Made by a program: the position numbers and the translations under genes. DNA of 64,000 nucleotides. It comes from Nocardioides panacis (GTDB taxonomy: Bacteria > Actinomycetota > Actinomycetes > Propionibacteriales > Nocardioidaceae). The stretch covers positions 3,100,001 to 3,164,000 of the forward strand of contig NZ_CP077062.1 in NCBI RefSeq assembly GCF_019039255.1, written 5' to 3'. Below, one piece after another: positions 1 to 64,000 of this stretch (its first letter is position 1; each line of letters starts with the position of its first letter). The notes under the pieces are model-generated. The model was not told the origin of the DNA and did not search any database. It saw only the letters and a list, made by a program, of their open reading frames with translations.

Positions 1-1890
1 GGGGACCTCCACCCGCCCGGTCGCGGCGTCCACGTCGAGGCCGGTGACCGCCACCAGGCAGGCCAGCGGTGCGGCCGCCGCCCAGGCCTGTGGGCGGCAC
101 GACGCCGGGTAGTCCACCGGGAACGCCACGTCGGTCGACTGGTCACCGCCGTACAGCTCGGGCAGGCGGTAGGCCACGCCCTCGCTCGCGGCCACGAGCC
201 CGGCGGTGAGGTCGGCGGCCGCGTCGACGTACCCGTCGAGCGCGAGGCCGCGCACCGCGACCGCGGTGTCGTGCGGCCACACCGAGCCGCCGTGGTAGCT
301 GAGCCGGGAGAACCGCGGGGACCGGCTGGTCAGCGTGCGCAGCCCGAAGCCCGAGGCCATGTCGGGGGCGGTCAGCACCTCGACGACGCGCGCCGTCCGC
401 TCGTCGTCGAGGATCCCGGTGCCCAGCAGGTGGCCCATGTTGGAGGCCACCGAGTCGACCTGGGCGCCGGTGCCGTCGAGCGCGATCGCGACGTGCCCGC
501 CCTCGGCGGTGTCCACCCAGAAGTCGCGGGCGAACCGCGCCCGGAGGTCCGTCGCCCAGTCGGCGAGACCGGCGACCGGCTCCTCGCCGAACGCCTCGAG
601 GAGCGCGGCACCCCGAACGGCGGCCTCGTAGGCGTAGCCCTGCACCTCGCTGAGCGCGATCGGCGCCTCGGCGAGCCGGCCGTCGGCGAACTGCACCGAG
701 TCGACGCTGTCCTTCCAGCCCTGGTTGGCCAGGCCGCGCCCGGACAGGTCGACGTAGCGCAGCCAGCCGGACTCCCGCGACTGCTCGACCACCCACGCCA
801 GGCACCGGCGTACGACGGGCAGCAGGTCGGCCACCTGCTCGCGGTCGGCGCCCCACTGCCAGGCGTCGGCGAGCGTGCAGACGAACAGCGGCGTCGCGTC
901 GACGGTGCCGTAGTAGACCGGCGGCAGGCTCATCCCGCCGAGCTCGAGGGTGGTGTTGCGGACCTCGTGGAGGATCTTGCCGGGCTGCTCCTCGGAGTCC
1001 GGGTCGACCTTCGTGCCCTGCCGCCGGGCCAGGGTGCGCAGCGTCGAGAGCGCCAGCCCGGTCGTGAACGGCATCATCAGCCGGGCCACCCACAGCGAGT
1101 CGCGGCCGAACAGGGTCAGGAACCAGGGCGCGCCGGCCGCGACGAACGCGTCGTCGCCGTCCTTCATCAGCAGCCCGCCGAGGTCGGCCAGGCTCTGCCG
1201 GACCAGCCGCGGCAGCCGGACGTCGGGCGCGTCGACGGCGACCCCGCCCCACGGTGCCGGTCCTCCGGGCCCCAGCGCGGGGGTGCCGTGCGCGGTGAAG
1301 GTCAGCCGGACGGTGAACGACCCCCCGGGCGCGAGGGTGGTCGACCAGCTCGCGCGGCGGCCCTCGTCCACGTCGTCGGGGGCCGGCGCGAACGCCACCT
1401 CCACACCGGTCTCGCCGCGCCGCCAGGCCAGGCCGTGCTCGGTCCGCTCCCCCGCGACGGCGTGGTCCTCGAGGTGCCGGCCGCCGCGGACCTCGGCCAT
1501 CGGGGCCAGGTCGGTCGCGAGGTCGACGTACAGGGTGAGCGGGACGTCCTCCTGGGCGCGCGAGGCGACCTCGATCTCCTCGACCAGGCCGGCCGCGGTC
1601 AGCGAGCGCCGGCGGTCCACGCTCACCTGCGGGTCGTGGATCCAGCCGCCGAGCCGCCGCGCGACGTAGGTGTAGGACTGCCGGTCGGCGCCGCTCAGGT
1701 CGGACCCGATCAGCTCCAGGTCGCTGCCCCGCACCGAGACGGACAGCTCGGCGAGCAGCCGCACGTCGTCGACGAACCACCCCTGGACGCCGCCGCGACC
1801 GACCTGGCCGTCGGGGCCGGACAGCACGATGGCGGGGGCGGCGACGCTCACGGCGAGGTCGTTGAGCAGCGGGGTCAGGTGCTGGGTCAC
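1..1890 (-). CDS. Glycogen debranching enzyme-like protein (amylo-alpha-1,6-glucosidase family), C-terminus cut by window edge
   Basis: The visible 630 residues begin with an N-terminal glycogen-debranching domain (about residues 10-200, beta-rich, with the typical WFVDDVR segment near residue 38). A GH15/GH63-like (alpha/alpha)6 barrel follows, with the family hallmarks FGRDSLW, LRTLARRQG and SYHGGSVWPHD. Such proteins hydrolyse alpha-1,6 branches or trim related oligosaccharides in the cytoplasm. The reading frame is open to base 1, so the C-terminus lies outside the window. The GTG start at 1890 is preferred because the hexamer TAGGGT lies exactly 6 nt upstream, as in other leaderless genes here. 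The gene is divergent from mdh. The family is clear; the exact substrate is not. Confidence 0.82.
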   Translation of the reverse strand, partial: MTQHLTPLLNDLAVSVAAPAIVLSGPDGQVGRGGVQGWFVDDVRLLAELSVSVRGSDLELIGSDLSGADRQSYTYVARRLGGWIHDPQVSVDRRRSLTAAGLVEEIEVASRAQEDVPLTLYVDLATDLAPMAEVRGGRHLEDHAVAGERTEHGLAWRRGETGVEVAFAPAPDDVDEGRRASWSTTLAPGGSFTVRLTFTAHGTPALGPGGPAPWGGVAVDAPDVRLPRLVRQSLADLGGLLMKDGDDAFVAAGAPWFLTLFGRDSLWVARLMMPFTTGLALSTLRTLARRQGTKVDPDSEEQPGKILHEVRNTTLELGGMSLPPVYYGTVDATPLFVCTLADAWQWGADREQVADLLPVVRRCLAWVVEQSRESGWLRYVDLSGRGLANQGWKDSVDSVQFADGRLAEAPIALSEVQGYAYEAAVRGAALLEAFGEEPVAGLADWATDLRARFARDFWVDTAEGGHVAIALDGTGAQVDSVASNMGHLLGTGILDDERTARVVEVLTAPDMASGFGLRTLTSRSPRFSRLSYHGGSVWPHDTAVAVRGLALDGYVDAAADLTAGLVAASEGVAYRLPELYGGDQSTDVAFPVDYPASCRPQAWAAAAPLACLVAVTGLDVDAATGRVEVP

Positions 1891-1896
1891 GCGAGC

Positions 1897-1902
1897 ACCC
1901 TA
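1897..1902 (-). promoter_or_regulatory. Leaderless-type -10 element of the debranching gene
   Basis: TAGGGT on the minus strand, followed by 6 nt and then the GTG start. Actinobacterial -10 boxes follow TANNNT, and this spacing puts the transcription start at or near the start codon. No clear -35 was seen. Confidence 0.5.
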
Positions 1903-1990
1903 CGAGCCGGGGTGCCCCCGCGGGCCGGACCCTTGCTAGCGTCGGCCCCGAAGCCCAGACAACTGGACCCAGACAGACCAGGAGCCTCCC

Positions 1991-2980
1991 GTGAGCACTA
2001 CCCCCGTCAAGGTCGCCGTCACCGGCGCCGCCGGCCAGATCGGCTACAGCCTGCTCTTCCGGATCGCGAGCGGGGACCTGCTCGGCAAGGACACCCCGGT
2101 CCAGCTGCAGCTGCTGGAGATCACCCCGGCCCTCAAGGCGCTCGAGGGCGTCGTGATGGAGCTCGACGACTGCGCGTTCCCGACGCTGGCCGGCGTCGAG
2201 ATCGGCGACGACGCGAACACCGTCTTCGACGGCGCGAACCTCGCCCTGCTCGTGGGCGCCCGTCCCCGGACCAAGGGCATGGAGCGCGGCGACCTGCTCG
2301 AGGCCAACGGCGCGATCTTCACCGCCCAGGGCAAGGCGCTCAACGAGGTCGCGGCCGACAACATCCGGATCGGCGTGACCGGCAACCCGGCCAACACCAA
2401 CGCGCTGATCGCGATGACCAACGCCCCGGACATCCCGCAGGAGCGCTTCACCGCGCTGACCCGCCTGGACCACAACCGGGCCCTGTCCCAGCTCGCCGCC
2501 AAGACCGGCAGCACCGTGCGGGACATCAAGAAGCTGACGATCTGGGGCAACCACTCCGCGACCCAGTACCCCGACATCTTCCACGCCGAGGTCGGTGGCA
2601 AGAACGCCGCCGAGGTCGTGGGCGACCAGGCCTGGATCGAGAACGACTTCATCCCGACCGTCGCCAAGCGCGGCGCCGCGATCATCGAGGCGCGCGGCTC
2701 GTCCTCGGCGGCGTCCGCCGCGTCGGCCACCATCGACGCCGCCCGTGACTGGCTGCACGGCAGCCCCGCGGGCGACTGGGTCTCGATGGCGGTCCGGTCC
2801 GACGGCTCCTACGGCATCCCCGAGGGCCTGATCTACTCCTACCCCGTCGTCACCAAGGGCGGCGACTGGGAGATCGTCCAGGGCCTCGAGATCGACGACT
2901 TCTCGCGCGGCCGGATGGACGCCACCGCGGCCGAGCTCGTCGAGGAGCGCGACGCGGTCACCGGTCTCGGCCTGATCTGA
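1991..2980 (+). CDS. mdh: Malate dehydrogenase
   Basis: NAD-dependent oxidation of malate to oxaloacetate in the TCA cycle, cytoplasmic. The 329-residue protein has the Rossmann motif [12 protein letters not shown] near the N-terminus, the substrate loop with [13 protein letters not shown], the [10 protein letters not shown] segment, TRLDHNRA and the catalytic-His motif NHSATQYPD. Length and motifs match the cytosolic-type MDH of actinobacteria. The GTG start at 1991 has AGGAG a few bases upstream. A TAGCGT hexamer at 1936-1941 may be its -10 box, which would give a leader of about 40 nt. It is convergent with the DUF3017/folD genes and separated from them by a strong hairpin. Confidence 0.96.
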
Positions 2981-2993
2981 GCACAGCGGAACG

Positions 2994-3025
2994 GAGCGGC
3001 CGGTCCCCGAGGGGGCCGGCCGCTC
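2994..3025. terminator. Bidirectional hairpin between mdh and the DUF3017 gene
   Basis: Inverted repeat with 15-bp arms (one T-G wobble) around a GA loop: GAGCGGCCGGTCCCC on the left, the matching arm on the right. It starts 14 nt after the mdh stop and ends 5 nt before the stop of the converging gene, so it can serve both strands. No U-tract, as is common in GC-rich actinobacteria. Confidence 0.75.
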
Positions 3026-3029
3026 TCGT

Positions 3030-3329
3030 CTAGGTCGGCGGCTGGTTGGGCACGACGATCGTGAGCACGATCAGGCCGACGCCGGCGACGGTCAGCATCA
3101 GCACGTCGGACCACTTGCGGCGCACCCGGAGCATCCCGGCCCGGCGCTCCGAGAGCACCAGCCGGGTGCCGGCCGAGACCAGCAGGGCGGTGCCGACCCA
3201 GGCGAGCCCGGTGCGCCAGGCCCCGAAGAAGACGATCCCGAGGCCCACCACCGACGCAGCGACCACGGCGAGGTAGACCACTCCGCCGAGCGTCTGCGGC
3301 CGCTTCAGCGGGCCGTCGGGAGGAGGCAT
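3030..3329 (-). CDS. DUF3017-type small membrane protein
   Basis: A 99-residue protein with three hydrophobic segments (about residues 14-34, 38-52 and 77-94) and a basic loop between the second and third (SERRAGMLRVRRKWSD). Size, topology and position directly after folD fit the actinobacterial DUF3017 family. That family has no established function. The ATG at 3329 lies 9 nt after the folD stop, so the two are probably co-transcribed. The assignment comes from context and topology, not from a catalytic motif. Confidence 0.72.
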   Translation of the reverse strand: MPPPDGPLKRPQTLGGVVYLAVVAASVVGLGIVFFGAWRTGLAWVGTALLVSAGTRLVLSERRAGMLRVRRKWSDVLMLTVAGVGLIVLTIVVPNQPPT

Positions 3330-3337
3330 CGACGCCG

Positions 3338-4204
3338 TCAGCCCCGCTCGAGGGACTGCTCGGCCACCGACACGATGTTGGACAGCAGCATCGCCCGGGT
3401 CATCGGGCCGACGCCCCCGGGGTTCGGGGAGACCCAGCCCGCCACGTCGTGCACGTCGGCGGCGACGTCGCCGGCGATCTTTCCGTCCACCCGGGACACC
3501 CCGACGTCGAGCACCGCGGCGCCGGGCTTGACCATGGCGCCGGAGATGATGCCGGGCACGCCGGCCGCGGCCACCACGATGTCGGCGTTGCGCACGTGCG
3601 CGGCCAGGTCGCGGGTGCCGGTGTGGCACAGCGTCACGGTCGCGTTCTCGCTGCGCCGGGTCAGCAGCAGGCCCAGCGGGCGGCCCACGGTCACGCCACG
3701 GCCGACCACCACCACCTCGGCGCCGGCGATCGCGACGTCGTGGCGACGGAGCAGCTCGACGATGCCGTACGGCGTGCAGGGCAGCGGCGCGGGCTTGCCG
3801 AGGACCAGCCAGCCGAGGTTCGTGGGGTGCAGGCCGTCGACGTCCTTGGCCGGGTCCATCCGGCCGAGCACGTCGTGCTCGCTCATGTGCTTGGGCAGCG
3901 GCAGCTGGACGATGTAGCCGGTGCAGGCCGGGTCGGCGTTCAGCCGGTCGACCTCCGCCTCCACCTCGGCCTGCGTCGCGCTCTCCGGGAGGTCCACCCG
4001 GATCGAGGTGATGCCGACCTCCGCGCAGTCCTTGTGCTTGCCGCCGACGTACCACTTCGAGCCCGGGTCGTCGCCGACCAGGACGGTGCCGAGGCCGGGC
4101 ACCACGCCCTGCTCGCGCAGCGCGTCGACACGGACGGTGAGCTCGGACTTGATGGCCTTGGCGGTCGCGTTGCCGTCGAGGATCTGTGCGCTCACGGGGG
4201 TCAT
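3338..4204 (-). CDS. folD: Bifunctional methylenetetrahydrofolate dehydrogenase/cyclohydrolase
   Basis: Interconverts 5,10-methylene-THF and 10-formyl-THF with NADP, supplying the formyl donor used by PurN and PurH just upstream. The protein has 288 residues. The catalytic Tyr52-x3-Lys56 pair (YVGGK) and the PLPKHM segment are visible, as is the dinucleotide loop [16 protein letters not shown] (the usual GRS appears as GRG). The C-terminal motif [14 protein letters not shown] is intact. The start could be ATG 4204 or the GTG at 4192, a difference of four residues. It follows purH by 22 nt on the same strand, which makes a one-carbon/purine operon purN-purH-folD-DUF3017 likely. Confidence 0.95.
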
Positions 4205-4226
4205 CCAATCATTCGCGGGGACGGGC

Positions 4227-5825
4227 TCAGTGGAAGAAGTGCCGGGTGCCGGTGAAGTACATCGTCACGCCGGCCGCCTCGAGCGCCGCGACGACCTCGT
4301 CGTCGCGCTTGGAGCCGCCGGGCTGGACGATCGCGCTGATCCCGGCGTCGACGAGGACCTGGGGTCCGTCGGCGAACGGGAAGAACGCGTCGGAGGCGGC
4401 GACCGAGCCGGCGGCTCGCTCCCCGGCCCGCTCGACGGCGAGCCGGCAGGAGTCGACCCGGTTGACCTGGCCCATGCCGACGCCGACCGAGGCGCCGTCG
4501 GAGGCCAGCAGGATCGCGTTGGACTTCACCGACCGGCAGGCCTTCCACGCGAACGCGAGGTCGGCGAGCTGCTCGGGCGAGGCGGCCCGGCCGGTCGCGA
4601 GCGTCCACTTCGACGGGTCGTCCCCGCCGCCGTCCACCTCGGCGTCGACGGCGTCCCGGGCCTGGATCAGCAGGCCGCCGGAGATCCCGCGGGTCTCGAG
4701 GCCGCCGCGGGTCGCCGGGGCGCACTCGATGACCCGGATGTTCTTCTTGCGGGCCAGCACCTCGACGGCGCCCTCGTCGTACCCGGGCGCCACGACGACC
4801 TCGGTGAAGATCTCGGCGACCTGCTCGGCCATCGCGACCGAGACCGGCACGTTGGTGGCGATCACCCCGCCGAAGGCCGAGACCGGGTCGCAGGCGTGCG
4901 CCTTGCGGTGCGCCTCGGCGACGTCGGCGCCGACCGCGATGCCGCACGGGTTGGCGTGCTTGATGATCGCGACCGCGGCGCCGTCGAGCTCGTAGGCCGC
5001 CCGGCGGGCCGCGTCCGCGTCGACGTAGTTGTTGTAGGACATCTCCTTGCCGTGCAGCTGGGTGGCCTGCGCGAGACCCGGCTCCGGCGCGAACCCGCTC
5101 GTGTAGAGGGCGGCGCGCTGGTGCGGGTTCTCGCCGTAGCGCAGCACCGTCGCCTTGTCCCAGGTCGCCCCCATCCAGGCCGGGAAGCCGGTGCCGTCGG
5201 AGGTGTCGGTGAGCACGCTGCCCATCCAGGACGCCACGGCCACGTCGTACGTCGCGGTGTGCACGAACGCCTCGGCGGCCAGCCGCTTGCGCTGGGCCAG
5301 CGTCGTCCCGCCCTCACGGACGGCGGCCAGCAGCTCGTCGTACTGCCCGGGGGAGGTCACGATCGCGACGGACGGGTGGTTCTTCGCGGCGGCCCGCACC
5401 ATCGACGGCCCGCCGATGTCGATCTGCTCGACGCACTCGTCGGGCGCCGCGCCGCTCGTCACCGTCTCGGTGAAGGGGTACAGGTTGGACACGACCAGGT
5501 CGAAGGGCTCGACGCCGAGCTCCTGGAGCTGGGCGCGGTGGGACTCCAGGCGGCGGTCCGCGAGGATGCCCGCGTGCACCATCGGGTGCAGCGTCTTCAC
5601 CCGGCCGTCCAGGCACTCGGGGAAGCCGGTGAGCTCCTCGACCGGGGTCACCGGGACGCCGGCGTCGGCGATCCGCGCGGCGGTCGACCCGGTGGAGACC
5701 AGCGCCACCCCGGCGGCGTGCAGCGCCCGGGCGAGCTCCTCGAGGCCGGACTTGTCGTAGACGGAGACCAGGGCCCGGCGGACCGGCTGGCGGGCGTCGG
5801 GCTGGGCGGGCGTCTGCTCGGACAT
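4227..5825 (-). CDS. purH: Bifunctional AICAR formyltransferase/IMP cyclohydrolase
   Basis: Catalyses the last two steps of IMP synthesis: formylation of AICAR and ring closure. The N-terminal MGS-like cyclohydrolase domain (about residues 10-145) contains SVYDKSGL and the SNLYPF segment. The C-terminal formyltransferase domain has [10 protein letters not shown], the KHANPCG catalytic loop and the C-terminal [10 protein letters not shown] motif. The start at 5825 (MSEQTP) is preferred over an in-frame ATG at 5840 because AGGAG sits 7 nt upstream of it. The 532-residue length is normal. It lies downstream of purN, in the pathway with folD. Confidence 0.96.
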
Positions 5826-5928
5826 GGGGAGGCTCCTCATCAGGTGGTGATGAGGGCACCCAGGCGTTCGATGCTCTCGGCTTCACTCCCCGGTGGTTGC
5901 CCACCTGCGCCAGTCGTGTGTGCCCAGC

Positions 5929-6561
5929 CTAGCGAGCCGGGGGGCCCAGGCGCACCTTGCGGTCGGTGATGGTGAACCCCTCGCGGGCCATCCGGCCGAC
6001 GGTGTCGACCAGCATCGCGCGCTCGGCGACCTTGATCCGCTCGTGCAGCGCGTCGACGTCGTCGTCGTCCTCGACCGGCACCGCGACCTGGGCCACGATC
6101 GGGCCGGTGTCGACGCCGGCGTCCACGACGAACAGCGTCGCGCCGGTCACCTTGACGCCGTACTCCAGCGCCTCGGCGGGCCCGCGCATGCCCGGGAACG
6201 ACGGCGAGAGCGCCGGGTGGGTGTTCACGCAGCGGCCCCCGAACTCGGCCAGGAAGGTCGTGCCGGTCAGCTTCATGAAGCCGGCGAGGACGACCACGTC
6301 GGGCCGGTAGTCCAGACAGGTCGCGGTCAGCGCCGCGTCCCACTCCTCGCGGCTCGCGTGGTCCTTGACCCGGTGCACGAACGTGGGGACCCCGGCGTGC
6401 TCGGCCCGGGCCAGCCCCTCGATGCCGTCGCGGTCCGCCCCCACGGCGACCACCTCGGCGCCGTACGCCGGGTCGGCGCACGCGTCGAGCAGGGCCTGCA
6501 GGTTCGTCCCCGCGCCGGAGACGAGCACGACCAGGCGGGCCGGGGTGCCAGGGTTCGTCAC
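5929..6561 (-). CDS. purN: Phosphoribosylglycinamide formyltransferase
   Basis: Transfers the formyl group of 10-formyl-THF to GAR, the third step of purine synthesis. The 210-residue protein shows the N-terminal VLVSGAGTNLQAL loop, the catalytic NTHPALSPSFPG motif (Asn and His) and the catalytic Asp in VVDAGVDTGPI. The GTG start at 6561 is supported by TAGCCT placed 7 nt upstream. The first three bases of that hexamer are the stop codon of the upstream DUF6350 gene. About 100 nt separate it from purH. Confidence 0.95.
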   Translation of the reverse strand: MTNPGTPARLVVLVSGAGTNLQALLDACADPAYGAEVVAVGADRDGIEGLARAEHAGVPTFVHRVKDHASREEWDAALTATCLDYRPDVVVLAGFMKLTGTTFLAEFGGRCVNTHPALSPSFPGMRGPAEALEYGVKVTGATLFVVDAGVDTGPIVAQVAVPVEDDDDVDALHERIKVAERAMLVDTVGRMAREGFTITDRKVRLGPPAR

Positions 6562-6568
6562 GGCGGAC

Positions 6569-6574
6569 AGGCTA
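6569..6574 (-). promoter_or_regulatory. Leaderless-type -10 element of purN, overlapping a stop codon
   Basis: TAGCCT on the minus strand, 7 nt before the purN GTG. Its TAG is the stop codon of the DUF6350 gene, so purN may have its own promoter inside the operon. Confidence 0.45.
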
Positions 6575-7787
6575 CCGACGGCGCGACCACCAGGTGGCGC
6601 CGACGCCGCCGACGAGACCGCCGACGCCCATCGCGACGGTGGCGGCCACGAAGGTGGGCACCAGGTCGGCGCCGACGTCGGCCATCCGCCCGGGCCCGAC
6701 CGCACCGCCGGCGAGCATCACCAGCACGGTGAGCAGGACGCCGCCCAGCACCCCCGACCCGAGCCCGCGGACCGCGCCGACCTCGAAGCCGTAGGCTGGG
6801 AAGCGGCGGACCACCAGCACCGCGGCGAGCGCACCCACCAGCACGGGTACGGCGACCAGGGCGCTCGTGAGCGGCGACGGCGAGCCCTCGGAGGGCAGCG
6901 CCGCGAGCAGCGGGAACGCCGGGACGGGGCCGAGCACCACGGCCGACGGCGAGACCACCGTGCCGGTGCCGACGGCGAAGCCGGGGCCCAGCAGGTAGGA
7001 GCCGGAGAGCAGCGCGGCGTTCGGGGCGACGGCCGCGACGAGCACGGTGTAGAGCAGCCCGCCGGAGGTGTCCGCGTGCAGCCGGGACAGCACGTTCGCG
7101 GCCGACCCGAGGTCCAGGACGAGCGCGACGGCGAGCAGCACGGCGCCGGCCGCGACCATCGCCAGCGTCGCGGCGAGCGCCCCCTTCAGGATCGCCCGGC
7201 CGGTCTCCGGGACCCTCCCCCGCCAGTCCACGACGTGCGCGCTGCCGGCCAGGATGCCCGAGCCGCCGCCGACGAAGGCCAGCGCGAAGCCGCCCGCGAA
7301 CGCGCGCAGCAGGCTGGACTCGGCGGTGGCGGTCGCCGCCAGCAGCGCGGTGACCAGCGCCACGACGCCGTACAGGCCGGACATCACGACGGTGCCGAGC
7401 AGCACGGTGCCGGCATCCTCGACCGCGGACGTGCGGGCGGCCCAGGCGCCGAGCCGGTGCGCGACGTACGCGCAGAGCACGGTGAGGCCGAGCGGGAGCG
7501 CGGTGACGGTCGCGCTGACCGCACCGGTGGTGAGGTGCAGGGTGGCGCCGTGGGCGAGCAGCCAGCCGTCCGCGCCGACCCGGATCGCGTCGCGGGTGGT
7601 GCCGTGGCCGCCCGCGTCGGAGGCGAACCAGCCGACCAGGCCGAGGGCCATGCACCCCATCAGCACGGCACCGGAGGCGACCACGCCGGCGAGGGCCGCG
7701 CCGAGGGCGAGCGGGCGCTGGGGGGTGCTCCCGGGCCGGTCCGAGGGGGGCGTCCGGGTGCCACGGGGGGGCGAGAAGATCAGTCAT
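6572..7787 (-). CDS. DUF6350 polytopic membrane protein (frame broken near its N-terminus)
   Basis: A highly hydrophobic protein with about ten membrane segments. Its position between sucD and purN matches the DUF6350 family of actinobacteria, which has no proven function. The continuous frame reaches only to a GTG at 7684, which would start inside the first membrane helix. Upstream the same frame still encodes a good helix (LALGAALAGVVASGAVL) but meets a stop before any start. An ATG at 7787 in the neighbouring frame gives MTDLLAPP, and removing one base from the C7 run (G7 at 7765-7771) joins the two into a 404-residue protein. A second run, G6 at 7745-7750, could equally be the site. Either an indel error or a real frameshift. 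Confidence 0.7.
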
Positions 7788-7950
7788 CCCGGCCCATCCT
7801 CGCCGAGCGTGATCTCGATCTCGGGCTCCCACGCCGGTTAGGAACGGCGGTGCGCGGCCACTACCGTGGAGGACTTCCACGCGGGTCCGAGCGGGGTGCT
7901 GCACGCCCCGGCGGCGACCAGGACGCGCGACCGGACGACAGGAGACACGC

Positions 7951-9769
7951 ATGGCGCGGGAGGAGAGCTTCGACTCCTTCTACCGGGCGACCCGTCGACC
8001 GGTGCTGCACCAGGCGCTCGCCCTCACCGGTGACCTGCCGGCGGCGCAGTCGGCGGTGCGCGACGCGTACGTCGGGGCGTGGCAGCACTGGCGCAAGGTG
8101 TCCCGTCTGGAGGACCCCCTCGACTGGGTCCGCCCCCGGGCCTGGCAGCTGGCCCAGCGCCGGCACACCGCCCGGATCTGGCACCGGACCAAGGGCACGA
8201 CCGAGCAGCACAAGGCGGTGCTCGACGCGCTCGCCGCCCTGCCGGTCGCCCAGCGCCGGGTGCTGCTGCTCGTCGACCTCGCCGGCCTCGAGCCGGGGCA
8301 CGCCGCCCGCGAGCTGGGGGTGACCCGCGAGGTGGCCGAGCACAACCTGCGCTCGGCCACCGAGGCGCTCACCGCCCGGCTCGGCGTCGACCCGGCCACC
8401 GCCCACGTCCGTGTGGTGGCGCTCGACGCGCTGCTCGAGCACGCCTCGCTCCCCCCGCGGCCCGATCGTCCGCCGGGCCGGCCGCAAGCGCCGCCAGGGG
8501 CACGCCCTGGTCGGCACCGCGGTCGCGGCCGTCGTCGCGCTCGGCTCCGGCGCCCTGGCCTACCAGCCGAACGCCAGCGACGCCGGCGAGCTCCGCCTGG
8601 TGAAGCCGGAGGTCCCGGCGACGGCGGCGGTCACCGACACGACCCCGACCGGCGCCAACCTCCTCGACCGCGACCAGATCCGCCGGCTCGGTGAGGACCG
8701 GCCCTGGCAGGTCACCCGCACCGACGACAACACCTCCGGCGACGGCATCAACACCACCTGCCAGCAGACCCGGTTCGCCGACCCCGACGGGGTCGCCGCG
8801 CTCGTGCGGACCTTCTCCACCCGGGGCGGAGCCCAGCGCTCGGCCGTGCAGACCGTCGAGGTCTCCCGCTCGGAGCGGCAGGCCCGGCTGGGCTTCCGCA
8901 CCACGGTCGGCTGGTACGCCGGCTGCCGGGTGGGCCGGCTCCAGGTGCTGAGCTCCTACCGGGTCGACAACATCGGTGACGAGGCCGCCGTGCTGATGCT
9001 GCGGCTGTGGAAGAAGCCGGTCACCACCCTGTCGGTGGCGATCGCCCGCACCGGCAAGGTGACCACCTCCACCGTCGGCAGCACGGTCGGCGCGAGCCCG
9101 CCCCCGCCCTCGCAGATCACCCAGTCGCTCGCGGACTCGGTGGCGATGCTGTGCGCGCGCAGCGGCTCCGCGGACTGCGCGAAGCAGCCGACCTACCGCG
9201 TCGTACCCCCGCCGCCGTCCGGGGAGGAGCGCGGCATCCTGGCCGTCGCGGACCTGCCGCCCGTCGGCCGGATCGCCCGGCCCTGGGTGGGCACCAGGCC
9301 CGCACCCGCCCGGCGGAACCCGTCGGCGACCACCTGCGACCAGGCGGACTTCGCGAAGGCCGGTGCCACGACGACACGGACCCGGACCTACCTGATCCCC
9401 GAGGCGTCGCTGCCCGCGCGGTTCGGGCTGTCGGAGACCTACGGCCGGTTCCGCACCCCGGCCGCCGCGCGCCGGTTCCTGAGCGACGTGCGCCGCAGCG
9501 TGGCGCGCTGCGAGGACCGCGACCTGGCCACCCAGGTCAGCGGCGAGCGGCACCAGGCGGACCGGTCGCCGCAGCTCGACCTCTCCAGCTGGGACCTGCA
9601 GACCGAGATCAGCGACAAGCAGAAGGTGCGCTTCCGGCTCGGCTTCGTGCGGGTCGGCGACACCGTCGCCCAGCTCACGTTCGCGCCCGCCCCCAGCGAC
9701 GACATGACGGCGACCGGCTTCCACTCCCTGCTGGTCCGGTCCGCCGACCGGCTCCGCGAGCTCGGCTGA
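7951..9769 (+). CDS. ECF sigma-factor-like protein fused to a membrane anchor and extracytoplasmic domain (frame broken at a C6 run)
   Basis: The first 165 or so residues carry ECF sigma region 2 (about 8-70) and region 4 with its helix-turn-helix (about 90-143, AARELGVTREVAEHNLRSA). The frame then degenerates into Arg/Pro-rich nonsense. One base fewer in the C6 run at 8451-8456 leads into a second frame: a basic stretch (VRRAGRKRRQ), one membrane helix (about 184-204) and some 400 residues with paired Cys, which would lie outside the membrane. The joined protein has 605 residues. The start ATG 7951 has AGGAGA upstream. If the join is right, this is a membrane-tethered sigma-like regulator. 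If not, it is a sigma gene overlapping a membrane protein without a good start. The outer domain is unrecognised. Confidence 0.6.
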
Positions 9770-9778
9770 GCCCCGGTC

Positions 9779-9784
9779 TAGGGT
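9779..9784 (+). promoter_or_regulatory. Leaderless-type -10 element of kynU
   Basis: TAGGGT followed by 6 nt (GCGGGG) and the GTG start of kynureninase. The hexamer lies only 10 nt after the preceding stop codon. Confidence 0.5.
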
Positions 9785-9790
9785 GCGGGG

Positions 9791-11026
9791 GTGACCCAGC
9801 ACCCGACGCGCGCCGACGCGGTCGCCCTCGACCTGGCGAGCCCGCTGCGCGCCCGCCGTGAGCTCTTCGCCCTCCCCGACGGGGTCGTGTACCTCGACGG
9901 CAACTCGCTCGGCGCGCTGCCCCGCGCGGTGGCGCCGCGGCTGCAGCAGGTGGTCGCCGAGGAGTGGGGCACCGGCCTGATCTCCTCGTGGAACACCGCC
10001 GACTGGGTCGGCCTCGGCCGGCGGGTCGGGGACCGGATCGCGCCGCTGATCGGCGTCGCGCCCGGCGACGTGCACGTCGGCGACTCCACGACGGTCACGC
10101 TGTTCAAGACGTTCGTGGCCGCCAGCCGGCTGCGGCCCGGCCGCCGCGTGGTGGTGCTGGAGCCGACCACCTTCCCCACCGACGGGTACGTCGCGGCCGG
10201 CGTCGCCCGGATGCTCGACCTCGAGCTGCGCTGGTGCGACCCCGCGGACCCGGCCGCCTCCCTCGACGAGGACGTCGCGCTCCTCTCGCTGACCCACGTC
10301 GACTTCCGGTCCGGCGCGATGTACGACCTCGCCGCGCTCACCGCCGCCGCGCACGACGCCGGCGCGCTGGTCCAGTGGGACCTCTGCCACTCCACCGGCG
10401 CCGTCCCGGTCGCCCTGCTCGACGCCGACGCCGACATCGCGGTCGGCTGCACCTACAAGTACCTCAACGGCGGTCCCGGCTCCCCCGCGTTCGCGTGGGT
10501 GCACCCCCGCCACCAGGCCGCCTGGGACCAGCCGGTCACCGGGTGGTTCGGGCACTCCCGCCCGTTCGACATGGACCGCGCCTTCACGCCCGCCGACGGC
10601 ATCGCCCGGATGGCCTCCGGCACGCCCCCGGTGCTCGCGCTCTCCGCGCTCGACGCCGCGCTCGACGTGTTCGACGGGGTGTCGCTCGACGTGCTCCGGG
10701 CGGCGTCGCTGTCGCTGACCGACCTGTTCCTCGAGCTCGTCAACGCCCGCCTGGGCTCCGCCTTCGAGGTGATCACGCCGCGCGAGCACGGCCGGCGCGG
10801 GAGCCAGGTGTCGCTGCGGCACGAGCAGGCGTACGGCGTGGTGCAGGCGCTCGTCGAGCGCGGGGTCGTCGGCGACTTCCGCACGCCGGACGTGGCGCGG
10901 TTCGGGTTCGCCCCGCTGTACGTCACGCACGCCGACGTCTTCGACGCCGTGGGCCACCTCGTCGCGGTGCTCGAGGGCGACGAGCACCTCCGGCCCGAGT
11001 ACACGGTGCGGAACGCGGTCACGTGA
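9791..11026 (+). CDS. kynU: Kynureninase
   Basis: PLP enzyme cleaving L-kynurenine to anthranilate and alanine in tryptophan catabolism. Over 411 residues it shows the kynureninase N-terminal YLDGNSLGALP, the WNTADW segment, the PLP-binding QWDLCHSTGAVP (Asp197) and the Schiff-base lysine K223 in CTYKYLNGGPGSPAF. FGHSRPF and the substrate-pocket motif ASGTPPVLAL follow. Tryptophan dioxygenase and kynurenine formamidase genes are not in the window. The gene overlaps the DUF402 gene by 4 nt (GTGA). It is transcribed against the flanking sucD/DUF6350 genes, which suggests an insertion into an older gene block. Confidence 0.93.
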   Translation: MTQHPTRADAVALDLASPLRARRELFALPDGVVYLDGNSLGALPRAVAPRLQQVVAEEWGTGLISSWNTADWVGLGRRVGDRIAPLIGVAPGDVHVGDSTTVTLFKTFVAASRLRPGRRVVVLEPTTFPTDGYVAAGVARMLDLELRWCDPADPAASLDEDVALLSLTHVDFRSGAMYDLAALTAAAHDAGALVQWDLCHSTGAVPVALLDADADIAVGCTYKYLNGGPGSPAFAWVHPRHQAAWDQPVTGWFGHSRPFDMDRAFTPADGIARMASGTPPVLALSALDAALDVFDGVSLDVLRAASLSLTDLFLELVNARLGSAFEVITPREHGRRGSQVSLRHEQAYGVVQALVERGVVGDFRTPDVARFGFAPLYVTHADVFDAVGHLVAVLEGDEHLRPEYTVRNAVT

Positions 11027-11649
11027 GCGGGCGGAGCGCTGGGCGGGTCGGTGGGCACTGGGACGTGGGGACGCCCGTCGTACGGCGGGAGGTGCTGCAC
11101 GGGCACCCGTGGGCGGCGTTCACGACGCGGGTGGTGCGCGACGACGCAGACCTGCTCGCGGTGTACCTCGCGCCCGGCTCCGAGCTGGCGTTCGCCGACT
11201 GGCCGTTCGACCGGTGGGAGCACCCCTGGCGGACCCAGGGCTTCAGCACGTGGCGGGGGCACGGCAAGCTGATGCTGCACCGGCCCGGCGACGCCTACTC
11301 CGTCGACCTGTTCTGGAACGGCCCGGCGCGGGCCTTCTCCGGCTGGTACCTCAACCTCCAGGACCCCGTCCGCCGGTACGACGGGGGCTTCGACACCCTC
11401 GACCACGAGCTCGACTACTGGCTCCCGGCCGGCGGCACGTGGCAGGTCAAGGACGCCGAGCTGTTCGAGCAGCGGGTCGCCGAGGAGCGGTACACCGCCG
11501 AGCAGGCCGACGCGATCCGCTCCACCGGCATGGCGATCGAGCAGATGCTCACCGCGGGCGACCACTGGTGGGACGAGTCCTGGGCCGGCTGGACCCCGCC
11601 GCCGGGCTGGGACGCCCTCGCCGTCCCCGCCGGCTGGCCCACCGCCTGA
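11023..11649 (+). CDS. DUF402 domain protein
   Basis: A 208-residue soluble protein with the DUF402 core: an anti-parallel beta region with the charged motif SVDLFWNGPARAFSGWYLNLQDPVRR and the acidic LDHELDYWLPAGGTWQVKD segment. An alpha-helical tail follows. Related DUF402 proteins (FomD-like) hydrolyse nucleotidyl phosphonates or nucleoside diphosphates using these acidic residues and divalent metal; the substrate here is unknown. The GTG at 11023 overlaps the kynU stop by 4 nt, so translation is probably coupled. A link to kynurenine breakdown is only positional. Confidence 0.75.
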   Translation: MSGRSAGRVGGHWDVGTPVVRREVLHGHPWAAFTTRVVRDDADLLAVYLAPGSELAFADWPFDRWEHPWRTQGFSTWRGHGKLMLHRPGDAYSVDLFWNGPARAFSGWYLNLQDPVRRYDGGFDTLDHELDYWLPAGGTWQVKDAELFEQRVAEERYTAEQADAIRSTGMAIEQMLTAGDHWWDESWAGWTPPPGWDALAVPAGWPTA

Positions 11650-11668
11650 CCCGGCCCGCAGCTCAGCC

Positions 11669-11781
11669 CGACCCGGGCCTCGGTCGAGGTCGACCCGGGC
11701 TCGAGCCACGTCACCGTCAACTCAGACCCGGGTCGGACCTGCTCGACACCCGGGTCGGGGTTACTCTCGGCCCGGGTCGGG
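11669..11781. repeat. Cluster of CGACCCGGG-type palindromic motifs
   Basis: Two direct copies of CGACCCGGGC(C)TC (11669-11681, 11690-11701) are followed by three ACCCGGGTCGG or CCCGGGTCGG copies in the opposite sense (about 11727, 11748, 11771). The same 13-mer recurs as tandem repeats at 57733-57821. It lies between the converging DUF402 and sucD genes. Confidence 0.6.
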
Positions 11782-11800
11782 GTTGCTGTCGGCCACACGC

Positions 11801-11840
11801 GTGAGGGCCGCCGTCACCTCTCGGTGGCGGCGGCCCTCAC
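11801..11840. terminator. Strong hairpin between the DUF402 gene and sucD
   Basis: Inverted repeat with 18-bp arms, GTGAGGGCCGCCGTCACC against its complement, with one mismatch and a TCTC loop. It ends 21 nt beyond the sucD stop and can stop transcription from both sides. Confidence 0.75.
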
Positions 11841-11861
11841 GGTCGAACCAGGAGCTGGGGC

Positions 11862-12746
11862 TCAGAGGTCCTTGAGGATCTCGCGCATCAGCTCGGCGGT
11901 CTCGGACGGCGTCTTGCCGACCTTGACGCCGACGGCCTCGAGGGCCTCCTTCTTCGCCTGCGCGGTGCCGGACGAGCCGGACACGATCGCGCCGGCGTGG
12001 CCCATCGTCTTGCCCTCGGGAGCGGTGAAGCCCGCGACGTAGCCGACGACCGGCTTCTTGACGTTGTCCTTGATGTACGCCGCCGCACGCTCCTCGGCGT
12101 CGCCGCCGATCTCGCCGATCATCACGATCGCGTCGGTGTCCGGGTCCTCCTCGAACGCCTTGAGGCAGTCGATGTGCGTCGTACCGATGATCGGGTCGCC
12201 ACCGATGCCGACGGCCGAGGAGAAGCCGTAGTCACGCAGCTCGTACATCATCTGGTAGGTCAGCGTGCCGGACTTCGACACGAGGCCGACCCGGCCGGCC
12301 TTGGTGATGTTGGCCGGGATGATGCCCGCGTTGGACAGTCCGGGGCTGATCAGGCCGGGGCAGTTCGGGCCGATGATCCGCGTGGTGCCCTTGGCCTGCG
12401 CGTAGGAGAAGAAGTCCGCGGTGTCGTGCACCGGGACGCCCTCGGTGATCACCACGACGAGCGGCATCGCGGCGTCGACGGCCTCGAGGACGGCACCCTT
12501 GGTGCCGGCCGGCGGGACGAAGACGACCGAGACGTCGGCGCTGGTGGCGTCCATCGCCTCCTTGACCGAGCCGAACACCGGGACGGCGGTGCCGTCGAAG
12601 TCGATGCTCTGGCCGGCCTTCTTCGGGTTCACGCCGCCGACGATGTTCGTGCCGGAGGCGATCATCCGACGGGTGTGCTTCTGCCCCTCGGAGCCCGTCA
12701 TGCCCTGCACGACGACCTTGGAGTTCTCGTTCAGAAAGATTGACAT
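11862..12746 (-). CDS. sucD: Succinyl-CoA synthetase alpha subunit
   Basis: Forms the heterodimer with SucC that converts succinyl-CoA to succinate with nucleotide triphosphate formation. The 294-residue protein has the CoA-binding N-terminal Rossmann fold ([15 protein letters not shown]), the [11 protein letters not shown] loop and the phosphohistidine H250 in [10 protein letters not shown]. The start ATG 12746 follows the sucC stop by 10 nt. The strong hairpin downstream ends the sucCD operon. Confidence 0.97.
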
Positions 12747-12756
12747 GTTCAGCCCT

Positions 12757-13920
12757 CTACTTCGAAGCCAGCTCGGCGGCGCGGTCAGCTGCGCCGTCCA
12801 TGGTGTCCACCAGCGTCACGAGCGGGTGGTTCGCCTCGTTCAGGATGCGGCGCCCCTCCTCGACGTTGTTGCCGTCGAGGCGTACGACGAGCGGCTTGTT
12901 GGCCTCGTCGCCCAGGATCTCCAGGGCGTGCACGATGCCGTTGGCGACCGCGTCGCAGGAGGTGATGCCGCCGAAGACGTTGACGAAGACGCTCTTGACC
13001 TGGCTGTCGTTGAGGATCACGTCGAGGCCGTTGGCCATCACCTCGGCCGAGGCGCCGCCGCCGATGTCGAGGAAGTTCGCCGGCTTCACTCCGTCGTACT
13101 TCTCACCGGCGTAGGCGACCACGTCGAGCGTCGACATCACGAGGCCGGCGCCGTTGCCGATGATGCCCACGGCACCGTCGAGCTTCACGTAGTTGAGGCC
13201 CTTGGCCTTCGCCTTGGCCTCGAGCGGGTCGGCCGCCTGCTTGTCCTCGAACGCGGCGTGCTCCTCGTGGCGGAACTCCGCGTTCTCGTCGAGGGTGACC
13301 TTGCCGTCGAGCGCCTCGAGGGTGCCGTCGCCGAGCAGGCACAGCGGGTTCACCTCGACCAGCGTGGCGTCCTCCTTGATGAAGACGTCCCACAGCTTCT
13401 TGATGACGTCCTTCGCCTGGTCGGCGACCTCGGCCGGGAACCTGGTGGCCGCGACGATCTCGGCGGCCTTCGCGTCGTCGACGCCGACCTGCGGGTCGAT
13501 CGACACCTTGGCGAGCGCCTCGGGGTTCTCGTGCGCGACGACCTCGATCTCGACGCCGCCCTCGACGCTGGCGATGCACAGGTAGTCCCGGTTGGCCCGG
13601 TCGACCAGGAACGAGAAGTAGTACTCGTCCTTGATGTCGGCGGCCGGTGCGATCAGCACCCGGTGGACCGTCAGGCCCTTGATGTCCATGCCGAGGATGT
13701 CCTCGGCGCGGGCCACGGCGTCCTGGGGCGTCTCGGCGAGCTTGACCCCGCCGGCCTTGCCCCGGCCACCTGCCTGCACCTGGGCCTTGACGACGACGCG
13801 GCCGCCCTGCTCCTCGGCTGCGGCTGCGGCGTCCTCGGCCTTGGTCACGACGGTGCCGACGGTGACCGGCACGCCATGCTTGGCGAAGAGCTCCTTCGCT
13901 TGGTACTCCATCAGGTCCAC
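12757..13920 (-). CDS. sucC: Succinyl-CoA synthetase beta subunit
   Basis: ATP-grasp subunit of the TCA-cycle succinyl-CoA synthetase. The N-terminal [16 protein letters not shown] segment, the [16 protein letters not shown] nucleotide-binding loop and the C-terminal [13 protein letters not shown] and [13 protein letters not shown] motifs are clear. The start is taken at GTG 13920 (VDLMEYQ), since actinobacterial SucC usually begins M-D-L-x-EYQ and AGAGGA lies about 11 nt upstream. ATG 13911 is the alternative. The protein has 387 residues, the normal length. It is divergent from the alpha/beta hydrolase gene at 14043. Confidence 0.96.
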
Positions 13921-14029
13921 GGTGATGACCGTCCTCTTCCGGGTTAACGGCCTCAGGGCACACTTCGGCCCCGGGCAGGTCACGGCTGACATTAGCCCCG
14001 TGAGCGCGGTCACGACCATGTCGGGTCCG

Positions 14030-14035
14030 TACCCT
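14030..14035 (+). promoter_or_regulatory. Leaderless-type -10 element of the alpha/beta hydrolase gene
   Basis: TACCCT, then 7 nt (TCGTCAC), then ATG 14043. The match to TANNNT and the spacing agree with other genes in the window. Confidence 0.42.
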
Positions 14036-14042
14036 TCGTCAC

Positions 14043-14930
14043 ATGCCACCGACCCCCACGGCCAGCACCGTCCGCTCCGGAGACCTCGGCCTCGCGGTCC
14101 GCGAGCACAGTCCGGCCGGCCCTGGACGCCCGACGGTGGTGCTGGTGCACGGCTTCCCGGACCAGCAGGACGTGTGGTCCGCCCTGGTCGCCCGGCTCCC
14201 CCTCGACCGCTGGCACGTGGTGACGTACGACGTGCGCGGGGCCGGCTCCTCGGACGCGCCGGCCGGTCAGGACGGGTACCGCACCGAGCGGCTCGTCGAC
14301 GACCTGGTGGCGGTGCTCGACGCCGTGCTGCCCCAGGGCACGGCGGTGCACCTGGTGGGCCACGACTGGGGATCGGCGCAGCTCTGGGACGCGGTCGCGG
14401 CCGAGGCCACCGACCCGCGGCTGCAGGGCCGGGTCGCGTCGTTCACGTCGATCAGCGCGCCGTCCCTCGACCACGCCGGCCGGCTGTTCGCGTCCCCCCG
14501 CGGCCGGCGTCCCGCCCTCCTGCGCCAGGGGCTCGCGTCCTGGTACGTCGGGCTGTTCAACGTGCCGGTGCTGCCCGACCTGCTCCTGCGGCACGGGCAC
14601 CCGCTCCTCGCCAGGGCGGGTGCGTTTCGCGAGGGGCTGCCCCGCGGGCACTGGGGCCCGGAGCTCGGCCGCAACGCCGTGAACGGCCTGGGCCTCTACC
14701 GCGCCAACGTGCTCTCCCGCGTACGTCGCCCGCGACCGCTGCACACCGACGTGCCGGTGCTCGTCGTGCAGCCCGAGCGCGACAACTACGTCACCGACGT
14801 GTTCCTGCAGGACCTCGACGCCTCCTGCAGCGACCTGCGGGTCGAGCGGCTCGACGCGGGGCACTGGGCCGTCGTCACGCACGCCGACGAGGTGGCCGCG
14901 CTCGTCGTACGCCACGTCGAGGCCCACTGA
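14043..14930 (+). CDS. Alpha/beta-fold hydrolase, epoxide hydrolase-like
   Basis: A 295-residue cytoplasmic hydrolase. The oxyanion-hole motif [10 protein letters not shown] is followed by the nucleophile elbow VGHDWGSAQ, in which the nucleophile is Asp as in epoxide hydrolases and haloalkane dehalogenases. A cap region occupies about residues 135-225, and the catalytic His is in AGHWAVV near the C-terminus. The acid is likely Asp in QPERDNYV. Similar domains occur fused to short-chain dehydrogenases in actinobacteria; here it stands alone. The substrate is unknown. It is divergent from sucC. Confidence 0.82.
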
Positions 14931-14948
14931 CGCGCCACACTGAGGGGG

Positions 14949-15737
14949 GTGCTCGACTCCCTGGCCCCCGCGCGCCGCCGCCTGGTGCTGCTCACCGGGG
15001 CCGGCGCGCTGGCCGCCGTCGTCGCGCTCGCGGCCGTGCTCGTCGTCCGGACCACCACCGGGGGCGTCACGCCGGCGGCGCAGGACGAGCCGGGACCGGT
15101 GCTGCTGGTCAGCGGCTACGGCGGCTCGACCCGTGCGCTGACCCCGCTGCGCGACGTGCTCGTCGCGGCCGGGCGCGACGTCGTGGTGGTGCCCGTGCTC
15201 GGCGGCGGGACCGGGGACATCGACGCGCAGGCCGCCGCCCTGGACGACCGGGCGGCGTCGGCGATGAGGCGGTTCGGCGCGACGTCGGTCGACGTGGTCG
15301 GCTACTCCGCCGGCGGCGTGGTCGCGCGCGACTGGGTCCGCGACCACGACGGCGCGAGCGCCGCGCGCCGGGTGCTCAGCATCGGCTCGCCGCAGCACGG
15401 CACGTCGCTCGCCGAGCTGGCGCTGGGGATCGGCGGCCGGTGCCCGGTCGCCTGCCGGCAGCTCGAGCCGGACAGCGACCTGCTGCGCGGGCTCAACGCC
15501 CGCGACGAGACACCGGCCGGGCCGGTGTTCGTCTCGGTCTGGTCCGCGGCCGACGAGGTCGTCGTCCCGGCCGACTCGGCCCGGCTCTCCGGGGCGCTGA
15601 ACTTCACCGTGCAGTCCGTGTGCCCCGGGGCCGACACCGCGCACGGCGACCTGCCCCGGGACCCGGTGGTGCAGGCCGCGCTCGGCACCGTGCTCGGCGC
15701 CGCCGCCCCCGAGGCGCCCGCCGGCACCACCTGCTGA
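14949..15737 (+). CDS. Membrane-anchored or secreted lipase/esterase-like hydrolase
   Basis: The 262-residue protein starts with a basic end and a hydrophobic helix (about residues 12-34), an uncleaved anchor or signal peptide. An alpha/beta hydrolase domain follows: VLLVSGYGGST as oxyanion loop, nucleophile elbow VVGYSAGGVVARDW, then IGSPQHGTSLAEL, typical of triacylglycerol lipases of the LipA/EstA type. The likely acid is Asp in WSAADEVVVP and the His lies in DTAHGDLPRD. Paired Cys near CPVACRQL and VCPGAD fit an exported protein. The GTG start is 18 nt after the preceding stop, so co-transcription is likely. Confidence 0.78.
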   Translation: MLDSLAPARRRLVLLTGAGALAAVVALAAVLVVRTTTGGVTPAAQDEPGPVLLVSGYGGSTRALTPLRDVLVAAGRDVVVVPVLGGGTGDIDAQAAALDDRAASAMRRFGATSVDVVGYSAGGVVARDWVRDHDGASAARRVLSIGSPQHGTSLAELALGIGGRCPVACRQLEPDSDLLRGLNARDETPAGPVFVSVWSAADEVVVPADSARLSGALNFTVQSVCPGADTAHGDLPRDPVVQAALGTVLGAAAPEAPAGTTC

Positions 15738-15757
15738 GCCGCGGCACCGGGGACCGC

Positions 15758-16573
15758 TCAGCTGGTGATGTCCTTGGTGGTGAAGTTCGCCCAGGCGACG
15801 CCCAGGAACACCAGCACGTAGACACCCTGCAGCCCGACCCCGCGGGTCAGGTCGCGCCAGTGGATCGGGTCGCGGAACAGGTCCACGAACGACAGCCAGT
15901 AGCGGGTCGGGAGGTAGGGCTGCAGCGCGGCCGCGGCGTCCAGGGTGAGCAGCAGCGTCGAGGCGATCAGGAAGGCCAGCGCCCCCAGCGCCGCGCCGAT
16001 CGCGGAGTCGGTGAACGTCGACAGCATCAGCGCCATCGCTGCGACGCCCAGCATCGACAGCGACACGTAGACGACCGACATCAGCGTCCGCTCCACGAGC
16101 TGCGTCGAGGTCAGGCTGCTCCCGGACACGCCGGTGACCAGGCCGCTGGCGTCGCCGCCGCCGAGCAGCAGCCGCCCGACGACGTACCCGACGGCGGCGA
16201 CCACCACGACCGCGAGCAGCACGAACGCGAGCACGCTGACCAGCTTGGCCACCAGCAGCGTCGTACGACGGACGGGGCGGGTGAGCACGTAGCGCAGCGT
16301 GCCTCCGGCCGCCTCGCCCGCGACCGCGTCACCGGCCACCACCGCCACCGCCACCGGCATGAACAGCGGCAGCACGATCGCCAGCGCCGCCAGGGGGAAC
16401 AGCGTGCCGTCGGTGAGCACCGCGGACAGGAACGCCGGCCCCTCACCGGGCTGCGGGCCGATGTCGGTCACCGCGAGCAGCACGGCCACCAGCGTCGGCA
16501 ACGCGTTCAGCATCAGGATGGTGATCCAGGTGCGGGGCCGCCGCAGCATCTTGACGAGCTCGACACGGATCAC
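15758..16573 (-). CDS. ABC-2 type transporter permease
   Basis: A 271-residue integral membrane protein with six predicted helices and the ABC-2 permease layout: a short cytosolic N-terminus ending KMLRRPRTW, then helices around 18-35, 60-85, 105-135, 160-185, 190-210 and 240-260, and an amphipathic LRYVLTRPVRR coupling segment. It partners with the ATPase encoded directly upstream; the GTG start overlaps the ATPase stop by 4 nt (GTGA). Likely an exporter. The substrate cannot be read from the sequence. Confidence 0.85.
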   Translation of the reverse strand: MIRVELVKMLRRPRTWITILMLNALPTLVAVLLAVTDIGPQPGEGPAFLSAVLTDGTLFPLAALAIVLPLFMPVAVAVVAGDAVAGEAAGGTLRYVLTRPVRRTTLLVAKLVSVLAFVLLAVVVVAAVGYVVGRLLLGGGDASGLVTGVSGSSLTSTQLVERTLMSVVYVSLSMLGVAAMALMLSTFTDSAIGAALGALAFLIASTLLLTLDAAAALQPYLPTRYWLSFVDLFRDPIHWRDLTRGVGLQGVYVLVFLGVAWANFTTKDITS

Positions 16574-17496
16574 GAGGACACCCCTACCTGGGACGGGTCG
16601 GTGGTCGCGTCGAGCACGACCTGCTCGAGCCCTCGGCGCTCGGGACCGAGCTCGTGGACGCGCACGCCACCGTCGACCAGGAGCCGGTTGAGGGTGGCGG
16701 GGTCGTCGGCCCGGACCACCAGCCGATCGCCGTCGCGGAGCTCGACGCGGCCGTCGAGCAGGCCGACCACCCGGTCGCCGTCGGGGGTGACCACGACGGT
16801 CCGCCCGGTCGGCGCCTGCAGCGCGCGCAGGTCCTCCTGGACCACGAGCCGGCCCCGGTCGAGGACCCCGACCCGGGTGCACATCTGCTCCACCTCGGCG
16901 AGCAGGTGGCTGGACAGGAAGATCGTGGTGCCCTCGGCGTTCAGCCCGAGGAGCAGGTCGCGCATCTCCCGGATGCCCTGCGGGTCCAGGCCGTTCGTGG
17001 GCTCGTCGAGCACCAGCAGCCGCGGGGCGCGCAGCAGCGCGGCGGCCAGCCCGAGCCGCTGCCGCATGCCGAGGGAGTACCCCTTCACCCGCCGGTCCCC
17101 GGCGACCCCGAGCCCGACCCGGTCGAGCACCGTGGCGACCCGGTCCCGGCGACCGCGGCGCGACGACCCCATCGCGTCGAACAGCTCGAGGTTCGCCCGC
17201 CCGCTCAGGTGCGGGTACGCCGCGGGGCCCTCGACCAGCGTGCCGACCTGCGGGAGCACCGTCGCGGCCGAGCGCGGCATCGGCTCGCCGAGCACCTCGG
17301 CCTCCCCGGAGGTGGCCAGCACCAGGCCGAGCAGCATCCGGACCGTCGTGGTCTTGCCGGAGCCGTTGGCGCCGAGGAAGCCGTAGACGTCGCCGGCGCG
17401 CACGTCGAGGTCGATGCCGTCGACCGCCAGCACCGGCCCGTAGCGCTTGGTGAGCCCCTGGGTGCGGATCACCGGCGCGGCGTCGGGAGGGGTCAC
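16570..17496 (-). CDS. ABC transporter ATP-binding protein
   Basis: A 308-residue cytoplasmic ATPase of the CcmA/NatA class. Walker A is GANGSGKTTT, the signature is YSLGMRQRLGLA (a variant of LSGGQ), and Walker B is LLVLDEPTNGLDPQG with the switch His in LSSHLL. The C-terminal 80 residues form the extra domain found in drug and lipid exporters of this class. The GTG start overlaps the preceding stop by 4 nt, and the permease follows with the same kind of overlap, so the three genes form a translationally coupled operon. Confidence 0.9.
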   Translation of the reverse strand: MTPPDAAPVIRTQGLTKRYGPVLAVDGIDLDVRAGDVYGFLGANGSGKTTTVRMLLGLVLATSGEAEVLGEPMPRSAATVLPQVGTLVEGPAAYPHLSGRANLELFDAMGSSRRGRRDRVATVLDRVGLGVAGDRRVKGYSLGMRQRLGLAAALLRAPRLLVLDEPTNGLDPQGIREMRDLLLGLNAEGTTIFLSSHLLAEVEQMCTRVGVLDRGRLVVQEDLRALQAPTGRTVVVTPDGDRVVGLLDGRVELRDGDRLVVRADDPATLNRLLVDGGVRVHELGPERRGLEQVVLDATTDPSQVGVSS

Positions 17497-18602
17497 CGGA
17501 AGCTCAGCCCCGGCCGGTGCGCGGCGAGCTCGGCGGCGGCGGCCAGCAGCGCCTTGCGGGTGACCGTGCCGGCCAGCAGCCAGGCGCTCTCGTTGGGCTC
17601 GGGGCTGCCGAGCAGCAGCCGCAGCGGCGGCGCGGCCACCAGCACCCCGGCGTCCAGCTCGCGGGTGCCGGGGGCCTTGAGCAGGTCCTCGCGCACCCGG
17701 TCGGCGCTCCGGTGCCACAGCGGGACGGCCAGCAGCACCGTGGGACCCCGTCCGTAGACCCCGACGGCCCCGGGCGCCTGCCCGACGGGAGCGGTGCGCC
17801 GCGGCAGCCCGGCCAGGGTCCTCGGCGGCACCCGGGAGGCGAACCGGTTGGCGGCGTCCGCGAGGTCCACGACGTCGTCGCTGCGCAGGTGCGCGTCGTC
17901 CGGCGGGGAGAACGACAGCGCCGCGGAGGACGGCTTGCCCACCGTCAGGTCCAGGAACCGGGAGGTGACCGACGGCGTCGCGGCCCCGCGCCCGAACATC
18001 CGCACCTGCACCGGCAGTCCGGTGGCCCGGTCGGCGTACACGTCGACGCGACCGATGCTGGCCTGCGGGTCGGCCGGACGCAGCCGCAGCCCCAGCGCGT
18101 CCCGGCCGGCGATCCGGCGGGCCGGCAGCCGGCTCAGCTCCCCGGGGCGCGCACCGGACAGCGCCCGGCGGGCCAGCTCGTTGGGCAGCAGGTCGGCGGT
18201 GGTCGGCAGCCGGACCGCGACGTCGGGCACCAGCGTGACGTTCTTGGACTCGTAGACCCAGCGCAGCGTGCGGTCCCCGGCGTGCACCAGGTCGGTCTCG
18301 CCGGTCGTCCGCAGCGTCGACACCCGCCAGGTGGACGGGTCGCGCCACCAGACCCGCACCTTGTTCGTGTCGCCGACCAGCTTGGTGAGACCGGACAGCG
18401 CGTCGTTCACGGGCAGGCCGACGGTCCCGCCGGACTCGACGTACCCGGAGAAGGCGACGTCGCGGGAGCCCTGGATGCGGTGCAGCAGCACGACCGCGCT
18501 GCTGCCGTCGTCGTGCGCGGGCAGCGCGCGCACCAGGAACGGGGTGCTGACCAGCAGCAGCACGCCGACGCCCACGAGGGCCCAGCGTCGCGCAGCGGTC
18601 AT
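17493..18602 (-). CDS. LolA/RseB-like secreted or membrane-anchored protein
   Basis: The first gene of the operon with the ABC exporter. A basic N-terminus and one hydrophobic helix (about residues 6-24) anchor or export the protein. The rest looks like the half-barrel fold of LolA/RseB-type lipid sensors, with segments DVAFSGYVES, WWRDPSTWRV and VDVYADRATGLPVQV. The ATG at 18602 has GGTGAG about 6 nt upstream; a longer start at 18680 lacks support. Total 369 residues. By context it may bind a lipid or peptide handled by the exporter. The domain call is from pattern resemblance only. Confidence 0.65.
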   Translation of the reverse strand: MTAARRWALVGVGVLLLVSTPFLVRALPAHDDGSSAVVLLHRIQGSRDVAFSGYVESGGTVGLPVNDALSGLTKLVGDTNKVRVWWRDPSTWRVSTLRTTGETDLVHAGDRTLRWVYESKNVTLVPDVAVRLPTTADLLPNELARRALSGARPGELSRLPARRIAGRDALGLRLRPADPQASIGRVDVYADRATGLPVQVRMFGRGAATPSVTSRFLDLTVGKPSSAALSFSPPDDAHLRSDDVVDLADAANRFASRVPPRTLAGLPRRTAPVGQAPGAVGVYGRGPTVLLAVPLWHRSADRVREDLLKAPGTRELDAGVLVAAPPLRLLLGSPEPNESAWLLAGTVTRKALLAAAAELAAHRPGLSFR

Positions 18603-18700
18603 GCGTCTCACCGTACGTCGCGACCCGAGCGACCCGCCCGGAACGTAGCGATTCCGCCCCACCGTCGTTGTACCCCTCACACACCGACGAACGGACCGCC

Positions 18701-20548
18701 ATGGCTCGCTCCCGCACCGCCACCCTCGCCGCCCTCGGCCTCGCCGCCGCCGCCGGGCTCACGCTGACCGGCGTGGCCCCGTCCGGCGCGCAGGCCGCGA
18801 CCGACCCCACGCCCGGCTACTCGCTGCGGCACCTCACGGTGACCGTGAAGGTCGGGCCGGACGACCACCCCTGCCTCGTGGACGCCGACCTCTACAAGCC
18901 CGACCGCGCCTCGGCGACGAGCAAGCGGCCCGCGATCCTGACGACCAACGGGTTCGGCGGCAGCAAGGACGACAGCAACGAGTCCGCGATCGGCCGGGGC
19001 TTCGTGAAGCAGGGCTACGTCGTGCTCGCCTACACCGGGCTCGGCTTCCCCGGGTCCGGCTGCAAGATCACCCTCGACGACCCGGCGTACGACGGTCGCG
19101 CCGGCCGGCAGATGGTCAGCGTGCTGGCCGGCACCAAGTCCTACCTCGACGAGGACAAGAAGCCGCAGCGGATCCGCTACGTCGCGCAGGAGAAGAAGGG
19201 CGACCCGCGCGTGGGCATGATCGGCGGGTCCTACGGCGGCCAGATCCAGTACGCCGTCGCCATGCAGGACAAGCGGGTCGACGCGCTGATCCCGATCATC
19301 ACCTGGAACGACCTGTCCTACTCGCTGGCCCCGAACAACACCAGCCTGTCGCGCGGCGTCACCTACACGACGCCGGGCGTCGGCAAGCGCGAGTGGGTGG
19401 ACCTGTTCTTCTCCGTCGGCATCACCGCCGGCGCGCAGGGCGCCTCGGTCGACCCGGCCCGCGACTTCCCGCCGTGCCCGAACTTCGCCGACGCCGCCTG
19501 CGCCGCGGCCGTCCGGCTGAACACCCTGGGCTACCCGGACGCGAGCACCCTCGCCCTCGCGCGGCACGCCTCGGTGTCGACGTACGTCAAGAAGGTGACC
19601 GCACCGACCCTGGTGGTGCAGGGCCAGAAGGACACCCTGTTCAACCTCCAGGAGGCGGTCGCGACGTTCCGGAGCCTGCGCGCGCAGGGCACCCCGACCC
19701 GGATGGTGTGGCAGTCGTGGGGCCACTCGAGCAGCACCCCCGCGCCCGGAGAGCTGGACTTCGACGCGAAGTCGCTGCGGGACTCCTACCTCGGCAACCG
19801 GTTCCTGAACTGGATGAACCACTACGTCAAGGGCAGCACCAGCGCGCCGGTCGGCCCGCTGTTCTCCTACTTCCGCGACTACGTCCCCTACGACACCCGC
19901 CCCGGGTACGCCGCCCGGGCCATCCGCGCGGCGTACGTCGAGACCTCGCGGTTCTCCCAGTCCCCCACCGCGACGCTCTTCTTCTCGGGCGACGACGGGC
20001 TCACCCCGGACGCCTCGAAGGTCGCCCCCGGCTCCGCGTCGTACGGCGGACTCGGTGCCGTCGGCTCGTCGTACTCCGAGACCTCGGGGCTCGAGGGCAG
20101 CACGGTCGACAACCCGCCCAGCGACGCCCCCGGCACCTTCGCGTCGTTCACCAGCCCGCCGCTCGCCGCGCCGGCGGACCTGGTCGGCTCCTCCCGGCTG
20201 CGCCTGCACCTGTCCGCGCCGCTCGCCGCGCAGACCCAGGCCACGGACGCCGGCGGCAGGCTGGTGCTGTTCGCCAAGGTGTACGACGTCGCGCCCGACG
20301 GCACCCAGAAGCTGCAGAACCGGCTCGTCTCACCGGTGCGGGTCACCGACGTCACCGCGCCGGTCGACGTCACGCTGCCGGGCGTGGTCCAGCGCTTCGA
20401 CGCCGGCCACCGGATCCGGGTCGTGGTCGCGGCCGGCGACCTCGCCTACGCGGGGAACCTCGCGCCGCAGCCGGTGACGGTCACGACGAGCCCGACGCAG
20501 CCCAGCTCGCTGCGGATGCCGCTGACGACGCCGCTGCACCTGCAGTAG
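18701..20548 (+). CDS. Secreted CocE/NonD-type hydrolase (peptidase S15 family)
   Basis: A 615-residue exported hydrolase. A Sec or Tat-like signal peptide spans about residues 1-31 (basic start, Ala/Leu core, AQA-A cleavage site). The S15 alpha/beta domain follows, with TNGFGGSKDD, the nucleophile elbow IGGSYGGQIQ, the acid in VVQGQKDTLF and the His in SWGHSSS. The C-terminal third is the jelly-roll X-Pro dipeptidyl-peptidase/CocE domain. Family members cleave X-Pro peptides or esters. It is divergent from the LolA-like gene, about 100 nt apart. ATG 18701 is preferred to the upstream in-frame TTG 18668, which would precede the signal peptide with polar residues. Confidence 0.85.
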   Translation: MARSRTATLAALGLAAAAGLTLTGVAPSGAQAATDPTPGYSLRHLTVTVKVGPDDHPCLVDADLYKPDRASATSKRPAILTTNGFGGSKDDSNESAIGRGFVKQGYVVLAYTGLGFPGSGCKITLDDPAYDGRAGRQMVSVLAGTKSYLDEDKKPQRIRYVAQEKKGDPRVGMIGGSYGGQIQYAVAMQDKRVDALIPIITWNDLSYSLAPNNTSLSRGVTYTTPGVGKREWVDLFFSVGITAGAQGASVDPARDFPPCPNFADAACAAAVRLNTLGYPDASTLALARHASVSTYVKKVTAPTLVVQGQKDTLFNLQEAVATFRSLRAQGTPTRMVWQSWGHSSSTPAPGELDFDAKSLRDSYLGNRFLNWMNHYVKGSTSAPVGPLFSYFRDYVPYDTRPGYAARAIRAAYVETSRFSQSPTATLFFSGDDGLTPDASKVAPGSASYGGLGAVGSSYSETSGLEGSTVDNPPSDAPGTFASFTSPPLAAPADLVGSSRLRLHLSAPLAAQTQATDAGGRLVLFAKVYDVAPDGTQKLQNRLVSPVRVTDVTAPVDVTLPGVVQRFDAGHRIRVVVAAGDLAYAGNLAPQPVTVTTSPTQPSSLRMPLTTPLHLQ

Positions 20549-20563
20549 CCGCCCGGCGGACGG

Positions 20564-20977
20564 TCAGGCGCCGACGGAGGAGTCGTCGACGACGTTGTCG
20601 CGCACCCACTCCACGATGCGGGTGGTGGGGGCGCCGGGGGTGAACACCTCGGCGACCCCCATCTCCTTGAGCAGCGGGATGTCGGCCTCGGGGATGATCC
20701 CGCCGCCGATCACCACGATGTCGCTGGCGTCGCGCTCGGCGAGCAGCCCGATGAGCTTCTTGAACAGCGTCATGTGCGCACCGGACAGGACGGACAGGCC
20801 GATCACGTCGGCGTCCTCCTGGATGGCGGTCTCGACGATCTGCTCGGGGGTCTGGTGCAGGCCGGTGTAGATGACCTCGTGGCCGGCGTCGCGCAGCGCG
20901 CGGGCGATCACCTTGGCACCGCGGTCATGACCGTCGAGCCCGGGCTTCGCCACCACGATCCGGATCGGAGCCGCCAT
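20564..20977 (-). CDS. Cobalamin-binding protein, small subunit type of acyl-CoA mutases
   Basis: A 137-residue single-domain protein with the B12-binding motif DxHxxG in [12 protein letters not shown] and the partner segments [10 protein letters not shown] and [11 protein letters not shown]. This is the size and sequence type of the small subunit of isobutyryl-CoA mutase or the C-terminal part of methylmalonyl-CoA mutase, which carry adenosylcobalamin for 1,2-rearrangement of acyl-CoAs. The catalytic large subunit is not in the window. The start at ATG 20977 has AAAGG upstream; a GTG one codon earlier is possible. Confidence 0.88.
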
Positions 20978-21158
20978 CACACACACCTTTGCTCGAGAGG
21001 GACGCGGGACGCGTGCAGGCACCGTCCCGACCCAGGCACCCTAGCCGAGGCGCCCGGCGCCCCGACCAGACCAGCACCCCCGTGCGCGTGAGGAAGGCCA
21101 CATGGGTAACACTTCGGGCTGCTCCGCGCAGGCTGCGCCCGCGACCGTCCGGTGACCC

Positions 21159-21224
21159 GCAACACACAGCAACCTGTACCGAACCGGACAGGAGCGTGAC
21201 TGTTCCGTTACTGTGTGCTGTTGC
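21159..21224 (+). promoter_or_regulatory. Candidate structured 5' leader of the M23 peptidase gene
   Basis: Outer arms GCAACACACAG (21159-21169) and CTGTGTGCTGTTGC (21211-21224) pair over 11 bp with a 3-nt bulge. Inside, CCTGT-A-CCG-AAC-CGG-ACAGG forms a second stem. It ends 30 nt before the GTG start. Cell-wall hydrolase genes of actinobacteria often carry c-di-AMP riboswitches, but I could not match that consensus here. Confidence 0.35.
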
Positions 21225-21254
21225 GTGCCCCCGACGTAAGGATCGCCCTCACTC

Positions 21255-22238
21255 GTGTCGAACCATCGTGCAGAAAAGCGTGCCGTCTCGCGGCGCCGAT
21301 CTGTCGACGTCCGGGGTACGTCCGACAGCTCCGTCCGGCCGGCCTCCGTCGAGCAGTCGGTCGTCGAGCGCTCCGTGTCCACCGCCGGCAAGCGCCGCAA
21401 GCCCGGTCGGTCCGAGCAGCGCGCGACGCCCTCGACGTCGGCCAAGGTGCGGAGTACCCACGGCGGCCTGCGCAAAACGCTCATTCCAGGAATTCCTTCC
21501 GCCCCGACCCTGATCGGCGCCACGGCCCTGCTCCTGGCCGCCGCCGGAGCGGTCACCGTCAGCGCCCCGGACAGCGGCTCCCGGCTCGCCTCCGGCAACG
21601 TGCAGCGGCTCTCCGGCCAGGCCAGCGTGCTCAGCGGGGCCAGCAGCATCAGCTCGAACAGCTCGCTGAGCGGCCGGGCCCGCGCGGTCAGCCGTGACTC
21701 GCAGCGCGAGGCGCTCCAGGACGCCGCCGACGAGGACCTGCAGGCCGCCGCCGAGAAGCAGGCCAAGGAGCGCAACGCCGCCCTGGCCGCGCTCGCCGCG
21801 AGCGCCGAGAAGCAGGCCTCGCTGATCGCCAAGAACGCCTGGCAGACGCCGGTCGCCCCGGGCGCCTACCACCTGACCTCGCGCTTCGGCGACTGCTCGA
21901 CCCTCTGGTCGCACTGCCACACCGGTTTGGACTTCGCCGCCCCCAGCGGCACCCCGGTGCACGCGGTCACCGGCGGCACGGTGAGCCAGACCGGCTACGC
22001 CGGCGCCTACGGCAACCAGACGATCGTCACGCTCGAGGACGGCACCGAGATGTGGTACTGCCACCAGACCACGATCGGGGTCAGCCCCGGCCAAAAGATC
22101 CGCGCCGGCGAGGTCATCGGCACCGTCGGCTCGACCGGCAACACAACCGGCCCGCACCTGCACCTCGAGGTCCGGCCCGGCGCCGGCGACCCGGTCGACC
22201 CGTTCGCGGCGCTGGTCGCGCACGGCATCCAGCCGTAG
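21255..22238 (+). CDS. Membrane-anchored M23 (LytM-type) peptidase
   Basis: Zinc endopeptidase acting on peptidoglycan cross-bridges outside the membrane. The 327-residue protein has an 80-residue basic, disordered cytosolic tail, one membrane helix (about 84-105), an Ala/Glu/Lys-rich coiled coil (about 140-195) and the catalytic domain. The zinc ligands H222 and D226 (CHTGLDF) and H303 (HLHLE) are present, along with the paired Cys in GDCSTLWSHCH. The coiled coil resembles those of division-associated LytM regulators, so the enzyme could be active or activated by partners. GTG start. It follows a 277-bp spacer with potential RNA structure. Confidence 0.88.
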   Translation: MSNHRAEKRAVSRRRSVDVRGTSDSSVRPASVEQSVVERSVSTAGKRRKPGRSEQRATPSTSAKVRSTHGGLRKTLIPGIPSAPTLIGATALLLAAAGAVTVSAPDSGSRLASGNVQRLSGQASVLSGASSISSNSSLSGRARAVSRDSQREALQDAADEDLQAAAEKQAKERNAALAALAASAEKQASLIAKNAWQTPVAPGAYHLTSRFGDCSTLWSHCHTGLDFAAPSGTPVHAVTGGTVSQTGYAGAYGNQTIVTLEDGTEMWYCHQTTIGVSPGQKIRAGEVIGTVGSTGNTTGPHLHLEVRPGAGDPVDPFAALVAHGIQP

Positions 22239-22289
22239 GCCCCCCGGCACCGCTCAGGTGCCGAGCAGGATCCGGACGTCCGGCGTGCG

Positions 22290-24726
22290 TCAGAGCTTCT
22301 CGACGGGGGCGTAGCGCAGCAGCAGGCGCTTGACGCCCTGGGAGCCGAAGTCGATGGAGGCGACCGCCTTGTCGCCCACGCCGTCGAGCGCGACCACGCT
22401 GCCCATGCCGAACGAGTCGTGCAGCACCCGGTCGCCGGGCGCGAGGTTCGGGATCTCCCGGGTCTTGCCCTTGGCCTCGGCGTCCGCGCGCACCGCGGCC
22501 GACCCGAACCGCCGGGCCGGGGCGCCGGCGTTGCGCTGCGGCAGGGAGGGCAGCACCGGACGGTTCCACGAGGTCTGGGCGGCCTCGGTGCGCCGCCAGT
22601 CCACGAGGTCGCCCGGGAACTCCTCCAGGAACCGGGACGCCGGGTTGTGGGAGGGCGCGCCCCACGAGGAGCGGACCACGGCACGGGAGAGGTAGAGCCG
22701 CTGCTGGGCGCGGGTGACGCCGACGTAGGCGAGCCGGCGCTCCTCCTCGAGCTCGGGCTGGTCGCCCAACGAGCGCATGTGCGGGAAGACGCCGTCCTCG
22801 AGACCGGTCAGGAACACCACCGGGAACTCCAGGCCCTTGGCGGTGTGCAGCGTCATCAGCGTCACCACGCCCGCGTCGTCGTCGGGGATCTGGTCGGAGT
22901 CGGCGACCAGCGCGACCCGCTCCAGGAAGTCCGACAGCCCCGGGACCGCGGGGTCCTCGTCGGCCGGGTCGGCGGACGGGCCGGCCACCGGCTCGTCGGC
23001 GAACTCCCGGGACACCGCGACCAGCTCGGCGAGGTTCTCCACGCGGGTCTCGTCCTGCGGGTCGTCGGACTCCTCGAGCTCCTTGAGGTAGCCGCTGGCG
23101 GCGAGCACCTGCTCGAGGACCACGTCGGCGCGCTCCCCCGCCGCGACCATGGACTGGAGCTGCTCGACCATCTCCACGAAGGTGCGTACGGCGCCCAGCG
23201 ACCGGGTCGCGATGCCCGGCGCCTCCTGGGCCCGCCGCAGCGCCTCGAAGAAGCTGATCCGCTCGCGCTGCGCGAGCGCGTCGACGCAGGCCTCGGCCCG
23301 GTCGCCGATGCCGCGCTTGGGCACGTTGAGGATCCGGCGCAGCGACACCTCGTCGTCGGGGTTGACCAGGATCCGCAGGTAGGCCAGCGCGTCCTTGACC
23401 TCGCGCCGCTCGTAGAACCGCACCCCGCCGACCACCTTGTAGGGCAGGCCGACCCGGATGAACACCTCCTCGAACACCCGGGACTGGGCGTTGGTGCGGT
23501 AGAACACCGCCACGTCGCCGGGCCGCGAGTCGCCGGCGTCGCTCAGCCGGTCGATCTCCTCAGAGACGAACCGCGCCTCGTCGTGCTCGTCGTCCGCGAC
23601 GTACCCGACGATCTGGGCGCCGTCCCCGGCGTCGGACCAGAGGTTCTTGGCCTTGCGGCCCTTGTTGCGGCTGATCACCGAGTTCGCCGCGGTGAGGATC
23701 GTCTGGGTGGAGCGGTAGTTCTGCTCGAGCATGATCGAGCTGGCGTTCGGGAAGTCCTCCTCGAACGCCAGGATGTTGCGGATGTTGGCGCCCCGGAACG
23801 CGTAGATCGACTGGTCGGCGTCACCGACCACCATCAGCTCGGAGGGCTCGATGCCGTCGCCGTCGGGGGGTGTCCGGGTCGCTGCCCGGGCGGCCCACGT
23901 CGTGCGCGCACAGCTCGCGGACCAGGGCGTACTGCGCGTGGTTGGTGTCCTGGTACTCGTCGACCAGCACGTGCCGGAACCGGCGCCGGTACGTCTCGCG
24001 GACCTCCGGGAACGCCTGGAACAGGTGCACGGTGGTCATGATCAGGTCGTCGAAGTCCAGCGCGTTGGCGGCCCGCAGCTTCTGCTGGTAGAGCGAGTAG
24101 GCCTGGGCGTAGGTCTCCTCGAGGCGGTTCTGCGTCGACCTCGAGGCGTCCTCGTGGTCGATCAGCTCGTTCTTCTGGTTGGAGACCCAGTTGAGCACCG
24201 CGCGCGGCTGGAACCGCTTGGGGTCGAGGTCGAGCTCCTTGCACACCAGGGTCATCAGCCGCTTGGAGTCCGCGGCGTCGTAGATCGAGAACGTGGACTT
24301 GTAGCCGAAGCGGCCGATCTCCTTGCGCAGGATCCGCACGCAGGCGGAGTGGAAGGTGGAGACCCACATGATCCGGGCGCGGGGACCGACCAGCTCCTCC
24401 ACGCGGGCGCGCATCTCGGCGGCGGCCTTGTTGGTGAACGTGATCGCCAGGATCGAGCCGGGGTGCGCCTTGCGCTCGGAGATCAGCCAGGCGATCCGGC
24501 GGGTGAGCACCCGGGTCTTGCCCGAGCCGGCGCCGGCGACGACCAGCAGCGGCGCGCCGGAGTGCACGACCGCGGCCCGCTGCGGCTCGTTGAGACCCTC
24601 CAGCAGCTCGTCCCGGCTGGGCCCGCGGCCCTCGCGGGGCCGGGCCTTCTGCGGGGTCGCGACGTCGAGCTCCAGCTCGGTCTGGGTCGAGGAGGGGGGC
24701 TGCGGGATCGGGAACGACGCACTCAT
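22290..24726 (-). CDS. pcrA: DNA helicase PcrA/UvrD (superfamily 1), frame broken at a C6 run
   Basis: ATP-driven 3'-5' helicase for nucleotide excision repair and replication-fork maintenance. The N-terminal part (from ATG 24726) has Walker A AGAGSGK (64-70), ITFTNKAA and the DEYQDT box (256-261). The frame is lost after about residue 287 in the C6 run (G6 at 23865-23870 on the plus strand). The neighbouring frame continues with DGDGIEPSELMVVGDADQSIY, motif III, the 2A domain and VTRAQQRL near the end. Removing one base gives a normal 811-residue protein with the C-terminal tudor-like domain. Because this gene is usually essential, a sequencing indel is far more likely than a true pseudogene. 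Confidence 0.9.
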
Positions 24727-24771
24727 GTCCGACCCAGCCTACGTCCCGGCGGGGACGGTCCGGCGTCCGGC

Positions 24772-25668
24772 TCAGCGGCCGTTCGCGGAGAAGTGCATGA
24801 GGTCCGACACCGAGGAGAAGTCTCCGCCCCAGGTCCACCCGGCGGCCGCGAACGCCCGGGTGACCACCCCGCCGCGCAGCACCATGCCCGGGCGTCGCCA
24901 GGACCGGTCGAGGTAGGCGCCCGCCAGCTCGGGCAGCACGAGGTCGCCCTTGCGGTAGGGGTTCAGGAACGGGTTCACGTCGATCGCCAGGCCGGAGGCG
25001 TGCGCGGACAGGGTGCTGCTCCCGCGGGTCGTCCGGCAGACGTACGCCGCGGTGTCGTTGCCGTCCCCGGTCGGCGGGGCGTCGAGGTCCGCGGTGGTGA
25101 CCAGCCGCATCTCCTCGAGCGGGAAGCCGGCCCGCCACAGCCGGCGGAACACGCCCACCACCCCGTCGGCCACCGAGGCGTTCACGACCAGCTCCCCGGT
25201 GTGCGGGGCGCCGTCGAGGCCGTGGAAGGACAGCGTGAGGTAGCGCAGCTCGTCGAGCCGGACCGGGCAGGACGGCGACCAGGTCTCCCCCATCCGGCGG
25301 CGGACCTGCGCGGTGACCGGGCCGACGGTCCCGTGGAACCGGCCGTCCCGCGGCGGGGGCAGCCGGTCGGCGGTGGCCAGGCGACGTACCCGGAGCTCGC
25401 GGGGGGTGCGCAGCACCTGCCCGAACCCGTCGGGTCGCAGCGGCAGCGACCGGGCGCCGACGGTCCAGGTGTCCAGGCGGGCCCGCGGGGCCGTCGGGGC
25501 CGTCGGGGTGCTCTCCGGAGCAGCCGAGGCGGCCGGGGCGGCGCGGCCCGTCGGGCTCGTCGGGCTGCTCACCGGGCTGCCGGGCGCGGGCTCGGCGCCG
25601 GTCGACGCGCACCCGGTCAGCACCGCCAGCAGGAGCGTCGCCAGCAGCGGGCCGGTCCCGCGGCTCAG
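24772..25668 (-). CDS. M15-type D-Ala-D-Ala carboxypeptidase-like lipoprotein
   Basis: The C-terminal domain carries the M15 zinc motif SAHASGLAIDVNP (S-x-H-x3-G-x-A-x-D) and the final metal ligand in LMHFSANGR, so it probably trims peptidoglycan peptides. The N-terminus has a lipobox (VLTGC) followed by a Pro/Ala/Ser linker. The only standard start, GTG 25623, would begin at the lipobox and leave no signal peptide. The frame is open upstream to a CTG at 25668, which overlaps the stop of the luxR-type gene as CTGA. That start yields a proper lipoprotein signal (Arg, then a 14-residue hydrophobic core). A CTG start is inferred. Confidence 0.78.
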   Translation of the reverse strand: MSRGTGPLLATLLLAVLTGCASTGAEPAPGSPVSSPTSPTGRAAPAASAAPESTPTAPTAPRARLDTWTVGARSLPLRPDGFGQVLRTPRELRVRRLATADRLPPPRDGRFHGTVGPVTAQVRRRMGETWSPSCPVRLDELRYLTLSFHGLDGAPHTGELVVNASVADGVVGVFRRLWRAGFPLEEMRLVTTADLDAPPTGDGNDTAAYVCRTTRGSSTLSAHASGLAIDVNPFLNPYRKGDLVLPELAGAYLDRSWRRPGMVLRGGVVTRAFAAAGWTWGGDFSSVSDLMHFSANGR

Positions 25669-26354
25669 AGCAGCCGCCGGTCGTTCGCCCAGCGGGTCAG
25701 CTCGTGGCGCGAGGACAGCTGCAGCTTGCGCAGCACGCTGGAGACGTGGGTCTCGACGGTCTTGATCGAGATGAACAGCTCGCCGGCCACCTCCTTGTAG
25801 GCGTACCCGCGGGCGATCAGCCGCATCACCTCGCGCTCCCGCTCGGTGAGCCGGTCCAGGTCCTCGTCGACCTGGGCCACCTCGATCGAGCCGGCGAAGG
25901 CGTCCAGCACGAAGCCGGCCAGCCGCGGGGAGAACACCGCGTCGCCTCCTGCGACCCGGTCGATCGCGTCGACGAGCTCGGGGCCGGTGATCGTCTTGGT
26001 GACGTAGCCGCGCGCGCCGGCCCGGATCGTGCCGATCACGTCCTCGGCGGCGTCGGAGACCGACAGCGCCAGGAACCGGGTCTGCGGCAGCCGGGCGCCG
26101 ACCCGGCGCATCACCTCGGCGCCGCCGCCGCCGGGCAGGTGCACGTCGAGCAGCACCACCTCCGGACGCAGGCGGACCACGGCCGCGACGGCCTGGTCGA
26201 CGTCGGCGGCCTCGCCGAGCACCTCGACCCGGGTCGGGTGCGCGGCGAGCTCGGCCTTCACGCCGGTCCGGAACATCGCGTGGTCGTCGACGACCACGAC
26301 GCTGCGCCGCAGGCCCGACCCGGCGGTCGGTCCCGGTCCGGTGGTGGCACTCAT
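25665..26354 (-). CDS. LuxR/NarL-family response regulator
   Basis: A 229-residue regulator. The receiver domain has the acidic pair VDDH, the phospho-acceptor D70 in VVLLDVHLP, and the Lys in YVTKTI. The C-terminal LuxR helix-turn-helix shows LTEREREVMRLIARGYAYKEVA and the recognition helix ISIKTVETHVSSVLRKL. ATG 26354 overlaps the kinase stop by 4 nt (ATGA), so kinase and regulator are translated in a coupled way. By analogy with PspC-containing systems it probably responds to envelope stress and controls the divergent PspC genes. Confidence 0.92.
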   Translation of the reverse strand: MSATTGPGPTAGSGLRRSVVVVDDHAMFRTGVKAELAAHPTRVEVLGEAADVDQAVAAVVRLRPEVVLLDVHLPGGGGAEVMRRVGARLPQTRFLALSVSDAAEDVIGTIRAGARGYVTKTITGPELVDAIDRVAGGDAVFSPRLAGFVLDAFAGSIEVAQVDEDLDRLTEREREVMRLIARGYAYKEVAGELFISIKTVETHVSSVLRKLQLSSRHELTRWANDRRLL

Positions 26355-27673
26355 CCGGTCTCCTCCTGGCTGCTGGTCCTCTGGGTGGTCATGGTGAGCC
26401 GCACCTCGGTGCCGTCGCCCGGGGCGGTGCGGATCACGGCGGTGCCGCCGTGCCGGCGCATCCGGTCCACGATGCTGTTGCGGACCCCCAGCCGGTCGTC
26501 GGGCACGATGCTCTCGTCGAAGCCGCGCCCCCGGTCGCGGACGAACACCTCGGTGGCGTCCGGGCCGGCCTCGGCGTAGACGTCGACCTGGTCGGCGCCC
26601 GAGTGCTTCGCGGCGTTGACCATCGCCTCCCGGGCCGCCAGCACCAGCGGGCGCAGCCGCTCCGAGACGGGGGTGTCGCCGACGGTGACCACCTCGACCG
26701 GGACGCCGTGGCCGTCCTCGACCTCCGCGGCCGCCGCCTTCAGGGCACTCGCCACCGACGTGTCGGGCGCCGGCTCCTCGCCGTACAGCCAGGACCGGAG
26801 GTCCCGCTCCTGGGCGCGGGCCAGGGTGGCGACGGTCTTGGCGTCGCCGGCGTGCTTCTGGATCAGCGCGAGCGTCTGCAGCACCGAGTCGTGCAGGTGC
26901 GCGGCCATGTCGGCGCGCTCCTGGGAGCGGACCCGGGCAGCGCGCTCCTCGGACAGGTCGCCGGTCAGCCGGAACAGCCACGGCCCGACCATCAGCGCGA
27001 GACCGGCCACGCCGAGCACCCCGGCGACCACCACGTCACGGGCGACCCCGACCTGGCCGGACTGGCCGGTCTGCAGCGCGAACAGCACGAGGGCCGAGAG
27101 CAGCAGGCCGACGCCGGCGACGAGCCGCACCCAGGCGGCCGTGCCCCCGGCACCGACCACCGCCCGGACGAAGTCGATGCGCCCGGTGCTGTCCACCCAC
27201 CGCTCGCGCTGCGCCTCGTCGGCCTGCCGCCAGAGCACCGCCAGCCCGATTACGCCGAGCAGCACCGGCCAGAAGACCACGGAGCCGCCGAAGACCGTCT
27301 GCGCCAGCACCACGACGCCGATGCCGACGGCGGCCAGCGCCACCAGCAGCCCGACGTCCTCGAGGCGCCGGCCGCGACCCGGGCGCTTGCCCTGCCGGGT
27401 GGCCGCCTCGAGACCGGGCGAGCGCTGCTCGAGGTGGGTGTCGGTGGGCAGCACCAGCCAGAGCGCGGCGTACACCACGACGCCGAAGCCGCCGAGCGCG
27501 GAGGAGATCAGGAACGCCGCCCGCACGTAGGTCTTGTCGACGTCCAGGTGCCTCGCGAGACCGGCGGCCACCCCGCCGAGCAGCCGCTCGTCGGTGGACC
27601 GGAACGCCCGGGGCGGGCGGGGCCGCGGTGCGGCCGGCTGGCCGGTGGGCGGGGCAGGGGCGTCGGTGCTCAT
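26351..27673 (-). CDS. Sensor histidine kinase with N-terminal PspC domain
   Basis: A 440-residue kinase. A cytosolic PspC domain (about residues 24-77, LGGVAAGLARHLDVD and a membrane helix) is followed by further membrane segments (about 107-147 and 182-230). A HisKA_3 dimerisation domain with phospho-acceptor H261 (AHLHDSVLQTLALIQ) and a HATPase domain (NAAKHSGAD, DRGRGFD) complete it. This layout is that of the MacS/LiaS-like kinases of actinobacteria, sensing membrane stress through PspC. It forms a coupled pair with the LuxR regulator and faces three genes on the other strand, two of them with PspC domains, across a 144-bp shared promoter region. Confidence 0.92.
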   Translation of the reverse strand: MSTDAPAPPTGQPAAPRPRPPRAFRSTDERLLGGVAAGLARHLDVDKTYVRAAFLISSALGGFGVVVYAALWLVLPTDTHLEQRSPGLEAATRQGKRPGRGRRLEDVGLLVALAAVGIGVVVLAQTVFGGSVVFWPVLLGVIGLAVLWRQADEAQRERWVDSTGRIDFVRAVVGAGGTAAWVRLVAGVGLLLSALVLFALQTGQSGQVGVARDVVVAGVLGVAGLALMVGPWLFRLTGDLSEERAARVRSQERADMAAHLHDSVLQTLALIQKHAGDAKTVATLARAQERDLRSWLYGEEPAPDTSVASALKAAAAEVEDGHGVPVEVVTVGDTPVSERLRPLVLAAREAMVNAAKHSGADQVDVYAEAGPDATEVFVRDRGRGFDESIVPDDRLGVRNSIVDRMRRHGGTAVIRTAPGDGTEVRLTMTTQRTSSQEETG

Positions 27674-27817
27674 CGTGGCTCAATCGTCACACAGCGCAGG
27701 GGCCGGAACCATGAGTGGCGACCCTGGCCGGACCCTGGTCCCCCGGGCCCCGCCCCAGGTGCGAACCAGGGGTCTCCCTGATGGTGCGCAGCCGCCGGGG
27801 GCACCAGGATCGGTGAC

Positions 27818-29095
27818 ATGAACCAGACACAGGGGCCGTCCACCACGGACGACGAGCAGGGCACCCGGTCCGACGAGCAGGCCACCGGCCTTCCCGGGGT
27901 GGACCGCCACAACCTCCGGCACTACGAGCAGCTGCACCGCAGCGTGACCGACCGCAAGATCGCCGGCGTCGCCGGCGGCCTGGGCCGGCACCTCAACGTC
28001 GACCCGACCATCCTGCGGGTGCTCTTCGTGGTGCTGTGCTTCTTCGGCGGCGCGGGCTTCGTGCTGTACGGCGCCGCCTGGCTGTTCGTCCCCGAGGACG
28101 GGCGCGACCAGGGCGCGGTGTCGATGAGCCCGTCGACGCGCAACGCCGTGCTGATCGCGGCCGGCGTCCTCGCCGCGCTGCTCCTGGTCGGCGACAGCTG
28201 GCACGGCATCGGCTTCCCATGGCCGGTGTTCCTGGTCGGCATCGGCGCGCTGGTCTACCTCGCGGTCCGCGACAAGGACCGGCCGGAGGGCTACACGGCC
28301 CCCGAGGCGCCGGCGCCCTCCACGGCCCCCGAGGCCACGGACCCGTCCGCCGGGGTGCCTGCCGGGTACGACGCCGGCTACGCCGGGGTGCCCGCCGGGT
28401 ACGACGCCGGCTACGCCGCGCAGCCGCCCGCTCCGCCGTGGGTGCCCGTGGCCCAGCCCGCCGCGCCGTACCAGCCGCCGTCGCGCCGCAAGACCGGTCC
28501 CAAGCTGTTCGGCTTCACGCTCGCCCTGGTGGCGGCCGCGCTCGGCGCGCTCGGCCTGTACGACGTGTCCGGCGGGGACGTGCTCCCCTCGGCGTACCCC
28601 GCCCTCGCGCTGGCCGTCATCGGCCTGGTGCTGGTGCTCGGCGCGTTCGTCGGCCGGGCCGGCGGGCTGATCTTCCTCGGCCTGGTCGCGGCTGCCGCCC
28701 TCGTGGTCACCTCGGTGGTCGCCAGCATCGGCGGGGACTTCGGCGGCTCCGACCGGCTCACCGTCGCGCCGACCTCCGCGAGCCGGGTGCTCGACAACTA
28801 CGCCGTGAACACCGGCCGCGCGGTCGTCGACCTCAGCAACGTGCGCGACCCCGCGGGGCTCGACGGCCGCCTGGTCAACGTGACCGGCCGGGCCGCGGAG
28901 CTGGTCGTGATCCTGCCCCCGGGCATCCGCAGCGACGTCACCGCCGGCATCGACGGCCCCGGCGAGATCGACCTCCCCGACCGGAGCGCCGGCGGCATCA
29001 GCACCGACCGGTCCGGCGTCTACGGCACGGGCACCGGCCTCGTGACCATCTCCACCCACCTGTCCGCCGGCCACATCGACGTGAGGAACCCCTGA
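27818..29095 (+). CDS. PspC domain membrane protein with C-terminal LiaF-like domain
   Basis: The 425-residue protein starts with a PspC domain (about residues 45-93, RKIAGVAGGLGRHLNVDPTILRVLF). Two membrane helices, a Pro/Ala/Tyr-rich cytosolic linker with a tandem 11-residue repeat, four more helices (about 230-310) and a C-terminal beta-rich domain of some 110 residues follow. The last part resembles the LiaF/DUF2154 type (VVDLSNVRDPAGLDGRLVNV, then an alternating pattern). Such proteins inhibit or tune the partner kinase in LiaFSR-like systems. Its divergent kinase/regulator pair fits that role. Upstream CAGGAT lies 7 nt before the ATG, a near match to the leaderless pattern. Confidence 0.85.
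   Translation: MNQTQGPSTTDDEQGTRSDEQATGLPGVDRHNLRHYEQLHRSVTDRKIAGVAGGLGRHLNVDPTILRVLFVVLCFFGGAGFVLYGAAWLFVPEDGRDQGAVSMSPSTRNAVLIAAGVLAALLLVGDSWHGIGFPWPVFLVGIGALVYLAVRDKDRPEGYTAPEAPAPSTAPEATDPSAGVPAGYDAGYAGVPAGYDAGYAAQPPAPPWVPVAQPAAPYQPPSRRKTGPKLFGFTLALVAAALGALGLYDVSGGDVLPSAYPALALAVIGLVLVLGAFVGRAGGLIFLGLVAAAALVVTSVVASIGGDFGGSDRLTVAPTSASRVLDNYAVNTGRAVVDLSNVRDPAGLDGRLVNVTGRAAELVVILPPGIRSDVTAGIDGPGEIDLPDRSAGGISTDRSGVYGTGTGLVTISTHLSAGHIDVRNP
28349..28414 (+). repeat. 33-bp tandem duplication within the PspC gene
   Basis: Two adjacent 33-bp copies (one base different) encode the repeated block AGVPAGYDAGY in the cytosolic linker. In-frame, so copy number can change without breaking the gene. Confidence 0.8.
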
Positions 29096-29439
29096 TGCTC
29101 AAGACCCACCCGCTCAACGTCAGCTACCTCGTGGTCGGCCTGGTCTTTCTGGGCGTCTCCGGCTCCTGGGCGCTCCAGGCCGGCGGTGCCGTGGACAGCG
29201 GCGACACGCACTGGATGATCCCCGCGGTGCTGCTCCTGGCCGGGGTCGTGGGCCTGGTCGCGGTCGCCGCGAAGGGCCTGAGCCGGGGCCGGTCGGCCGA
29301 CGACGTGCCGGCGTACGACGCGTACCCCACGACGTACGACAGCGACCTCGGGCCGGCGTACGACGAGCCCACCGAGGCCACCACCCGCCTCGACACCGAT
29401 CCCGAGAACCACACCGACTCCGAAGGAGAATCCCGATGA
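29095..29439 (+). CDS. Small membrane protein of the PspC cluster
   Basis: A 114-residue protein with two hydrophobic helices (about 9-27 and 41-60) and an acidic, Tyr/Asp-rich cytosolic tail with repeated PAYD and TTYD motifs. I do not recognise a family. ATG overlaps the preceding stop by one base (TGATG) and the next gene by four (ATGA), so it belongs to a tightly coupled three-gene operon with two PspC proteins and probably works with them at the membrane. Confidence 0.75.
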   Translation: MLKTHPLNVSYLVVGLVFLGVSGSWALQAGGAVDSGDTHWMIPAVLLLAGVVGLVAVAAKGLSRGRSADDVPAYDAYPTTYDSDLGPAYDEPTEATTRLDTDPENHTDSEGESR

Positions 29440-29651
29440 CCGAGCAGCCCCAGATCCCCTACGCCGCACCGCGGCGGCTGACCCGCAGCCACGACGACCG
29501 CTGGCTGTCCGGCGTGTGCGGCGGCGTCGCCCGCTACACCGGCCTGGACGCCAACCTGGTCCGGCTCATCGTGGTCCTCGGCACCGTCCTCGGCTTCGGC
29601 TCGCTGCTGGTGGCCTACGTCGTCGCCTGGATCCTGATGCCCGAGGAGTGA
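29436..29651 (+). CDS. Minimal PspC domain protein
   Basis: A 71-residue protein that is essentially one PspC domain: a short N-terminus, RRLTRSHDDRWLSGVCGGVA, then RYTGLDANLVRLIVVL, and a C-terminal membrane helix ending MPEE. It is the third gene of the operon, with a 4-nt overlap. With the kinase and the larger protein this makes three PspC domains in one divergent locus. Confidence 0.88.
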   Translation: MTEQPQIPYAAPRRLTRSHDDRWLSGVCGGVARYTGLDANLVRLIVVLGTVLGFGSLLVAYVVAWILMPEE

Positions 29652-29661
29652 CCCCCCCGGG

Positions 29662-31107
29662 CTACTCGGCGGTGACGTTCGGCCGGCGCCAGCTGCGCTC
29701 GAAGGGCAGCCGCCAGGCGTGCGGGGCGATCAGCTGGTGGATCGCGTTGGGGCCCCAGCTGCCCGGGGCGTAGCCGCGCACCGGGGGCGGGTCGGCAAGC
29801 AGCTGGTGCGAGACGTCCCACAGCTGCTCGATGCCCTCGGCGGTCGTGAACAGCGTGTGGTCCCCGCGCATCGCGTCGTGGATCAGCCGCTCGTAGGCCT
29901 CGAGCACCGACTTGGAGCTGCCGGTCTCGTGGGTCGCGAACTGCATCGACAGCTTCTCCAGCTTCATCCCCGGACCGGGCCGCTTGCCGTAGAACGACAG
30001 CGACATCCGGGACTGGTCGGCCAGGTCGAAGGTCAGGTGGTCCGGTCCCGCGGCACCGACGCCGGAGCCCTGCGGGAACATCGTCCGCGGCGGCTCCTTG
30101 AACGCGATCGAGATGATCCGCGCCCCCTCGGCCATCTTCTTGCCGGTGCGCAGGAAGAACGGCACCCCGGCCCAGCGCCAGTTGTCGATCTCCACCTTCA
30201 GGGCAACGAACGTCTCGGTGTCGGAGTCGTCGGCGACCTCGTCGAGCTCCCGGTAGCCGTGGTACTGGCCCCGGACCACGTTGTGCGGCTCGAGCGGCCG
30301 CATCGACCGGAACACCTTGAGCTTCTCGTCGCTGATCGGGCCGGGGGCCAGGGACGTCGGCGGCTCCATCGCCATGAACGCCAGCACCTGCATCAGGTGG
30401 GTGACCACCATGTCGCGGAAGGCGCCGGTGGACTCGTAGAACGAGGCCCGCATCTCCAGGCCGAGCGTCTCGGGGACGTCGATCTGGACGTGGTCGATGA
30501 AGTTGCGGTTCCAGATCGGCTCGAACAGGCCGTTGGCGAACCGGAAGGCCAGGATGTTCTGCGCCGCCTCCTTGCCCAGAAAGTGGTCGATGCGGAAGAT
30601 CTGGGACTCGTCGAAGACCTCGTGCAGCCGCGAGTTGAGCTTCTTCGCGGACTCCAGGTCGGTGCCGAACGGCTTCTCCATGATGATCCGGGACCGCTCG
30701 ACCAGGCCGGCCTCGGCGAGCTGGCGCACGACGGGCAGGGCGGCCTTGGGCGGCACGCTCAGGTAGTGCAGCCGGCTGATCTCCTCGTCGGACTCGGTGG
30801 CGAGCTGCTTCTCGGCCTCGGCGACCGCGTCGGCCAGCGCCTGCGGGCCGTCGCTCTGCCGCACGAACGAGAGCCGGCCGGCGAAGTCGTCCCAGCAGGA
30901 CTCGTCGAAGGGCCGGCTGAACTCGTCGATGCCCTCCCGCGCGAGCTTCACGAACCGTTCGGTGTCGAGGTCGTCCAGCGACGTACCGACGATCCGGCAG
31001 TCGCGGAGCAGCCCCGCCTCGAACAGGTGCAGCAGACCGGGGAGCAGCTTGCGGCGAGCCAGGTCGCCGGTGGCTCCGAACAGCACGACCACGTGCGGTT
31101 GTTCCAT
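29662..31107 (-). CDS. zwf: Glucose-6-phosphate 1-dehydrogenase
   Basis: NADP-linked first step of the oxidative pentose phosphate pathway. The 481-residue protein has the coenzyme loop GATGDLARRK (11-20), EKPFG (144-148), the active-site motif RIDHFLGK (172-179) and FLRTGKKM further on. No opcA, tal or tkt gene is nearby, so this is probably a second, stand-alone paralogue of the type seen in mycobacteria, rather than the pentose-operon enzyme. The ATG at 31107 has TACGAT 7 nt upstream, the leaderless pattern. Confidence 0.93.
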   Translation of the reverse strand: MEQPHVVVLFGATGDLARRKLLPGLLHLFEAGLLRDCRIVGTSLDDLDTERFVKLAREGIDEFSRPFDESCWDDFAGRLSFVRQSDGPQALADAVAEAEKQLATESDEEISRLHYLSVPPKAALPVVRQLAEAGLVERSRIIMEKPFGTDLESAKKLNSRLHEVFDESQIFRIDHFLGKEAAQNILAFRFANGLFEPIWNRNFIDHVQIDVPETLGLEMRASFYESTGAFRDMVVTHLMQVLAFMAMEPPTSLAPGPISDEKLKVFRSMRPLEPHNVVRGQYHGYRELDEVADDSDTETFVALKVEIDNWRWAGVPFFLRTGKKMAEGARIISIAFKEPPRTMFPQGSGVGAAGPDHLTFDLADQSRMSLSFYGKRPGPGMKLEKLSMQFATHETGSSKSVLEAYERLIHDAMRGDHTLFTTAEGIEQLWDVSHQLLADPPPVRGYAPGSWGPNAIHQLIAPHAWRLPFERSWRRPNVTAE

Positions 31108-31114
31108 GCCGTGA

Positions 31115-31120
31115 ATCGTA
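31115..31120 (-). promoter_or_regulatory. Leaderless-type -10 element of zwf
   Basis: TACGAT on the minus strand, 7 nt (TCACGGC) before the ATG of zwf. Confidence 0.42.
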
Positions 31121-31159
31121 GGCCCGTCCGGCTGCGGTGTCGTCACCCGCGGGGTGGCC

Positions 31160-31274
31160 GCCGACCCGGCGACTCTGGCGGCCCCGTCCCCGCCGACCCG
31201 GCGACTCTGGCGGCGTTTCCTCCGCCAGACGCGCCGGGTCGGGGTCGTCCTCGCCGCCAGACGCGCCGGGTCGG
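31160..31274. repeat. Two direct plus two inverted 21-23 bp repeats, likely terminator of the sortase operon
   Basis: Copies of CCGACCCGGCGACTCTGGCGG begin at 31161 and 31193. The inverted variant CCGCCAGACGCGCCGGGTCGG occupies 31222-31242 and 31254-31274. Copies 2 and 3 form a long hairpin with a three-base internal mismatch and an 8-nt loop. The array starts 3 nt after the last gene of the sortase operon and fills the gap to zwf. Confidence 0.75.
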
Positions 31275-31276
31275 CC

Positions 31277-32173
31277 TCACCCCAGGTCCACCTGCGCCTG
31301 TACGGCGTCCTCGCGGGCGTCCCCGCGCAGCTCGACGTTCCACCGCCCGCTGCCCGGCGAGCCGCACGGCCGGGGAAGCGTCGAGGTCGCGTCCACGCAG
31401 GCCAGCGACAGCACCCCGGGGCTGACCACCTGCACCCGGGTCGGCCCGCGCCGATCGCCGTACCGCACCTCCAGCGCGGTTGCCTGCACGAGGGCCCGGC
31501 CGCGCGCCGAGCTGCTGCGCTCGACGAGGCCCTCCAGCGTGTAGCGGATCGCGACCGTGGTCGCGGCGTCGGGGAGCGCGACGTGCGCACCGGGGCCGCC
31601 GACGGTCCCCGGCCCGGGCACCGGCCGGCCGTCCGCGGTCACCCGGACGTCGACGGCCCGCACCGACCGGCTCACCGTCGGGACCGCGGGCAGCCCCAGG
31701 TCGAGCCCGCGCAGGGGAGTGCCCGACCGGACCCACTGCACGACGTGGACCCGGCCGTCGGCCCCGATCCGGCTCTCGACGAAGGACCCGACGGCCGGGA
31801 GGGTCGCGGGCGGTCGGGTGCCCAGGGCGTCCTGCGGGGCCGGGCCCGCGGCTCCGTCACTCCCGAGGCCCGGGCCGGCGCGCAGCCCGACGTAGGTGAG
31901 GACGACGACCGCCAGGAGCACGGCGAGCACGGCCCACCGCCCGCCGCCGTCGCCGAGGGCGGCGGGGAGGGACGGCGGCCCGGACGGCGGCTCGGGCAAC
32001 GGCTGGGGCGACGGCTGGGGCGACGGCTGGGGCAACGGCTGGGGCGACGGGTCGGGCGGTACGACCCGCTCGACCGGGCGCTGCCGGGGCTCGGGCAGCC
32101 GCGCCTCGGGCCCGGGCCGGCCGGGCGTCGGCCTGCGCGGGGCCAGCGGTCGGGGTGGCGGCTTCTTGGTCAT
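31277..32173 (-). CDS. Proline-rich single-pass membrane protein of the sortase operon
   Basis: A 298-residue protein: a Pro/Arg-rich cytosolic N-terminus (1-77) with PSPQ/PLPQ tetrapeptide repeats, one membrane helix (about 78-98), and an outer domain of 200 residues with two Cys (LACVDATSTLPRPCGSPG), probably a disulfide. I do not recognise the outer domain. The ATG overlaps the sortase stop by 4 nt. By context it may be a partner, scaffold or substrate of the sortase, although it has no LPxTG-like sorting signal at its C-terminus. Confidence 0.75.
   Translation of the reverse strand: MTKKPPPRPLAPRRPTPGRPGPEARLPEPRQRPVERVVPPDPSPQPLPQPSPQPSPQPLPEPPSGPPSLPAALGDGGGRWAVLAVLLAVVVLTYVGLRAGPGLGSDGAAGPAPQDALGTRPPATLPAVGSFVESRIGADGRVHVVQWVRSGTPLRGLDLGLPAVPTVSRSVRAVDVRVTADGRPVPGPGTVGGPGAHVALPDAATTVAIRYTLEGLVERSSSARGRALVQATALEVRYGDRRGPTRVQVVSPGVLSLACVDATSTLPRPCGSPGSGRWNVELRGDAREDAVQAQVDLG
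31989..32060. repeat. 12-bp minisatellite in the proline-rich gene
   Basis: Five near-perfect units of GGCTGGGGCRAC and a sixth degenerate one, encoding the PSPQ/PLPQ repeats on the minus strand. In-frame copy changes would alter the length of the cytosolic spacer. Confidence 0.8.
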
Positions 32174-32856
32174 CCGGTCCTCCGGGCGGGAGGGGCGAGC
32201 GGACGGGCGACGAGGACCGCGACCCGCTGGTAGCCGCCGCGGCTGGGGTCGTAGGGCGGCGCGCAGGTCACGAGGGTCAGCCGCGGCGGCCCGGTGGGCG
32301 CCGAGATCCACGGGTGCCGGTCGAGCGGGCCCTGGGCGACCAGGCGCAGCGACCGGACCACGAACACCTGGGTGAGGTGCCGCGTGGTGATCCGGACCCG
32401 CTGCCCGGGGCGCGCCCGCAGCAGCTCGGCGTACGGGCCGAGGCCCTGGGTGGTGGAGTCGATGTGGGCGGCCAGGAGCATCGAGCCGAACGGGTCGCCG
32501 ACGCGCGAGCCGCCGCGCCACCAGCCGGCGGTCCCGACGTCCTCGGGCAGGTCGAGGGAGCCGTCCGCGGAGGTCGAGACCGCCCGCACCGGCACCACCC
32601 GCCCGCTGGGCAGCCGGGCCGCGGACGGGGCCTCCGGGACGACGACGGACCGGGCCCGCCGGGCAGCGGTCACCGGGACCGGCGCCTCGGCGGTCGACGG
32701 CCGGTCCGCCGACCCCGTGTCCCGGGTCGCCCGGGTGTCCCCGTCGGAGCGGCCGACCGCCCACGAGGCGAGGAGCACGCCCACGAACAGCACGACGGTG
32801 ACGAGCGTGACCGGGCCCCGCGGCGCGCGGTGCTTCCCGGGGCCCGGCCGCGCCAC
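32170..32856 (-). CDS. Class F-type sortase
   Basis: Membrane-anchored cysteine transpeptidase acting outside the cell. The 228-residue protein has a signal anchor (about 16-34), a Ser/Thr/Pro linker and the sortase beta-barrel with the catalytic triad H131 (LLAAHIDST), C198 (TLVTCAPP) and an Arg at 206 or 211 (SRGGYQRVAV). The small size and the short TLVTCA motif fit the class E/F sortases of actinobacteria. It lies between a DUF4397 gene (upstream, 4 nt apart) and the proline-rich gene. No LPxTG substrate is visible in the window. Confidence 0.9.
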   Translation of the reverse strand: MARPGPGKHRAPRGPVTLVTVVLFVGVLLASWAVGRSDGDTRATRDTGSADRPSTAEAPVPVTAARRARSVVVPEAPSAARLPSGRVVPVRAVSTSADGSLDLPEDVGTAGWWRGGSRVGDPFGSMLLAAHIDSTTQGLGPYAELLRARPGQRVRITTRHLTQVFVVRSLRLVAQGPLDRHPWISAPTGPPRLTLVTCAPPYDPSRGGYQRVAVLVARPLAPPARRTG

Positions 32857-32860
32857 GGGC

Positions 32861-33631
32861 TCAGCCCCCGAGCGGCAGGACGGCCGGCCCGAACGGCCGC
32901 ACCGGGACGTCCGCGGCGAGCCCGGCCTCCCCCGCCGCGATCGCGTGCGGCGCCACGGTGCCGTCGGGCTGGACCTGTGCGGTGTGCGCGATGACCTTCA
33001 TCGAGCCGTTGCTCGGGCGGCCCACGGCGTACACCATCGTCACCGTGGCCGGCGCGAGGTCGACGCTGATCGGGCCGAGCAGCGGGTCGGTGGTCCGGCC
33101 GGTCGCGTAGAGGGCGACCCGGTGGGTGCCGGCCGGCACGTCGGCCTCGGCGAACTCGCCGTTGGCGATGTTGGTGAAGATCGTGCGCCCGTCGACGCGT
33201 ACGTCGGCCGGGGCGACGGTGGCGGTGTGCGCGACGAGCACGCGTGCCTTGCCGGGCCCGATCGACCTGCGCGGCGTCCGGTAGGAGCTCACCACGGGCA
33301 GGCCGGCCACCGCCGCCGGCCGGTGCAGCACCACGTCGACGCTGCCGCCGGCCAGCACCCGGACGCTCGTGCGCCTCGTCTCCCCGCCGCCGACGGGCGT
33401 GAACGCGACGACGTGCCGGCCGGCCCGCAGGGTGAGCGGCACGATGGTCCCCTCTGGCACCCGACCGCGCACCGCCCGACCGTCGACGTGCACCGCGACC
33501 ACCTCGCCGGGGACCGCCTGGACGACCTGCACCGAGCCGGGCGCGCCGCCCGCCGCACCGGACGGGAGCGGGCCGACCACCAGGCCCGCACAGGCGAGGC
33601 CCCCCGCGACGATGACGCTGCCGATCCTCAT
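32861..33631 (-). CDS. Secreted DUF4397 domain protein
   Basis: A 256-residue exported protein. A signal peptide (about residues 1-27, cleaved near SGAAG) is followed by two related beta-sandwich modules: about 33-105 with VAVHVDGRAV, and about 130-225 with VLVAHTATVAPADVRVDG and ALYATG. These are typical of DUF4397, a cell-surface Ig-like domain. The start ATG 33631 has GGGGGA about 6 nt upstream. It heads the sortase operon. DUF4397 proteins often accompany class F sortases. The C-terminus ends LPLGG with no membrane helix, so it is not a classic sorting signal. Confidence 0.85.
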   Translation of the reverse strand: MRIGSVIVAGGLACAGLVVGPLPSGAAGGAPGSVQVVQAVPGEVVAVHVDGRAVRGRVPEGTIVPLTLRAGRHVVAFTPVGGGETRRTSVRVLAGGSVDVVLHRPAAVAGLPVVSSYRTPRRSIGPGKARVLVAHTATVAPADVRVDGRTIFTNIANGEFAEADVPAGTHRVALYATGRTTDPLLGPISVDLAPATVTMVYAVGRPSNGSMKVIAHTAQVQPDGTVAPHAIAAGEAGLAADVPVRPFGPAVLPLGG

Positions 33632-33887
33632 GTCGTTCCCCCGCACCCCTCGAGACGTCCCTTTCCGACAGAAGCACACGGACGTCGCGACCTGAAGACG
33701 CGGAGTTAAAATCTGCCGGGCGAAATCCCGGCGAATGGCCGCGCTATTTCTGCTTTCCGGGGACTTGTCATCTCATGGGCGACGAGTCGGAGACGTACAG
33801 CAAACGCGACGGTCGACCCGGCCCCGCCCATGCGGACCTGCGCAGAACCTTCACGAGGTGCGCGCACCTCCTGGACCCGTCTCCTCC

Positions 33888-33893
33888 TAGGCT
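33888..33893 (+). promoter_or_regulatory. Leaderless-type -10 element of the OmpR-type regulator gene
   Basis: TAGGCT, then 7 nt, then ATG 33901. The divergent spacer 33632-33900 also holds a less GC-rich stretch with TTAAAAT near 33706 and a small hairpin GCCGGG-CGAAAT-CCCGGC at 33715-33732. Confidence 0.45.
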
Positions 33894-33900
33894 CGCCGGC

Positions 33901-34593
33901 ATGGACAACGGGGTGAACCGGCGGGTGCTGGTGGTCGAGGACGAGCCGACGATCAACCAGGCGGTGAGCGACCGGCTGGTCGCGGAGGGGTTCGAGGTCC
34001 GCCAGGCGTACGACGGGCCGGCCGCCGTCGCGGCGGCGCTGGACTGGCCGGCCGAGCTGCTGGTCCTGGACGTCATGCTGCCCGGCCTCGACGGCCACGA
34101 GGTGTGCCGCCGGGTGCAGGCCGGACGCCCGGTCCCGGTGCTGATGCTCACCGCCCGCGACGACGAGACCGACGTGCTGGTCGGGCTCGGGGTCGGCGCC
34201 GACGACTACCTCACCAAGCCGTTCAGCATGCGCGAGCTGGTGGCCCGGGTCCGGGTGCTGCTGCGCCGGGTGGACCGGGCCGCCGAGCTCGCCCGCGGCG
34301 GCCCGGCGACGCTCACCGTCGGGCCGGTGCAGATCGACCGCTCCGGGCGCCGGGTGAGCGTCGAGGGGGTCGACGTGCACCTGACGCCGACCGAGTTCGA
34401 CCTGCTCGTCTGCCTGGCCGACGCACCGGGCACCGTGCGCACCCGCGAGCACCTGCTCGCCGAGGTGTGGGACTGGCCGGACGCCGCCGGCACCCGGACC
34501 GTCGACAGCCACGTCCGGTCGCTGCGCGGCAAGCTCGGGTCCGGGCTGGTGCGGACCGTGCACGGCGTCGGCTACGCGCTGGACCAGCCGTGA
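33901..34593 (+). CDS. OmpR/PhoB-family response regulator
   Basis: A 230-residue regulator with receiver domain (acidic pair VVEDEP, phospho-acceptor D57 in LLVLDVMLPGLDG, Lys in YLTKPFS) and a C-terminal winged helix (LTPTEFDLLVCLAD, TRTVDSHVRSLRGKL, VRTVHGVGYAL). The ATG at 33901 is chosen over an in-frame ATG at 33775 because the latter would add a non-conserved basic tail and a TAGGCT box sits just before 33901. Coupled to the kinase by a 4-nt overlap. Confidence 0.93.
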   Translation: MDNGVNRRVLVVEDEPTINQAVSDRLVAEGFEVRQAYDGPAAVAAALDWPAELLVLDVMLPGLDGHEVCRRVQAGRPVPVLMLTARDDETDVLVGLGVGADDYLTKPFSMRELVARVRVLLRRVDRAAELARGGPATLTVGPVQIDRSGRRVSVEGVDVHLTPTEFDLLVCLADAPGTVRTREHLLAEVWDWPDAAGTRTVDSHVRSLRGKLGSGLVRTVHGVGYALDQP

Positions 34594-35591
34594 GGCCCCT
34601 CGACCGGATCGGGTCGATCAAGCTCAAGCTCGGCATCCTGGTCGGGGTGAGCGTCGTCGTGGCGGTGTCGCTCACCGCGGTCTCGGGGTACCTCGGCGTC
34701 CGCACCCGGTGGACGCTCCCGGTCGTGATCGTCCTCGCCCTGCTGGTCACCCAGCTGCTCGCCCGCGGGATGACCTCGCCGCTGCGGGAGATGACGGCGG
34801 CGGCCCGGGGCATGGCCACCGGTGACTACGCCCGCCGGGTCACCGCCACCTCCAACGACGAGGTCGGCGACCTGGCCCGGGCGTTCAACACGATGGCCGC
34901 CGACCTGGCCGCGGTGGACCGGCACCGGCGCGACCTGGTCGCCAACGTCTCGCACGAGCTGCGCACGCCGGTCTCCGCGCTGCGGGCCGTGCTGGAGAAC
35001 CTCGTCGACGGCGTCGGTCAGCCGGACCGGGCGACCCTGCAGGCCGCGCTCCACCAGACCGAGCGGCTCAGCGGGCTGGTCACCGACCTGCTGGACCTCT
35101 CCCGCGTCGACGCCGGCATCGCACCGCTGGTCCGGGAGACCGTCGCCCTGCAGGGGTTCCTCGACGACACGGTCGCCGAGGCACGACTGAGCCGGCGGCC
35201 CGTGACGTACGTCGTCCGCGTCGACCCCGCCGACCTGACCGTGCACGGCGACCGGTCCCGGCTGCACCAGCTGGTCGCCAACCTGCTCGACAACGCCGGC
35301 CGGCACAGCCCCGCCGGCGGCACCGTCACCGTCGTGGCGCGGCGGGCCGGCGACCGCACCGTCCTCGAGGTCACCGACGACGGCCCGGGCATCGACCCCG
35401 ACGACCGGGCGCACGTGTTCGAGCGCTTCACCACCGGCGGCGCCGACGGGACCGGCGGCACCGGCCTCGGGCTGGCGATCGCCCGGTGGGTCACCCAGCT
35501 GCACGGCGGCCGCATCGAGGTCGCCGAGCCCGACCGGCCCGGACAGGGCTGCCGCATCCGCGCCACGCTCCCCGGAGGGACCACCGCATGA
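34590..35591 (+). CDS. Sensor histidine kinase (HAMP-HisKA-HATPase)
   Basis: A 333-residue kinase with two close membrane helices (about 13-33 and 42-58), so the outer loop is only a few residues and sensing is probably within the membrane. A HAMP domain (about 59-112), HisKA with H122 in VANVSHELRTPVSA, and a HATPase domain follow (LLDNAGRHSPAGG, DDGPGIDP, GTGLGLAIARW). The GTG start overlaps the regulator stop, and its own stop overlaps the next gene, giving a coupled operon of regulator, kinase and membrane protein. Confidence 0.92.
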   Translation: MRPLDRIGSIKLKLGILVGVSVVVAVSLTAVSGYLGVRTRWTLPVVIVLALLVTQLLARGMTSPLREMTAAARGMATGDYARRVTATSNDEVGDLARAFNTMAADLAAVDRHRRDLVANVSHELRTPVSALRAVLENLVDGVGQPDRATLQAALHQTERLSGLVTDLLDLSRVDAGIAPLVRETVALQGFLDDTVAEARLSRRPVTYVVRVDPADLTVHGDRSRLHQLVANLLDNAGRHSPAGGTVTVVARRAGDRTVLEVTDDGPGIDPDDRAHVFERFTTGGADGTGGTGLGLAIARWVTQLHGGRIEVAEPDRPGQGCRIRATLPGGTTA

Positions 35592-37048
35592 GCACCCCCG
35601 CACTCCCCCAGAGCACGCCCGTGCCCGCCGGGCAGTTCCTCGACGACCTGTTCGGCGGGTTCTGGCCCGAGCAGTCCCTGCCGGCGCGGCCCCGGCACGT
35701 CACCGCGGCGCTGCTCGTCGGCCTGCTGGCCGCGCTCGTCCTGCCGTTCCGCGACCCGGGCCTCGGCAGCTTCCTGGTGCTGTCGGCCGTAGGCGGGGTC
35801 GTGGCGTCCGCGGACCGCCGGCTGCGGACGCCGTACCACCTGGGCGCGGCGACGCTGTGCACCCTGCTCGTCTCGACGCTGGTGGTCCGCGACGCGGAGT
35901 GGATCGTCGCGCTGTGCCTGCTGGCCGCCGGGGCCGTCGCGGTGGCGACGCTGACCGAGGGCCGCTCGCTGCCGGCGCTGCTGGTCTCGGGGCTCGCCGT
36001 GCCGTTGGCCGCGCTGCGCGGGCTGCCGTGGCTGGGCCGGTCGGTGACCGCCTCGCGGACGTCGAGGTCCTGGGCGCCCGCCCTGCGGACGGTGGCCGTC
36101 TCGGCGCTGCTCGTGCTGGTGTTCGGGCTGTTGTTCGCGTCCGCCGACGCCGTCTTCGCGCGGTGGGCGGGCGCCGTCGTGCCGGACGTCACCGGGCCGA
36201 CCCTGCTGCTCCGCACCGTCCTGACCGCGGTCGTGGCCGGCGGCACCCTCACCGGCGTGTACGTCGCCCTGAACCCGCCGCGGGTCGAGCACGTGGCGCT
36301 GCCGCCGGCGTCCCCGGTCACCCGGCCGTTCGAGTGGCTGGTGCCGGTCGGCGCCGTGGTCGTGCTGTTCGCGGTGTTCGTGGCCGCGCAGCTGACCGTG
36401 ATGTTCGGCGGGCACGGCTACCTGCGGCGGACCACCGGGCTGACCTACGCGGAGTACGTCCACCAGGGCTTTGGACAGCTCACCGTCGCCACGCTGCTGA
36501 CCCTGGCCGTCGTCGGCGTCGCGGCCCGCAAGGCGCCCCGGTCCAGCGCCCCGGAGCGGCTGCTGCTGCGCGCGGTGCTCGGCGCGCTGTGCCTGCTGAC
36601 GCTGGTGGTCGTCGCCTCCGCGCTCTACCGGATGCACGTCTACGAGGAGGCCTACGGATTCACCCGGTTGCGGCTCCTGGTCTCGGTGTTCGAGGGCTGG
36701 CTCGGGCTCGTCGTACTGATGGTGCTCGGCGCCGGCCTGCAGCTGCGGGGGCCGTGGGTGCCCCGCGCGGTGCTGCTGTCGGGAGCCGCGGCGCTGCTCG
36801 CCCTGGCGGCGCTGAACCCGGACGGGTACGTCGCGCGGCACAACCTGGACCGCTTCGCCGGGACCGGGAAGATCGACGCCGCGTACCTGGGCGGGCTGTC
36901 GGCCGACGCCGCGCCGGCGCTGCAGCGGGCCGGCTGCGTGACGGCGCTGCCGGTCGGCGACCACGACTGGCTGGAGTGGAACCTCGGCCGGGCCCGGGCC
37001 ACGTCGCCGCGCGGAGCACCGACGTCGCCGGGGTGCACGCTGCCCTGA
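35588..37048 (+). CDS. DUF4153/DUF4173-like polytopic membrane protein
   Basis: A 486-residue protein with about twelve hydrophobic segments. The C-terminal half has the segments GLTYAEYVHQGFGQLTVAT and YRMHVYEEAYGFTRLRLLV, which I associate with DUF4153/DUF4173 membrane proteins of actinobacteria. No biochemical role is established. ATG overlaps the kinase stop (ATGA), so it is the third gene of the two-component operon and may be an accessory or regulated target of the kinase. Confidence 0.8.
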   Translation: MSTPALPQSTPVPAGQFLDDLFGGFWPEQSLPARPRHVTAALLVGLLAALVLPFRDPGLGSFLVLSAVGGVVASADRRLRTPYHLGAATLCTLLVSTLVVRDAEWIVALCLLAAGAVAVATLTEGRSLPALLVSGLAVPLAALRGLPWLGRSVTASRTSRSWAPALRTVAVSALLVLVFGLLFASADAVFARWAGAVVPDVTGPTLLLRTVLTAVVAGGTLTGVYVALNPPRVEHVALPPASPVTRPFEWLVPVGAVVVLFAVFVAAQLTVMFGGHGYLRRTTGLTYAEYVHQGFGQLTVATLLTLAVVGVAARKAPRSSAPERLLLRAVLGALCLLTLVVVASALYRMHVYEEAYGFTRLRLLVSVFEGWLGLVVLMVLGAGLQLRGPWVPRAVLLSGAAALLALAALNPDGYVARHNLDRFAGTGKIDAAYLGGLSADAAPALQRAGCVTALPVGDHDWLEWNLGRARATSPRGAPTSPGCTLP

Positions 37049-37132
37049 CCAGCCGGAGCACCCCCCCGTTTGGCCGGGGTGGGGACCGGGCACGTCGGGA
37101 GGACACCACCGACGACGAACGGGAGATCCACC

Positions 37133-37456
37133 ATGAAGGGCAAGATCACGCTGCTGGTCGGCGGAGCAGTCGGCTACGTCCTCGGCTCGCGGGCCGGACG
37201 CCAGCGCTACGAGCAGATCAAGTCGCAGGCGCAGTCGTTCTGGACGAACCCGAAGGTGCAGGAGAAGGCCACCCAGGCCCAGGACTACGCCAAGGACAAG
37301 GCGCCGGTCGTCAAGGACAAGGCCGCCGGGGCCGCGGCCAGCGCCGCTTCCGCCACCAAGGAGGCCGCCGGCGCCGCGAAGGACAAGGTCTCCGGCGACT
37401 CGCAGGACACCAGCGCGGCCTACCCCACGTCGGCGAGCACCACCGGCACCGTCTGA
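37133..37456 (+). CDS. YtxH-like small membrane-associated protein
   Basis: A 107-residue protein with an N-terminal glycine-rich helix (LLVGGAVGYVLGSRAGRQRYEQI) and an Ala/Lys-rich low-complexity helical tail ([20 protein letters not shown]). This is the pattern of YtxH/gas-vesicle-like stress proteins; the function is not established. ATG 37133 has GGGAG about 8 nt upstream. It is followed 5 nt downstream by a 66-bp perfect palindrome. Confidence 0.75.
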   Translation: MKGKITLLVGGAVGYVLGSRAGRQRYEQIKSQAQSFWTNPKVQEKATQAQDYAKDKAPVVKDKAAGAAASAASATKEAAGAAKDKVSGDSQDTSAAYPTSASTTGTV

Positions 37457-37461
37457 CCCAC

Positions 37462-37527
37462 CCGCCGACCCGTCACTCGTGCAGCACAGACACGCGTGTC
37501 TGTGCTGCACGAGTGACGGGTCGGCGG
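37462..37527. terminator. 66-bp perfect palindrome between converging genes
   Basis: Two 33-bp arms with no spacer, centred between 37494 and 37495 (core GACACGCGTGTC). It fills the space between the YtxH-like stop (37456) and the NpdG-like stop (37530) and can act as terminator on both strands. A perfect palindrome of this length is unusual; see findings. Confidence 0.8.
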
Positions 37528-37529
37528 TG

Positions 37530-38189
37530 TCAGAGGCCGGAGATGCGGGTGCCGGAGCGGATCTTGTAGCGCTTGTTGATGCTGATCAGCACCGCGGTCC
37601 AGGGCTCGAGCTGCCGGGCGATCCGCAGCCGTCCGGCGTCGACGCCGTCGCGCGAGGTCACCGCGCGGGCGAGCTCGACCGCGACCGCCTTGGCCTCCGC
37701 GTCGTCCCCGCAGACCAGCACGTCCTCGTGGTCGAGGTACTCCGCGTCGCTCCACAGCGAGGGCGCGGAGACGTGGTGGAAGGCGCCGACCACCCGGGCG
37801 GACGGCACCAGCGCGGCGGCCGTCTCGGCGGCGCTGCCGCCGGGGACGTCCAGCCCGTAGGGGCCCTGCTTGTCGAACCCGAGCGGGTTGACGCAGGAGA
37901 TCACGGTCTTGCCGGCGAGCTGCCCGGCCAGCGAGGCGACCAGGTCGTCGTGGCCGTCGTACGGGACCGCGAGGACGACCACGTCGGCGCCCGCGGCCGC
38001 GTCGGCGTTGCCCAGGCCGCTCACCGAGCCGTCGGGCACCCGGGCCGCGATCTCGGCTGCCGCCTCGGCCGCCCGCTCGGCGGACCGGGAGCCGAGCACG
38101 ACCCGGTGGCCGTGCCGCGCCCAGCGGTAGGCGAGGCCCCTGCCCTGCGGACCGGTGCCGCCGATGACCGCGATGTCGTAGCTCGTCAC
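37530..38189 (-). CDS. npdG: NADPH-dependent F420 reductase-like protein (NpdG family)
   Basis: Would transfer hydride between NADPH and coenzyme F420. The 219-residue protein has the Rossmann loop IAVIGGTGPQGRGLAYRWA, the NADP-specific VLGSRS segment, VVLAVPYDGH, CVNPLGFD and AFHHVSAP, all characteristic of the family. The GTG at 38189 is preferred to GTG 38195 because GGGA lies 6 nt before it, whereas the earlier GTG directly abuts that site. It is divergent from an F420-dependent LLM enzyme, which would use the reduced cofactor. Confidence 0.88.
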   Translation of the reverse strand: MTSYDIAVIGGTGPQGRGLAYRWARHGHRVVLGSRSAERAAEAAAEIAARVPDGSVSGLGNADAAAGADVVVLAVPYDGHDDLVASLAGQLAGKTVISCVNPLGFDKQGPYGLDVPGGSAAETAAALVPSARVVGAFHHVSAPSLWSDAEYLDHEDVLVCGDDAEAKAVAVELARAVTSRDGVDAGRLRIARQLEPWTAVLISINKRYKIRSGTRISGL

Positions 38190-38207
38190 ACGCACTCCCT
38201 TGAAATC

Positions 38208-38226
38208 GTGACAGCGATACTGTCAC
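38208..38226. promoter_or_regulatory. Operator-like palindrome between the F420 reductase and LLM genes
   Basis: GTGACAG-CGATA-CTGTCAC: 7-bp perfect arms with a 5-nt centre, midway in the divergent promoter region. This resembles TetR-type operators. No TetR gene is adjacent. Confidence 0.6.
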
Positions 38227-38266
38227 GGTAGTACCCGTCCGCCGAGCCCAGATCACGAGGTCGCAG

Positions 38267-39307
38267 ATGAAGCTCTCCACCCAGCTGATGTACGCCGGCA
38301 ACCCGCGGGAGGCCGCCGACCAGGTCGCCGCCCTCGAGAAGTCCGGGCTGGACACCGTCTGGGTGGCCGAGGCCTACGGCTTCGACTCCCCCACGCTGAT
38401 GGGCTACCTCGCGGCGAAGACCGAGACCGTGGAGATCGGCTCGGCGATCCTCAACGTCTACTCGCGCACCCCCGGCGCCCTCGCCCAGACCGCCGCCGGC
38501 CTCGACAACGTCAGCGGCGGCCGCGCGATCCTGGGGCTCGGCGCGTCCGGCCCGCAGGTCATCGAGGGCTGGCACGGCCTGCCCTACGACAAGCCGCTGG
38601 GCCGCACCCGCGAGGTCGTCGACATCGTCCGGATGGCGCTGCGGCGCGAACGCCTCGTGCACGACGGCAAGATCTTCCACCTGCCGCTCCCCGAGGGCCA
38701 GGGCACCGGCCTCGGCAAGCCGCTGAAGATGCTCACCAAGCCGGAGCGGCCGAGCATCCCGGTGTACGTCGCGGCGCTCGGCCAGAAGAACGTCGAGGGC
38801 ACCGCGGAGTACGCCGACGGCTGGCTGCCCTTCCTCTACGCACCGGAGAAGGCGCACCTGGTGTGGGGCGACGCGCTCGCCGCCGGCGCCGCCAAGCGGC
38901 CCGACGACCTCGGTCCGCTCGAGGTGGTGGCCGGCGGCATGGTCTGCGTCGGCGACGACGTCAAGGGCATGCTCGACCTGGCCCGGCCGATGTTCGCGCT
39001 CTACATCGGCGGCATGGGCGCGAAGGGCAGGAACTTCTACAACACGCTGGCCTGCGAGTACGGCTTCGAGGCCGAGGCCGCCAAGATCCAGGAGCTCTAC
39101 CTCGGCGGCAACAAGCGCGACGCCGAGGCGGTCGTGCCGCTGGAGCTGCTCGAGATGGTGAACCTCGTCGGGCCCGCGTCCTACGTCCGCGAGCGGATCG
39201 CGGCGTTCCGCGAGTCCGGCGTGACGAACCTCCAGGTGATGCCGGTCCCCGCCGACGGCGGCGACCCGGCCGCCCTGGTGGCCCAGGTCAAGGAGTGGGT
39301 GGCCTGA
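38267..39307 (+). CDS. LLM-class F420-dependent oxidoreductase
   Basis: Luciferase-like TIM-barrel enzyme of 346 residues. It starts MKLSTQLMYAGNPREAADQ and shows the family segments LDTVWVAEAYGFDSPTLMGYLAAKT, IGSAILNVYSRTPGALAQTA, GLGASGPQVIEGWHG and IPVYVAALGQKNVEGTAEYADGWLP. Members use reduced F420 to reduce or F420 to oxidise small substrates. Here the next gene is an acyl-CoA dehydrogenase (one-base overlap), suggesting work on an acyl-CoA or lipid-like substrate. ATG start with GAGG upstream. Confidence 0.9.
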   Translation: MKLSTQLMYAGNPREAADQVAALEKSGLDTVWVAEAYGFDSPTLMGYLAAKTETVEIGSAILNVYSRTPGALAQTAAGLDNVSGGRAILGLGASGPQVIEGWHGLPYDKPLGRTREVVDIVRMALRRERLVHDGKIFHLPLPEGQGTGLGKPLKMLTKPERPSIPVYVAALGQKNVEGTAEYADGWLPFLYAPEKAHLVWGDALAAGAAKRPDDLGPLEVVAGGMVCVGDDVKGMLDLARPMFALYIGGMGAKGRNFYNTLACEYGFEAEAAKIQELYLGGNKRDAEAVVPLELLEMVNLVGPASYVRERIAAFRESGVTNLQVMPVPADGGDPAALVAQVKEWVA

Positions 39308-40464
39308 TGGCCCGCCGCGACCTGCTCGACGAGGAGCACGAGGCGTTCCGCCGTACCGTCCGGTCGTTCCTGGACAAGGAGGTCGTCCCGAACCACCCCC
39401 AGTGGGAGGCCGACGGCCAGGTCAGCCGGGAGGTGTGGACCCGCGCCGGCGCCCAGGGGCTGCTCTGCTTCGACGTCGCCGAGGAGTACGGCGGCCCGGG
39501 CGTCCGGGACTTCCGCTACAACCTGGTGCTCGCCGAGGAGATGACCAAGGCCGGGGCGAGCGGACCGGGGTTCTCGGTGCACACCGACATCATCGTGCCG
39601 TACCTCAGCAGCCTCGGGACCGACGAGCAGAAGCGTCGCTGGCTGCCCGGCTGCGTCAGCGGCGAGACGATCACCGCGATCGCGATGACCGAGCCCGGGG
39701 CCGGCAGCGACCTGCAGGGCATCCGGACCAGCGCGGTCGACAAGGGCGACCACTACGTCCTGAACGGCTCCAAGACGTTCATCAGCAACGGCGCGATGGC
39801 CGACCTGGTGATCGTGGTGGCCCGCACCGACACCACCACCGACGGCGGCCTCGGCCACAAGGGCATCTCGCTGGTCGTGGTCGAGGCCGGGATGGCGGGC
39901 TTCGAGCGCGGCCGCCGCCTCGACAAGGTCGGGCTGCACGCCCAGGACACCTCCGAGCTGTTCTTCGACGACGTCGTGGTGCCCAAGGAGAACCTGCTCG
40001 GCGAGGAGGGCAGCGGTTTCGTGTCGCTGATGAACAACCTCCCCCAGGAGCGGCTGTCCATCGCGATGATGGCCGCCGCCGCGTGCGAGGCGGTGCTCGA
40101 CATGTGCCTGGCCTACGCCCAGGAGCGGGAGGCGTTCGGCCGGCCGATCGGGAAGTTCCAGAACACCCGGTTCACCATCGCCGAGATGGCCACCGAGGCA
40201 CACATCGCCCGGGTGTTCGTCGACGACTGCGTCAAGCGGCACAACGCCGGCGAGCTCGACGCCAAGCTGGCGTCGATGGCGAAGTGGTGGACCACCGAGC
40301 TGCAGAAGAAGATCGTGGACGCCGGGGTGCAGGTGTTCGGCGGCTACGGCTACATGACGGAGTACCCGATCGCGAAGGCGTTCCTGGACAGCCGGGTGCA
40401 GACGATCTACGGCGGCACCACCGAGATCCAGAAAGAGATCATCGGCCGCTCCCTCGGCCTCTGA
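39307..40464 (+). CDS. Acyl-CoA dehydrogenase
   Basis: FAD enzyme introducing an alpha-beta double bond into acyl-CoA. The 385-residue protein has the three-domain layout with the FAD/substrate motif IAMTEPGAGSDLQGI, the middle beta domain NGSKTFISNG, and the C-terminal helices with QVFGGYGYMTEYPIAKAFLD and YGGTTEIQKEIIGRSLGL. The start ATG overlaps the stop of the LLM gene (TGATG), which makes them one operon. Chain-length specificity cannot be read here. Confidence 0.92.
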   Translation: MARRDLLDEEHEAFRRTVRSFLDKEVVPNHPQWEADGQVSREVWTRAGAQGLLCFDVAEEYGGPGVRDFRYNLVLAEEMTKAGASGPGFSVHTDIIVPYLSSLGTDEQKRRWLPGCVSGETITAIAMTEPGAGSDLQGIRTSAVDKGDHYVLNGSKTFISNGAMADLVIVVARTDTTTDGGLGHKGISLVVVEAGMAGFERGRRLDKVGLHAQDTSELFFDDVVVPKENLLGEEGSGFVSLMNNLPQERLSIAMMAAAACEAVLDMCLAYAQEREAFGRPIGKFQNTRFTIAEMATEAHIARVFVDDCVKRHNAGELDAKLASMAKWWTTELQKKIVDAGVQVFGGYGYMTEYPIAKAFLDSRVQTIYGGTTEIQKEIIGRSLGL

Positions 40465-40479
40465 CCCCTGGCGACCACC

Positions 40480-40485
40480 TAGACT
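40480..40485 (+). promoter_or_regulatory. Leaderless-type -10 element of the small secreted protein gene
   Basis: TAGACT followed by 6 nt (CGGCGG) and ATG 40492, located 16 nt after the acyl-CoA dehydrogenase stop. Confidence 0.45.
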
Positions 40486-40491
40486 CGGCGG

Positions 40492-40839
40492 ATGCAGCGG
40501 GCCGGGCACCACGTCGTCCGGAGCGCCGTCCTCGCGGCGCTCTCGGCGCTGCTGCTGGTGCTCGCCGGCCCGTTCGCCGGTGCCCAGCCCCACCTCCCCG
40601 CCCGCACGGCCGGTCCCGGGGTGCACCGCACCACCGGCGTCGACCCCGGCCCGGCCACGGCCCCGCAGGCCCACCGGTCGGGCCACCTGCAGCGTCCCGA
40701 CGGGTCCGCGCCGGCCCTGGTCCCGGACCGGGCAGGCTCGCCCCGTCCGACGTACGCGACCCGCGCCGGCTCCGCGCGGACCGAGCCCGTCCGGGCGACC
40801 ACCCGTGCCACGGTGCACGGGCGTGCACCTCCGGCCTGA
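40492..40839 (+). CDS. Small secreted Pro/Arg/Thr-rich protein of unknown function
   Basis: A 115-residue protein with a clear signal peptide (about residues 1-31: basic start, Leu/Ala core, cleavage near AGA-QP). The mature part is low-complexity, rich in Pro, Ala, Arg, His and Thr, with no Cys and no recognised domain. It is preceded by a good -10 hexamer and followed 85 nt later by the SecDF gene. The low-complexity tail makes me less sure it is a real gene. Confidence 0.5.
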   Translation: MQRAGHHVVRSAVLAALSALLLVLAGPFAGAQPHLPARTAGPGVHRTTGVDPGPATAPQAHRSGHLQRPDGSAPALVPDRAGSPRPTYATRAGSARTEPVRATTRATVHGRAPPA

Positions 40840-40923
40840 CGGAACCCCCACCCGTCCGTCCGGCCCCCGTCGCCGCGCTCTCCCGAGACCCCTGCGCGGG
40901 GCCACTCCTCCTGTGGAGCCCGC

Positions 40924-43236
40924 ATGCCCGCCTCGCCGTCCCCTGCCCGCCCCCGCTCCCGCGCGCCGCTGTGGCGCGCCGCCGCCTCGTTCGTGGTGAT
41001 CGGGCTCGCCCTGCTCGCCGCCCTGTCCCTGTCCCCCCGGCTCGGCCTCGACCTCGAGGGCGGCACCCAGATCGTCCTGGAGACCCAGGACAGCGCGCGG
41101 GTCGCCGCCGACCGCGAGTCCACCGACCGGGCGCTGGAGGTGCTCCGCGGCCGGGTCGACGCGCTCGGGGTGGCCGAGCCGACCCTGGCGCGGGCCGGCG
41201 AGCGGCGGATCATCGTCGAGCTGCCCGGCGTGCAGGACCCCCGCGAGGCGGCCCGGGTGATCGGGCGCACCGCCCAGCTCGGCTTCCACGTCGTGCGCGG
41301 ACCGGCCCAGCCCGGCACCGAGGCGCCTGCCGGCACCACCCGGGTCCGCGACGAGGACGGCCAGCCGATCCTGGTCGGGCCGCTGGTCCTCGACGGCAAC
41401 GGCGTCAAGGACGCGAGCGCCGAGCTGCCGCAGGACGGCGTCGGCTCCTGGGTGGTCTCGGTGGCGTTCAACCGGTCCGGTACGCCGGAGTGGCGCGACC
41501 TGGTGGACCGGGCCTGCCGGACGCCGCAGGGCAACCAGCGGATCGCGATCCTGCTCGACCGGGAGGTGATCTCCTCCCCCGCGGTGCAGCCCGAGCTGTG
41601 CTCGGGCGCGGGCGCCGCCACCCAGATCACCGGCCAGTTCACCCAGCGCAGCGCCGACGACCTGGCGATCCTGATCAAGGGCGGTGCGCTGCCGGTGCCC
41701 GTCGAGGTGATCGAGCAGCGCACCGTGGGCGCCACGCTGGGTGACGCCGCGATCGACGCGTCCCTGGAGGCCGGGATCATCGGCATCGCCCTGACCGGGC
41801 TGTTCATCGTGCTCGTCTACCGGCTGATGGGGCTGATGGCGACGGTCGCGCTGGCGGCGTACGCCCTGGTCTCCTACGGGCTGCTGGTCTGGCTGGGTGC
41901 GACGCTGACGCTGCCCGGGCTGGCCGGCTTCGTGCTGGCGATCGGGCTGGCGATCGACGCGAACGTGCTGGTCTTCGAGCGGGCCCGGGAGGAGTACGCC
42001 GCGCGCCGGGGCGAGGGCCTGGCCGCGGCCGTCGACACCGGCTACCGCAAGGCCTGGTCCGCGATCCTGGACTCCAACGTGACCACGCTGCTCGCGGCCG
42101 GGCTGCTGTTCTTCTTCGCCTCGGGCCCGGTCAAGGGCTTCGGGGTGACGCTGTCCATCGGCGTGGTGGCCTCGATGGTCTCCGCGCTGGTCATCGCGCG
42201 GGTGCTCACCGACTGGGCCGTCCGGCGCTCGTTCGCCACCCCGGCACTGTCCGGGATCGGCGGCACCGGCCGGCTGCGCACCTGGCTGGTCGAGAGGGGC
42301 CCGTTCCTGATGCGCCGCGCGGGTGCGTGGATCGGGGTGGCGGTAGCCGTCGCCGTGGTGGCGGTCGGCGGCATCGTCGTACGCGGCCTGGACCTGGGCG
42401 TGGAGTTCACCGGCGGGCGACTGCTGGAGTTCTCCACCGGTCAGGACGTCGGGGTGGAGCAGGCGCGCACCGCGGTCGCGGACGCGGGCTTCCCGGGCGC
42501 CGTCGTGCAGACGTCGTCGGGGACCGGCGACGCGGACAACATCACCGTGCGCACCGGCCAGATCAGCAACGACGAGGCCGTCGGGATCGAGGAGTCGCTG
42601 GCCAGGACCGCCGGGGAGGTGACCAAGGAGCGCGACGAGCTGATCGGCCCCACCCTCGGGCAGGAGCTGCGGACCAAGGCCCTGGTCGCGTTCGCGATCG
42701 CAGTCGGCGCGCAGATGGCCTACCTCGCGTTCCGGTTCCGCTGGACGTACGCCGCGGCCGCCGTGCTCTCGATGACCCACGTGGTGCTGACCGTCGTCGG
42801 CGTCTTCGCGTGGCTCGGGAAACCGGTCGACGGGGTGTTCCTGGCGGCCGTGCTGTCGATCATCGGGCTGGCGGTCAACGACACGATCGTGGTGTTCGAC
42901 CGGATCCGGGAACGCACCCGCGGCGGCGAGGGACGGCTGCGCGAGACCGTCAACGAGGCGATCCTGCAGACGATCCCGCGCACGCTGAACACCGGCCTGG
43001 GCGCGATGTTCATCCTGGCCACGCTGGCGGTCCTGGGCGGCGACTCGCTCCAGGACTTCGCGGTGGCCCTGCTGCTCGGCCTGACGGTGGGGATCTACTC
43101 CACGATCTTCACCGCGGCGCCGCTGGCGATCTGGGCGGAGGAGCGGTGGCCGCCGGTGGCCCGGTCGGCCCGGCAGCGGACGGTCGACCCCTACGCCGAC
43201 ATCCCGGCCGCGGGACGGGAGAGCGGGTCGCTGTAG
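40924..43236 (+). CDS. SecDF fused protein-export subunit
   Basis: Proton-driven accessory of the Sec translocase, normally SecD and SecF as two genes in actinobacteria. Here 770 residues contain both: a SecD half (helix about 17-35, LGLDLEGGTQIVLE, the P1 region, then IDASLEAGIIGI and five helices with GLAIDANVLVFERAREE), followed by a SecF half (helix about 465-485, LGLDLGVEFTGGRLLEF, then IGLAVNDTIVVFDRIRERTR and the last helices). The conserved Asp in AIDANVLVFER and the Asp in VNDTIVVFDR, both needed for proton use, are present. No yajC, ruvB or apt neighbours, so this is likely a second copy beside the housekeeping secD-secF. Confidence 0.9.
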   Translation: MPASPSPARPRSRAPLWRAAASFVVIGLALLAALSLSPRLGLDLEGGTQIVLETQDSARVAADRESTDRALEVLRGRVDALGVAEPTLARAGERRIIVELPGVQDPREAARVIGRTAQLGFHVVRGPAQPGTEAPAGTTRVRDEDGQPILVGPLVLDGNGVKDASAELPQDGVGSWVVSVAFNRSGTPEWRDLVDRACRTPQGNQRIAILLDREVISSPAVQPELCSGAGAATQITGQFTQRSADDLAILIKGGALPVPVEVIEQRTVGATLGDAAIDASLEAGIIGIALTGLFIVLVYRLMGLMATVALAAYALVSYGLLVWLGATLTLPGLAGFVLAIGLAIDANVLVFERAREEYAARRGEGLAAAVDTGYRKAWSAILDSNVTTLLAAGLLFFFASGPVKGFGVTLSIGVVASMVSALVIARVLTDWAVRRSFATPALSGIGGTGRLRTWLVERGPFLMRRAGAWIGVAVAVAVVAVGGIVVRGLDLGVEFTGGRLLEFSTGQDVGVEQARTAVADAGFPGAVVQTSSGTGDADNITVRTGQISNDEAVGIEESLARTAGEVTKERDELIGPTLGQELRTKALVAFAIAVGAQMAYLAFRFRWTYAAAAVLSMTHVVLTVVGVFAWLGKPVDGVFLAAVLSIIGLAVNDTIVVFDRIRERTRGGEGRLRETVNEAILQTIPRTLNTGLGAMFILATLAVLGGDSLQDFAVALLLGLTVGIYSTIFTAAPLAIWAEERWPPVARSARQRTVDPYADIPAAGRESGSL

Positions 43237-43363
43237 CGGTCTCCGGGGGTCGGCTGCTGGTGGATCTGCCTGCCGTTCGCGGGGCAGCGCGCCGGGTGAC
43301 CCGCGTTCGATGAGGGCCAGGTTTCGTCAACAGGCGCTGGGGATCCGGGGTTCTCCCCAGGCC

Positions 43364-43383
43364 GCTCGCTCGTTCGAGCGAGC
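43364..43383. promoter_or_regulatory. Palindrome upstream of the DUF222-HNH gene
   Basis: GCTCGCTCG-TT-CGAGCGAGC, 9-bp perfect arms, ending 15 nt before the -10 box at 43399. It covers the place of the -35 box, so it is a likely operator or activator site. Confidence 0.55.
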
Positions 43384-43398
43384 ACTGCTTCGGGCTCC

Positions 43399-43404
43399 TA
43401 GCGT
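43399..43404 (+). promoter_or_regulatory. Leaderless-type -10 element of the DUF222-HNH gene
   Basis: TAGCGT, 6 nt before ATG 43411. Confidence 0.48.
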
Positions 43405-43410
43405 GGGTGC

Positions 43411-44703
43411 ATGACCTCGATGACCGCACCTCCGCCGCCTCCGGTCGGGCAGCCGCCCGCCGGACATGCGGTGCTGCGGTTCACCACCTCCCTGGCCGAC
43501 GCGTTGGACCGGCTCGCCGAGGTGCCGACCTGGTCGATGACCCGAGCCGAGCAACGTGAGGCCCTGGTCGAGCTGCGCCGGCAGCGCAACCGGTTGAAGG
43601 AGCTGGAGCTGCGGGTGCTGGTGCAGGCCGACCGCGACGACGTCGCCGCCGACTCCGACGCCGTCGACACGGCGGCCTGGCTGGCGCACGCCACCGGGAC
43701 CAGCACCGCGAGCCGGCACCGCGACCTGCACCTCGCCACCAAGCTCGATACCCGGTTCGGCGAGACAAGGCAGAGCCTGGCGGCCGGGGTGATCGACGCG
43801 GAGAAGGCGGCGATCGTCACCGACGCCGTCGAACAGCTCACCCGCGACTATGACGACCTCCCTCCCGGCACCGAGGCCCGCGCCGAGGCGCACCTGCTCG
43901 AGCAGGCCCAGGTGTTCGACGCCCGCACCCTGCGCAGGTTGGGGCACCGGCTGTTCGAGGTGGTCTGCCCCGAGGCGGCCGACGCCGCCGAGGGTGCCAG
44001 GCTGGAGAAGGGGGAGGCCCGGGCAAGGGCGCTGGCCCAGCTGACGATCCACGACCAGGGCGACGGCACCAGCAGCGGCCGGTTCCGGCTGCCCGCCCTG
44101 CACGCGGACCTGCTCAAGAAAGCCCTCGAGGCACTGACCAGCCCGCGGCGGATCGGTGACGCACGCCTCGATGCCGAGACCGGGGCGAAGCTGCCGCACG
44201 CCACCCTGCTCGGGCACGGGCTGATGGAGCTGCTCGAGCACCACCTCAGCGCGCTGCCCCAGGTGAACGGCTCCCCGTTCACCCTGGTCGTCACGATCGG
44301 CCTCGACGCCCTGGTCTCCGGTCTCGGGGTGGCGGCCCTTGACACCGGGCACCGGGTCTCGGCCGGGGAGGCCCGTCGGCTGGCCTGCCGGGCCGGGATC
44401 ATCCCGATGGTGCTGGGCGGTGACTCGGTGCCGCTGGACGTGGGCCGGGAGCGGCGGCTGTTCGACCGCTACCAGAAGCACGCGATCAACCACCGCTACC
44501 AGGGCTGCGCCGCACACAGCTGCGACCGGCCACCGGCCTGGGTCGAGTACCACCACCTGCAGCCCTGGAGCCACGGCGTCCCAACGGACACCAGCAACGG
44601 CATCTCGCTGTGCCCGGCCCACCACCGGATGGCCGACCACCCCCAGAGCTACGACCTGCGACGACTCCCCGACGGCAAGGTCCGATTCCACCGGAGAACC
44701 TAG
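43411..44703 (+). CDS. DUF222 and HNH endonuclease domain protein (13E12 repeat family)
   Basis: A 430-residue protein. The long alpha-helical DUF222 region covers about residues 25-330 (RLAEVPTWSMTRAEQREALVELRR, AVDTAAWLAHATG, VSAGEARRLACRAGI). The C-terminal HNH nuclease domain has CAAHSCDRPPAWVEYHHLQPWSHG and then NGISLCPAHHRMADHP. Members are multi-copy in actinobacteria and known as the 13E12 repeat family in mycobacteria; the role is uncertain. It stands between an export gene and an orphan permease gene without flanking repeats that I could see. The palindromic promoter hints at regulated, perhaps damage-linked, expression. Confidence 0.92.
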   Translation: MTSMTAPPPPPVGQPPAGHAVLRFTTSLADALDRLAEVPTWSMTRAEQREALVELRRQRNRLKELELRVLVQADRDDVAADSDAVDTAAWLAHATGTSTASRHRDLHLATKLDTRFGETRQSLAAGVIDAEKAAIVTDAVEQLTRDYDDLPPGTEARAEAHLLEQAQVFDARTLRRLGHRLFEVVCPEAADAAEGARLEKGEARARALAQLTIHDQGDGTSSGRFRLPALHADLLKKALEALTSPRRIGDARLDAETGAKLPHATLLGHGLMELLEHHLSALPQVNGSPFTLVVTIGLDALVSGLGVAALDTGHRVSAGEARRLACRAGIIPMVLGGDSVPLDVGRERRLFDRYQKHAINHRYQGCAAHSCDRPPAWVEYHHLQPWSHGVPTDTSNGISLCPAHHRMADHPQSYDLRRLPDGKVRFHRRT

Positions 44704-44727
44704 ACCGCGAGCCTGGTGGTGGAGTGC

Positions 44728-45537
44728 CTAGCGGGCGACGTCGTTGCGCCGCGACAGCCAGAGCAGCATCGCGGCGACCACGAACGCGACCGGCAGGCAC
44801 ATCAGCACGGCAGCCGCCATCTGGCCGCCGAGGAACCCGAGCTCCGGCAGCTTGGACAGCAGCACCGGCAGCGTCTCGCTCCGGTCGCTGCGGTTCAGGC
44901 CGCTGGAGAACAGGAAGTCGTTCCAGCTCGCGACGAACACCAGGGCCGTCGTACCGGCGACCCCGGGACGGGCCACGGGGAGCACCACCCGCCAGACGAG
45001 CGCGACCGTGCCGGCCCCGTCGACGCGGGCGGCCTCCTCGACCTCCACCGGGACGGCACGGAAGGCGTAGGCGAGGAACCAGACGGCGAGCGGCAGCGTG
45101 TAGCTGAGCTGGGCGAGGCCGATCCCGCCGAGCCGGTCGAGCCAGCCCAGCCCGGACAGCATCTGGCTGATCGGCACCAGCACCACGATGCCGGGGAAGA
45201 ACGCGAATGCGAGCATCACCGCGAGGATCTGCGCGCGGCCGGGCACCGGCAGCCGGGCCAGGGCGTACGCCGCCGGGATCGCCACGGCCAGGCTGACCAG
45301 CGTCGTCCCCGCCGAGAGCAGCAGGCTGCGCGCGAGGGTCGGGTAGAACCCGAACACCGAGGAGGCCAGGAAGCGGTAGCTGCCGAGCGAGAAGGCGTGC
45401 GGGACCAGGCCGGTGCCGGCACCGGCGGGGTCCGGGTCGAAGCTCAGCACGAGCATGTACCAGAGCGGCAGCACGGCGAACGCGACCACCCCGGTGCCGC
45501 CGGCCCACAGCAGCGCGGTCCCGAGGCGTCGTCGCAT
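44728..45537 (-). CDS. Carbohydrate ABC transporter permease (MalG type), orphan
   Basis: A 269-residue membrane protein with six helices and the EAA loop of binding-protein-dependent permeases, EEAARVDGAGTVALVWRVVLPVARPG. The N-terminal helix is followed by the usual MLVLSFDPD and LARSLLLSAGTTLVSLAVAIPAAYALAR segments of MalG-like subunits. The ATG at 45537 is chosen over GTG 45546 because TAGGGT lies exactly 7 nt before the ATG. The partner MalF permease, binding protein and ATPase are not nearby; the upstream gene encodes an unrelated lipoprotein. It must pair with subunits encoded elsewhere or be a remnant. Confidence 0.87.
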   Translation of the reverse strand: MRRRLGTALLWAGGTGVVAFAVLPLWYMLVLSFDPDPAGAGTGLVPHAFSLGSYRFLASSVFGFYPTLARSLLLSAGTTLVSLAVAIPAAYALARLPVPGRAQILAVMLAFAFFPGIVVLVPISQMLSGLGWLDRLGGIGLAQLSYTLPLAVWFLAYAFRAVPVEVEEAARVDGAGTVALVWRVVLPVARPGVAGTTALVFVASWNDFLFSSGLNRSDRSETLPVLLSKLPELGFLGGQMAAAVLMCLPVAFVVAAMLLWLSRRNDVAR

Positions 45538-45544
45538 GCGCGTC

Positions 45545-45550
45545 ACCCTA
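45545..45550 (-). promoter_or_regulatory. Leaderless-type -10 element of the orphan permease gene, overlapping a stop codon
   Basis: TAGGGT on the minus strand, 7 nt before ATG 45537. The TAG is part of the stop region of the upstream lipoprotein gene (stop at 45550-45548). Confidence 0.45.
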
Positions 45551-46240
45551 GCCGCGCCCGGCGGGCGCGTCGGGGTAGAGACGCTCCGTGCCGAACTCCG
45601 AGAACGGCCGGGTGTTGTGCGGGTTCTCGAACAGGGTTCCGGCCGGGGTGGGTCGCGACACCAGGACGCGCACGGTCACCCAGGCCGGGTGGGCCAGGCA
45701 GCCACGCGGGACGGTGAGGTCGACGCGGTCGCGGGCGGGGTCCACGGACCGGGCGAACCCGGGGCACGCGCGGCCGGCGCCGTCCGGGCCGACGAACCGG
45801 GAGGGCCGGCGGGGCACCCGGGAGCCGTCGGCGGTGAGGTCCAGGAACCAGCGGCCGCGCGGCGTGGTGAGGCCGAGGTCGACGGTCGGGCGGCCCACCG
45901 GGCGCAGGTCCGCGAACCGCAGCCGGACGCGTACGGCGTCCCGCCCGTGCACCACGCGCAGCCCGACCAGGTCGATCGACGTAGCCGGGACCGTCGTCGT
46001 GGCGGGCGGGTCGGTGGCCACCAGCGCCACGTCACCCCGCGGGTCGCGCAGCGCGGTCCGGACCGGCCGCACCGCGATGCCGAGCTCGTCGACCGGGCCG
46101 TCGTCCACCCCGGGAGCCGGGTGCAGCGAGGACGTCGGCAGCGTCAGCGTGGGCCGGGGCGTCGACGGGGTCGTGGTCGTGCAGGCGCCGAGCGCGAGGA
46201 GGAGCACCGGCAGCAGCGCGAGCCGCACAGGTGCCCTCAC
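45548..46240 (-). CDS. Lipoprotein of unknown function
   Basis: A 230-residue predicted lipoprotein. The signal peptide has a basic start, a Leu-rich core and the lipobox LGAC (Cys at 20). A Thr/Pro/Ser spacer leads to a beta-rich domain with VALVATDPPATTT, VRLRFADLRPVG and WFLDLTADG. The last part carries two Cys (ACPGF and RGCLAHP), possibly a disulfide. I do not recognise the family. GTG start at 46240. Confidence 0.75.
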   Translation of the reverse strand: MRAPVRLALLPVLLLALGACTTTTPSTPRPTLTLPTSSLHPAPGVDDGPVDELGIAVRPVRTALRDPRGDVALVATDPPATTTVPATSIDLVGLRVVHGRDAVRVRLRFADLRPVGRPTVDLGLTTPRGRWFLDLTADGSRVPRRPSRFVGPDGAGRACPGFARSVDPARDRVDLTVPRGCLAHPAWVTVRVLVSRPTPAGTLFENPHNTRPFSEFGTERLYPDAPAGRG

Positions 46241-46257
46241 GCCCGGAAGAGCGCGGG

Positions 46258-47556
46258 TCAGCGCAGCGCGGGTTCCGGCTGGAGCCGGACCGGCAGCGCG
46301 TCCACGCCGTAGACGATGGACATCTGCCGGTAGTCCACGTGGTCGGCCGCCAGCGACAGGTCCGGGAAGCGCCGGGCGAGCGCCGGGAACGCGGTCCGCA
46401 GCTCCATCCGGGCGAGCTCGGCGCCCACGCAGCGGTGGAAGCCGTGCCCGAAGGCGAGGTGCGAGGCGACCGGCCGGGACAGGTCGAAGGCCTCCATCCG
46501 GTCCCCGAGCCGCGGGTCGCGGTTGGCCCCGGCGAGCTGGCAGATCACCACGTCGCCGGGCGAGACCTTGTGGCCGCCGACCTCGACCTCGGTCTTGGGG
46601 AACCGCGGGAAGGCGATCTGCACGACGGTCAGGTAGCGCAGCAGCTCCTCCACGGTGCGGTCCACCACGGCGGGGTCGGTGCCCACCCGGCGGAAGTCCT
46701 CGGGGTGGTCCATCAGCACCGCGGTGCCCAGCGCCAGCATGCTCGCCGACGTCTCGAGACCGCCGGTGAAGACGCCGTCGGCCAGGCCGCCGAGGTCGAA
46801 GTCGTTGATCTCGTCGCCGTGCTCGCGGATGATCTGGCCGATCAGGCCGTCGCCCGGGTTGTCGCGCTGCTTGCGGGTCGCCTCCATGAGGAACTTCCGC
46901 GAGTCCGACACGGCGCCGAACACCCCCTGGCCGCCGTACGACACGTCGAAGCGCGCGGAGCCGAGCTGCCGGAAGGTCTCACGGTCCTCGTCGGGCAGGC
47001 CGAGCAGCTCGCAGATCACCAGGAACGGGACCGGGAACGCGAAGGACGGGACCAGGTCGACGACGCCGTCGTTCGCCGCCGCCTGGCGCTCGATCTCGTC
47101 GAGCTGCTTCTCGACGATGTCGGCGATCCGCGGGCGGAGCCGCTCGAGCCGCCGCATCGTGAACTCGGGGGTCAGCAGCTTGCGCAGCCGGGTGTGCTCG
47201 GGCGGGTCGGTGAAGCCGAGGCCGCCGATGTCCCCGTCCGTGGTCGAGCCGCGCAGACCCATGAACGGCCGGATGTCCGTGCTGTAGCTGGTCGTGTCGG
47301 ACAGCACCTGGCGGGCCTCGGCCTCCCCCGTGACGATCCAGACCTTCATCCCGAGGAAGGAGGTGAGCTGGGCGACCGGGGACTGCTCGCGGAGCTCGCC
47401 GAGGCGGGCGACCGGGTCGGGGCCGTCCCGGTGCAGCGGCCAGGCCAGGCTGTCGGGGACCTTGTCGAGCTGGGACAGGTCGATGCCGTTGCTGCCGACC
47501 CGCCGGAGCACGAGCCGTCGCGCCCGGCTCGTGAGGTACGTGGTGAGGCGTGACAC
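46258..47556 (-). CDS. Cytochrome P450
   Basis: Heme monooxygenase of 432 residues. The heme-binding loop FGHGFHRCVGAELAR places the ligand Cys near 376. The K-helix ExxR is in VEELLRYL and the C-helix segment is GFTDPPEHTRLRKLL. The I-helix, normally A-G-x-D/E-T, reads GGLETSAS, so the acid is Glu. The soluble bacterial CYP type is clear, but the family number and substrate are not. No ferredoxin or ferredoxin reductase gene is adjacent. GTG start at 47556. Confidence 0.92.
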   Translation of the reverse strand: MSRLTTYLTSRARRLVLRRVGSNGIDLSQLDKVPDSLAWPLHRDGPDPVARLGELREQSPVAQLTSFLGMKVWIVTGEAEARQVLSDTTSYSTDIRPFMGLRGSTTDGDIGGLGFTDPPEHTRLRKLLTPEFTMRRLERLRPRIADIVEKQLDEIERQAAANDGVVDLVPSFAFPVPFLVICELLGLPDEDRETFRQLGSARFDVSYGGQGVFGAVSDSRKFLMEATRKQRDNPGDGLIGQIIREHGDEINDFDLGGLADGVFTGGLETSASMLALGTAVLMDHPEDFRRVGTDPAVVDRTVEELLRYLTVVQIAFPRFPKTEVEVGGHKVSPGDVVICQLAGANRDPRLGDRMEAFDLSRPVASHLAFGHGFHRCVGAELARMELRTAFPALARRFPDLSLAADHVDYRQMSIVYGVDALPVRLQPEPALR

Positions 47557-47641
47557 CGGCTTGCTCCCGCTGCGATCGACTGGATGGTCCGTGCCTCAGT
47601 ATGCCGTGCGGGGTCTCCCGGCGGGCCGCGGCACGGGCTGG

Positions 47642-48175
47642 TCAGAGCGGGTTGTCGTGCAGGATCCGCTGGTAGAGCTTGTGGTCCTGCCACGCGCCGG
47701 CGATGAACAGGAACTTCGGCGCCATCCCGTAGGGCTCGAAACCCACCCGCTCGAGCACCCGCTGCGACGCGAGGTTGTGCACCATCGTGCCGGCCTCGAC
47801 CCGGTGCAGCCCGCGGCCCTGCGCCTGCGCGCACGCGAACTCCACGGCCCCGGACGCCAGGCCGCGACCGAGGTGCTCCGCGTCCACCCAGTAGCCGACG
47901 CTGGCGCTGCGCAGGACGCCCATCACGATGTTGTTCAGGTTCACCCGGCCGACCACCAGGTCGCCGTGGGTCACGACGTACGCCGCGAGCAGCCCCTGCC
48001 GCACCGACGCGAGCTGCCCGGCGACCGCGGCGGCCTGGCCGTCCTCGGTGTAGAAGCTCTCGTCGCGGCGCGGGTCCCAGGGCTCGAGGTGCGCCCGGTT
48101 GCGGGCGTACGCCGCCGCCATCGCGGGTGCGTCGTCGGCGGTCAGCTCACGGATCTGGTAGCCCTCGGGAATCAC
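47642..48175 (-). CDS. GNAT-family N-acetyltransferase (RimJ/RimL-like)
   Basis: A 177-residue acetyltransferase of the RimJ/RimL type that modifies N-terminal or small-molecule amines with acetyl-CoA. Segments include REL-TADDAPAMAAAYARNRAHLEPWDP, the beta bulge VGYWVDAEHLGRGLASGAV with the CoA-pyrophosphate loop GRGLAS, and the C-terminal HRVEAGTMVHNLASQRVLERVGF. The GTG start at 48175 is supported by TAGCCT 6 nt upstream. Confidence 0.88.
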   Translation of the reverse strand: MIPEGYQIRELTADDAPAMAAAYARNRAHLEPWDPRRDESFYTEDGQAAAVAGQLASVRQGLLAAYVVTHGDLVVGRVNLNNIVMGVLRSASVGYWVDAEHLGRGLASGAVEFACAQAQGRGLHRVEAGTMVHNLASQRVLERVGFEPYGMAPKFLFIAGAWQDHKLYQRILHDNPL

Positions 48176-48181
48176 CGGACG

Positions 48182-48187
48182 AGGCTA
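48182..48187 (-). promoter_or_regulatory. Leaderless-type -10 element of the GNAT gene
   Basis: TAGCCT on the minus strand, 6 nt before the GTG at 48175. It directly follows the guaA-side hairpin. Confidence 0.45.
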
Positions 48188-48196
48188 GGTCATCGC

Positions 48197-48224
48197 CCGT
48201 CGTCCCCTCACAAGGGGACGACGG
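48197..48224. terminator. Hairpin at the end of the guaA transcription unit
   Basis: CCGTCGTCCCCT and its perfect 12-bp complement around a 4-nt loop. It lies downstream of guaA on the minus strand and overlaps the last codons of the tiny reading frame 48208-48294. Confidence 0.7.
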
Positions 48225-48294
48225 AGAGCGCCAGTCCCAGCGCGAGGAGGACGACCAGGCCGATCACGGTCCAGCGGACCCAGCGTGGCTGCAT
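48208..48294 (-). CDS. Putative 28-residue single-helix membrane peptide
   Basis: ATG 48294 begins 7 nt after the guaA stop. The frame encodes MQPRWVRWT followed by a hydrophobic helix (VIGLVVLLALGLALSVVPL) and stops inside the terminator hairpin. The basic/aromatic N-terminus and uniform helix look like a real small membrane protein. The short length means chance cannot be excluded. No strong ribosome site, but proximity to guaA allows coupling. Confidence 0.4.
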   Translation of the reverse strand: MQPRWVRWTVIGLVVLLALGLALSVVPL

Positions 48295-48301
48295 CGGGCG
48301 G

Positions 48302-49879
48302 CTACTCCCACTCGATGGTGCCGGGCGGCTTGCTCGTCACGTCGATGGTGACCCGGTTGACCTCGCGGACCTCGTTGGTGATCCGCGTCGAGATGGTCTC
48401 CACCACGTCGTACGGGAGCCGCGCCCAGTCCGCGGTCATCGCGTCCTCGGAGGTCACCGGGCGCAGCACGACCGGGTGGCCGTAGGTGCGGCCGTCGCCC
48501 TGCACGCCCACGGAGCGCACGTCGGCGAGCAGCACCACCGGGAACTGCCAGATGTCGCGGTCCAGGCCGGCGCGGGTCAGCTCCTCGCGGGCGATGGCGT
48601 CCGCCTCGCGGAGGATCTCCAGACGCTCGTAGGTGACCTCGCCGATGATCCGGATGGCCAGGCCGGGGCCGGGGAACGGGTGCCGCCAGACGATCTCCTG
48701 GGGCAGACCGAGCTGGTCGCCGACCAGGCGGACCTCGTCCTTGAACAGCGTGCGCAGCGGCTCGACCAGCTCGAACTCGAGGTCGTCGGGGAGGCCGCCC
48801 ACGTTGTGGTGCGACTTGATGTTCGAGGTGCCGGCGCCGCCGCCGGACTCCACCACGTCGGGGTAGAGCGTGCCCTGCACGAGGAAGTCGACGCGCTCGC
48901 CGTGCTCGGCGGCGTCGCCCATGATCTCCACCTCGGCGGCCTCGAACACCCGGATGAACTCCCGGCCGATGATCTTGCGCTTCTGCTCCGGGTCGACGAC
49001 CCCGGCCAGCGCGTCGAGGAAGCGCTTGGTCGCGTCCACCACGTGCAGGGAGACCCCGGTCGCGGCGACGAAGTCGCGCTCGACCTGCTCGGCCTCGCCC
49101 TTGCGCAGCAGCCCGTGGTCGACGAACACGCAGGTCAGCTGCTCGCCGATGGCGCGCTGCACGAGGGCGGCCGCGACGGCGGAGTCGACGCCGCCGGACA
49201 GCCCGCAGATGGCGCGTCGGTCGCCGATCTGGGTGCGGATCTTCTCGACCTGCTCCTCGACGATGTTCACCATCGTCCAGGTCGGCCGGCAGCCGGCGAT
49301 CTCGAGCAGGAAGTGGCTGAGCACCTCCTGGCCGTGCTCGGTGTGCAGCACCTCGGGGTGCCACTGCACGCCGGCGAACCGCCGGTCGAGGTCCTCGAAG
49401 GCCGCGACGGGCGTGTCGGCGGTCGCGGCGAGCACGTCGAAGCCGGGGGGCGCCGCGACGACGGCGTCGCCGTGGCTCATCCAGACCTTGTGCTGGCGGG
49501 GCACGCCGGACAGCAGCGTCCCGCCGGCGGTGACCTCGACGGGGGTCCGGCCGTACTCCGAGCGGCCGGTCCGTCGTACCTCGCCACCGAGGTTGAGCGC
49601 CATCGCCTGGAAGCCGTAGCACATGCCGAACACCGGGACGCCGGCCGTGAAGACCTCGCCGTCGACGTTCGGGGCGCCGGGCTCGTAGACCGACGAGGGG
49701 CCGCCGGACAGGATGATCGCCTTGGGGCCGCGCGCGAGCATCTCCGCGACGGGCATGGTGTGCGGCACGATCTCGGAGTAGACCCGGGCCTCGCGCACCC
49801 GGCGCGCGATGAGCTGGGCGTACTGGGCCCCGAAGTCGACGACGAGAACCAGGTCGTGGTCGGTCACTGTTCTGGTCAC
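48302..49879 (-). CDS. guaA: GMP synthase (glutamine-hydrolysing)
   Basis: Converts XMP to GMP. The N-terminal class I glutamine amidotransferase has the nucleophile Cys near residue 87 ([10 protein letters not shown]) and the His/Glu pair in [12 protein letters not shown]. The ATP-pyrophosphatase domain has [10 protein letters not shown] and [15 protein letters not shown], and the C-terminal dimerisation domain ends with PPGTIEWE. The start is uncertain among GTG 49891, 49879 and 49867; 49879 is chosen because GAAAGG lies just upstream. All give a normal length near 525 residues. Confidence 0.95.
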
Positions 49880-50092
49880 GGGACCTTTCACTGAAGTGCT
49901 GGAGCATGGCCGGTGAGAGTCGGGAGTCTATCGACTGGACCAGTGGCCGCGATCCACCCGCACCAACCTGGGCGAAGGCGGACAACTCTCCTGGCCCTCG
50001 GCACATTTCAGGAGCGCCGCGTATCAACCTCGGGCACGGTGGCCTCCTCGGGACCTGCGTCAGCATCCAGGATCTCAACGAGGAGACACCCC

Positions 50093-51502
50093 ATGACCAT
50101 CGAGTTCGCCGCGGCCACCGGCCGCGCCCACTCCTTCCAGCGCCACACCACCGTCCGCGTCGAGCTGCCCGGGGACCCCGGGTACGACGCCGCGCGGATG
50201 CCGTGGAACGTCGCCGTCGACCAGCGTCCCGCCGCCGTCGCCCTCCCGGTCGACGCCGACGAGGTCAGCGACGTCGTCCGGACGGCGGCGGCGCACGGCC
50301 TCCGGGTCGCCCCGCAGGGCACCGGGCACAACGCCGGGCCGCTCGGCCCGCTCGAGGACACCGTCCTGCTGCGGACGTCGGAGATGACCGGCGTCCACGT
50401 CGATCCCGAGCGTCGGGTCGTCCGGGTCGGCGCCGGCGTGCTGTGGGAGGACGTCGTCGAGGCGGCCGCCGCGCACGGCCTGGCCGCCCTGCACGGCTCC
50501 TCCCCCGACGTCGGGGTGGTCGGCTACGCGCTCGGCGGCGGCATCGGGTGGTACGCCCGGCAGCTCGGCCTGGCCACGAACAGCGTCACCGCCGTGGAGC
50601 TCGTGCTCGCCGACGGCACCCAGGTCCGCGCCGACGACGAGCACCACCCCGACCTGTTCTGGGCGGTCCGCGGCGGCGGCGGCAGCTTCGGCGTCGTCAC
50701 CGCGATGGAGCTCCGGCTCTTCGACATCGAGACCGCCTACGCCGGGATGCTGCTGTGGGACCAGGAGCACGCCGAGAAGGTGCTGCGCGCCTGGGCCGCA
50801 TGGACCGTCGACGCCCCCGACTGCGTGACCACGTCGTTCCGGATGCTGAACCTCCCGCCGCTGCCCGAGCTGCCGCCGTTCCTGCGCGGACGCCGGCTCG
50901 TGGTGGTCGACGGCGCGGTGCTCGCCGACGACGACCGGGCCGGCGAGATCCTCGCCGGCCTGCGGGCGCTCGAGCCGGAGACGGACACCTTCGCCCGGGT
51001 CCCCGCCGCCGGCCTGGTCCGGCTGCACCTGGACCCCGAGGGCCCGACGCCCGCGGTCTCGGTCTGCGCGATCCTCGGCGACCTGTCGGACGCGGCCGTC
51101 GAGACGTTCCTGGCCCTGACCGGCCCGGCCTCGGGCTCGACGCTGCTGGCCGCCGAGCTCCGCCAGCTCGGTGGCGCGCTGGGCCGTCCGGCCGAGGGCG
51201 CCGGCGCGCTGCCGATGATCGACGGCGCGTTCGTGATGTTCGGCGTGGCGATCGCCGCGACACCGGAGCTCGCCGAGCGTGGACGGGCCGACGGCACCGC
51301 GCTGGTGGACGCGATGACGTGCTACGCCAACGACCGTGCGTACCTCAACTTCGCCGAGTCGCGGGTCGACGTACGCCGGTCGTTCTCGGCGCAGGACTGG
51401 ACCCGGCTCAAGGGCATCCGCTCCGCGGTCGACCCCGGCGGCGTGGTGCGCGCGAACCACCCGGTGCCGCGGCTCTACGAGAACGGGCTGCCCACGCCGT
51501 AG
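50093..51502 (+). CDS. FAD-binding oxidoreductase of the berberine-bridge/6-HDNO type
   Basis: A 469-residue flavoprotein. The FAD-binding type 4 domain (about 40-215) shows VAPQGTGHNAGPLG, the pyrophosphate loop LHGSSPDVGVVGYALGGGIGWYARQ and FWAVRGGGGSFGVVTAMELRL. The C-terminal BBE domain contains CYANDRAYLNFAE. The usual His for covalent FAD may be that in GTGHNAG; the second Cys attachment site was not found. Substrates of such enzymes are sugars, alkaloids or aromatics; unknown here. The ATG has GAGGAG about 8 nt upstream. It is divergent from guaA. Confidence 0.85.
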   Translation: MTIEFAAATGRAHSFQRHTTVRVELPGDPGYDAARMPWNVAVDQRPAAVALPVDADEVSDVVRTAAAHGLRVAPQGTGHNAGPLGPLEDTVLLRTSEMTGVHVDPERRVVRVGAGVLWEDVVEAAAAHGLAALHGSSPDVGVVGYALGGGIGWYARQLGLATNSVTAVELVLADGTQVRADDEHHPDLFWAVRGGGGSFGVVTAMELRLFDIETAYAGMLLWDQEHAEKVLRAWAAWTVDAPDCVTTSFRMLNLPPLPELPPFLRGRRLVVVDGAVLADDDRAGEILAGLRALEPETDTFARVPAAGLVRLHLDPEGPTPAVSVCAILGDLSDAAVETFLALTGPASGSTLLAAELRQLGGALGRPAEGAGALPMIDGAFVMFGVAIAATPELAERGRADGTALVDAMTCYANDRAYLNFAESRVDVRRSFSAQDWTRLKGIRSAVDPGGVVRANHPVPRLYENGLPTP

Positions 51503-51567
51503 CCGCCGGCGGAAAAGATTGTCCGGCCAGGGCGTAACCCGGCGGACCGGGCCTCGTTGAGCAGGAC

Positions 51568-51607
51568 GGATCCGGTGGGCACGATCTCCCTCCCAGGCAC
51601 CGGATCC
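51568..51607. repeat. 10-bp inverted repeat GGATCCGGTG/CACCGGATCC
   Basis: Perfect arms (51568-51577 and 51598-51607) with a 20-nt spacer, lying between the FAD oxidoreductase stop and the stronger hairpin at 51633. Could be an additional terminator for the plus strand. Confidence 0.5.
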
Positions 51608-51632
51608 CGCGTCCGTGCAGCTGCGTGGACCG

Positions 51633-51671
51633 CTCAGGGCCCGACCACCCTCCCTCCGGTCGGGCCCTGAG
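51633..51671. terminator. Bidirectional hairpin between converging oxidoreductase genes
   Basis: CTCAGGGCCCGACC and its perfect 14-bp complement with an 11-nt loop. It ends 20 nt before the GMC oxidoreductase stop at 51692. Confidence 0.75.
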
Positions 51672-51691
51672 GCCGTTGACCGGGGGTTCGG

Positions 51692-53407
51692 TCAGGTGAC
51701 CGAGACGATCGGCAGCCGCAGGGCGCCGGGCGCGGAGTCCGGGACGACCGGGTGGGCCGGGACCACCGGCGCGAGGCGCTGGTACGTCGACCCGAGGACC
51801 GGTCGCGGGTCGGCCTCGCCCTTGTTCGGCCAGAAGGCCATCGCCCGCTCGGCCTGGGCGGTGATCGTCAGGGACGGGTTCACCCCGAGGTTGGCCGAGA
51901 TCGCCGAGCCGTCGACGACGTGCAGCCCCGGGTGGCCGTACATCCGCTGGTAGGCGTCGACCACCCCGGTCTCCGGTCCGTCGCCGATGGTGCAGCCGCC
52001 GATGAAGTGCGCCGTCAACGGCCGGTTGAACGGCTCGCCGATCGAGCCGCCGGGCTTGCCGCCGACGATCTCGGCCATCGATCGCACCACCTGGTTGGCG
52101 ACCGGGATCCAGGTGGGGTTGGGGACGCCGTGCCCCTGCCGCGAGGTGAGGTGCCACCGGCCGGTGAGCCGGCTGCGCCGGGAGAACACCGTGATGGAGT
52201 TGTCGATGGTCTGCATGACCAGCGCGATCACCGTGCGCTCGGACCAGTGCCGGACGTCGTACAGGTCGCGGACGCTGCCGCGCTCCTTCCACATCTCCTT
52301 CGCCCAGGTCCGCCAGCGCGGCGCGGGGCCGTCGCCGTCGGTGAGCACCGTCTGCATCAGCGACATCGCGTTGCTGCCCTTGCCGTAGCGGCACGGCTCG
52401 ATGTGCGTGTGCTCGTCGGGGTGGAAGCTCGACGTGATCGCGACGCCCTGGCTGTAGTCGACCTGCGTGTCCGGCGCGATCGCGCCGAGGATGGACTCGG
52501 AGTTGGTGCGCGAGAGGTAGCCGAGCCGCGGCGAGACGCGCGGCAGGTGGCCCTCGTCGCGCATCCGGTGCAGCAGCCGCTGGGTCCCGAGCGAGGACGC
52601 CGAGAACACCACCTGGGTGGCGGTCAGCGTCCGGGTCGCGGACCGTCGGCGCGCCTTGGCCTTGGTGAACCGCACGCGTACGTCGTACCCGCCGCCGGTC
52701 CGCGGGGAGACCCGGGTCACCGTCGTCAGCGGCAGCACCCGGGCGCCGTTCTGCTCGGCGAGGTAGAGGTAGTTCTTGACCAGGGTGTTCTTGGCGTTGT
52801 GCCGGCATCCGGACATGCACTCGCCGCAGCCGATGCAGGTCTTCCGCTCGGGTCCGGCGCCGCCGAAGTAAGGGTCGGCGACCCGCTCGCCCTGTGCCTG
52901 GCCGGGGCGTCCGAAGAACACCCCGACCGGCGTCGGGTGGAAGGTGTCGCCGACGCCCATGTCGGTGGCGACCTTCTCCATCACGTCGTCGGCCGGCGTG
53001 CGCAGCGGGTTCTCGACGACGCCGAGCATCCGCTTGGCCTGGTCGTAGAACGGCGCGAGCTCGCGCTTCCAGTCCGTGATGTGCCGCCACTGCGGGTCGT
53101 CGTAGAACGGCTGCGGGGGCTCGTAGAGGGTGTTGGCGTAGACCAGCGAGCCGCCGCCGACGCCGGCTCCGGACACGATCATGCAGTCCTTGAGGGCGTC
53201 CACGCGCTGGATGCCGTAACAGCCGACCTCGGGCCGGAAGAGGTACTTCTTGAGGTCCCACGACGTGGCCGGCAGGTCCTCGTCGGCGAACCGCGCACCG
53301 GCCTCGAGCACCCCGACGCGGTAGCCCTTCTCGGTGAGCCGCAGCGCGGTGACCGACCCGCCGAACCCGGACCCGATGACCAGGACGTCGAAGTCGGGCT
53401 CGCTCAT
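51692..53407 (-). CDS. GMC-family oxidoreductase with a ferredoxin-like cysteine cluster
   Basis: A 571-residue FAD enzyme of the cholesterol-oxidase/BetA-like type. The FAD loop is VLVIGSGFGGSVTALRL and the second flavin motif is GAGVGGGSLVYANTL. Around residue 190 it has CIGCGECMSGCRHNAKN, a C-x2-C-x2-C-x3-C cluster that could bind an iron-sulfur centre. The C-terminal GMC motif is VVDGSAISANLGVNPSLTI with HFIGGCTIGD. The ATG at 53407 overlaps the stop of the aldehyde dehydrogenase gene (ATGA), so alcohol and aldehyde oxidation may be linked. Similar genes lie near guaB in mycobacteria (ChoD-like). Confidence 0.88.
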   Translation of the reverse strand: MSEPDFDVLVIGSGFGGSVTALRLTEKGYRVGVLEAGARFADEDLPATSWDLKKYLFRPEVGCYGIQRVDALKDCMIVSGAGVGGGSLVYANTLYEPPQPFYDDPQWRHITDWKRELAPFYDQAKRMLGVVENPLRTPADDVMEKVATDMGVGDTFHPTPVGVFFGRPGQAQGERVADPYFGGAGPERKTCIGCGECMSGCRHNAKNTLVKNYLYLAEQNGARVLPLTTVTRVSPRTGGGYDVRVRFTKAKARRRSATRTLTATQVVFSASSLGTQRLLHRMRDEGHLPRVSPRLGYLSRTNSESILGAIAPDTQVDYSQGVAITSSFHPDEHTHIEPCRYGKGSNAMSLMQTVLTDGDGPAPRWRTWAKEMWKERGSVRDLYDVRHWSERTVIALVMQTIDNSITVFSRRSRLTGRWHLTSRQGHGVPNPTWIPVANQVVRSMAEIVGGKPGGSIGEPFNRPLTAHFIGGCTIGDGPETGVVDAYQRMYGHPGLHVVDGSAISANLGVNPSLTITAQAERAMAFWPNKGEADPRPVLGSTYQRLAPVVPAHPVVPDSAPGALRLPIVSVT

Positions 53408-55003
53408 GCCCGACCCAGCTTCTTCAGCAGCCGCAGCTGCGCGGTCATCACCTTCGCGTAGCGCTCGTCGGAGAGCCCGAGCATCGGGCCGAAGCGGAGC
53501 AGCCGCTGGGTGGCCACCGACTGGGTCTCGGTGTAGCGCAGCACGCCCTCGGCCCCCTGACGCCGTCCCAGGCCGGACTCGCGCATGCCGCCCATCGGGG
53601 CGTCGATGCTCGCGAACGTCGCCGCGAACGCCTCGTTGACGTTGACGGTGCCGCACCGGACCTGCCGGGCGACCGCGCGGCCACGGGCGCCGTCGCGCGT
53701 GTAGACGCTCGCGTTCAGGCCGTAGTCCCCCCTCGTTGGCGCGGGCGACGGCGTCGGACTCCTCGGAGAACCGGTAGACCGCGACGACCGGCCCGAACGT
53801 CTCCTCGCCGAAGCAGGCCATGTCCGGCGTGACGCCCTCGAGCACGGTGGGCTCGTAGAAGTAGGGCCCGAGGTCGGGACGGGCCCGCCCGCCGGCGAGC
53901 ACCCGGGCGCCCTTGGACCGCGCGTCCTCGACGTGCGCGGCGGTCGCGTCGAGCTGGGCCTGCGAGATCAGCGAGCCCATGTCGCTGCCCCAGGCCAGGC
54001 CCGGCTGCAGCCGCATCGCCTTGACCCGGGCCACGAAGCGGGCCACGAAGCGGTCGTAGACCTGGTCGGCGACGAACATCCGCTCGGTGGAGACGCAGAG
54101 CTGGCCGGCGTTGGAGAAGCTGGCCCGGACCGCCCCCTCGGCCGCGCGGTCGAGGTCGGCGTCGCGCAGCACCAGGATCGGGTTCTTGCCGCCGAGCTCG
54201 AGCGAGCAGCCGACCAGCCGGTCGGCGCACTGCTGCGCGACGGCCTTGCCGGTGGCCGTCGACCCGGTGAAGCAGACGTAGTCCGAGCGGCCGATCAGCT
54301 CGGGCCCGATCTCGCTGCCGGGGCCGGCCACCACCTGCCACAGGTCCTTGGGGAAGCCGGCCTCCTCGAGCAGCTGCACGCCGAGCAGGGCGGTGAGCAT
54401 GGTCTGGGCGTCGGGCTTGTGCACGACGGCGTTGCCCGCGAGCAGCGCCGGCAGGCCGTCGCACAGCGCCAGGGTGAACGGGTAGTTCCACGGCGAGATC
54501 ACGCCGACGACCCCCTTGGGGACCCGGTTGACCTCGACCCGGGTCAGCCCCGGTACGACGCCGGCGACCCGCTTCGTGTCGAGGTGCCGGTGGCCGGTCC
54601 GGCCGTAGTAGCGGGCGGTCAGCGCGACGTGCAGCGGCTCGTCGTACGCGTCCTTGCGGGCCTTGCCGGACTCCCAGCAGATCACGTCGGCGATCTCGGA
54701 CTGCCGGTCGAAGATCAGGTCGTGCAGCCGCAGCAGGACCGCCTGGCGCTCGTCGAGGCTGGTCCGCGCCCACCGCTGCTGCGCCCGGCGGGCCCGGCGG
54801 AACGCCTCGGCGACGTCGTCGGCCGAGGACTGCGGGACGGTGCCGATCGGCTGCCCGTTGAACGGGCAGTAGGTCGGCACGCTCCGGCCGGTGCTGGACA
54901 CGATGCGGTCCGTCAGCGCCTGGACGAACGCCGGCTCGAGCGCGTAGCTCGCGGTGGGGTCGGTGCTGGGGTCCTTGACGGCGGGGTCCGGCTGAACGCT
55001 CAT
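53404..55003 (-). CDS. Succinate-semialdehyde dehydrogenase-like aldehyde dehydrogenase, frame broken at a C6 run
   Basis: NAD(P)-dependent aldehyde dehydrogenase. It shows SPWNYPFTLALCDGL, the coenzyme loop CFTGSTATGKAVA, the catalytic Glu in LELGGKNP and the catalytic Cys in NAGQLCVSTERM. The frame fails at the C6 run 53727-53732 and, as given, runs on into the GMC gene. With one base removed it continues EGDYGLNASVYTRDGARGRA and ends with MGGMRESGLGRRQGAEG and a short tail, 532 residues in total. ATG 55003 (MSVQPDP) is favoured by TACTCT 6 nt upstream; ATG 55024 is the alternative. Stop overlaps the GMC start. Confidence 0.87.
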
Positions 55004-55019
55004 ATACCGAGAGTATGTG
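55001..55019. promoter_or_regulatory. Operator-like palindrome and -10 box over the start of the aldehyde dehydrogenase gene
   Basis: CATATAC-CGAGA-GTATGTG, 7-bp arms with one mismatch. On the minus strand it contains TACTCT (55015-55010) exactly 6 nt before the ATG. A repressor bound here would block both the -10 box and the start codon. Confidence 0.5.
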
Positions 55020-55201
55020 ACCACGGTCTCAGTGACTACCCCCGGGTAACCGAGGTCCGCCGGGCGGGCCTCCCCGACGAGAGGCAGATCACCCGCCTGT
55101 AGGGACCATTCTGCGGGTATGCCGTTTACAGTCGCGCTAACATTTAGTCAGCGGGGAGAGCCCTCCCCCACACCGTCTCGCAGAGAAGTAGTTGGTCAAG
55201 A

Positions 55202-55339
55202 ATGTCTACGGGGAACGCCTCCGCCCACATGCTCTACATCGCCTCGTCCGCCATCGCGGACCGTCAGCGCGACGCGCGCGACCGCAGCCAGGTCGCCCTC
55301 GCACGACGCACCCGCGTCAGCCGCTTCTCGCGCCGCTGA
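55202..55339 (+). CDS. Small basic protein of 45 residues, unknown
   Basis: ATG 55202 opens MSTGNASAHMLYIASSAIADRQRDARDRSQ... and ends with a strongly basic tail (RRTRVSRFSRR). The amphipathic helix followed by an Arg-rich end is like many small actinobacterial proteins of unknown role. A relatively AT-rich promoter region lies upstream (TAACATTTAG near 55137), and a perfect 17-bp hairpin follows 20 nt after the stop, so a short stand-alone gene is likely. The ribosome-binding site is weak. Confidence 0.55.
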   Translation: MSTGNASAHMLYIASSAIADRQRDARDRSQVALARRTRVSRFSRR

Positions 55340-55359
55340 CCGCACCCCACCGCACGACG

Positions 55360-55395
55360 GCGGGCGCCGGCAGACCGAGGTCTGCCGGCGCCCGC
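55360..55395. terminator. Perfect 17-bp hairpin between the small basic gene and the M4 protease gene
   Basis: GCGGGCGCCGGCAGACC, a GA loop, then the full complement. It lies between converging genes and serves both strands. Confidence 0.8.
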
Positions 55396-55423
55396 TGCGT
55401 TCGCCCTGCCCGAGGTGGGTCGG

Positions 55424-57565
55424 TCAGCCGGTGGTGAGGGACACGTCGTCGACCAGGAAGCTGGTCGCCGCCGAGGAGTCCTCGACGCCGAGGAACTTCA
55501 CGGTCACGGTCTTGCCGGTGTAGGCCGCGAGGTTCACCGACCGGGCGACGTACCCGGTGCCCTTGTTGAGGTTGGAGTACGTCGCGAGCGTCGTCGTCGC
55601 ACCGCCGCTCGGCGTCACCTGCACCTTGAGGGTGTCGTAGGCCGTCGAGGCGGTCGTCTCGTCACTGGAGATCGACAGGTAGAACGACAGGGTCGCGGCG
55701 GACGCGGCCGGGACCGTCACCGTCTGGGCGACCGAGTCGGTGTGCGTCGTGCCGTAGCCGTCGAGCCAGGCGAAGTACGACCCGGCGTGCGGGGTGGCCC
55801 CGGTGTTGGTGATGACGCCGGAGGTCTGGGTCCAGGACGCGGCCCCCGACTCGAAGCCCGGGTTGGCGACCAGGTTGCCGCCGGTGGGCGGCGGCGTGGT
55901 GGTGCCGCAGGTCTCGGTCGGGGTGACCGCGACGCCCTTCCAGGCGTTCACCGTGGCGGTGCACTGCGTGGAGCCGGCGCCGTACAGGTCCTTGGCGGCC
56001 TTGACCTGGCCGTTGGCGGCCTGCGGGTAGGTGGTCGTGGAGGTCCAGTAGGTCGACATCGCGCGGTACCAGATCGCGGCGGCCTGGTCCCGGCCGATGC
56101 CGGCCAGCGTGGTGCTGTTGCAGGTGGTCGCGCTGTGCGCCCGGCCGCCGATCGTCTTCGAGCCGGTGCCCTCGGCGAGCAGGTAGAACAGGTGGTTGCC
56201 GACGCCGGAGGAGTAGTGCGGGTCGAGGTTGCCGACCGTCGAGGTCCAGCAGTTCTTGGAGCCGCCGTCGAGGGACGGGTTGTCCATCCGCCGCAGGTAG
56301 GTGCCGTTCTTGGCGATCTTCTCGCCGATGTAGTAGTCACCGGGGTCGTTGGCGTTGGCCGCCTCGAACTCCACCATCGTGCCGAACACGTCGGACGTGG
56401 ACTCGTTGAGGCCGCCGGCGTCGCCGGAGTAGTTCAGGCCCGAGGTCGCCGCGGTGACGCCGTGCGACATCTCGTGGCCGGCCACGTCGAGCGAGGTGAG
56501 CGGGTTGAACGTCGTGCCGCCGTCGCCGTAGGTCATGCAGAAGCACGAGTCGTCCCAGAAGGCGTTCTCGTAGCTGTTGCCGAAGTGCACGCGGGAGAAC
56601 GCCGCGACACCGTCGTTGCGGATGCCGGTGCGGTTGAAGTGCGCCTTGTACATGTCCCACGTCTCGGCCGCGCCGTACGCCGCGTCGACCGCGGCGGACT
56701 GCTTGCTCGAGGTGGTGCCGGTTCCCCACGCGTTGTCGGCGTCGGTGAACAGCGTGCCGGTGCGGTAGTCGGTCTCGCTGGTGATCCCGGTCGCGTCGTA
56801 GGTCTTGTGGCCGCCGCGCGTCGAGTCGGTGAGCTGGTAGGTCGAGCCGCTGAGCACGGTCTGCAGGGGGACGGTCCCGCTGTAGAGCGACGAGCCCGAA
56901 CCGGTGGCGTCCATGATCTGGGGCAGCCGCGCCAGCTGCTTGCCGGTCTTGGCGTCGGTGTAGACGAGGTCGCGGACCGGGGTGCCGTCCTCCTCGGTGC
57001 CGGTGACGACCGTCTGCCAGGCGAGGACCGGTGCGTGCTGCGCGGCGTACACGACCTTGACCGGGGCGGCGGTGCCGGCCTTCAGGTCGGTGCGCCGGGC
57101 CGCGTCGGACTTCGCGGCCTTGCCGGTGACCGACGCGTCGGTGGTCGGGACCGCGATCCGGTCGCGGTTGGCGCGGGTCACGGTGAGCTTGCCGGCGTCG
57201 GTCTGCGCGACGACCAGGTCACCGCCGATGACCGGCAGCCCGTCGAAGGTCCGGTTGTAGCGGGTGTGCTCGGTTCCGTCGGCGTCCCGCAGGACGTCCT
57301 TGACGACGAGGGCCTCCCGGTCGCCGAGCCGCAGCCGGTCCGCGGTGGCGTCGCGGTCCTGCTTCGCCTCGGCGATCGCCGCACGCCGGTCGGCGGGGCC
57401 GAAGGAGGGGTCCGGCCGGCCCGCCTGCGGGGCCGCGGCGGCGGTGGCCGCGGTCGGGCTGGTGGCCTGGGCCGGGACGGTGAGGGCCAGGGGGCTGATC
57501 GCCAGGGCGGCGATGCCGACCAGTCCGATCGCCCGGGCGCTGGATCCGAGAGGTGCTCGCTTCAC
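55424..57565 (-). CDS. Secreted M4 (thermolysin-family) metalloprotease
   Basis: A 713-residue exported zinc protease. Signal peptide about residues 1-35, then the FTP/PepSY propeptide (about 60-190, NRTFDGLPVIGGDLVV) and the catalytic domain with zinc ligands H364 and H368 in VAGHEMSHGV and E388 in GGLNESTSD. The likely catalytic His is in LDPHYSSGVGNHLFYLL. After residue 540 a Thr/Pro linker leads to a C-terminal beta-sandwich (NLVANPGFESGAASWTQ...) typical of carbohydrate or pre-peptidase-type accessory domains. The GTG at 57565 has AAAGG 7 nt upstream; a longer start would disrupt the signal peptide. Confidence 0.93.
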   Translation of the reverse strand: MKRAPLGSSARAIGLVGIAALAISPLALTVPAQATSPTAATAAAAPQAGRPDPSFGPADRRAAIAEAKQDRDATADRLRLGDREALVVKDVLRDADGTEHTRYNRTFDGLPVIGGDLVVAQTDAGKLTVTRANRDRIAVPTTDASVTGKAAKSDAARRTDLKAGTAAPVKVVYAAQHAPVLAWQTVVTGTEEDGTPVRDLVYTDAKTGKQLARLPQIMDATGSGSSLYSGTVPLQTVLSGSTYQLTDSTRGGHKTYDATGITSETDYRTGTLFTDADNAWGTGTTSSKQSAAVDAAYGAAETWDMYKAHFNRTGIRNDGVAAFSRVHFGNSYENAFWDDSCFCMTYGDGGTTFNPLTSLDVAGHEMSHGVTAATSGLNYSGDAGGLNESTSDVFGTMVEFEAANANDPGDYYIGEKIAKNGTYLRRMDNPSLDGGSKNCWTSTVGNLDPHYSSGVGNHLFYLLAEGTGSKTIGGRAHSATTCNSTTLAGIGRDQAAAIWYRAMSTYWTSTTTYPQAANGQVKAAKDLYGAGSTQCTATVNAWKGVAVTPTETCGTTTPPPTGGNLVANPGFESGAASWTQTSGVITNTGATPHAGSYFAWLDGYGTTHTDSVAQTVTVPAASAATLSFYLSISSDETTASTAYDTLKVQVTPSGGATTTLATYSNLNKGTGYVARSVNLAAYTGKTVTVKFLGVEDSSAATSFLVDDVSLTTG

Positions 57566-57614
57566 GCACGTGCCTTTCTCTACCTCGGACGCCGGGATCT
57601 CCGGTTCCGACGTG

Positions 57615-57639
57615 GTCCGGAGCAGTACAGGTTCCGGAC
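57615..57639. promoter_or_regulatory. Inverted repeat in the promoter region of the M4 protease gene
   Basis: GTCCGGA (57615-57621) and TCCGGAC (57633-57639) with an 11-nt spacer, about 50 nt upstream of the GTG. Candidate regulator site, also able to form a hairpin. Confidence 0.4.
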
Positions 57640-57732
57640 CGAAGGCCGAGCCTGCACCCCCTGGTGCGCGCCGGGTAGCCGTCAAGTTGCGCACCTGCAC
57701 AAACCTGCAAGAACCCCACCCACCCCCACAAG

Positions 57733-57821
57733 CCGACCCGGGCCTCAGGCAGGACCGACCCGGGCCTCCCGCAGGGCCGACCCGGGCCTCAGACGATGTC
57801 GGGGGCGGCGACCCGGGCCTC
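57733..57821. repeat. Tandem 22-bp repeats built on CCGACCCGGGCCTC, running into glpD
   Basis: Copies start at 57733, 57755 and 57777, an exact 22-bp period. The third covers the glpD stop codon and a fourth CGACCCGGGCCTC lies in the glpD 3' end (57809-57821). The same motif occurs at 11669-11701. The copies contain the palindrome CCCGGG. Confidence 0.75.
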
Positions 57822-59486
57822 GTCGGCCTCCTGGTCGGTGAGGGCGAGCTGGCTCTGCCGCTCCGCCTCGACCCGGCGCAGGTAGTGGTCGACCTCCTCG
57901 TCGAGGCGGGCCTGGTCCCAGCCGAGCTCGCCGGCCATCAGCTCGGCGGCGGGACGGGCCGCGTGCACGCCCCTGTCGAAGGTCTCGATGGAGATCCGGG
58001 TGCGCCGGGTGAGCACGTCGTCGAGGTGCCGGGCGCCCTCGTGGCTGACGGCGTAGACGACCTCCGCGCGCAGGTAGTCCTCGGTCCCGGCGAGCGGCGC
58101 CGCCAGGTCGGGTCGTACGTCGACCAGCTCGAGCAGCTCGTCGACGAGGCCGCCGTACCGGCCGAGCAGGTGGTCGATGCGCGCGACGTGCAGGCCCGAG
58201 CGGCGGGCGAGCGACTCGCGCTGGTTGGTGCGGGTCTCGAAGCCGTCGGCCCCGACGAGCCGGACGACGTCGGTGACGCTGGGCGGCACGGTGCCGCCGA
58301 GCGAGTGCACCGCGGCGTCGACGGCGTCGCGGCCCATCACGCGGTAGGTCGTGTACTTCCCGCCGGCGATCATCACCAGCCCGGGCACCGGCGCCACGAC
58401 GGTGTGCTCCCGCGAGATGCGGCTGGTCGGCTCGGACTGGCCGGACGCGAGCGGCCGGAGCCCGGCGTAGACGCCCTCGACGTCGGCGTGGGTCAGCGGC
58501 TCCTTGAGCACCTGGTTGACGTGCCCGAGCAGGTAGTCGATGTCCGCCCGGGACGCCGCCGGGTGCGCCTTGTCCAGGTCCCAGGGGGTGTCGGTGGTGC
58601 CGATGATCCAGTGCCGGCCCCACGGGATCACGAACAGCACGGACTTCTCGGTGCGCAGGATCAGCCCGGTCTCGGAGCGGATCCGGTCACGCGGTACGAC
58701 GAGGTGGATCCCCTTGCTGGCTTGGACCCGGAGCGAGCCGCGGCCGCCGACGAGCTCCTGGATGTCGTTGGTCCAGACGCCGGCGGCGTTCACCACCACC
58801 CGCGCGTGCACGTCGATCTCGCGACCGGTCTCCAGGTCGACGACCCGGGCGCCGGTCACCCGCTCGCCCTCGCGCAGGAAGGCGACCACCTTGGTGCGGC
58901 TCGCGACGTGCGCGCCGTGGGTGGCGGCGGTGCGGGCCAGCATCATGGTGTGCCGGGCGTCGTCGACCTGGGCGTCGTAGTAGCGGATCGCGCCGACCAG
59001 GGCGTCGGGCCGCAGGTCCGGCGCGAGCCGCAGCGCCCCCCGGCGGCTGAGGTGCCGGTGCCGGGGCACCCCCATGTCGTACTTCCCGGCCATCGCCATC
59101 GCGTCGTAGAGCGCGAGGCCGGCGCCGACGTACGGACGCTCCCAGCCGTGGTGGGTGAGCGGGTAGAGGAAGGGCACCGGGCGGACGAGGTGCGGGGCCA
59201 GCCGGGTCAGCAGCAGGCCGCGCTCCTCGAGGGCCTCCCGGACCAGCCCGAAGTCGAGCATCTCGAGGTAGCGCAGGCCACCGTGCACCAGCTTGCTCGA
59301 CCGCGACGAGGTGCCGGAGGCGAAGTCGCGCTGCTCGACCAGACCGGTCGTCAGGCCGCGGGTGACGGCGTCGAGCGCCGTGCCCGCGCCCACCACTCCC
59401 CCGCCGACGACCAGGACGTCGACCTCGAACGTGGCGAGCGCGTCCAGGGACGCCGAGCGGTGCTGCGGGTTCAGGGCGGTGCTCAT
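57789..59486 (-). CDS. glpD: Glycerol-3-phosphate dehydrogenase (FAD, GlpD type)
   Basis: Membrane-associated flavoenzyme oxidising glycerol-3-phosphate to dihydroxyacetone phosphate and feeding electrons to the quinone pool. The 565-residue protein has the FAD loop VLVVGGGVVGAGTALDAVTRG, the FAD-DH signature FASGTSSRSSKLVHGGLRYLE, KGIHLVVPR, IPWGRHWIIGTTDTPW and MIAGGKYTTYRVM. It ends with the alpha-helical C-terminal domain. GAGGGG lies upstream of ATG 59486. No glpK or glpF gene is adjacent. Confidence 0.94.
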   Translation of the reverse strand: MSTALNPQHRSASLDALATFEVDVLVVGGGVVGAGTALDAVTRGLTTGLVEQRDFASGTSSRSSKLVHGGLRYLEMLDFGLVREALEERGLLLTRLAPHLVRPVPFLYPLTHHGWERPYVGAGLALYDAMAMAGKYDMGVPRHRHLSRRGALRLAPDLRPDALVGAIRYYDAQVDDARHTMMLARTAATHGAHVASRTKVVAFLREGERVTGARVVDLETGREIDVHARVVVNAAGVWTNDIQELVGGRGSLRVQASKGIHLVVPRDRIRSETGLILRTEKSVLFVIPWGRHWIIGTTDTPWDLDKAHPAASRADIDYLLGHVNQVLKEPLTHADVEGVYAGLRPLASGQSEPTSRISREHTVVAPVPGLVMIAGGKYTTYRVMGRDAVDAAVHSLGGTVPPSVTDVVRLVGADGFETRTNQRESLARRSGLHVARIDHLLGRYGGLVDELLELVDVRPDLAAPLAGTEDYLRAEVVYAVSHEGARHLDDVLTRRTRISIETFDRGVHAARPAAELMAGELGWDQARLDEEVDHYLRRVEAERQSQLALTDQEADEARVAAPDIV

Positions 59487-59552
59487 CGGACCCCTCTGCG
59501 TCGTCGGAGCACCAGGCTATCGGCGCGGCCCCGCGCGCCCGGTCGCAGCCGT

Positions 59553-59759
59553 TCAGTCCTCCTTGCGCTGGCGCGGCAGCGAGACCTTGCGCAGCGCCAT
59601 GACCTCGGACTCGAGGTAACGACGGTGCCCGCCCAGGGTCCGGATGACGGTCAGCTTGCCCATGTCTCCCCAGCTGGAGACGGTCTTCGGGTCGACGCTG
59701 AACAGGGCCGCGACTTCGGCCGGCTTCAGCAGCACCTCCGACGAATCAGGTAGATCCAT
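59553..59759 (-). CDS. BldC-like MerR-type DNA-binding protein
   Basis: A 68-residue single-domain regulator with the winged-helix motif LLKPAEVAALFSVDPKTVSSWGDMGKLTVIRTLGGHRRYLESEV, the pattern of BldC and of the AlpA/MerR N-terminal domain. BldC-like proteins bind DNA as cooperative head-to-tail oligomers and control development or growth genes. ATG 59759 is preferred (GGGGAAG 4 nt upstream); GTG 59771 would add four residues. It stands alone upstream of glpD on the same strand, with 66 nt between. Confidence 0.9.
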   Translation of the reverse strand: MDLPDSSEVLLKPAEVAALFSVDPKTVSSWGDMGKLTVIRTLGGHRRYLESEVMALRKVSLPRQRKED

Positions 59760-60118
59760 GTACTTCCCCACCTCTCACTCTCGGGCGTGCCCCGTCCGCA
59801 CGACCCGGTCGGCAACCTGCTGCGGGCCCCGTCCCCCGGGACCCGATGTGCACCGACCCCCACAGCCTTGACCGTGGCGACCATTGCGGCAATGGCTCCA
59901 TCAGGTCAGGTGCGAACCCCTCATCTGCTCCCGGAACCCCCCAAGCGGGTGAACCCGCCGGAACGGCGTTGGTCGTGGTGAGGACGTGGGAACCGCACCT
60001 CTCGGGGCAGTTCCCCGCGCGGGAGGGGCACAAACCCCGCACCAGACCAGCTCCCCCCGAGGGACCGGGAGGCGGCCGGGAGGTGGCCGGGAGGTGCCCG
60101 GGCCGGTGGTCGGCGGGG
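59760..60118. other. 359-bp spacer upstream of the BldC-like gene
   Basis: No convincing gene. It holds a perfect odd palindrome CCATTGC-G-GCAATGG at 59881-59895, a possible operator, and a GGGAGGYGGCC direct repeat (three units near 60066-60102) just after the stop of the nitrilase-family gene. The 5' region of the BldC-like gene must lie here. Confidence 0.5.
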
Positions 60119-60964
60119 TCAGCCGGCGAGCACGACCCGGGTCCGCGGGCCCAGCGAGTCGCGCCGGTCCGTGGCCATCGGGTGCTCGCGCTGCACGCGC
60201 GCCACCTCGTCGGCGTCGAGGTCGGCGACCACGACGCCCGGCTCGAGGCCGAGCCGCCGCACGGGTCGGCCCTCGGGGTCGTAGACCGCCGTGCCGCCGC
60301 TGAACGAGCCGGTCCCGCAGGTCCCGGTCAGCCCGGCGAACGCGACGTAGATCCCGTTGTCGAGCGCCCGCGCGGCGTAGTAGACGTCCCGACGGTGCTC
60401 GGCCCCGACGTAGTAGGCGGCGGGCACGAGGTACGCCGCGGCGCCGCCCGCGGTCGCCGCCAGGGCGTGCTCGGGGAAGCAGCCGTCGTAGCAGACCCCG
60501 AGCGCGAGCTCCCAGCCGTCGACGACGATCGTGGCTCCGTGGTCGCCCGGCGTGAAGAAGTCCCGCTCCGGGCCGGACAGGTGCTGCTTGTCGTACGGCG
60601 CGGTGACCTCGCCCTCCGGGTCGACGACCAGCACCGACAGCGTGGACGCGTGCCGTCCCGAGCCTGTCGCAGGGTCGACCGCCCGTCGTACGGCGGCCCC
60701 GACGACCACGACCACCGACCGGGACCGCGCCACCTCCGACAGCGGCTCGAGGGCGGCGTCGTCGAGGTCGAGCGACGCGTCGTGCGTCCAGGCGGCCTCG
60801 TCGTAGCCTGTGAGGAACAGCTCGGGCAGCACCACGACCCGGGCGCCCTGGTCGGCCGCGTCGCGCACCAGCGACACCGCCGTCGCGACGTTGGTCGCGA
60901 GGTCCCCGGGCACGGACACGGCCTGCCCGGCGGCCAGCCTCAGTCGGCCCGGGGCCCGGGTCAC
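60119..60964 (-). CDS. Carbon-nitrogen hydrolase (nitrilase superfamily)
   Basis: A 281-residue amidase-type enzyme with the complete catalytic triad: E48 in VVLPELFLTGYD, K126 in APYDKQHLSGPE and C158 in LALGVCYDGCFPE. A further Glu in FPEHALAA follows the nucleophile. These enzymes hydrolyse or condense amides, nitriles or carbamoyl compounds; the substrate here is unknown. The GTG overlaps the guaB3 stop by 4 nt (GTGA), so it is co-translated with guaB3. A purine-related amide is possible but not shown. Confidence 0.9.
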   Translation of the reverse strand: MTRAPGRLRLAAGQAVSVPGDLATNVATAVSLVRDAADQGARVVVLPELFLTGYDEAAWTHDASLDLDDAALEPLSEVARSRSVVVVVGAAVRRAVDPATGSGRHASTLSVLVVDPEGEVTAPYDKQHLSGPERDFFTPGDHGATIVVDGWELALGVCYDGCFPEHALAATAGGAAAYLVPAAYYVGAEHRRDVYYAARALDNGIYVAFAGLTGTCGTGSFSGGTAVYDPEGRPVRRLGLEPGVVVADLDADEVARVQREHPMATDRRDSLGPRTRVVLAG

Positions 60965-62064
60965 GAGACGACGACCTCGACCCGCTGGAACTCCTTGAGC
61001 TCGGTGTAGCCGGTGGTGGCCATCGCCCGGCGCAGCGCACCGACCAGGTTCATGGTCCCGTCGGCGGTCCGGGACGGGCCGAACAGGATCTCCTCGAGCG
61101 TCCCGACGGTGCCCATCTCGATGCGCTCGCCGCGCGGCAGGTGCGGGTGCCAGGCCTCGGAGCCCCAGTGGTAGCCGTGGCCCGGCGCCTCGGCGGCGCG
61201 GGCGAGCGGCGAGCCGACCATCACGGCGTCCGCGCCGCAGGCCACCGCCTTGGCGAGGTCGCCGGAGCGGCCGATCGAGCCGTCCGCGATCACGTGCACG
61301 TAGCGGCCGCCGGACTCGTCGAGATAGTCGCGGCGGGCGGCCGCGACGTCGGCGACGGCCGAGGCCATCGGCACGGAGATGCCCAGGACCGTGCGGGTGG
61401 TGTGCGCGGCGCCGCCGCCGAAGCCGACCAGCACGCCGGCCGCGCCGGTGCGCATCAGGTGCAGCGCCGCCTGGTACGTCGCACAGCCACCGACGATGAC
61501 CGGGACGTCGAGCTCGTAGATGAACTCCTTGAGGTTCAGCGGCTCGGCCTGGCCGGAGACGTGCTCAGCCGACACCGTCGTCCCGCGGATCACGAACATG
61601 TCGCAGCCGGCGTCGACGACCGTCTTGGCGAACTCCTTGGTGCGCTGCGGGGACAGCGAGCCGGCCACGGTCACGCCGGACTCGCGCATCTCCTTGAGCC
61701 GGGCGGTGATCAGCTCGGGCCGGATCGGCTCGGCGTAGATCTCCTGGAGCCGGGCGGTGGCCCGCGGGCCGTCGAGCCCGGCGACCTCCGCGAGCAGGCC
61801 GCTCGGGTCGTCGTACCGGGTCCACAGGCCCTCGAGGTCGAGCACGCCGAGGCCGCCGTGCTTGCCGAACGCGACCGCGGTCTGCGGCGACATCACCGAG
61901 TCCATCGGCGCCGCCATGATCGGCAGGTCGAACCGGTAGGCGTCGATCTGCCAGGCCACCGACACCTCCTCGGGGTCCCGCGTGCGGCGCGACGGCACGA
62001 TCGCGAGGTCGTCGAACGAGTACGCGCGGCGTCCGCGCTTGGCGCGACCGATCTCGATGTCCAT
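60961..62064 (-). CDS. guaB3: GuaB3-family IMP dehydrogenase-related protein
   Basis: A 367-residue (beta/alpha)8 protein of the IMPDH/GMP-reductase superfamily without CBS domains. The N-terminus IEIGRAKRGRRAYSFDDLAIVPSRRTRDPEEV is diagnostic for actinobacterial GuaB3. The NAD/phosphate segments APMDSVMSP, VPVIVGGCATYQAAL and GVLVGFGGGAAHTTR are present, but the normal catalytic loop GxGxxCxTR reads GFGGGAAHTTR, with the Cys replaced by His or Ala. Its activity is therefore uncertain. guaB2 is not adjacent. ATG 62064 has TAGGCT 7 nt upstream. Confidence 0.9.
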   Translation of the reverse strand: MDIEIGRAKRGRRAYSFDDLAIVPSRRTRDPEEVSVAWQIDAYRFDLPIMAAPMDSVMSPQTAVAFGKHGGLGVLDLEGLWTRYDDPSGLLAEVAGLDGPRATARLQEIYAEPIRPELITARLKEMRESGVTVAGSLSPQRTKEFAKTVVDAGCDMFVIRGTTVSAEHVSGQAEPLNLKEFIYELDVPVIVGGCATYQAALHLMRTGAAGVLVGFGGGAAHTTRTVLGISVPMASAVADVAAARRDYLDESGGRYVHVIADGSIGRSGDLAKAVACGADAVMVGSPLARAAEAPGHGYHWGSEAWHPHLPRGERIEMGTVGTLEEILFGPSRTADGTMNLVGALRRAMATTGYTELKEFQRVEVVVS

Positions 62065-62071
62065 GCCAGCG

Positions 62072-62077
62072 AGCCTA
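62072..62077 (-). promoter_or_regulatory. Leaderless-type -10 element of guaB3
   Basis: TAGGCT on the minus strand, 7 nt before ATG 62064. Confidence 0.48.
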
Positions 62078-62102
62078 TCGGGGCCGCCGGACCGGCCAGG
62101 AG

Positions 62103-62660
62103 TCAGGAGTAGACGGGCGCGTAGCGGACCAGCAGCACGCCGCTGGCCAGGGCCCGGCTCTCGGTCAGCTCCAGCGGGACGGTCCCGGTCCCCTCGAAGA
62201 GCCGCTGGCCGGTGGCGACCGCGACCGGGTGCACCAGCAGCGCGAGCTCGTCGAGCAGGCCCTGGGCGATCAGCCAGCGCACGGTCGTGGCGCTGCCCGA
62301 CATCGTGACCTCGCCGTCGGCGGTCCGCTCCTTGAGCGCGCGCACCTGCTCGGCGACCGCCGCGTCGTCGACCCCGGACAGGACCGTGGTGTTCTGCCAC
62401 CGGGCCTCGAACGGCTCGTGGGCCAGGACGTACTTCGGCATCGGGTTGATCACGCCGCCGAAGTCCTCGTCGCCCTGGTCCGGCCAGTACTGCGACCACT
62501 CGTCGTACAGCGTCCTGCCCATCAGGATCGCCCGGGTGCTCGCCATCCCCGAGCCGACGACCTCGCCCATCTCGTCGTCGAAGTAGCCGAAGTGCCACTG
62601 GTCGGGTCGCTCCACGACGCCGTCCATCGAGATGAAGAAGTTCGAGACGATCCTGCCCAT
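62103..62660 (-). CDS. Dihydrofolate reductase/RibD C-terminal-like reductase
   Basis: A 185-residue reductase of the DHFR-like RibD_C family. It starts MGRIVSNFFISMDGVVERPDQWHFGYFDDE, and shows AILMGRTLYDEWSQYWP, KYVLAHEPFE and VTMSGSATTVRWLIAQGLLDELALLVHPVAVATGQRLFEG, the typical order of the family. Many such genes are stand-alone reductases of unknown physiological substrate in actinobacteria. ATG at 62660. Confidence 0.9.
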   Translation of the reverse strand: MGRIVSNFFISMDGVVERPDQWHFGYFDDEMGEVVGSGMASTRAILMGRTLYDEWSQYWPDQGDEDFGGVINPMPKYVLAHEPFEARWQNTTVLSGVDDAAVAEQVRALKERTADGEVTMSGSATTVRWLIAQGLLDELALLVHPVAVATGQRLFEGTGTVPLELTESRALASGVLLVRYAPVYS

Positions 62661-62717
62661 GGTGGCCGCTCCTCGGTCGGTGGTGTCAGGAACGTAGACC
62701 GGCGGACCGGCCGGGAC

Positions 62718-64000
62718 TCATCGCTGCGGGGCGGTTCCTCGCGTCCGGGCGGCGAGCACCACGAGCGCGCCCACCACGGAGACCGCCGCGGTCACCACGG
62801 CCGCGTGGTTCCACCCGGCGACCAGGCCGGCGGGCGTGGTGGCCCCGGCGGCGATCACCGACACGACCGTGACCCCGACCGCCGAGCCGACGTACCGCGC
62901 GGTGTTGTTGGCGCCGCTGCCGACGCTCCCGCGGCCGTCCGGGACGCTGGCCACCGCCTCGCGGCCCAGCGCGGCGTTCAGCACGCCGCTGGCCACGCCG
63001 GCGACCAGCAGGCCGGGCACGAAGCGCACCCAGGTCGAGTCCACGTCGACGCCGTGCTGCATCGCCTGGCCCACGGCGACGCCGAGCAGCCCGAGGGCCA
63101 GCTGGGTCCGCCCGGACACCCGCGCCGGGATCCGGCGGGCCAGCAGCGCGGTGACCACGCTGGAGCCGGACCACAGCAGCATCAGCAGCGAGGCGCTGAG
63201 CGCGGAGATGCCGAGGGCGCGGCCGGCGAAGCCGGGCAGGTACGACGTCAGGGCGATCACCCCGGCACCGGTGGCCAGCGCGGCGACCGTCGCGGCCACG
63301 AAGGGCGGGTGCCGGAACAGCGCGAGGTCGAGCATCGCGGCGGGGCTGCGGCGCTCAACCGCCACGAACGCGCCGAGCAGCACCACGGCCGCGACCGCGA
63401 GCACGAGGACCAGGGGGGCCGTCCAGCCCTCCCGCCCCTCGACCAGGGCGGCGAGCAGCGCGCTCATCCCGCCGGCGAGCAGCAACAAGCCAGGCAGGTC
63501 CAGGGGCCGGGGCTGCGCCGAGCGTGACTCGTGCACCACCCGGAGCGCCGCGACCGTGACCGCGGCGCCCGCCACCGCGAGCACCCAGTAGGCGTCGCGC
63601 CAGGAGGCGACCAGGTCGAGGGAGGCCGAGAGCAGCGGCCCCACGGCGATCCCGGCGCCCACGCTGGCGCCCCACACGCCGCTGGCCGCCGCGCGGGCCG
63701 GGCCGGGGGGCGTACGTCGCCGCGATGATGCCGAGGCTGGAAGCCACCACGGCCGCCCCGCCGAGGCCCTGCAGCACCCGCGCCGCCACGAACAGCAGGG
63801 TCCCGGGCGCGAGGGCGGCGAGCACCGAGCCGAGCACCAGCACGGCCATCCCGGCCGCGAAGGTGCGGCGCCGGCCGAAGTCGTCGGACAGCGTGCCGGT
63901 GGACAGCAGGGCCGCACCCAGCCCGATGCTCATCGAGCTGAGGATCCAGGTCCGCCCCGAGGTCCCCGCCCCGAGCGTGGCCGCGGTGCTGTTCAGCGTC
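62718..64000 (-). CDS. MFS transporter (DHA2-like), N-terminus beyond window edge and frame broken at a C6 run
   Basis: The C-terminal part (frame ending at 62718) and an N-terminal part reaching the right edge encode one drug-efflux-type MFS protein. The N-terminal frame has WILSSMSIGLGAALLSTGTLSDDFGRRR (motif A) and RVLQGLGGAAVVASSLGIIAA (motif B). It passes at the run 63705-63710 into the next frame with SGVWGASVGAGIAVGPLL (motif C) and further helices. One base less in the run joins them. At least eleven helices are visible and the start lies beyond base 64000. Substrate unknown. Confidence 0.85.

Follow-up and report, generated by a model that had tools for sequence, protein, structure and literature searches.

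In the window, a 64,000-nucleotide stretch of Nocardioides panacis DNA, the gene at positions 7951 to 9769 belongs to one family-wide clade, each of whose parts is shown, by alignment and tree building, to be homologous to either a sigma gene or its membrane-partner gene. We give roughly even chances to the reading that its product is a receptor in which a SigE-family ECF sigma factor has become the inner domain and now serves as a sigma mimic. In relatives the gene encodes a single-pass membrane protein: sigma-derived regions 2 and 4 are followed by an Arg-rich segment next to the membrane, then by the helix and, probably, by two PknH_C-like outer domains in tandem. The preliminary description had combined, in a single protein, a sigma-like domain and basic stretch with one membrane helix and a large outer part, and this anatomy was confirmed in relatives.

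In the window the gene is divided between two reading frames. The sigma-like sequence lies in the frame opened by the ATG at 7951, and the membrane helix and large outer part occupy the +1 frame, which stays open until the stop at 9767–9769. The switch between the two falls at a C6 run (8451–8456, plus strand). Correction of this run had been predicted to give a single protein of 605 residues, and both the figure and its coordinates are consistent with the frames that we found. Third codon positions have a GC of 0.97 in the first frame as far as 8448 and of 0.98 in the second once 8456 is reached; extending the first frame past the run gives only 0.57. Both halves therefore look like genuine coding sequence, each on its own side of the run. 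The neighbouring genes are a divergent DUF6350 gene on the minus strand (6572–7684; PF19877, 3.9e-72) and a kynureninase gene on the plus strand (9791–11026; TIGR01814, 5.1e-84), so that no anti-sigma gene is adjacent, as originally described.

All 32 aligned relatives read through the position of the C6 run in one frame, with varied codons and no frame change (0/32), which makes a programmed slip unlikely; programmed frameshifting at the run was rejected. The frame change in the window would then be either a recent real frameshift or else a sequencing or assembly error. That it is real in this strain, the halves now being two proteins or the gene being dead, seems to us rather unlikely, and this estimate is independent of the other readings. 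The difference is one base in a homopolymer, where single-base differences are a common assembly error, and third-position GC is still strong in both frames. These points weigh against a real change, for which speak the assembly in one contig (4.90 Mb, 99.96% completeness), the loss of the sigma part from three congeners and the weak constraint on the window copy.

Uninterrupted frames occur in the same genus, with 615 codons in genome G001 and 622 codons in G002. The outer part is present in 7/7 genomes of the genus, the window's own counted. In G003 its match reaches the contig end, and in G004, G005 and G006 the membrane helix and outer part are present but the sigma part is missing. A family-wide profile search found the outer part in 308 of 324 family genomes. 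The sigma-like profile matched 299 of the 324 at E<=1e-25, and 290 of these at E<=1e-38 (290/324, as counted from the result table). The remaining 25 genomes had no sigma-like match at E<=1e-25; G003, with its outer part at a contig end, is among them. Among about 150 matches listed (counted by eye), only three fall in open frames shorter than 549 codons, namely those of the window (293 codons), G110 (317) and G270 (248). The outer part of G270 is on a different contig from its 248-codon sigma-like frame. The fused-type sigma part in the 317-codon frame of G110 (contig C15, 7069–7566) is perhaps a second broken copy.

For alignment, 32 intact homologues (593–620 aa) were selected manually, the criteria being an intact sigma part and spread; left out were the sigma-less loci L006, L007, L008, L031 and L032, the contig ends L003 and L009, duplicates and some near-relatives (e.g. 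L023). The part order is identical throughout. The strongest hydropathy peak falls at residues 180–217, next to the Arg-rich stretch, in 32/32 homologues. A search for further related loci gave one more locus, at a contig end. Since intact one-ORF homologues with the same domain order are found in Nocardioides and throughout the family, fusion is the usual state in the family. As the 32 aligned one-ORF relatives show, the homologues need not be encoded as two genes, and relatives share no conserved stop between the domains.

In several sigma-less relatives the membrane helix and outer part remain. Three are from the window's genus, namely L006 (1498–2781, plus strand), L007 (1498–2832, minus strand) and L008 (1489–2841, plus strand); L031 and L032 (both 1480–2745, minus strand) belong to genus g15. 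These five indicate that the outer part is able to persist alone.

The features of the protein are all encoded on the plus strand. It begins with a sigma region 2-like domain (residues 1–82, 7951–8196), which is followed by a region 4-like domain (residues 84–145, 8200–8385) whose recognition helix is non-canonical by residue statistics. In Pfam, the sigma part of the window matched Sigma70_r4_2 at E=3.9e-6 (26.9 bits, cutoff 25.7) and, below the cutoff, Sigma70_r2 at E=5.6e-4 (20.1 bits, cutoff 24). TIGR02983 scored 58.9 bits, below its cutoff of 141.55. Among the 32 members, at E<=0.1, region 4 was found in 25 and region 2 in 3. A single-sequence structure model of 7951–8451 had a pLDDT of 81. 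Its nearest PDB folds were ECF sigma factors (best E 1e-3) and PhyR, the latter in an entry titled as the PhyR anti-anti-sigma domain bound to NepR; the whole-chain TM was only 0.3–0.4, and region 4 alone reached about 0.8 by target length. The model thus suggests that the inner domain keeps a sigma fold of region 2 plus region 4. The cytoplasmic linker with the Arg-rich stretch (8386–8503) holds the frame change; in two-gene relatives, the membrane partner has a cytoplasmic tail that aligns with this linker. The single predicted membrane helix (8504–8560) is based on the hydropathy peak of the homologues and was positioned in the window from the translation.

The outer part was divided into domain 1 (8657–9206) and domain 2 (9207–9766). 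PknH_C (PF14032) matches the C-terminal half in 25 of the 32 members at E<=1, the best value being 9.5e-8 in one member, and a whole-protein Pfam scan found it in 18/32 at E<=0.1. The gathering cutoff of PknH_C is 27 bits, the first member scores 16.3 bits and the window copy has no Pfam hit; domain 2 is assigned in the window through the matches of homologous half-domains. No Pfam family matched the N-terminal half convincingly. When its profile was compared with that of the C-terminal half, hhalign gave a probability of 77 and E=2e-5. The outer part is probably two PknH_C-like domains, the first diverged. The outer domain had been called unrecognised, which holds for the window copy itself but not for relatives, where the C-terminal half is PknH_C-like. 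Profile searches of both halves against PDB sequences gave two weak matches each, at E of at least 0.65, and nothing meaningful; a two-sequence structure model of the outer part had a mean pLDDT of 41.9, too poor for a fold search. PknH is a Ser/Thr kinase that bears PknH_C as an extracellular domain. In the fused protein the C-terminal outer domain, whose match is weak but repeated, shows conserved cysteines and is attached to a sigma-derived domain instead of a Ser/Thr kinase.

We then looked at more distant genomes. In the order-mate family f3, the outer part stands without a sigma part at all loci examined (8/8), in frames of 455–500 codons with a short Arg-rich tail. The same absence of the sigma part was found in 22/22 genomes examined of the order-mate family f2, and no sigma-like match was present within the 1.5 kb flanks in these 22 genomes. 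In place of a sigma part, the outer part at the f2 loci L092–L113 has a tail that is rich in Pro and Ser, mostly long and probably disordered. A class-level search with the outer part matched 38 of 246 genomes; the matches in family f21 were weak. All 8 f21 loci examined have a separate SigE-type ECF frame beside a membrane-partner frame. In f21, the loci L129, L132, L133, L134, L135 and L136 carry a SigE-type sigma, a membrane partner and another SigE-type sigma arranged head to tail. A profile of five f21 partners, from which L130 was left out as its start motif was not found, aligned with the fused linker, helix and outer part with an hhalign probability of 99.1 and E=1.7e-18 over 423 columns, beginning in the cytoplasmic tail. 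Four partner proteins from the family itself also align with the outer part (E=5.2e-10, 222 columns).

Of the 73 family genomes with a fetched stretch (flanks of 1.5 kb in most), 19 by our hand count have a free SigE-type sigma with the hallmarks that is adjacent to the fused gene or no more than a few kb away. Among 20 longer stretches, such a sigma is present in five (L035, L039, L043, L050 and L052) and absent from 15. In the three that were checked (L039, L043 and L052), the end of the free sigma gene overlaps the start of a separate partner gene. In G001 (L035, minus strand, 3585–5606), a second SigE-type sigma with intact hallmarks is joined to a membrane partner in a 673-codon frame. 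Six other ECF genes of the window's own genome were checked. In five cases the next gene starts at −8 to +9 nt and encodes a short tail together with a hydrophobic stretch; the strongest peak is elsewhere in one of these five, and no such gene was found for the sixth ECF. At L138, L140, L141, L142 and L143 of this genome, an ECF gene and then a gene for a tail, a hydrophobic stretch and a further part look like a common module.

In a tree rooted by midpoint, the 33 fused sigma parts form a single branch with support 100/99, beside the free SigE-type sigmas, a group with lower support (78/86). The inner domain is nearest to SigE-type sigmas (TIGR02983), and the rest of the protein is homologous to the partner gene. 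The fused gene therefore looks like a merged version of a two-gene module, in which a SigE-family ECF sigma gene is accompanied by a partner gene; by these alignments the partner has a short, Arg-rich tail, then a single membrane helix and then the outer domains, in the same order. The two-gene module differs in its two genes, its intact hallmarks and its usually longer linker. The preliminary description had regarded the protein as unlike the usual sigma/anti-sigma pair; with the f21 loci and the partner-profile match in hand, it looks like just such a pair merged. The simplest history would be one merger of sigma and partner in the ancestry of the family, after which the sigma part was lost again in places. 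A fusion of greater age, with the sigma part lost in f2 and f3, is a less simple alternative.

To compare the fused and free sigma sequences, we aligned 33 fused sequences column by column with 33 free SigE-type sigmas, which are those in loci already fetched and not a census. Eight other ECFs (7 from the window's own genome, 1 from G002) served as a separate control. The Gln of region 2.2, presumably the equivalent of the core-binding Q406 of sigma70, is found in 33/33 free SigE-type sigmas and 8/8 other ECFs but in only 1/33 fused sequences. The acidic residue (E or D) three positions before it is kept in 2/33 fused and 32/33 free sequences. In region 4.2, of 33 sequences each, Thr is present in 3 fused versus 33 free, Lys in 0 versus 27 and Arg in 3 versus 33. 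The other eight ECFs have the Thr in 5, Lys or Arg at the place of the Lys in 8 and the Arg in 2, so the Arg is not a universal mark. The mean number of Lys plus Arg in the 15-residue recognition segment is 1.1 in fused, 3.7 in free and 3.1 in other ECF sequences; for acidic residues it is 2.3 in fused versus 0.8 in free.

The fused clade is also short by about 12 residues around the sigma2–sigma4 linker. Between fixed columns spanning this linker there are 26–31 residues (median 27) in fused sequences, 27–42 (median 39) in free ones and a median of 40 in other ECFs; the lowest free SigE-type value, 27, equals the fused median. According to PMC6411747, deletion of the linker of sigmaH abolishes transcription, and other ECF linkers swapped in partly restore it. 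This evidence concerns deletion or swapping and not shortening, and the need for the linker was seen for sigmaH only.

We scored dN/dS in the 12 close pairs whose outer parts have an identity of more than 0.6, using a simple count-based method in which dS is rough. The ratios were 0.15–0.45 for region 2, 0.23–1.39 for region 4 and 0.19–0.63 for the outer part. By these ratios selection is still acting on region 2, the constraint being clear in 12/12 pairs. The sigma part of the window gave 0.64 against both G002 and G001, and its outer part gave 0.62 against G002, 0.66 against G001 and 0.42 against L009, which indicates that constraint is weak in the window copy itself. Conserved basic residues follow region 2 and could meet DNA. 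The sigma domain is anchored in the membrane as had been claimed, in the anatomical sense; that it is still a working tethered sigma is doubtful, because the hallmark residues kept by its free cousins are absent.

In the upstream region, a housekeeping-type −10 box (TANNNT) was found within 110 nt of 33/33 fused genes, where 300 shuffles gave a mean of 10.6 and at most 18; in 19/33 it lies at −25 to −5 (shuffled mean 1.6). This excess over shuffles suggests a housekeeping promoter and an often leaderless message. The candidate in the window is TACCGT at 7862–7867 (plus strand, at −89), called by consensus match only. It is overlapped by an ECF-like box pair, GGAAC-N19-CGT (7841–7867, plus strand), which is at chance level: GGAAC-N15-21-CGT occurs in 1/33 upstream regions, that of the window, with a shuffled mean of 0.46. 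A strict ECF-like box pair was found in 0/33 upstream regions and looser patterns in 1 to 4 of 33, none above shuffles. Sharing of an ECF-type promoter, which had been put forward as a check, was thus not seen in the 33 upstream regions, and with no box pair above chance there is no sign of autoregulation.

The main rival to a receptor with a sigma-mimic inner domain is a working ECF sigma held at the membrane, freed by regulated proteolysis on a signal to the outer domain and making unusual promoter contacts; we judge this to be unlikely. In its favour, the broad anatomy is that of ECF48, ECF52, ECF53 and IutY (PMC8999054, PMC5826349). The sigma fold is kept according to the model and fold search, the 673-codon fusion of G001 is an apparently working fused sigma nearby, and the window alone has GGAAC-N19-CGT upstream. 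Set against this are the loss of the region 2.2 Gln, the region 4.2 residues and the linker length in nearly all 33 fused sequences, the lack of an ECF-like box pair above chance in the 33 upstream regions and the absence of a zinc-finger anti-sigma domain match in the 32 members at E<=0.1.

The other rival takes the inner domain as a decaying relic of a merged sigma gene, with only the helix and outer domains still of importance, and we find it more improbable than probable by a wide measure. Against it, region 2 is constrained in all 12 pairs and the inner domain is kept in 290/324 family genomes. The relic reading draws on the five sigma-less loci (L006, L007, L008, L031 and L032) and the interruption in the window, on the 25/324 family genomes without a sigma-like match at E<=1e-25, on the fast evolution of region 4 and on the order-mates with an outer part and no sigma part (8/8 f3 loci, 22/22 f2 genomes).

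The sigma-mimic receptor is preferred because the hallmarks are lost in 33 fused compared with 33 free sequences while region 2 is still constrained. It is further supported by the fused ORFs found throughout the family, by the single branch of fused sigma parts and the homology to the partners, by the 19/73 genomes with a nearby hallmark-bearing free SigE-type sigma, by the housekeeping-type boxes and by PhyR among the fold-search neighbours. Several observations count against it. In the window's own genome the best other match to the fused profile is only 8.7e-20, with no free sigma of the closest clade, and none was found within the 17 kb scanned around the window gene. Region 4 is still recognised by Pfam in 25/32 members, constraint on the sigma part of the window is weak (0.64), the outer part stands alone in five sigma-less relatives, and some of the hallmarks, though not the region 2.2 Gln, are missing from part of the 8 other ECFs. 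The sigmaH work did not shorten the linker but deleted or swapped it, and the conserved basic residues that follow region 2 might contact DNA.

As a sigma mimic, the inner domain would no longer direct RNA polymerase to promoters, and would keep a selected region-2 surface with which it works at the membrane. Since promoter and core contacts are apparently gone and region 2 is kept, it may act by binding a protein. The outer domains, which by the predicted topology face the envelope, would sense a cell-envelope signal, and this signal would switch the ability of the mimic to bind another protein. The most plausible target may be the short cytoplasmic tails of related membrane partners, so that a true SigE-family sigma would be set free; polymerase itself is a less plausible one. 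We assume here that the partner tails act as anti-sigmas, and the partner, the signal and the direction of the switch are likewise what we infer. In its specific form, a membrane-bound mimic that is stripped of core and promoter contacts and titrates the anti-sigma-like tails of sister SigE modules, the proposal is tentative and, taken by itself, improbable.

PhyR, whose sigma-like domain is among the solved folds nearest to the inner-domain model, is a soluble response regulator of alphaproteobacteria that uses its sigma-fold domain as a mimic. The mimic proposed here differs in that it would be membrane-bound and equipped with outer sensors; no response-regulator family, and so no receiver domain, was matched at E<=0.1 among the 32 members.

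The one-protein arrangement put forward in the preliminary description has precedents, since membrane-fused sigmas (ECF48, ECF52, ECF53, ECF36 and IutY) are already known (PMC8999054). Proteolytic release of the tethered sigma was proposed for ECF52 (PMC5826349) and reported for IutY (PMC8999054). ECF52 (SCO4117), ECF48 and ECF53 resemble the fused protein as actinobacterial one-protein combinations of an ECF sigma part, a membrane helix or helices and a long regulatory extension; they carry a zinc-finger anti-sigma domain, and ECF52 also a carbohydrate-binding outer domain (PMC5826349 and PMC8999054). Like them, the relatives and, across the frame change, the window gene combine a sigma part with a membrane helix and an outer part in a single protein. 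The fused protein differs from them in its PknH_C-like outer domains, in a sigma part without the canonical residues and in the lack of a zinc finger, which was not among the 16 Pfam families matched at E<=0.1 by the 32 members. A literature search for this fusion, covering titles and the beginnings of abstracts with few subscription journals, returned only general ECF or unrelated work, which leaves its absence from the literature unproven.

Few of the known membrane-fused sigma factors have been studied. The anatomy alone is not new; the surprising part, functionally unproven, is the apparent loss of hallmarks together with continued constraint on region 2. The family shows a route by which a sigma gene and a partner gene become one protein, and the fused and two-gene states stand side by side in some genomes, which makes the effect of fusion directly testable. 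If true, a sigma part without its usual contacts that is still under selection family-wide would be a new reuse of a transcription factor as the output of a receptor.
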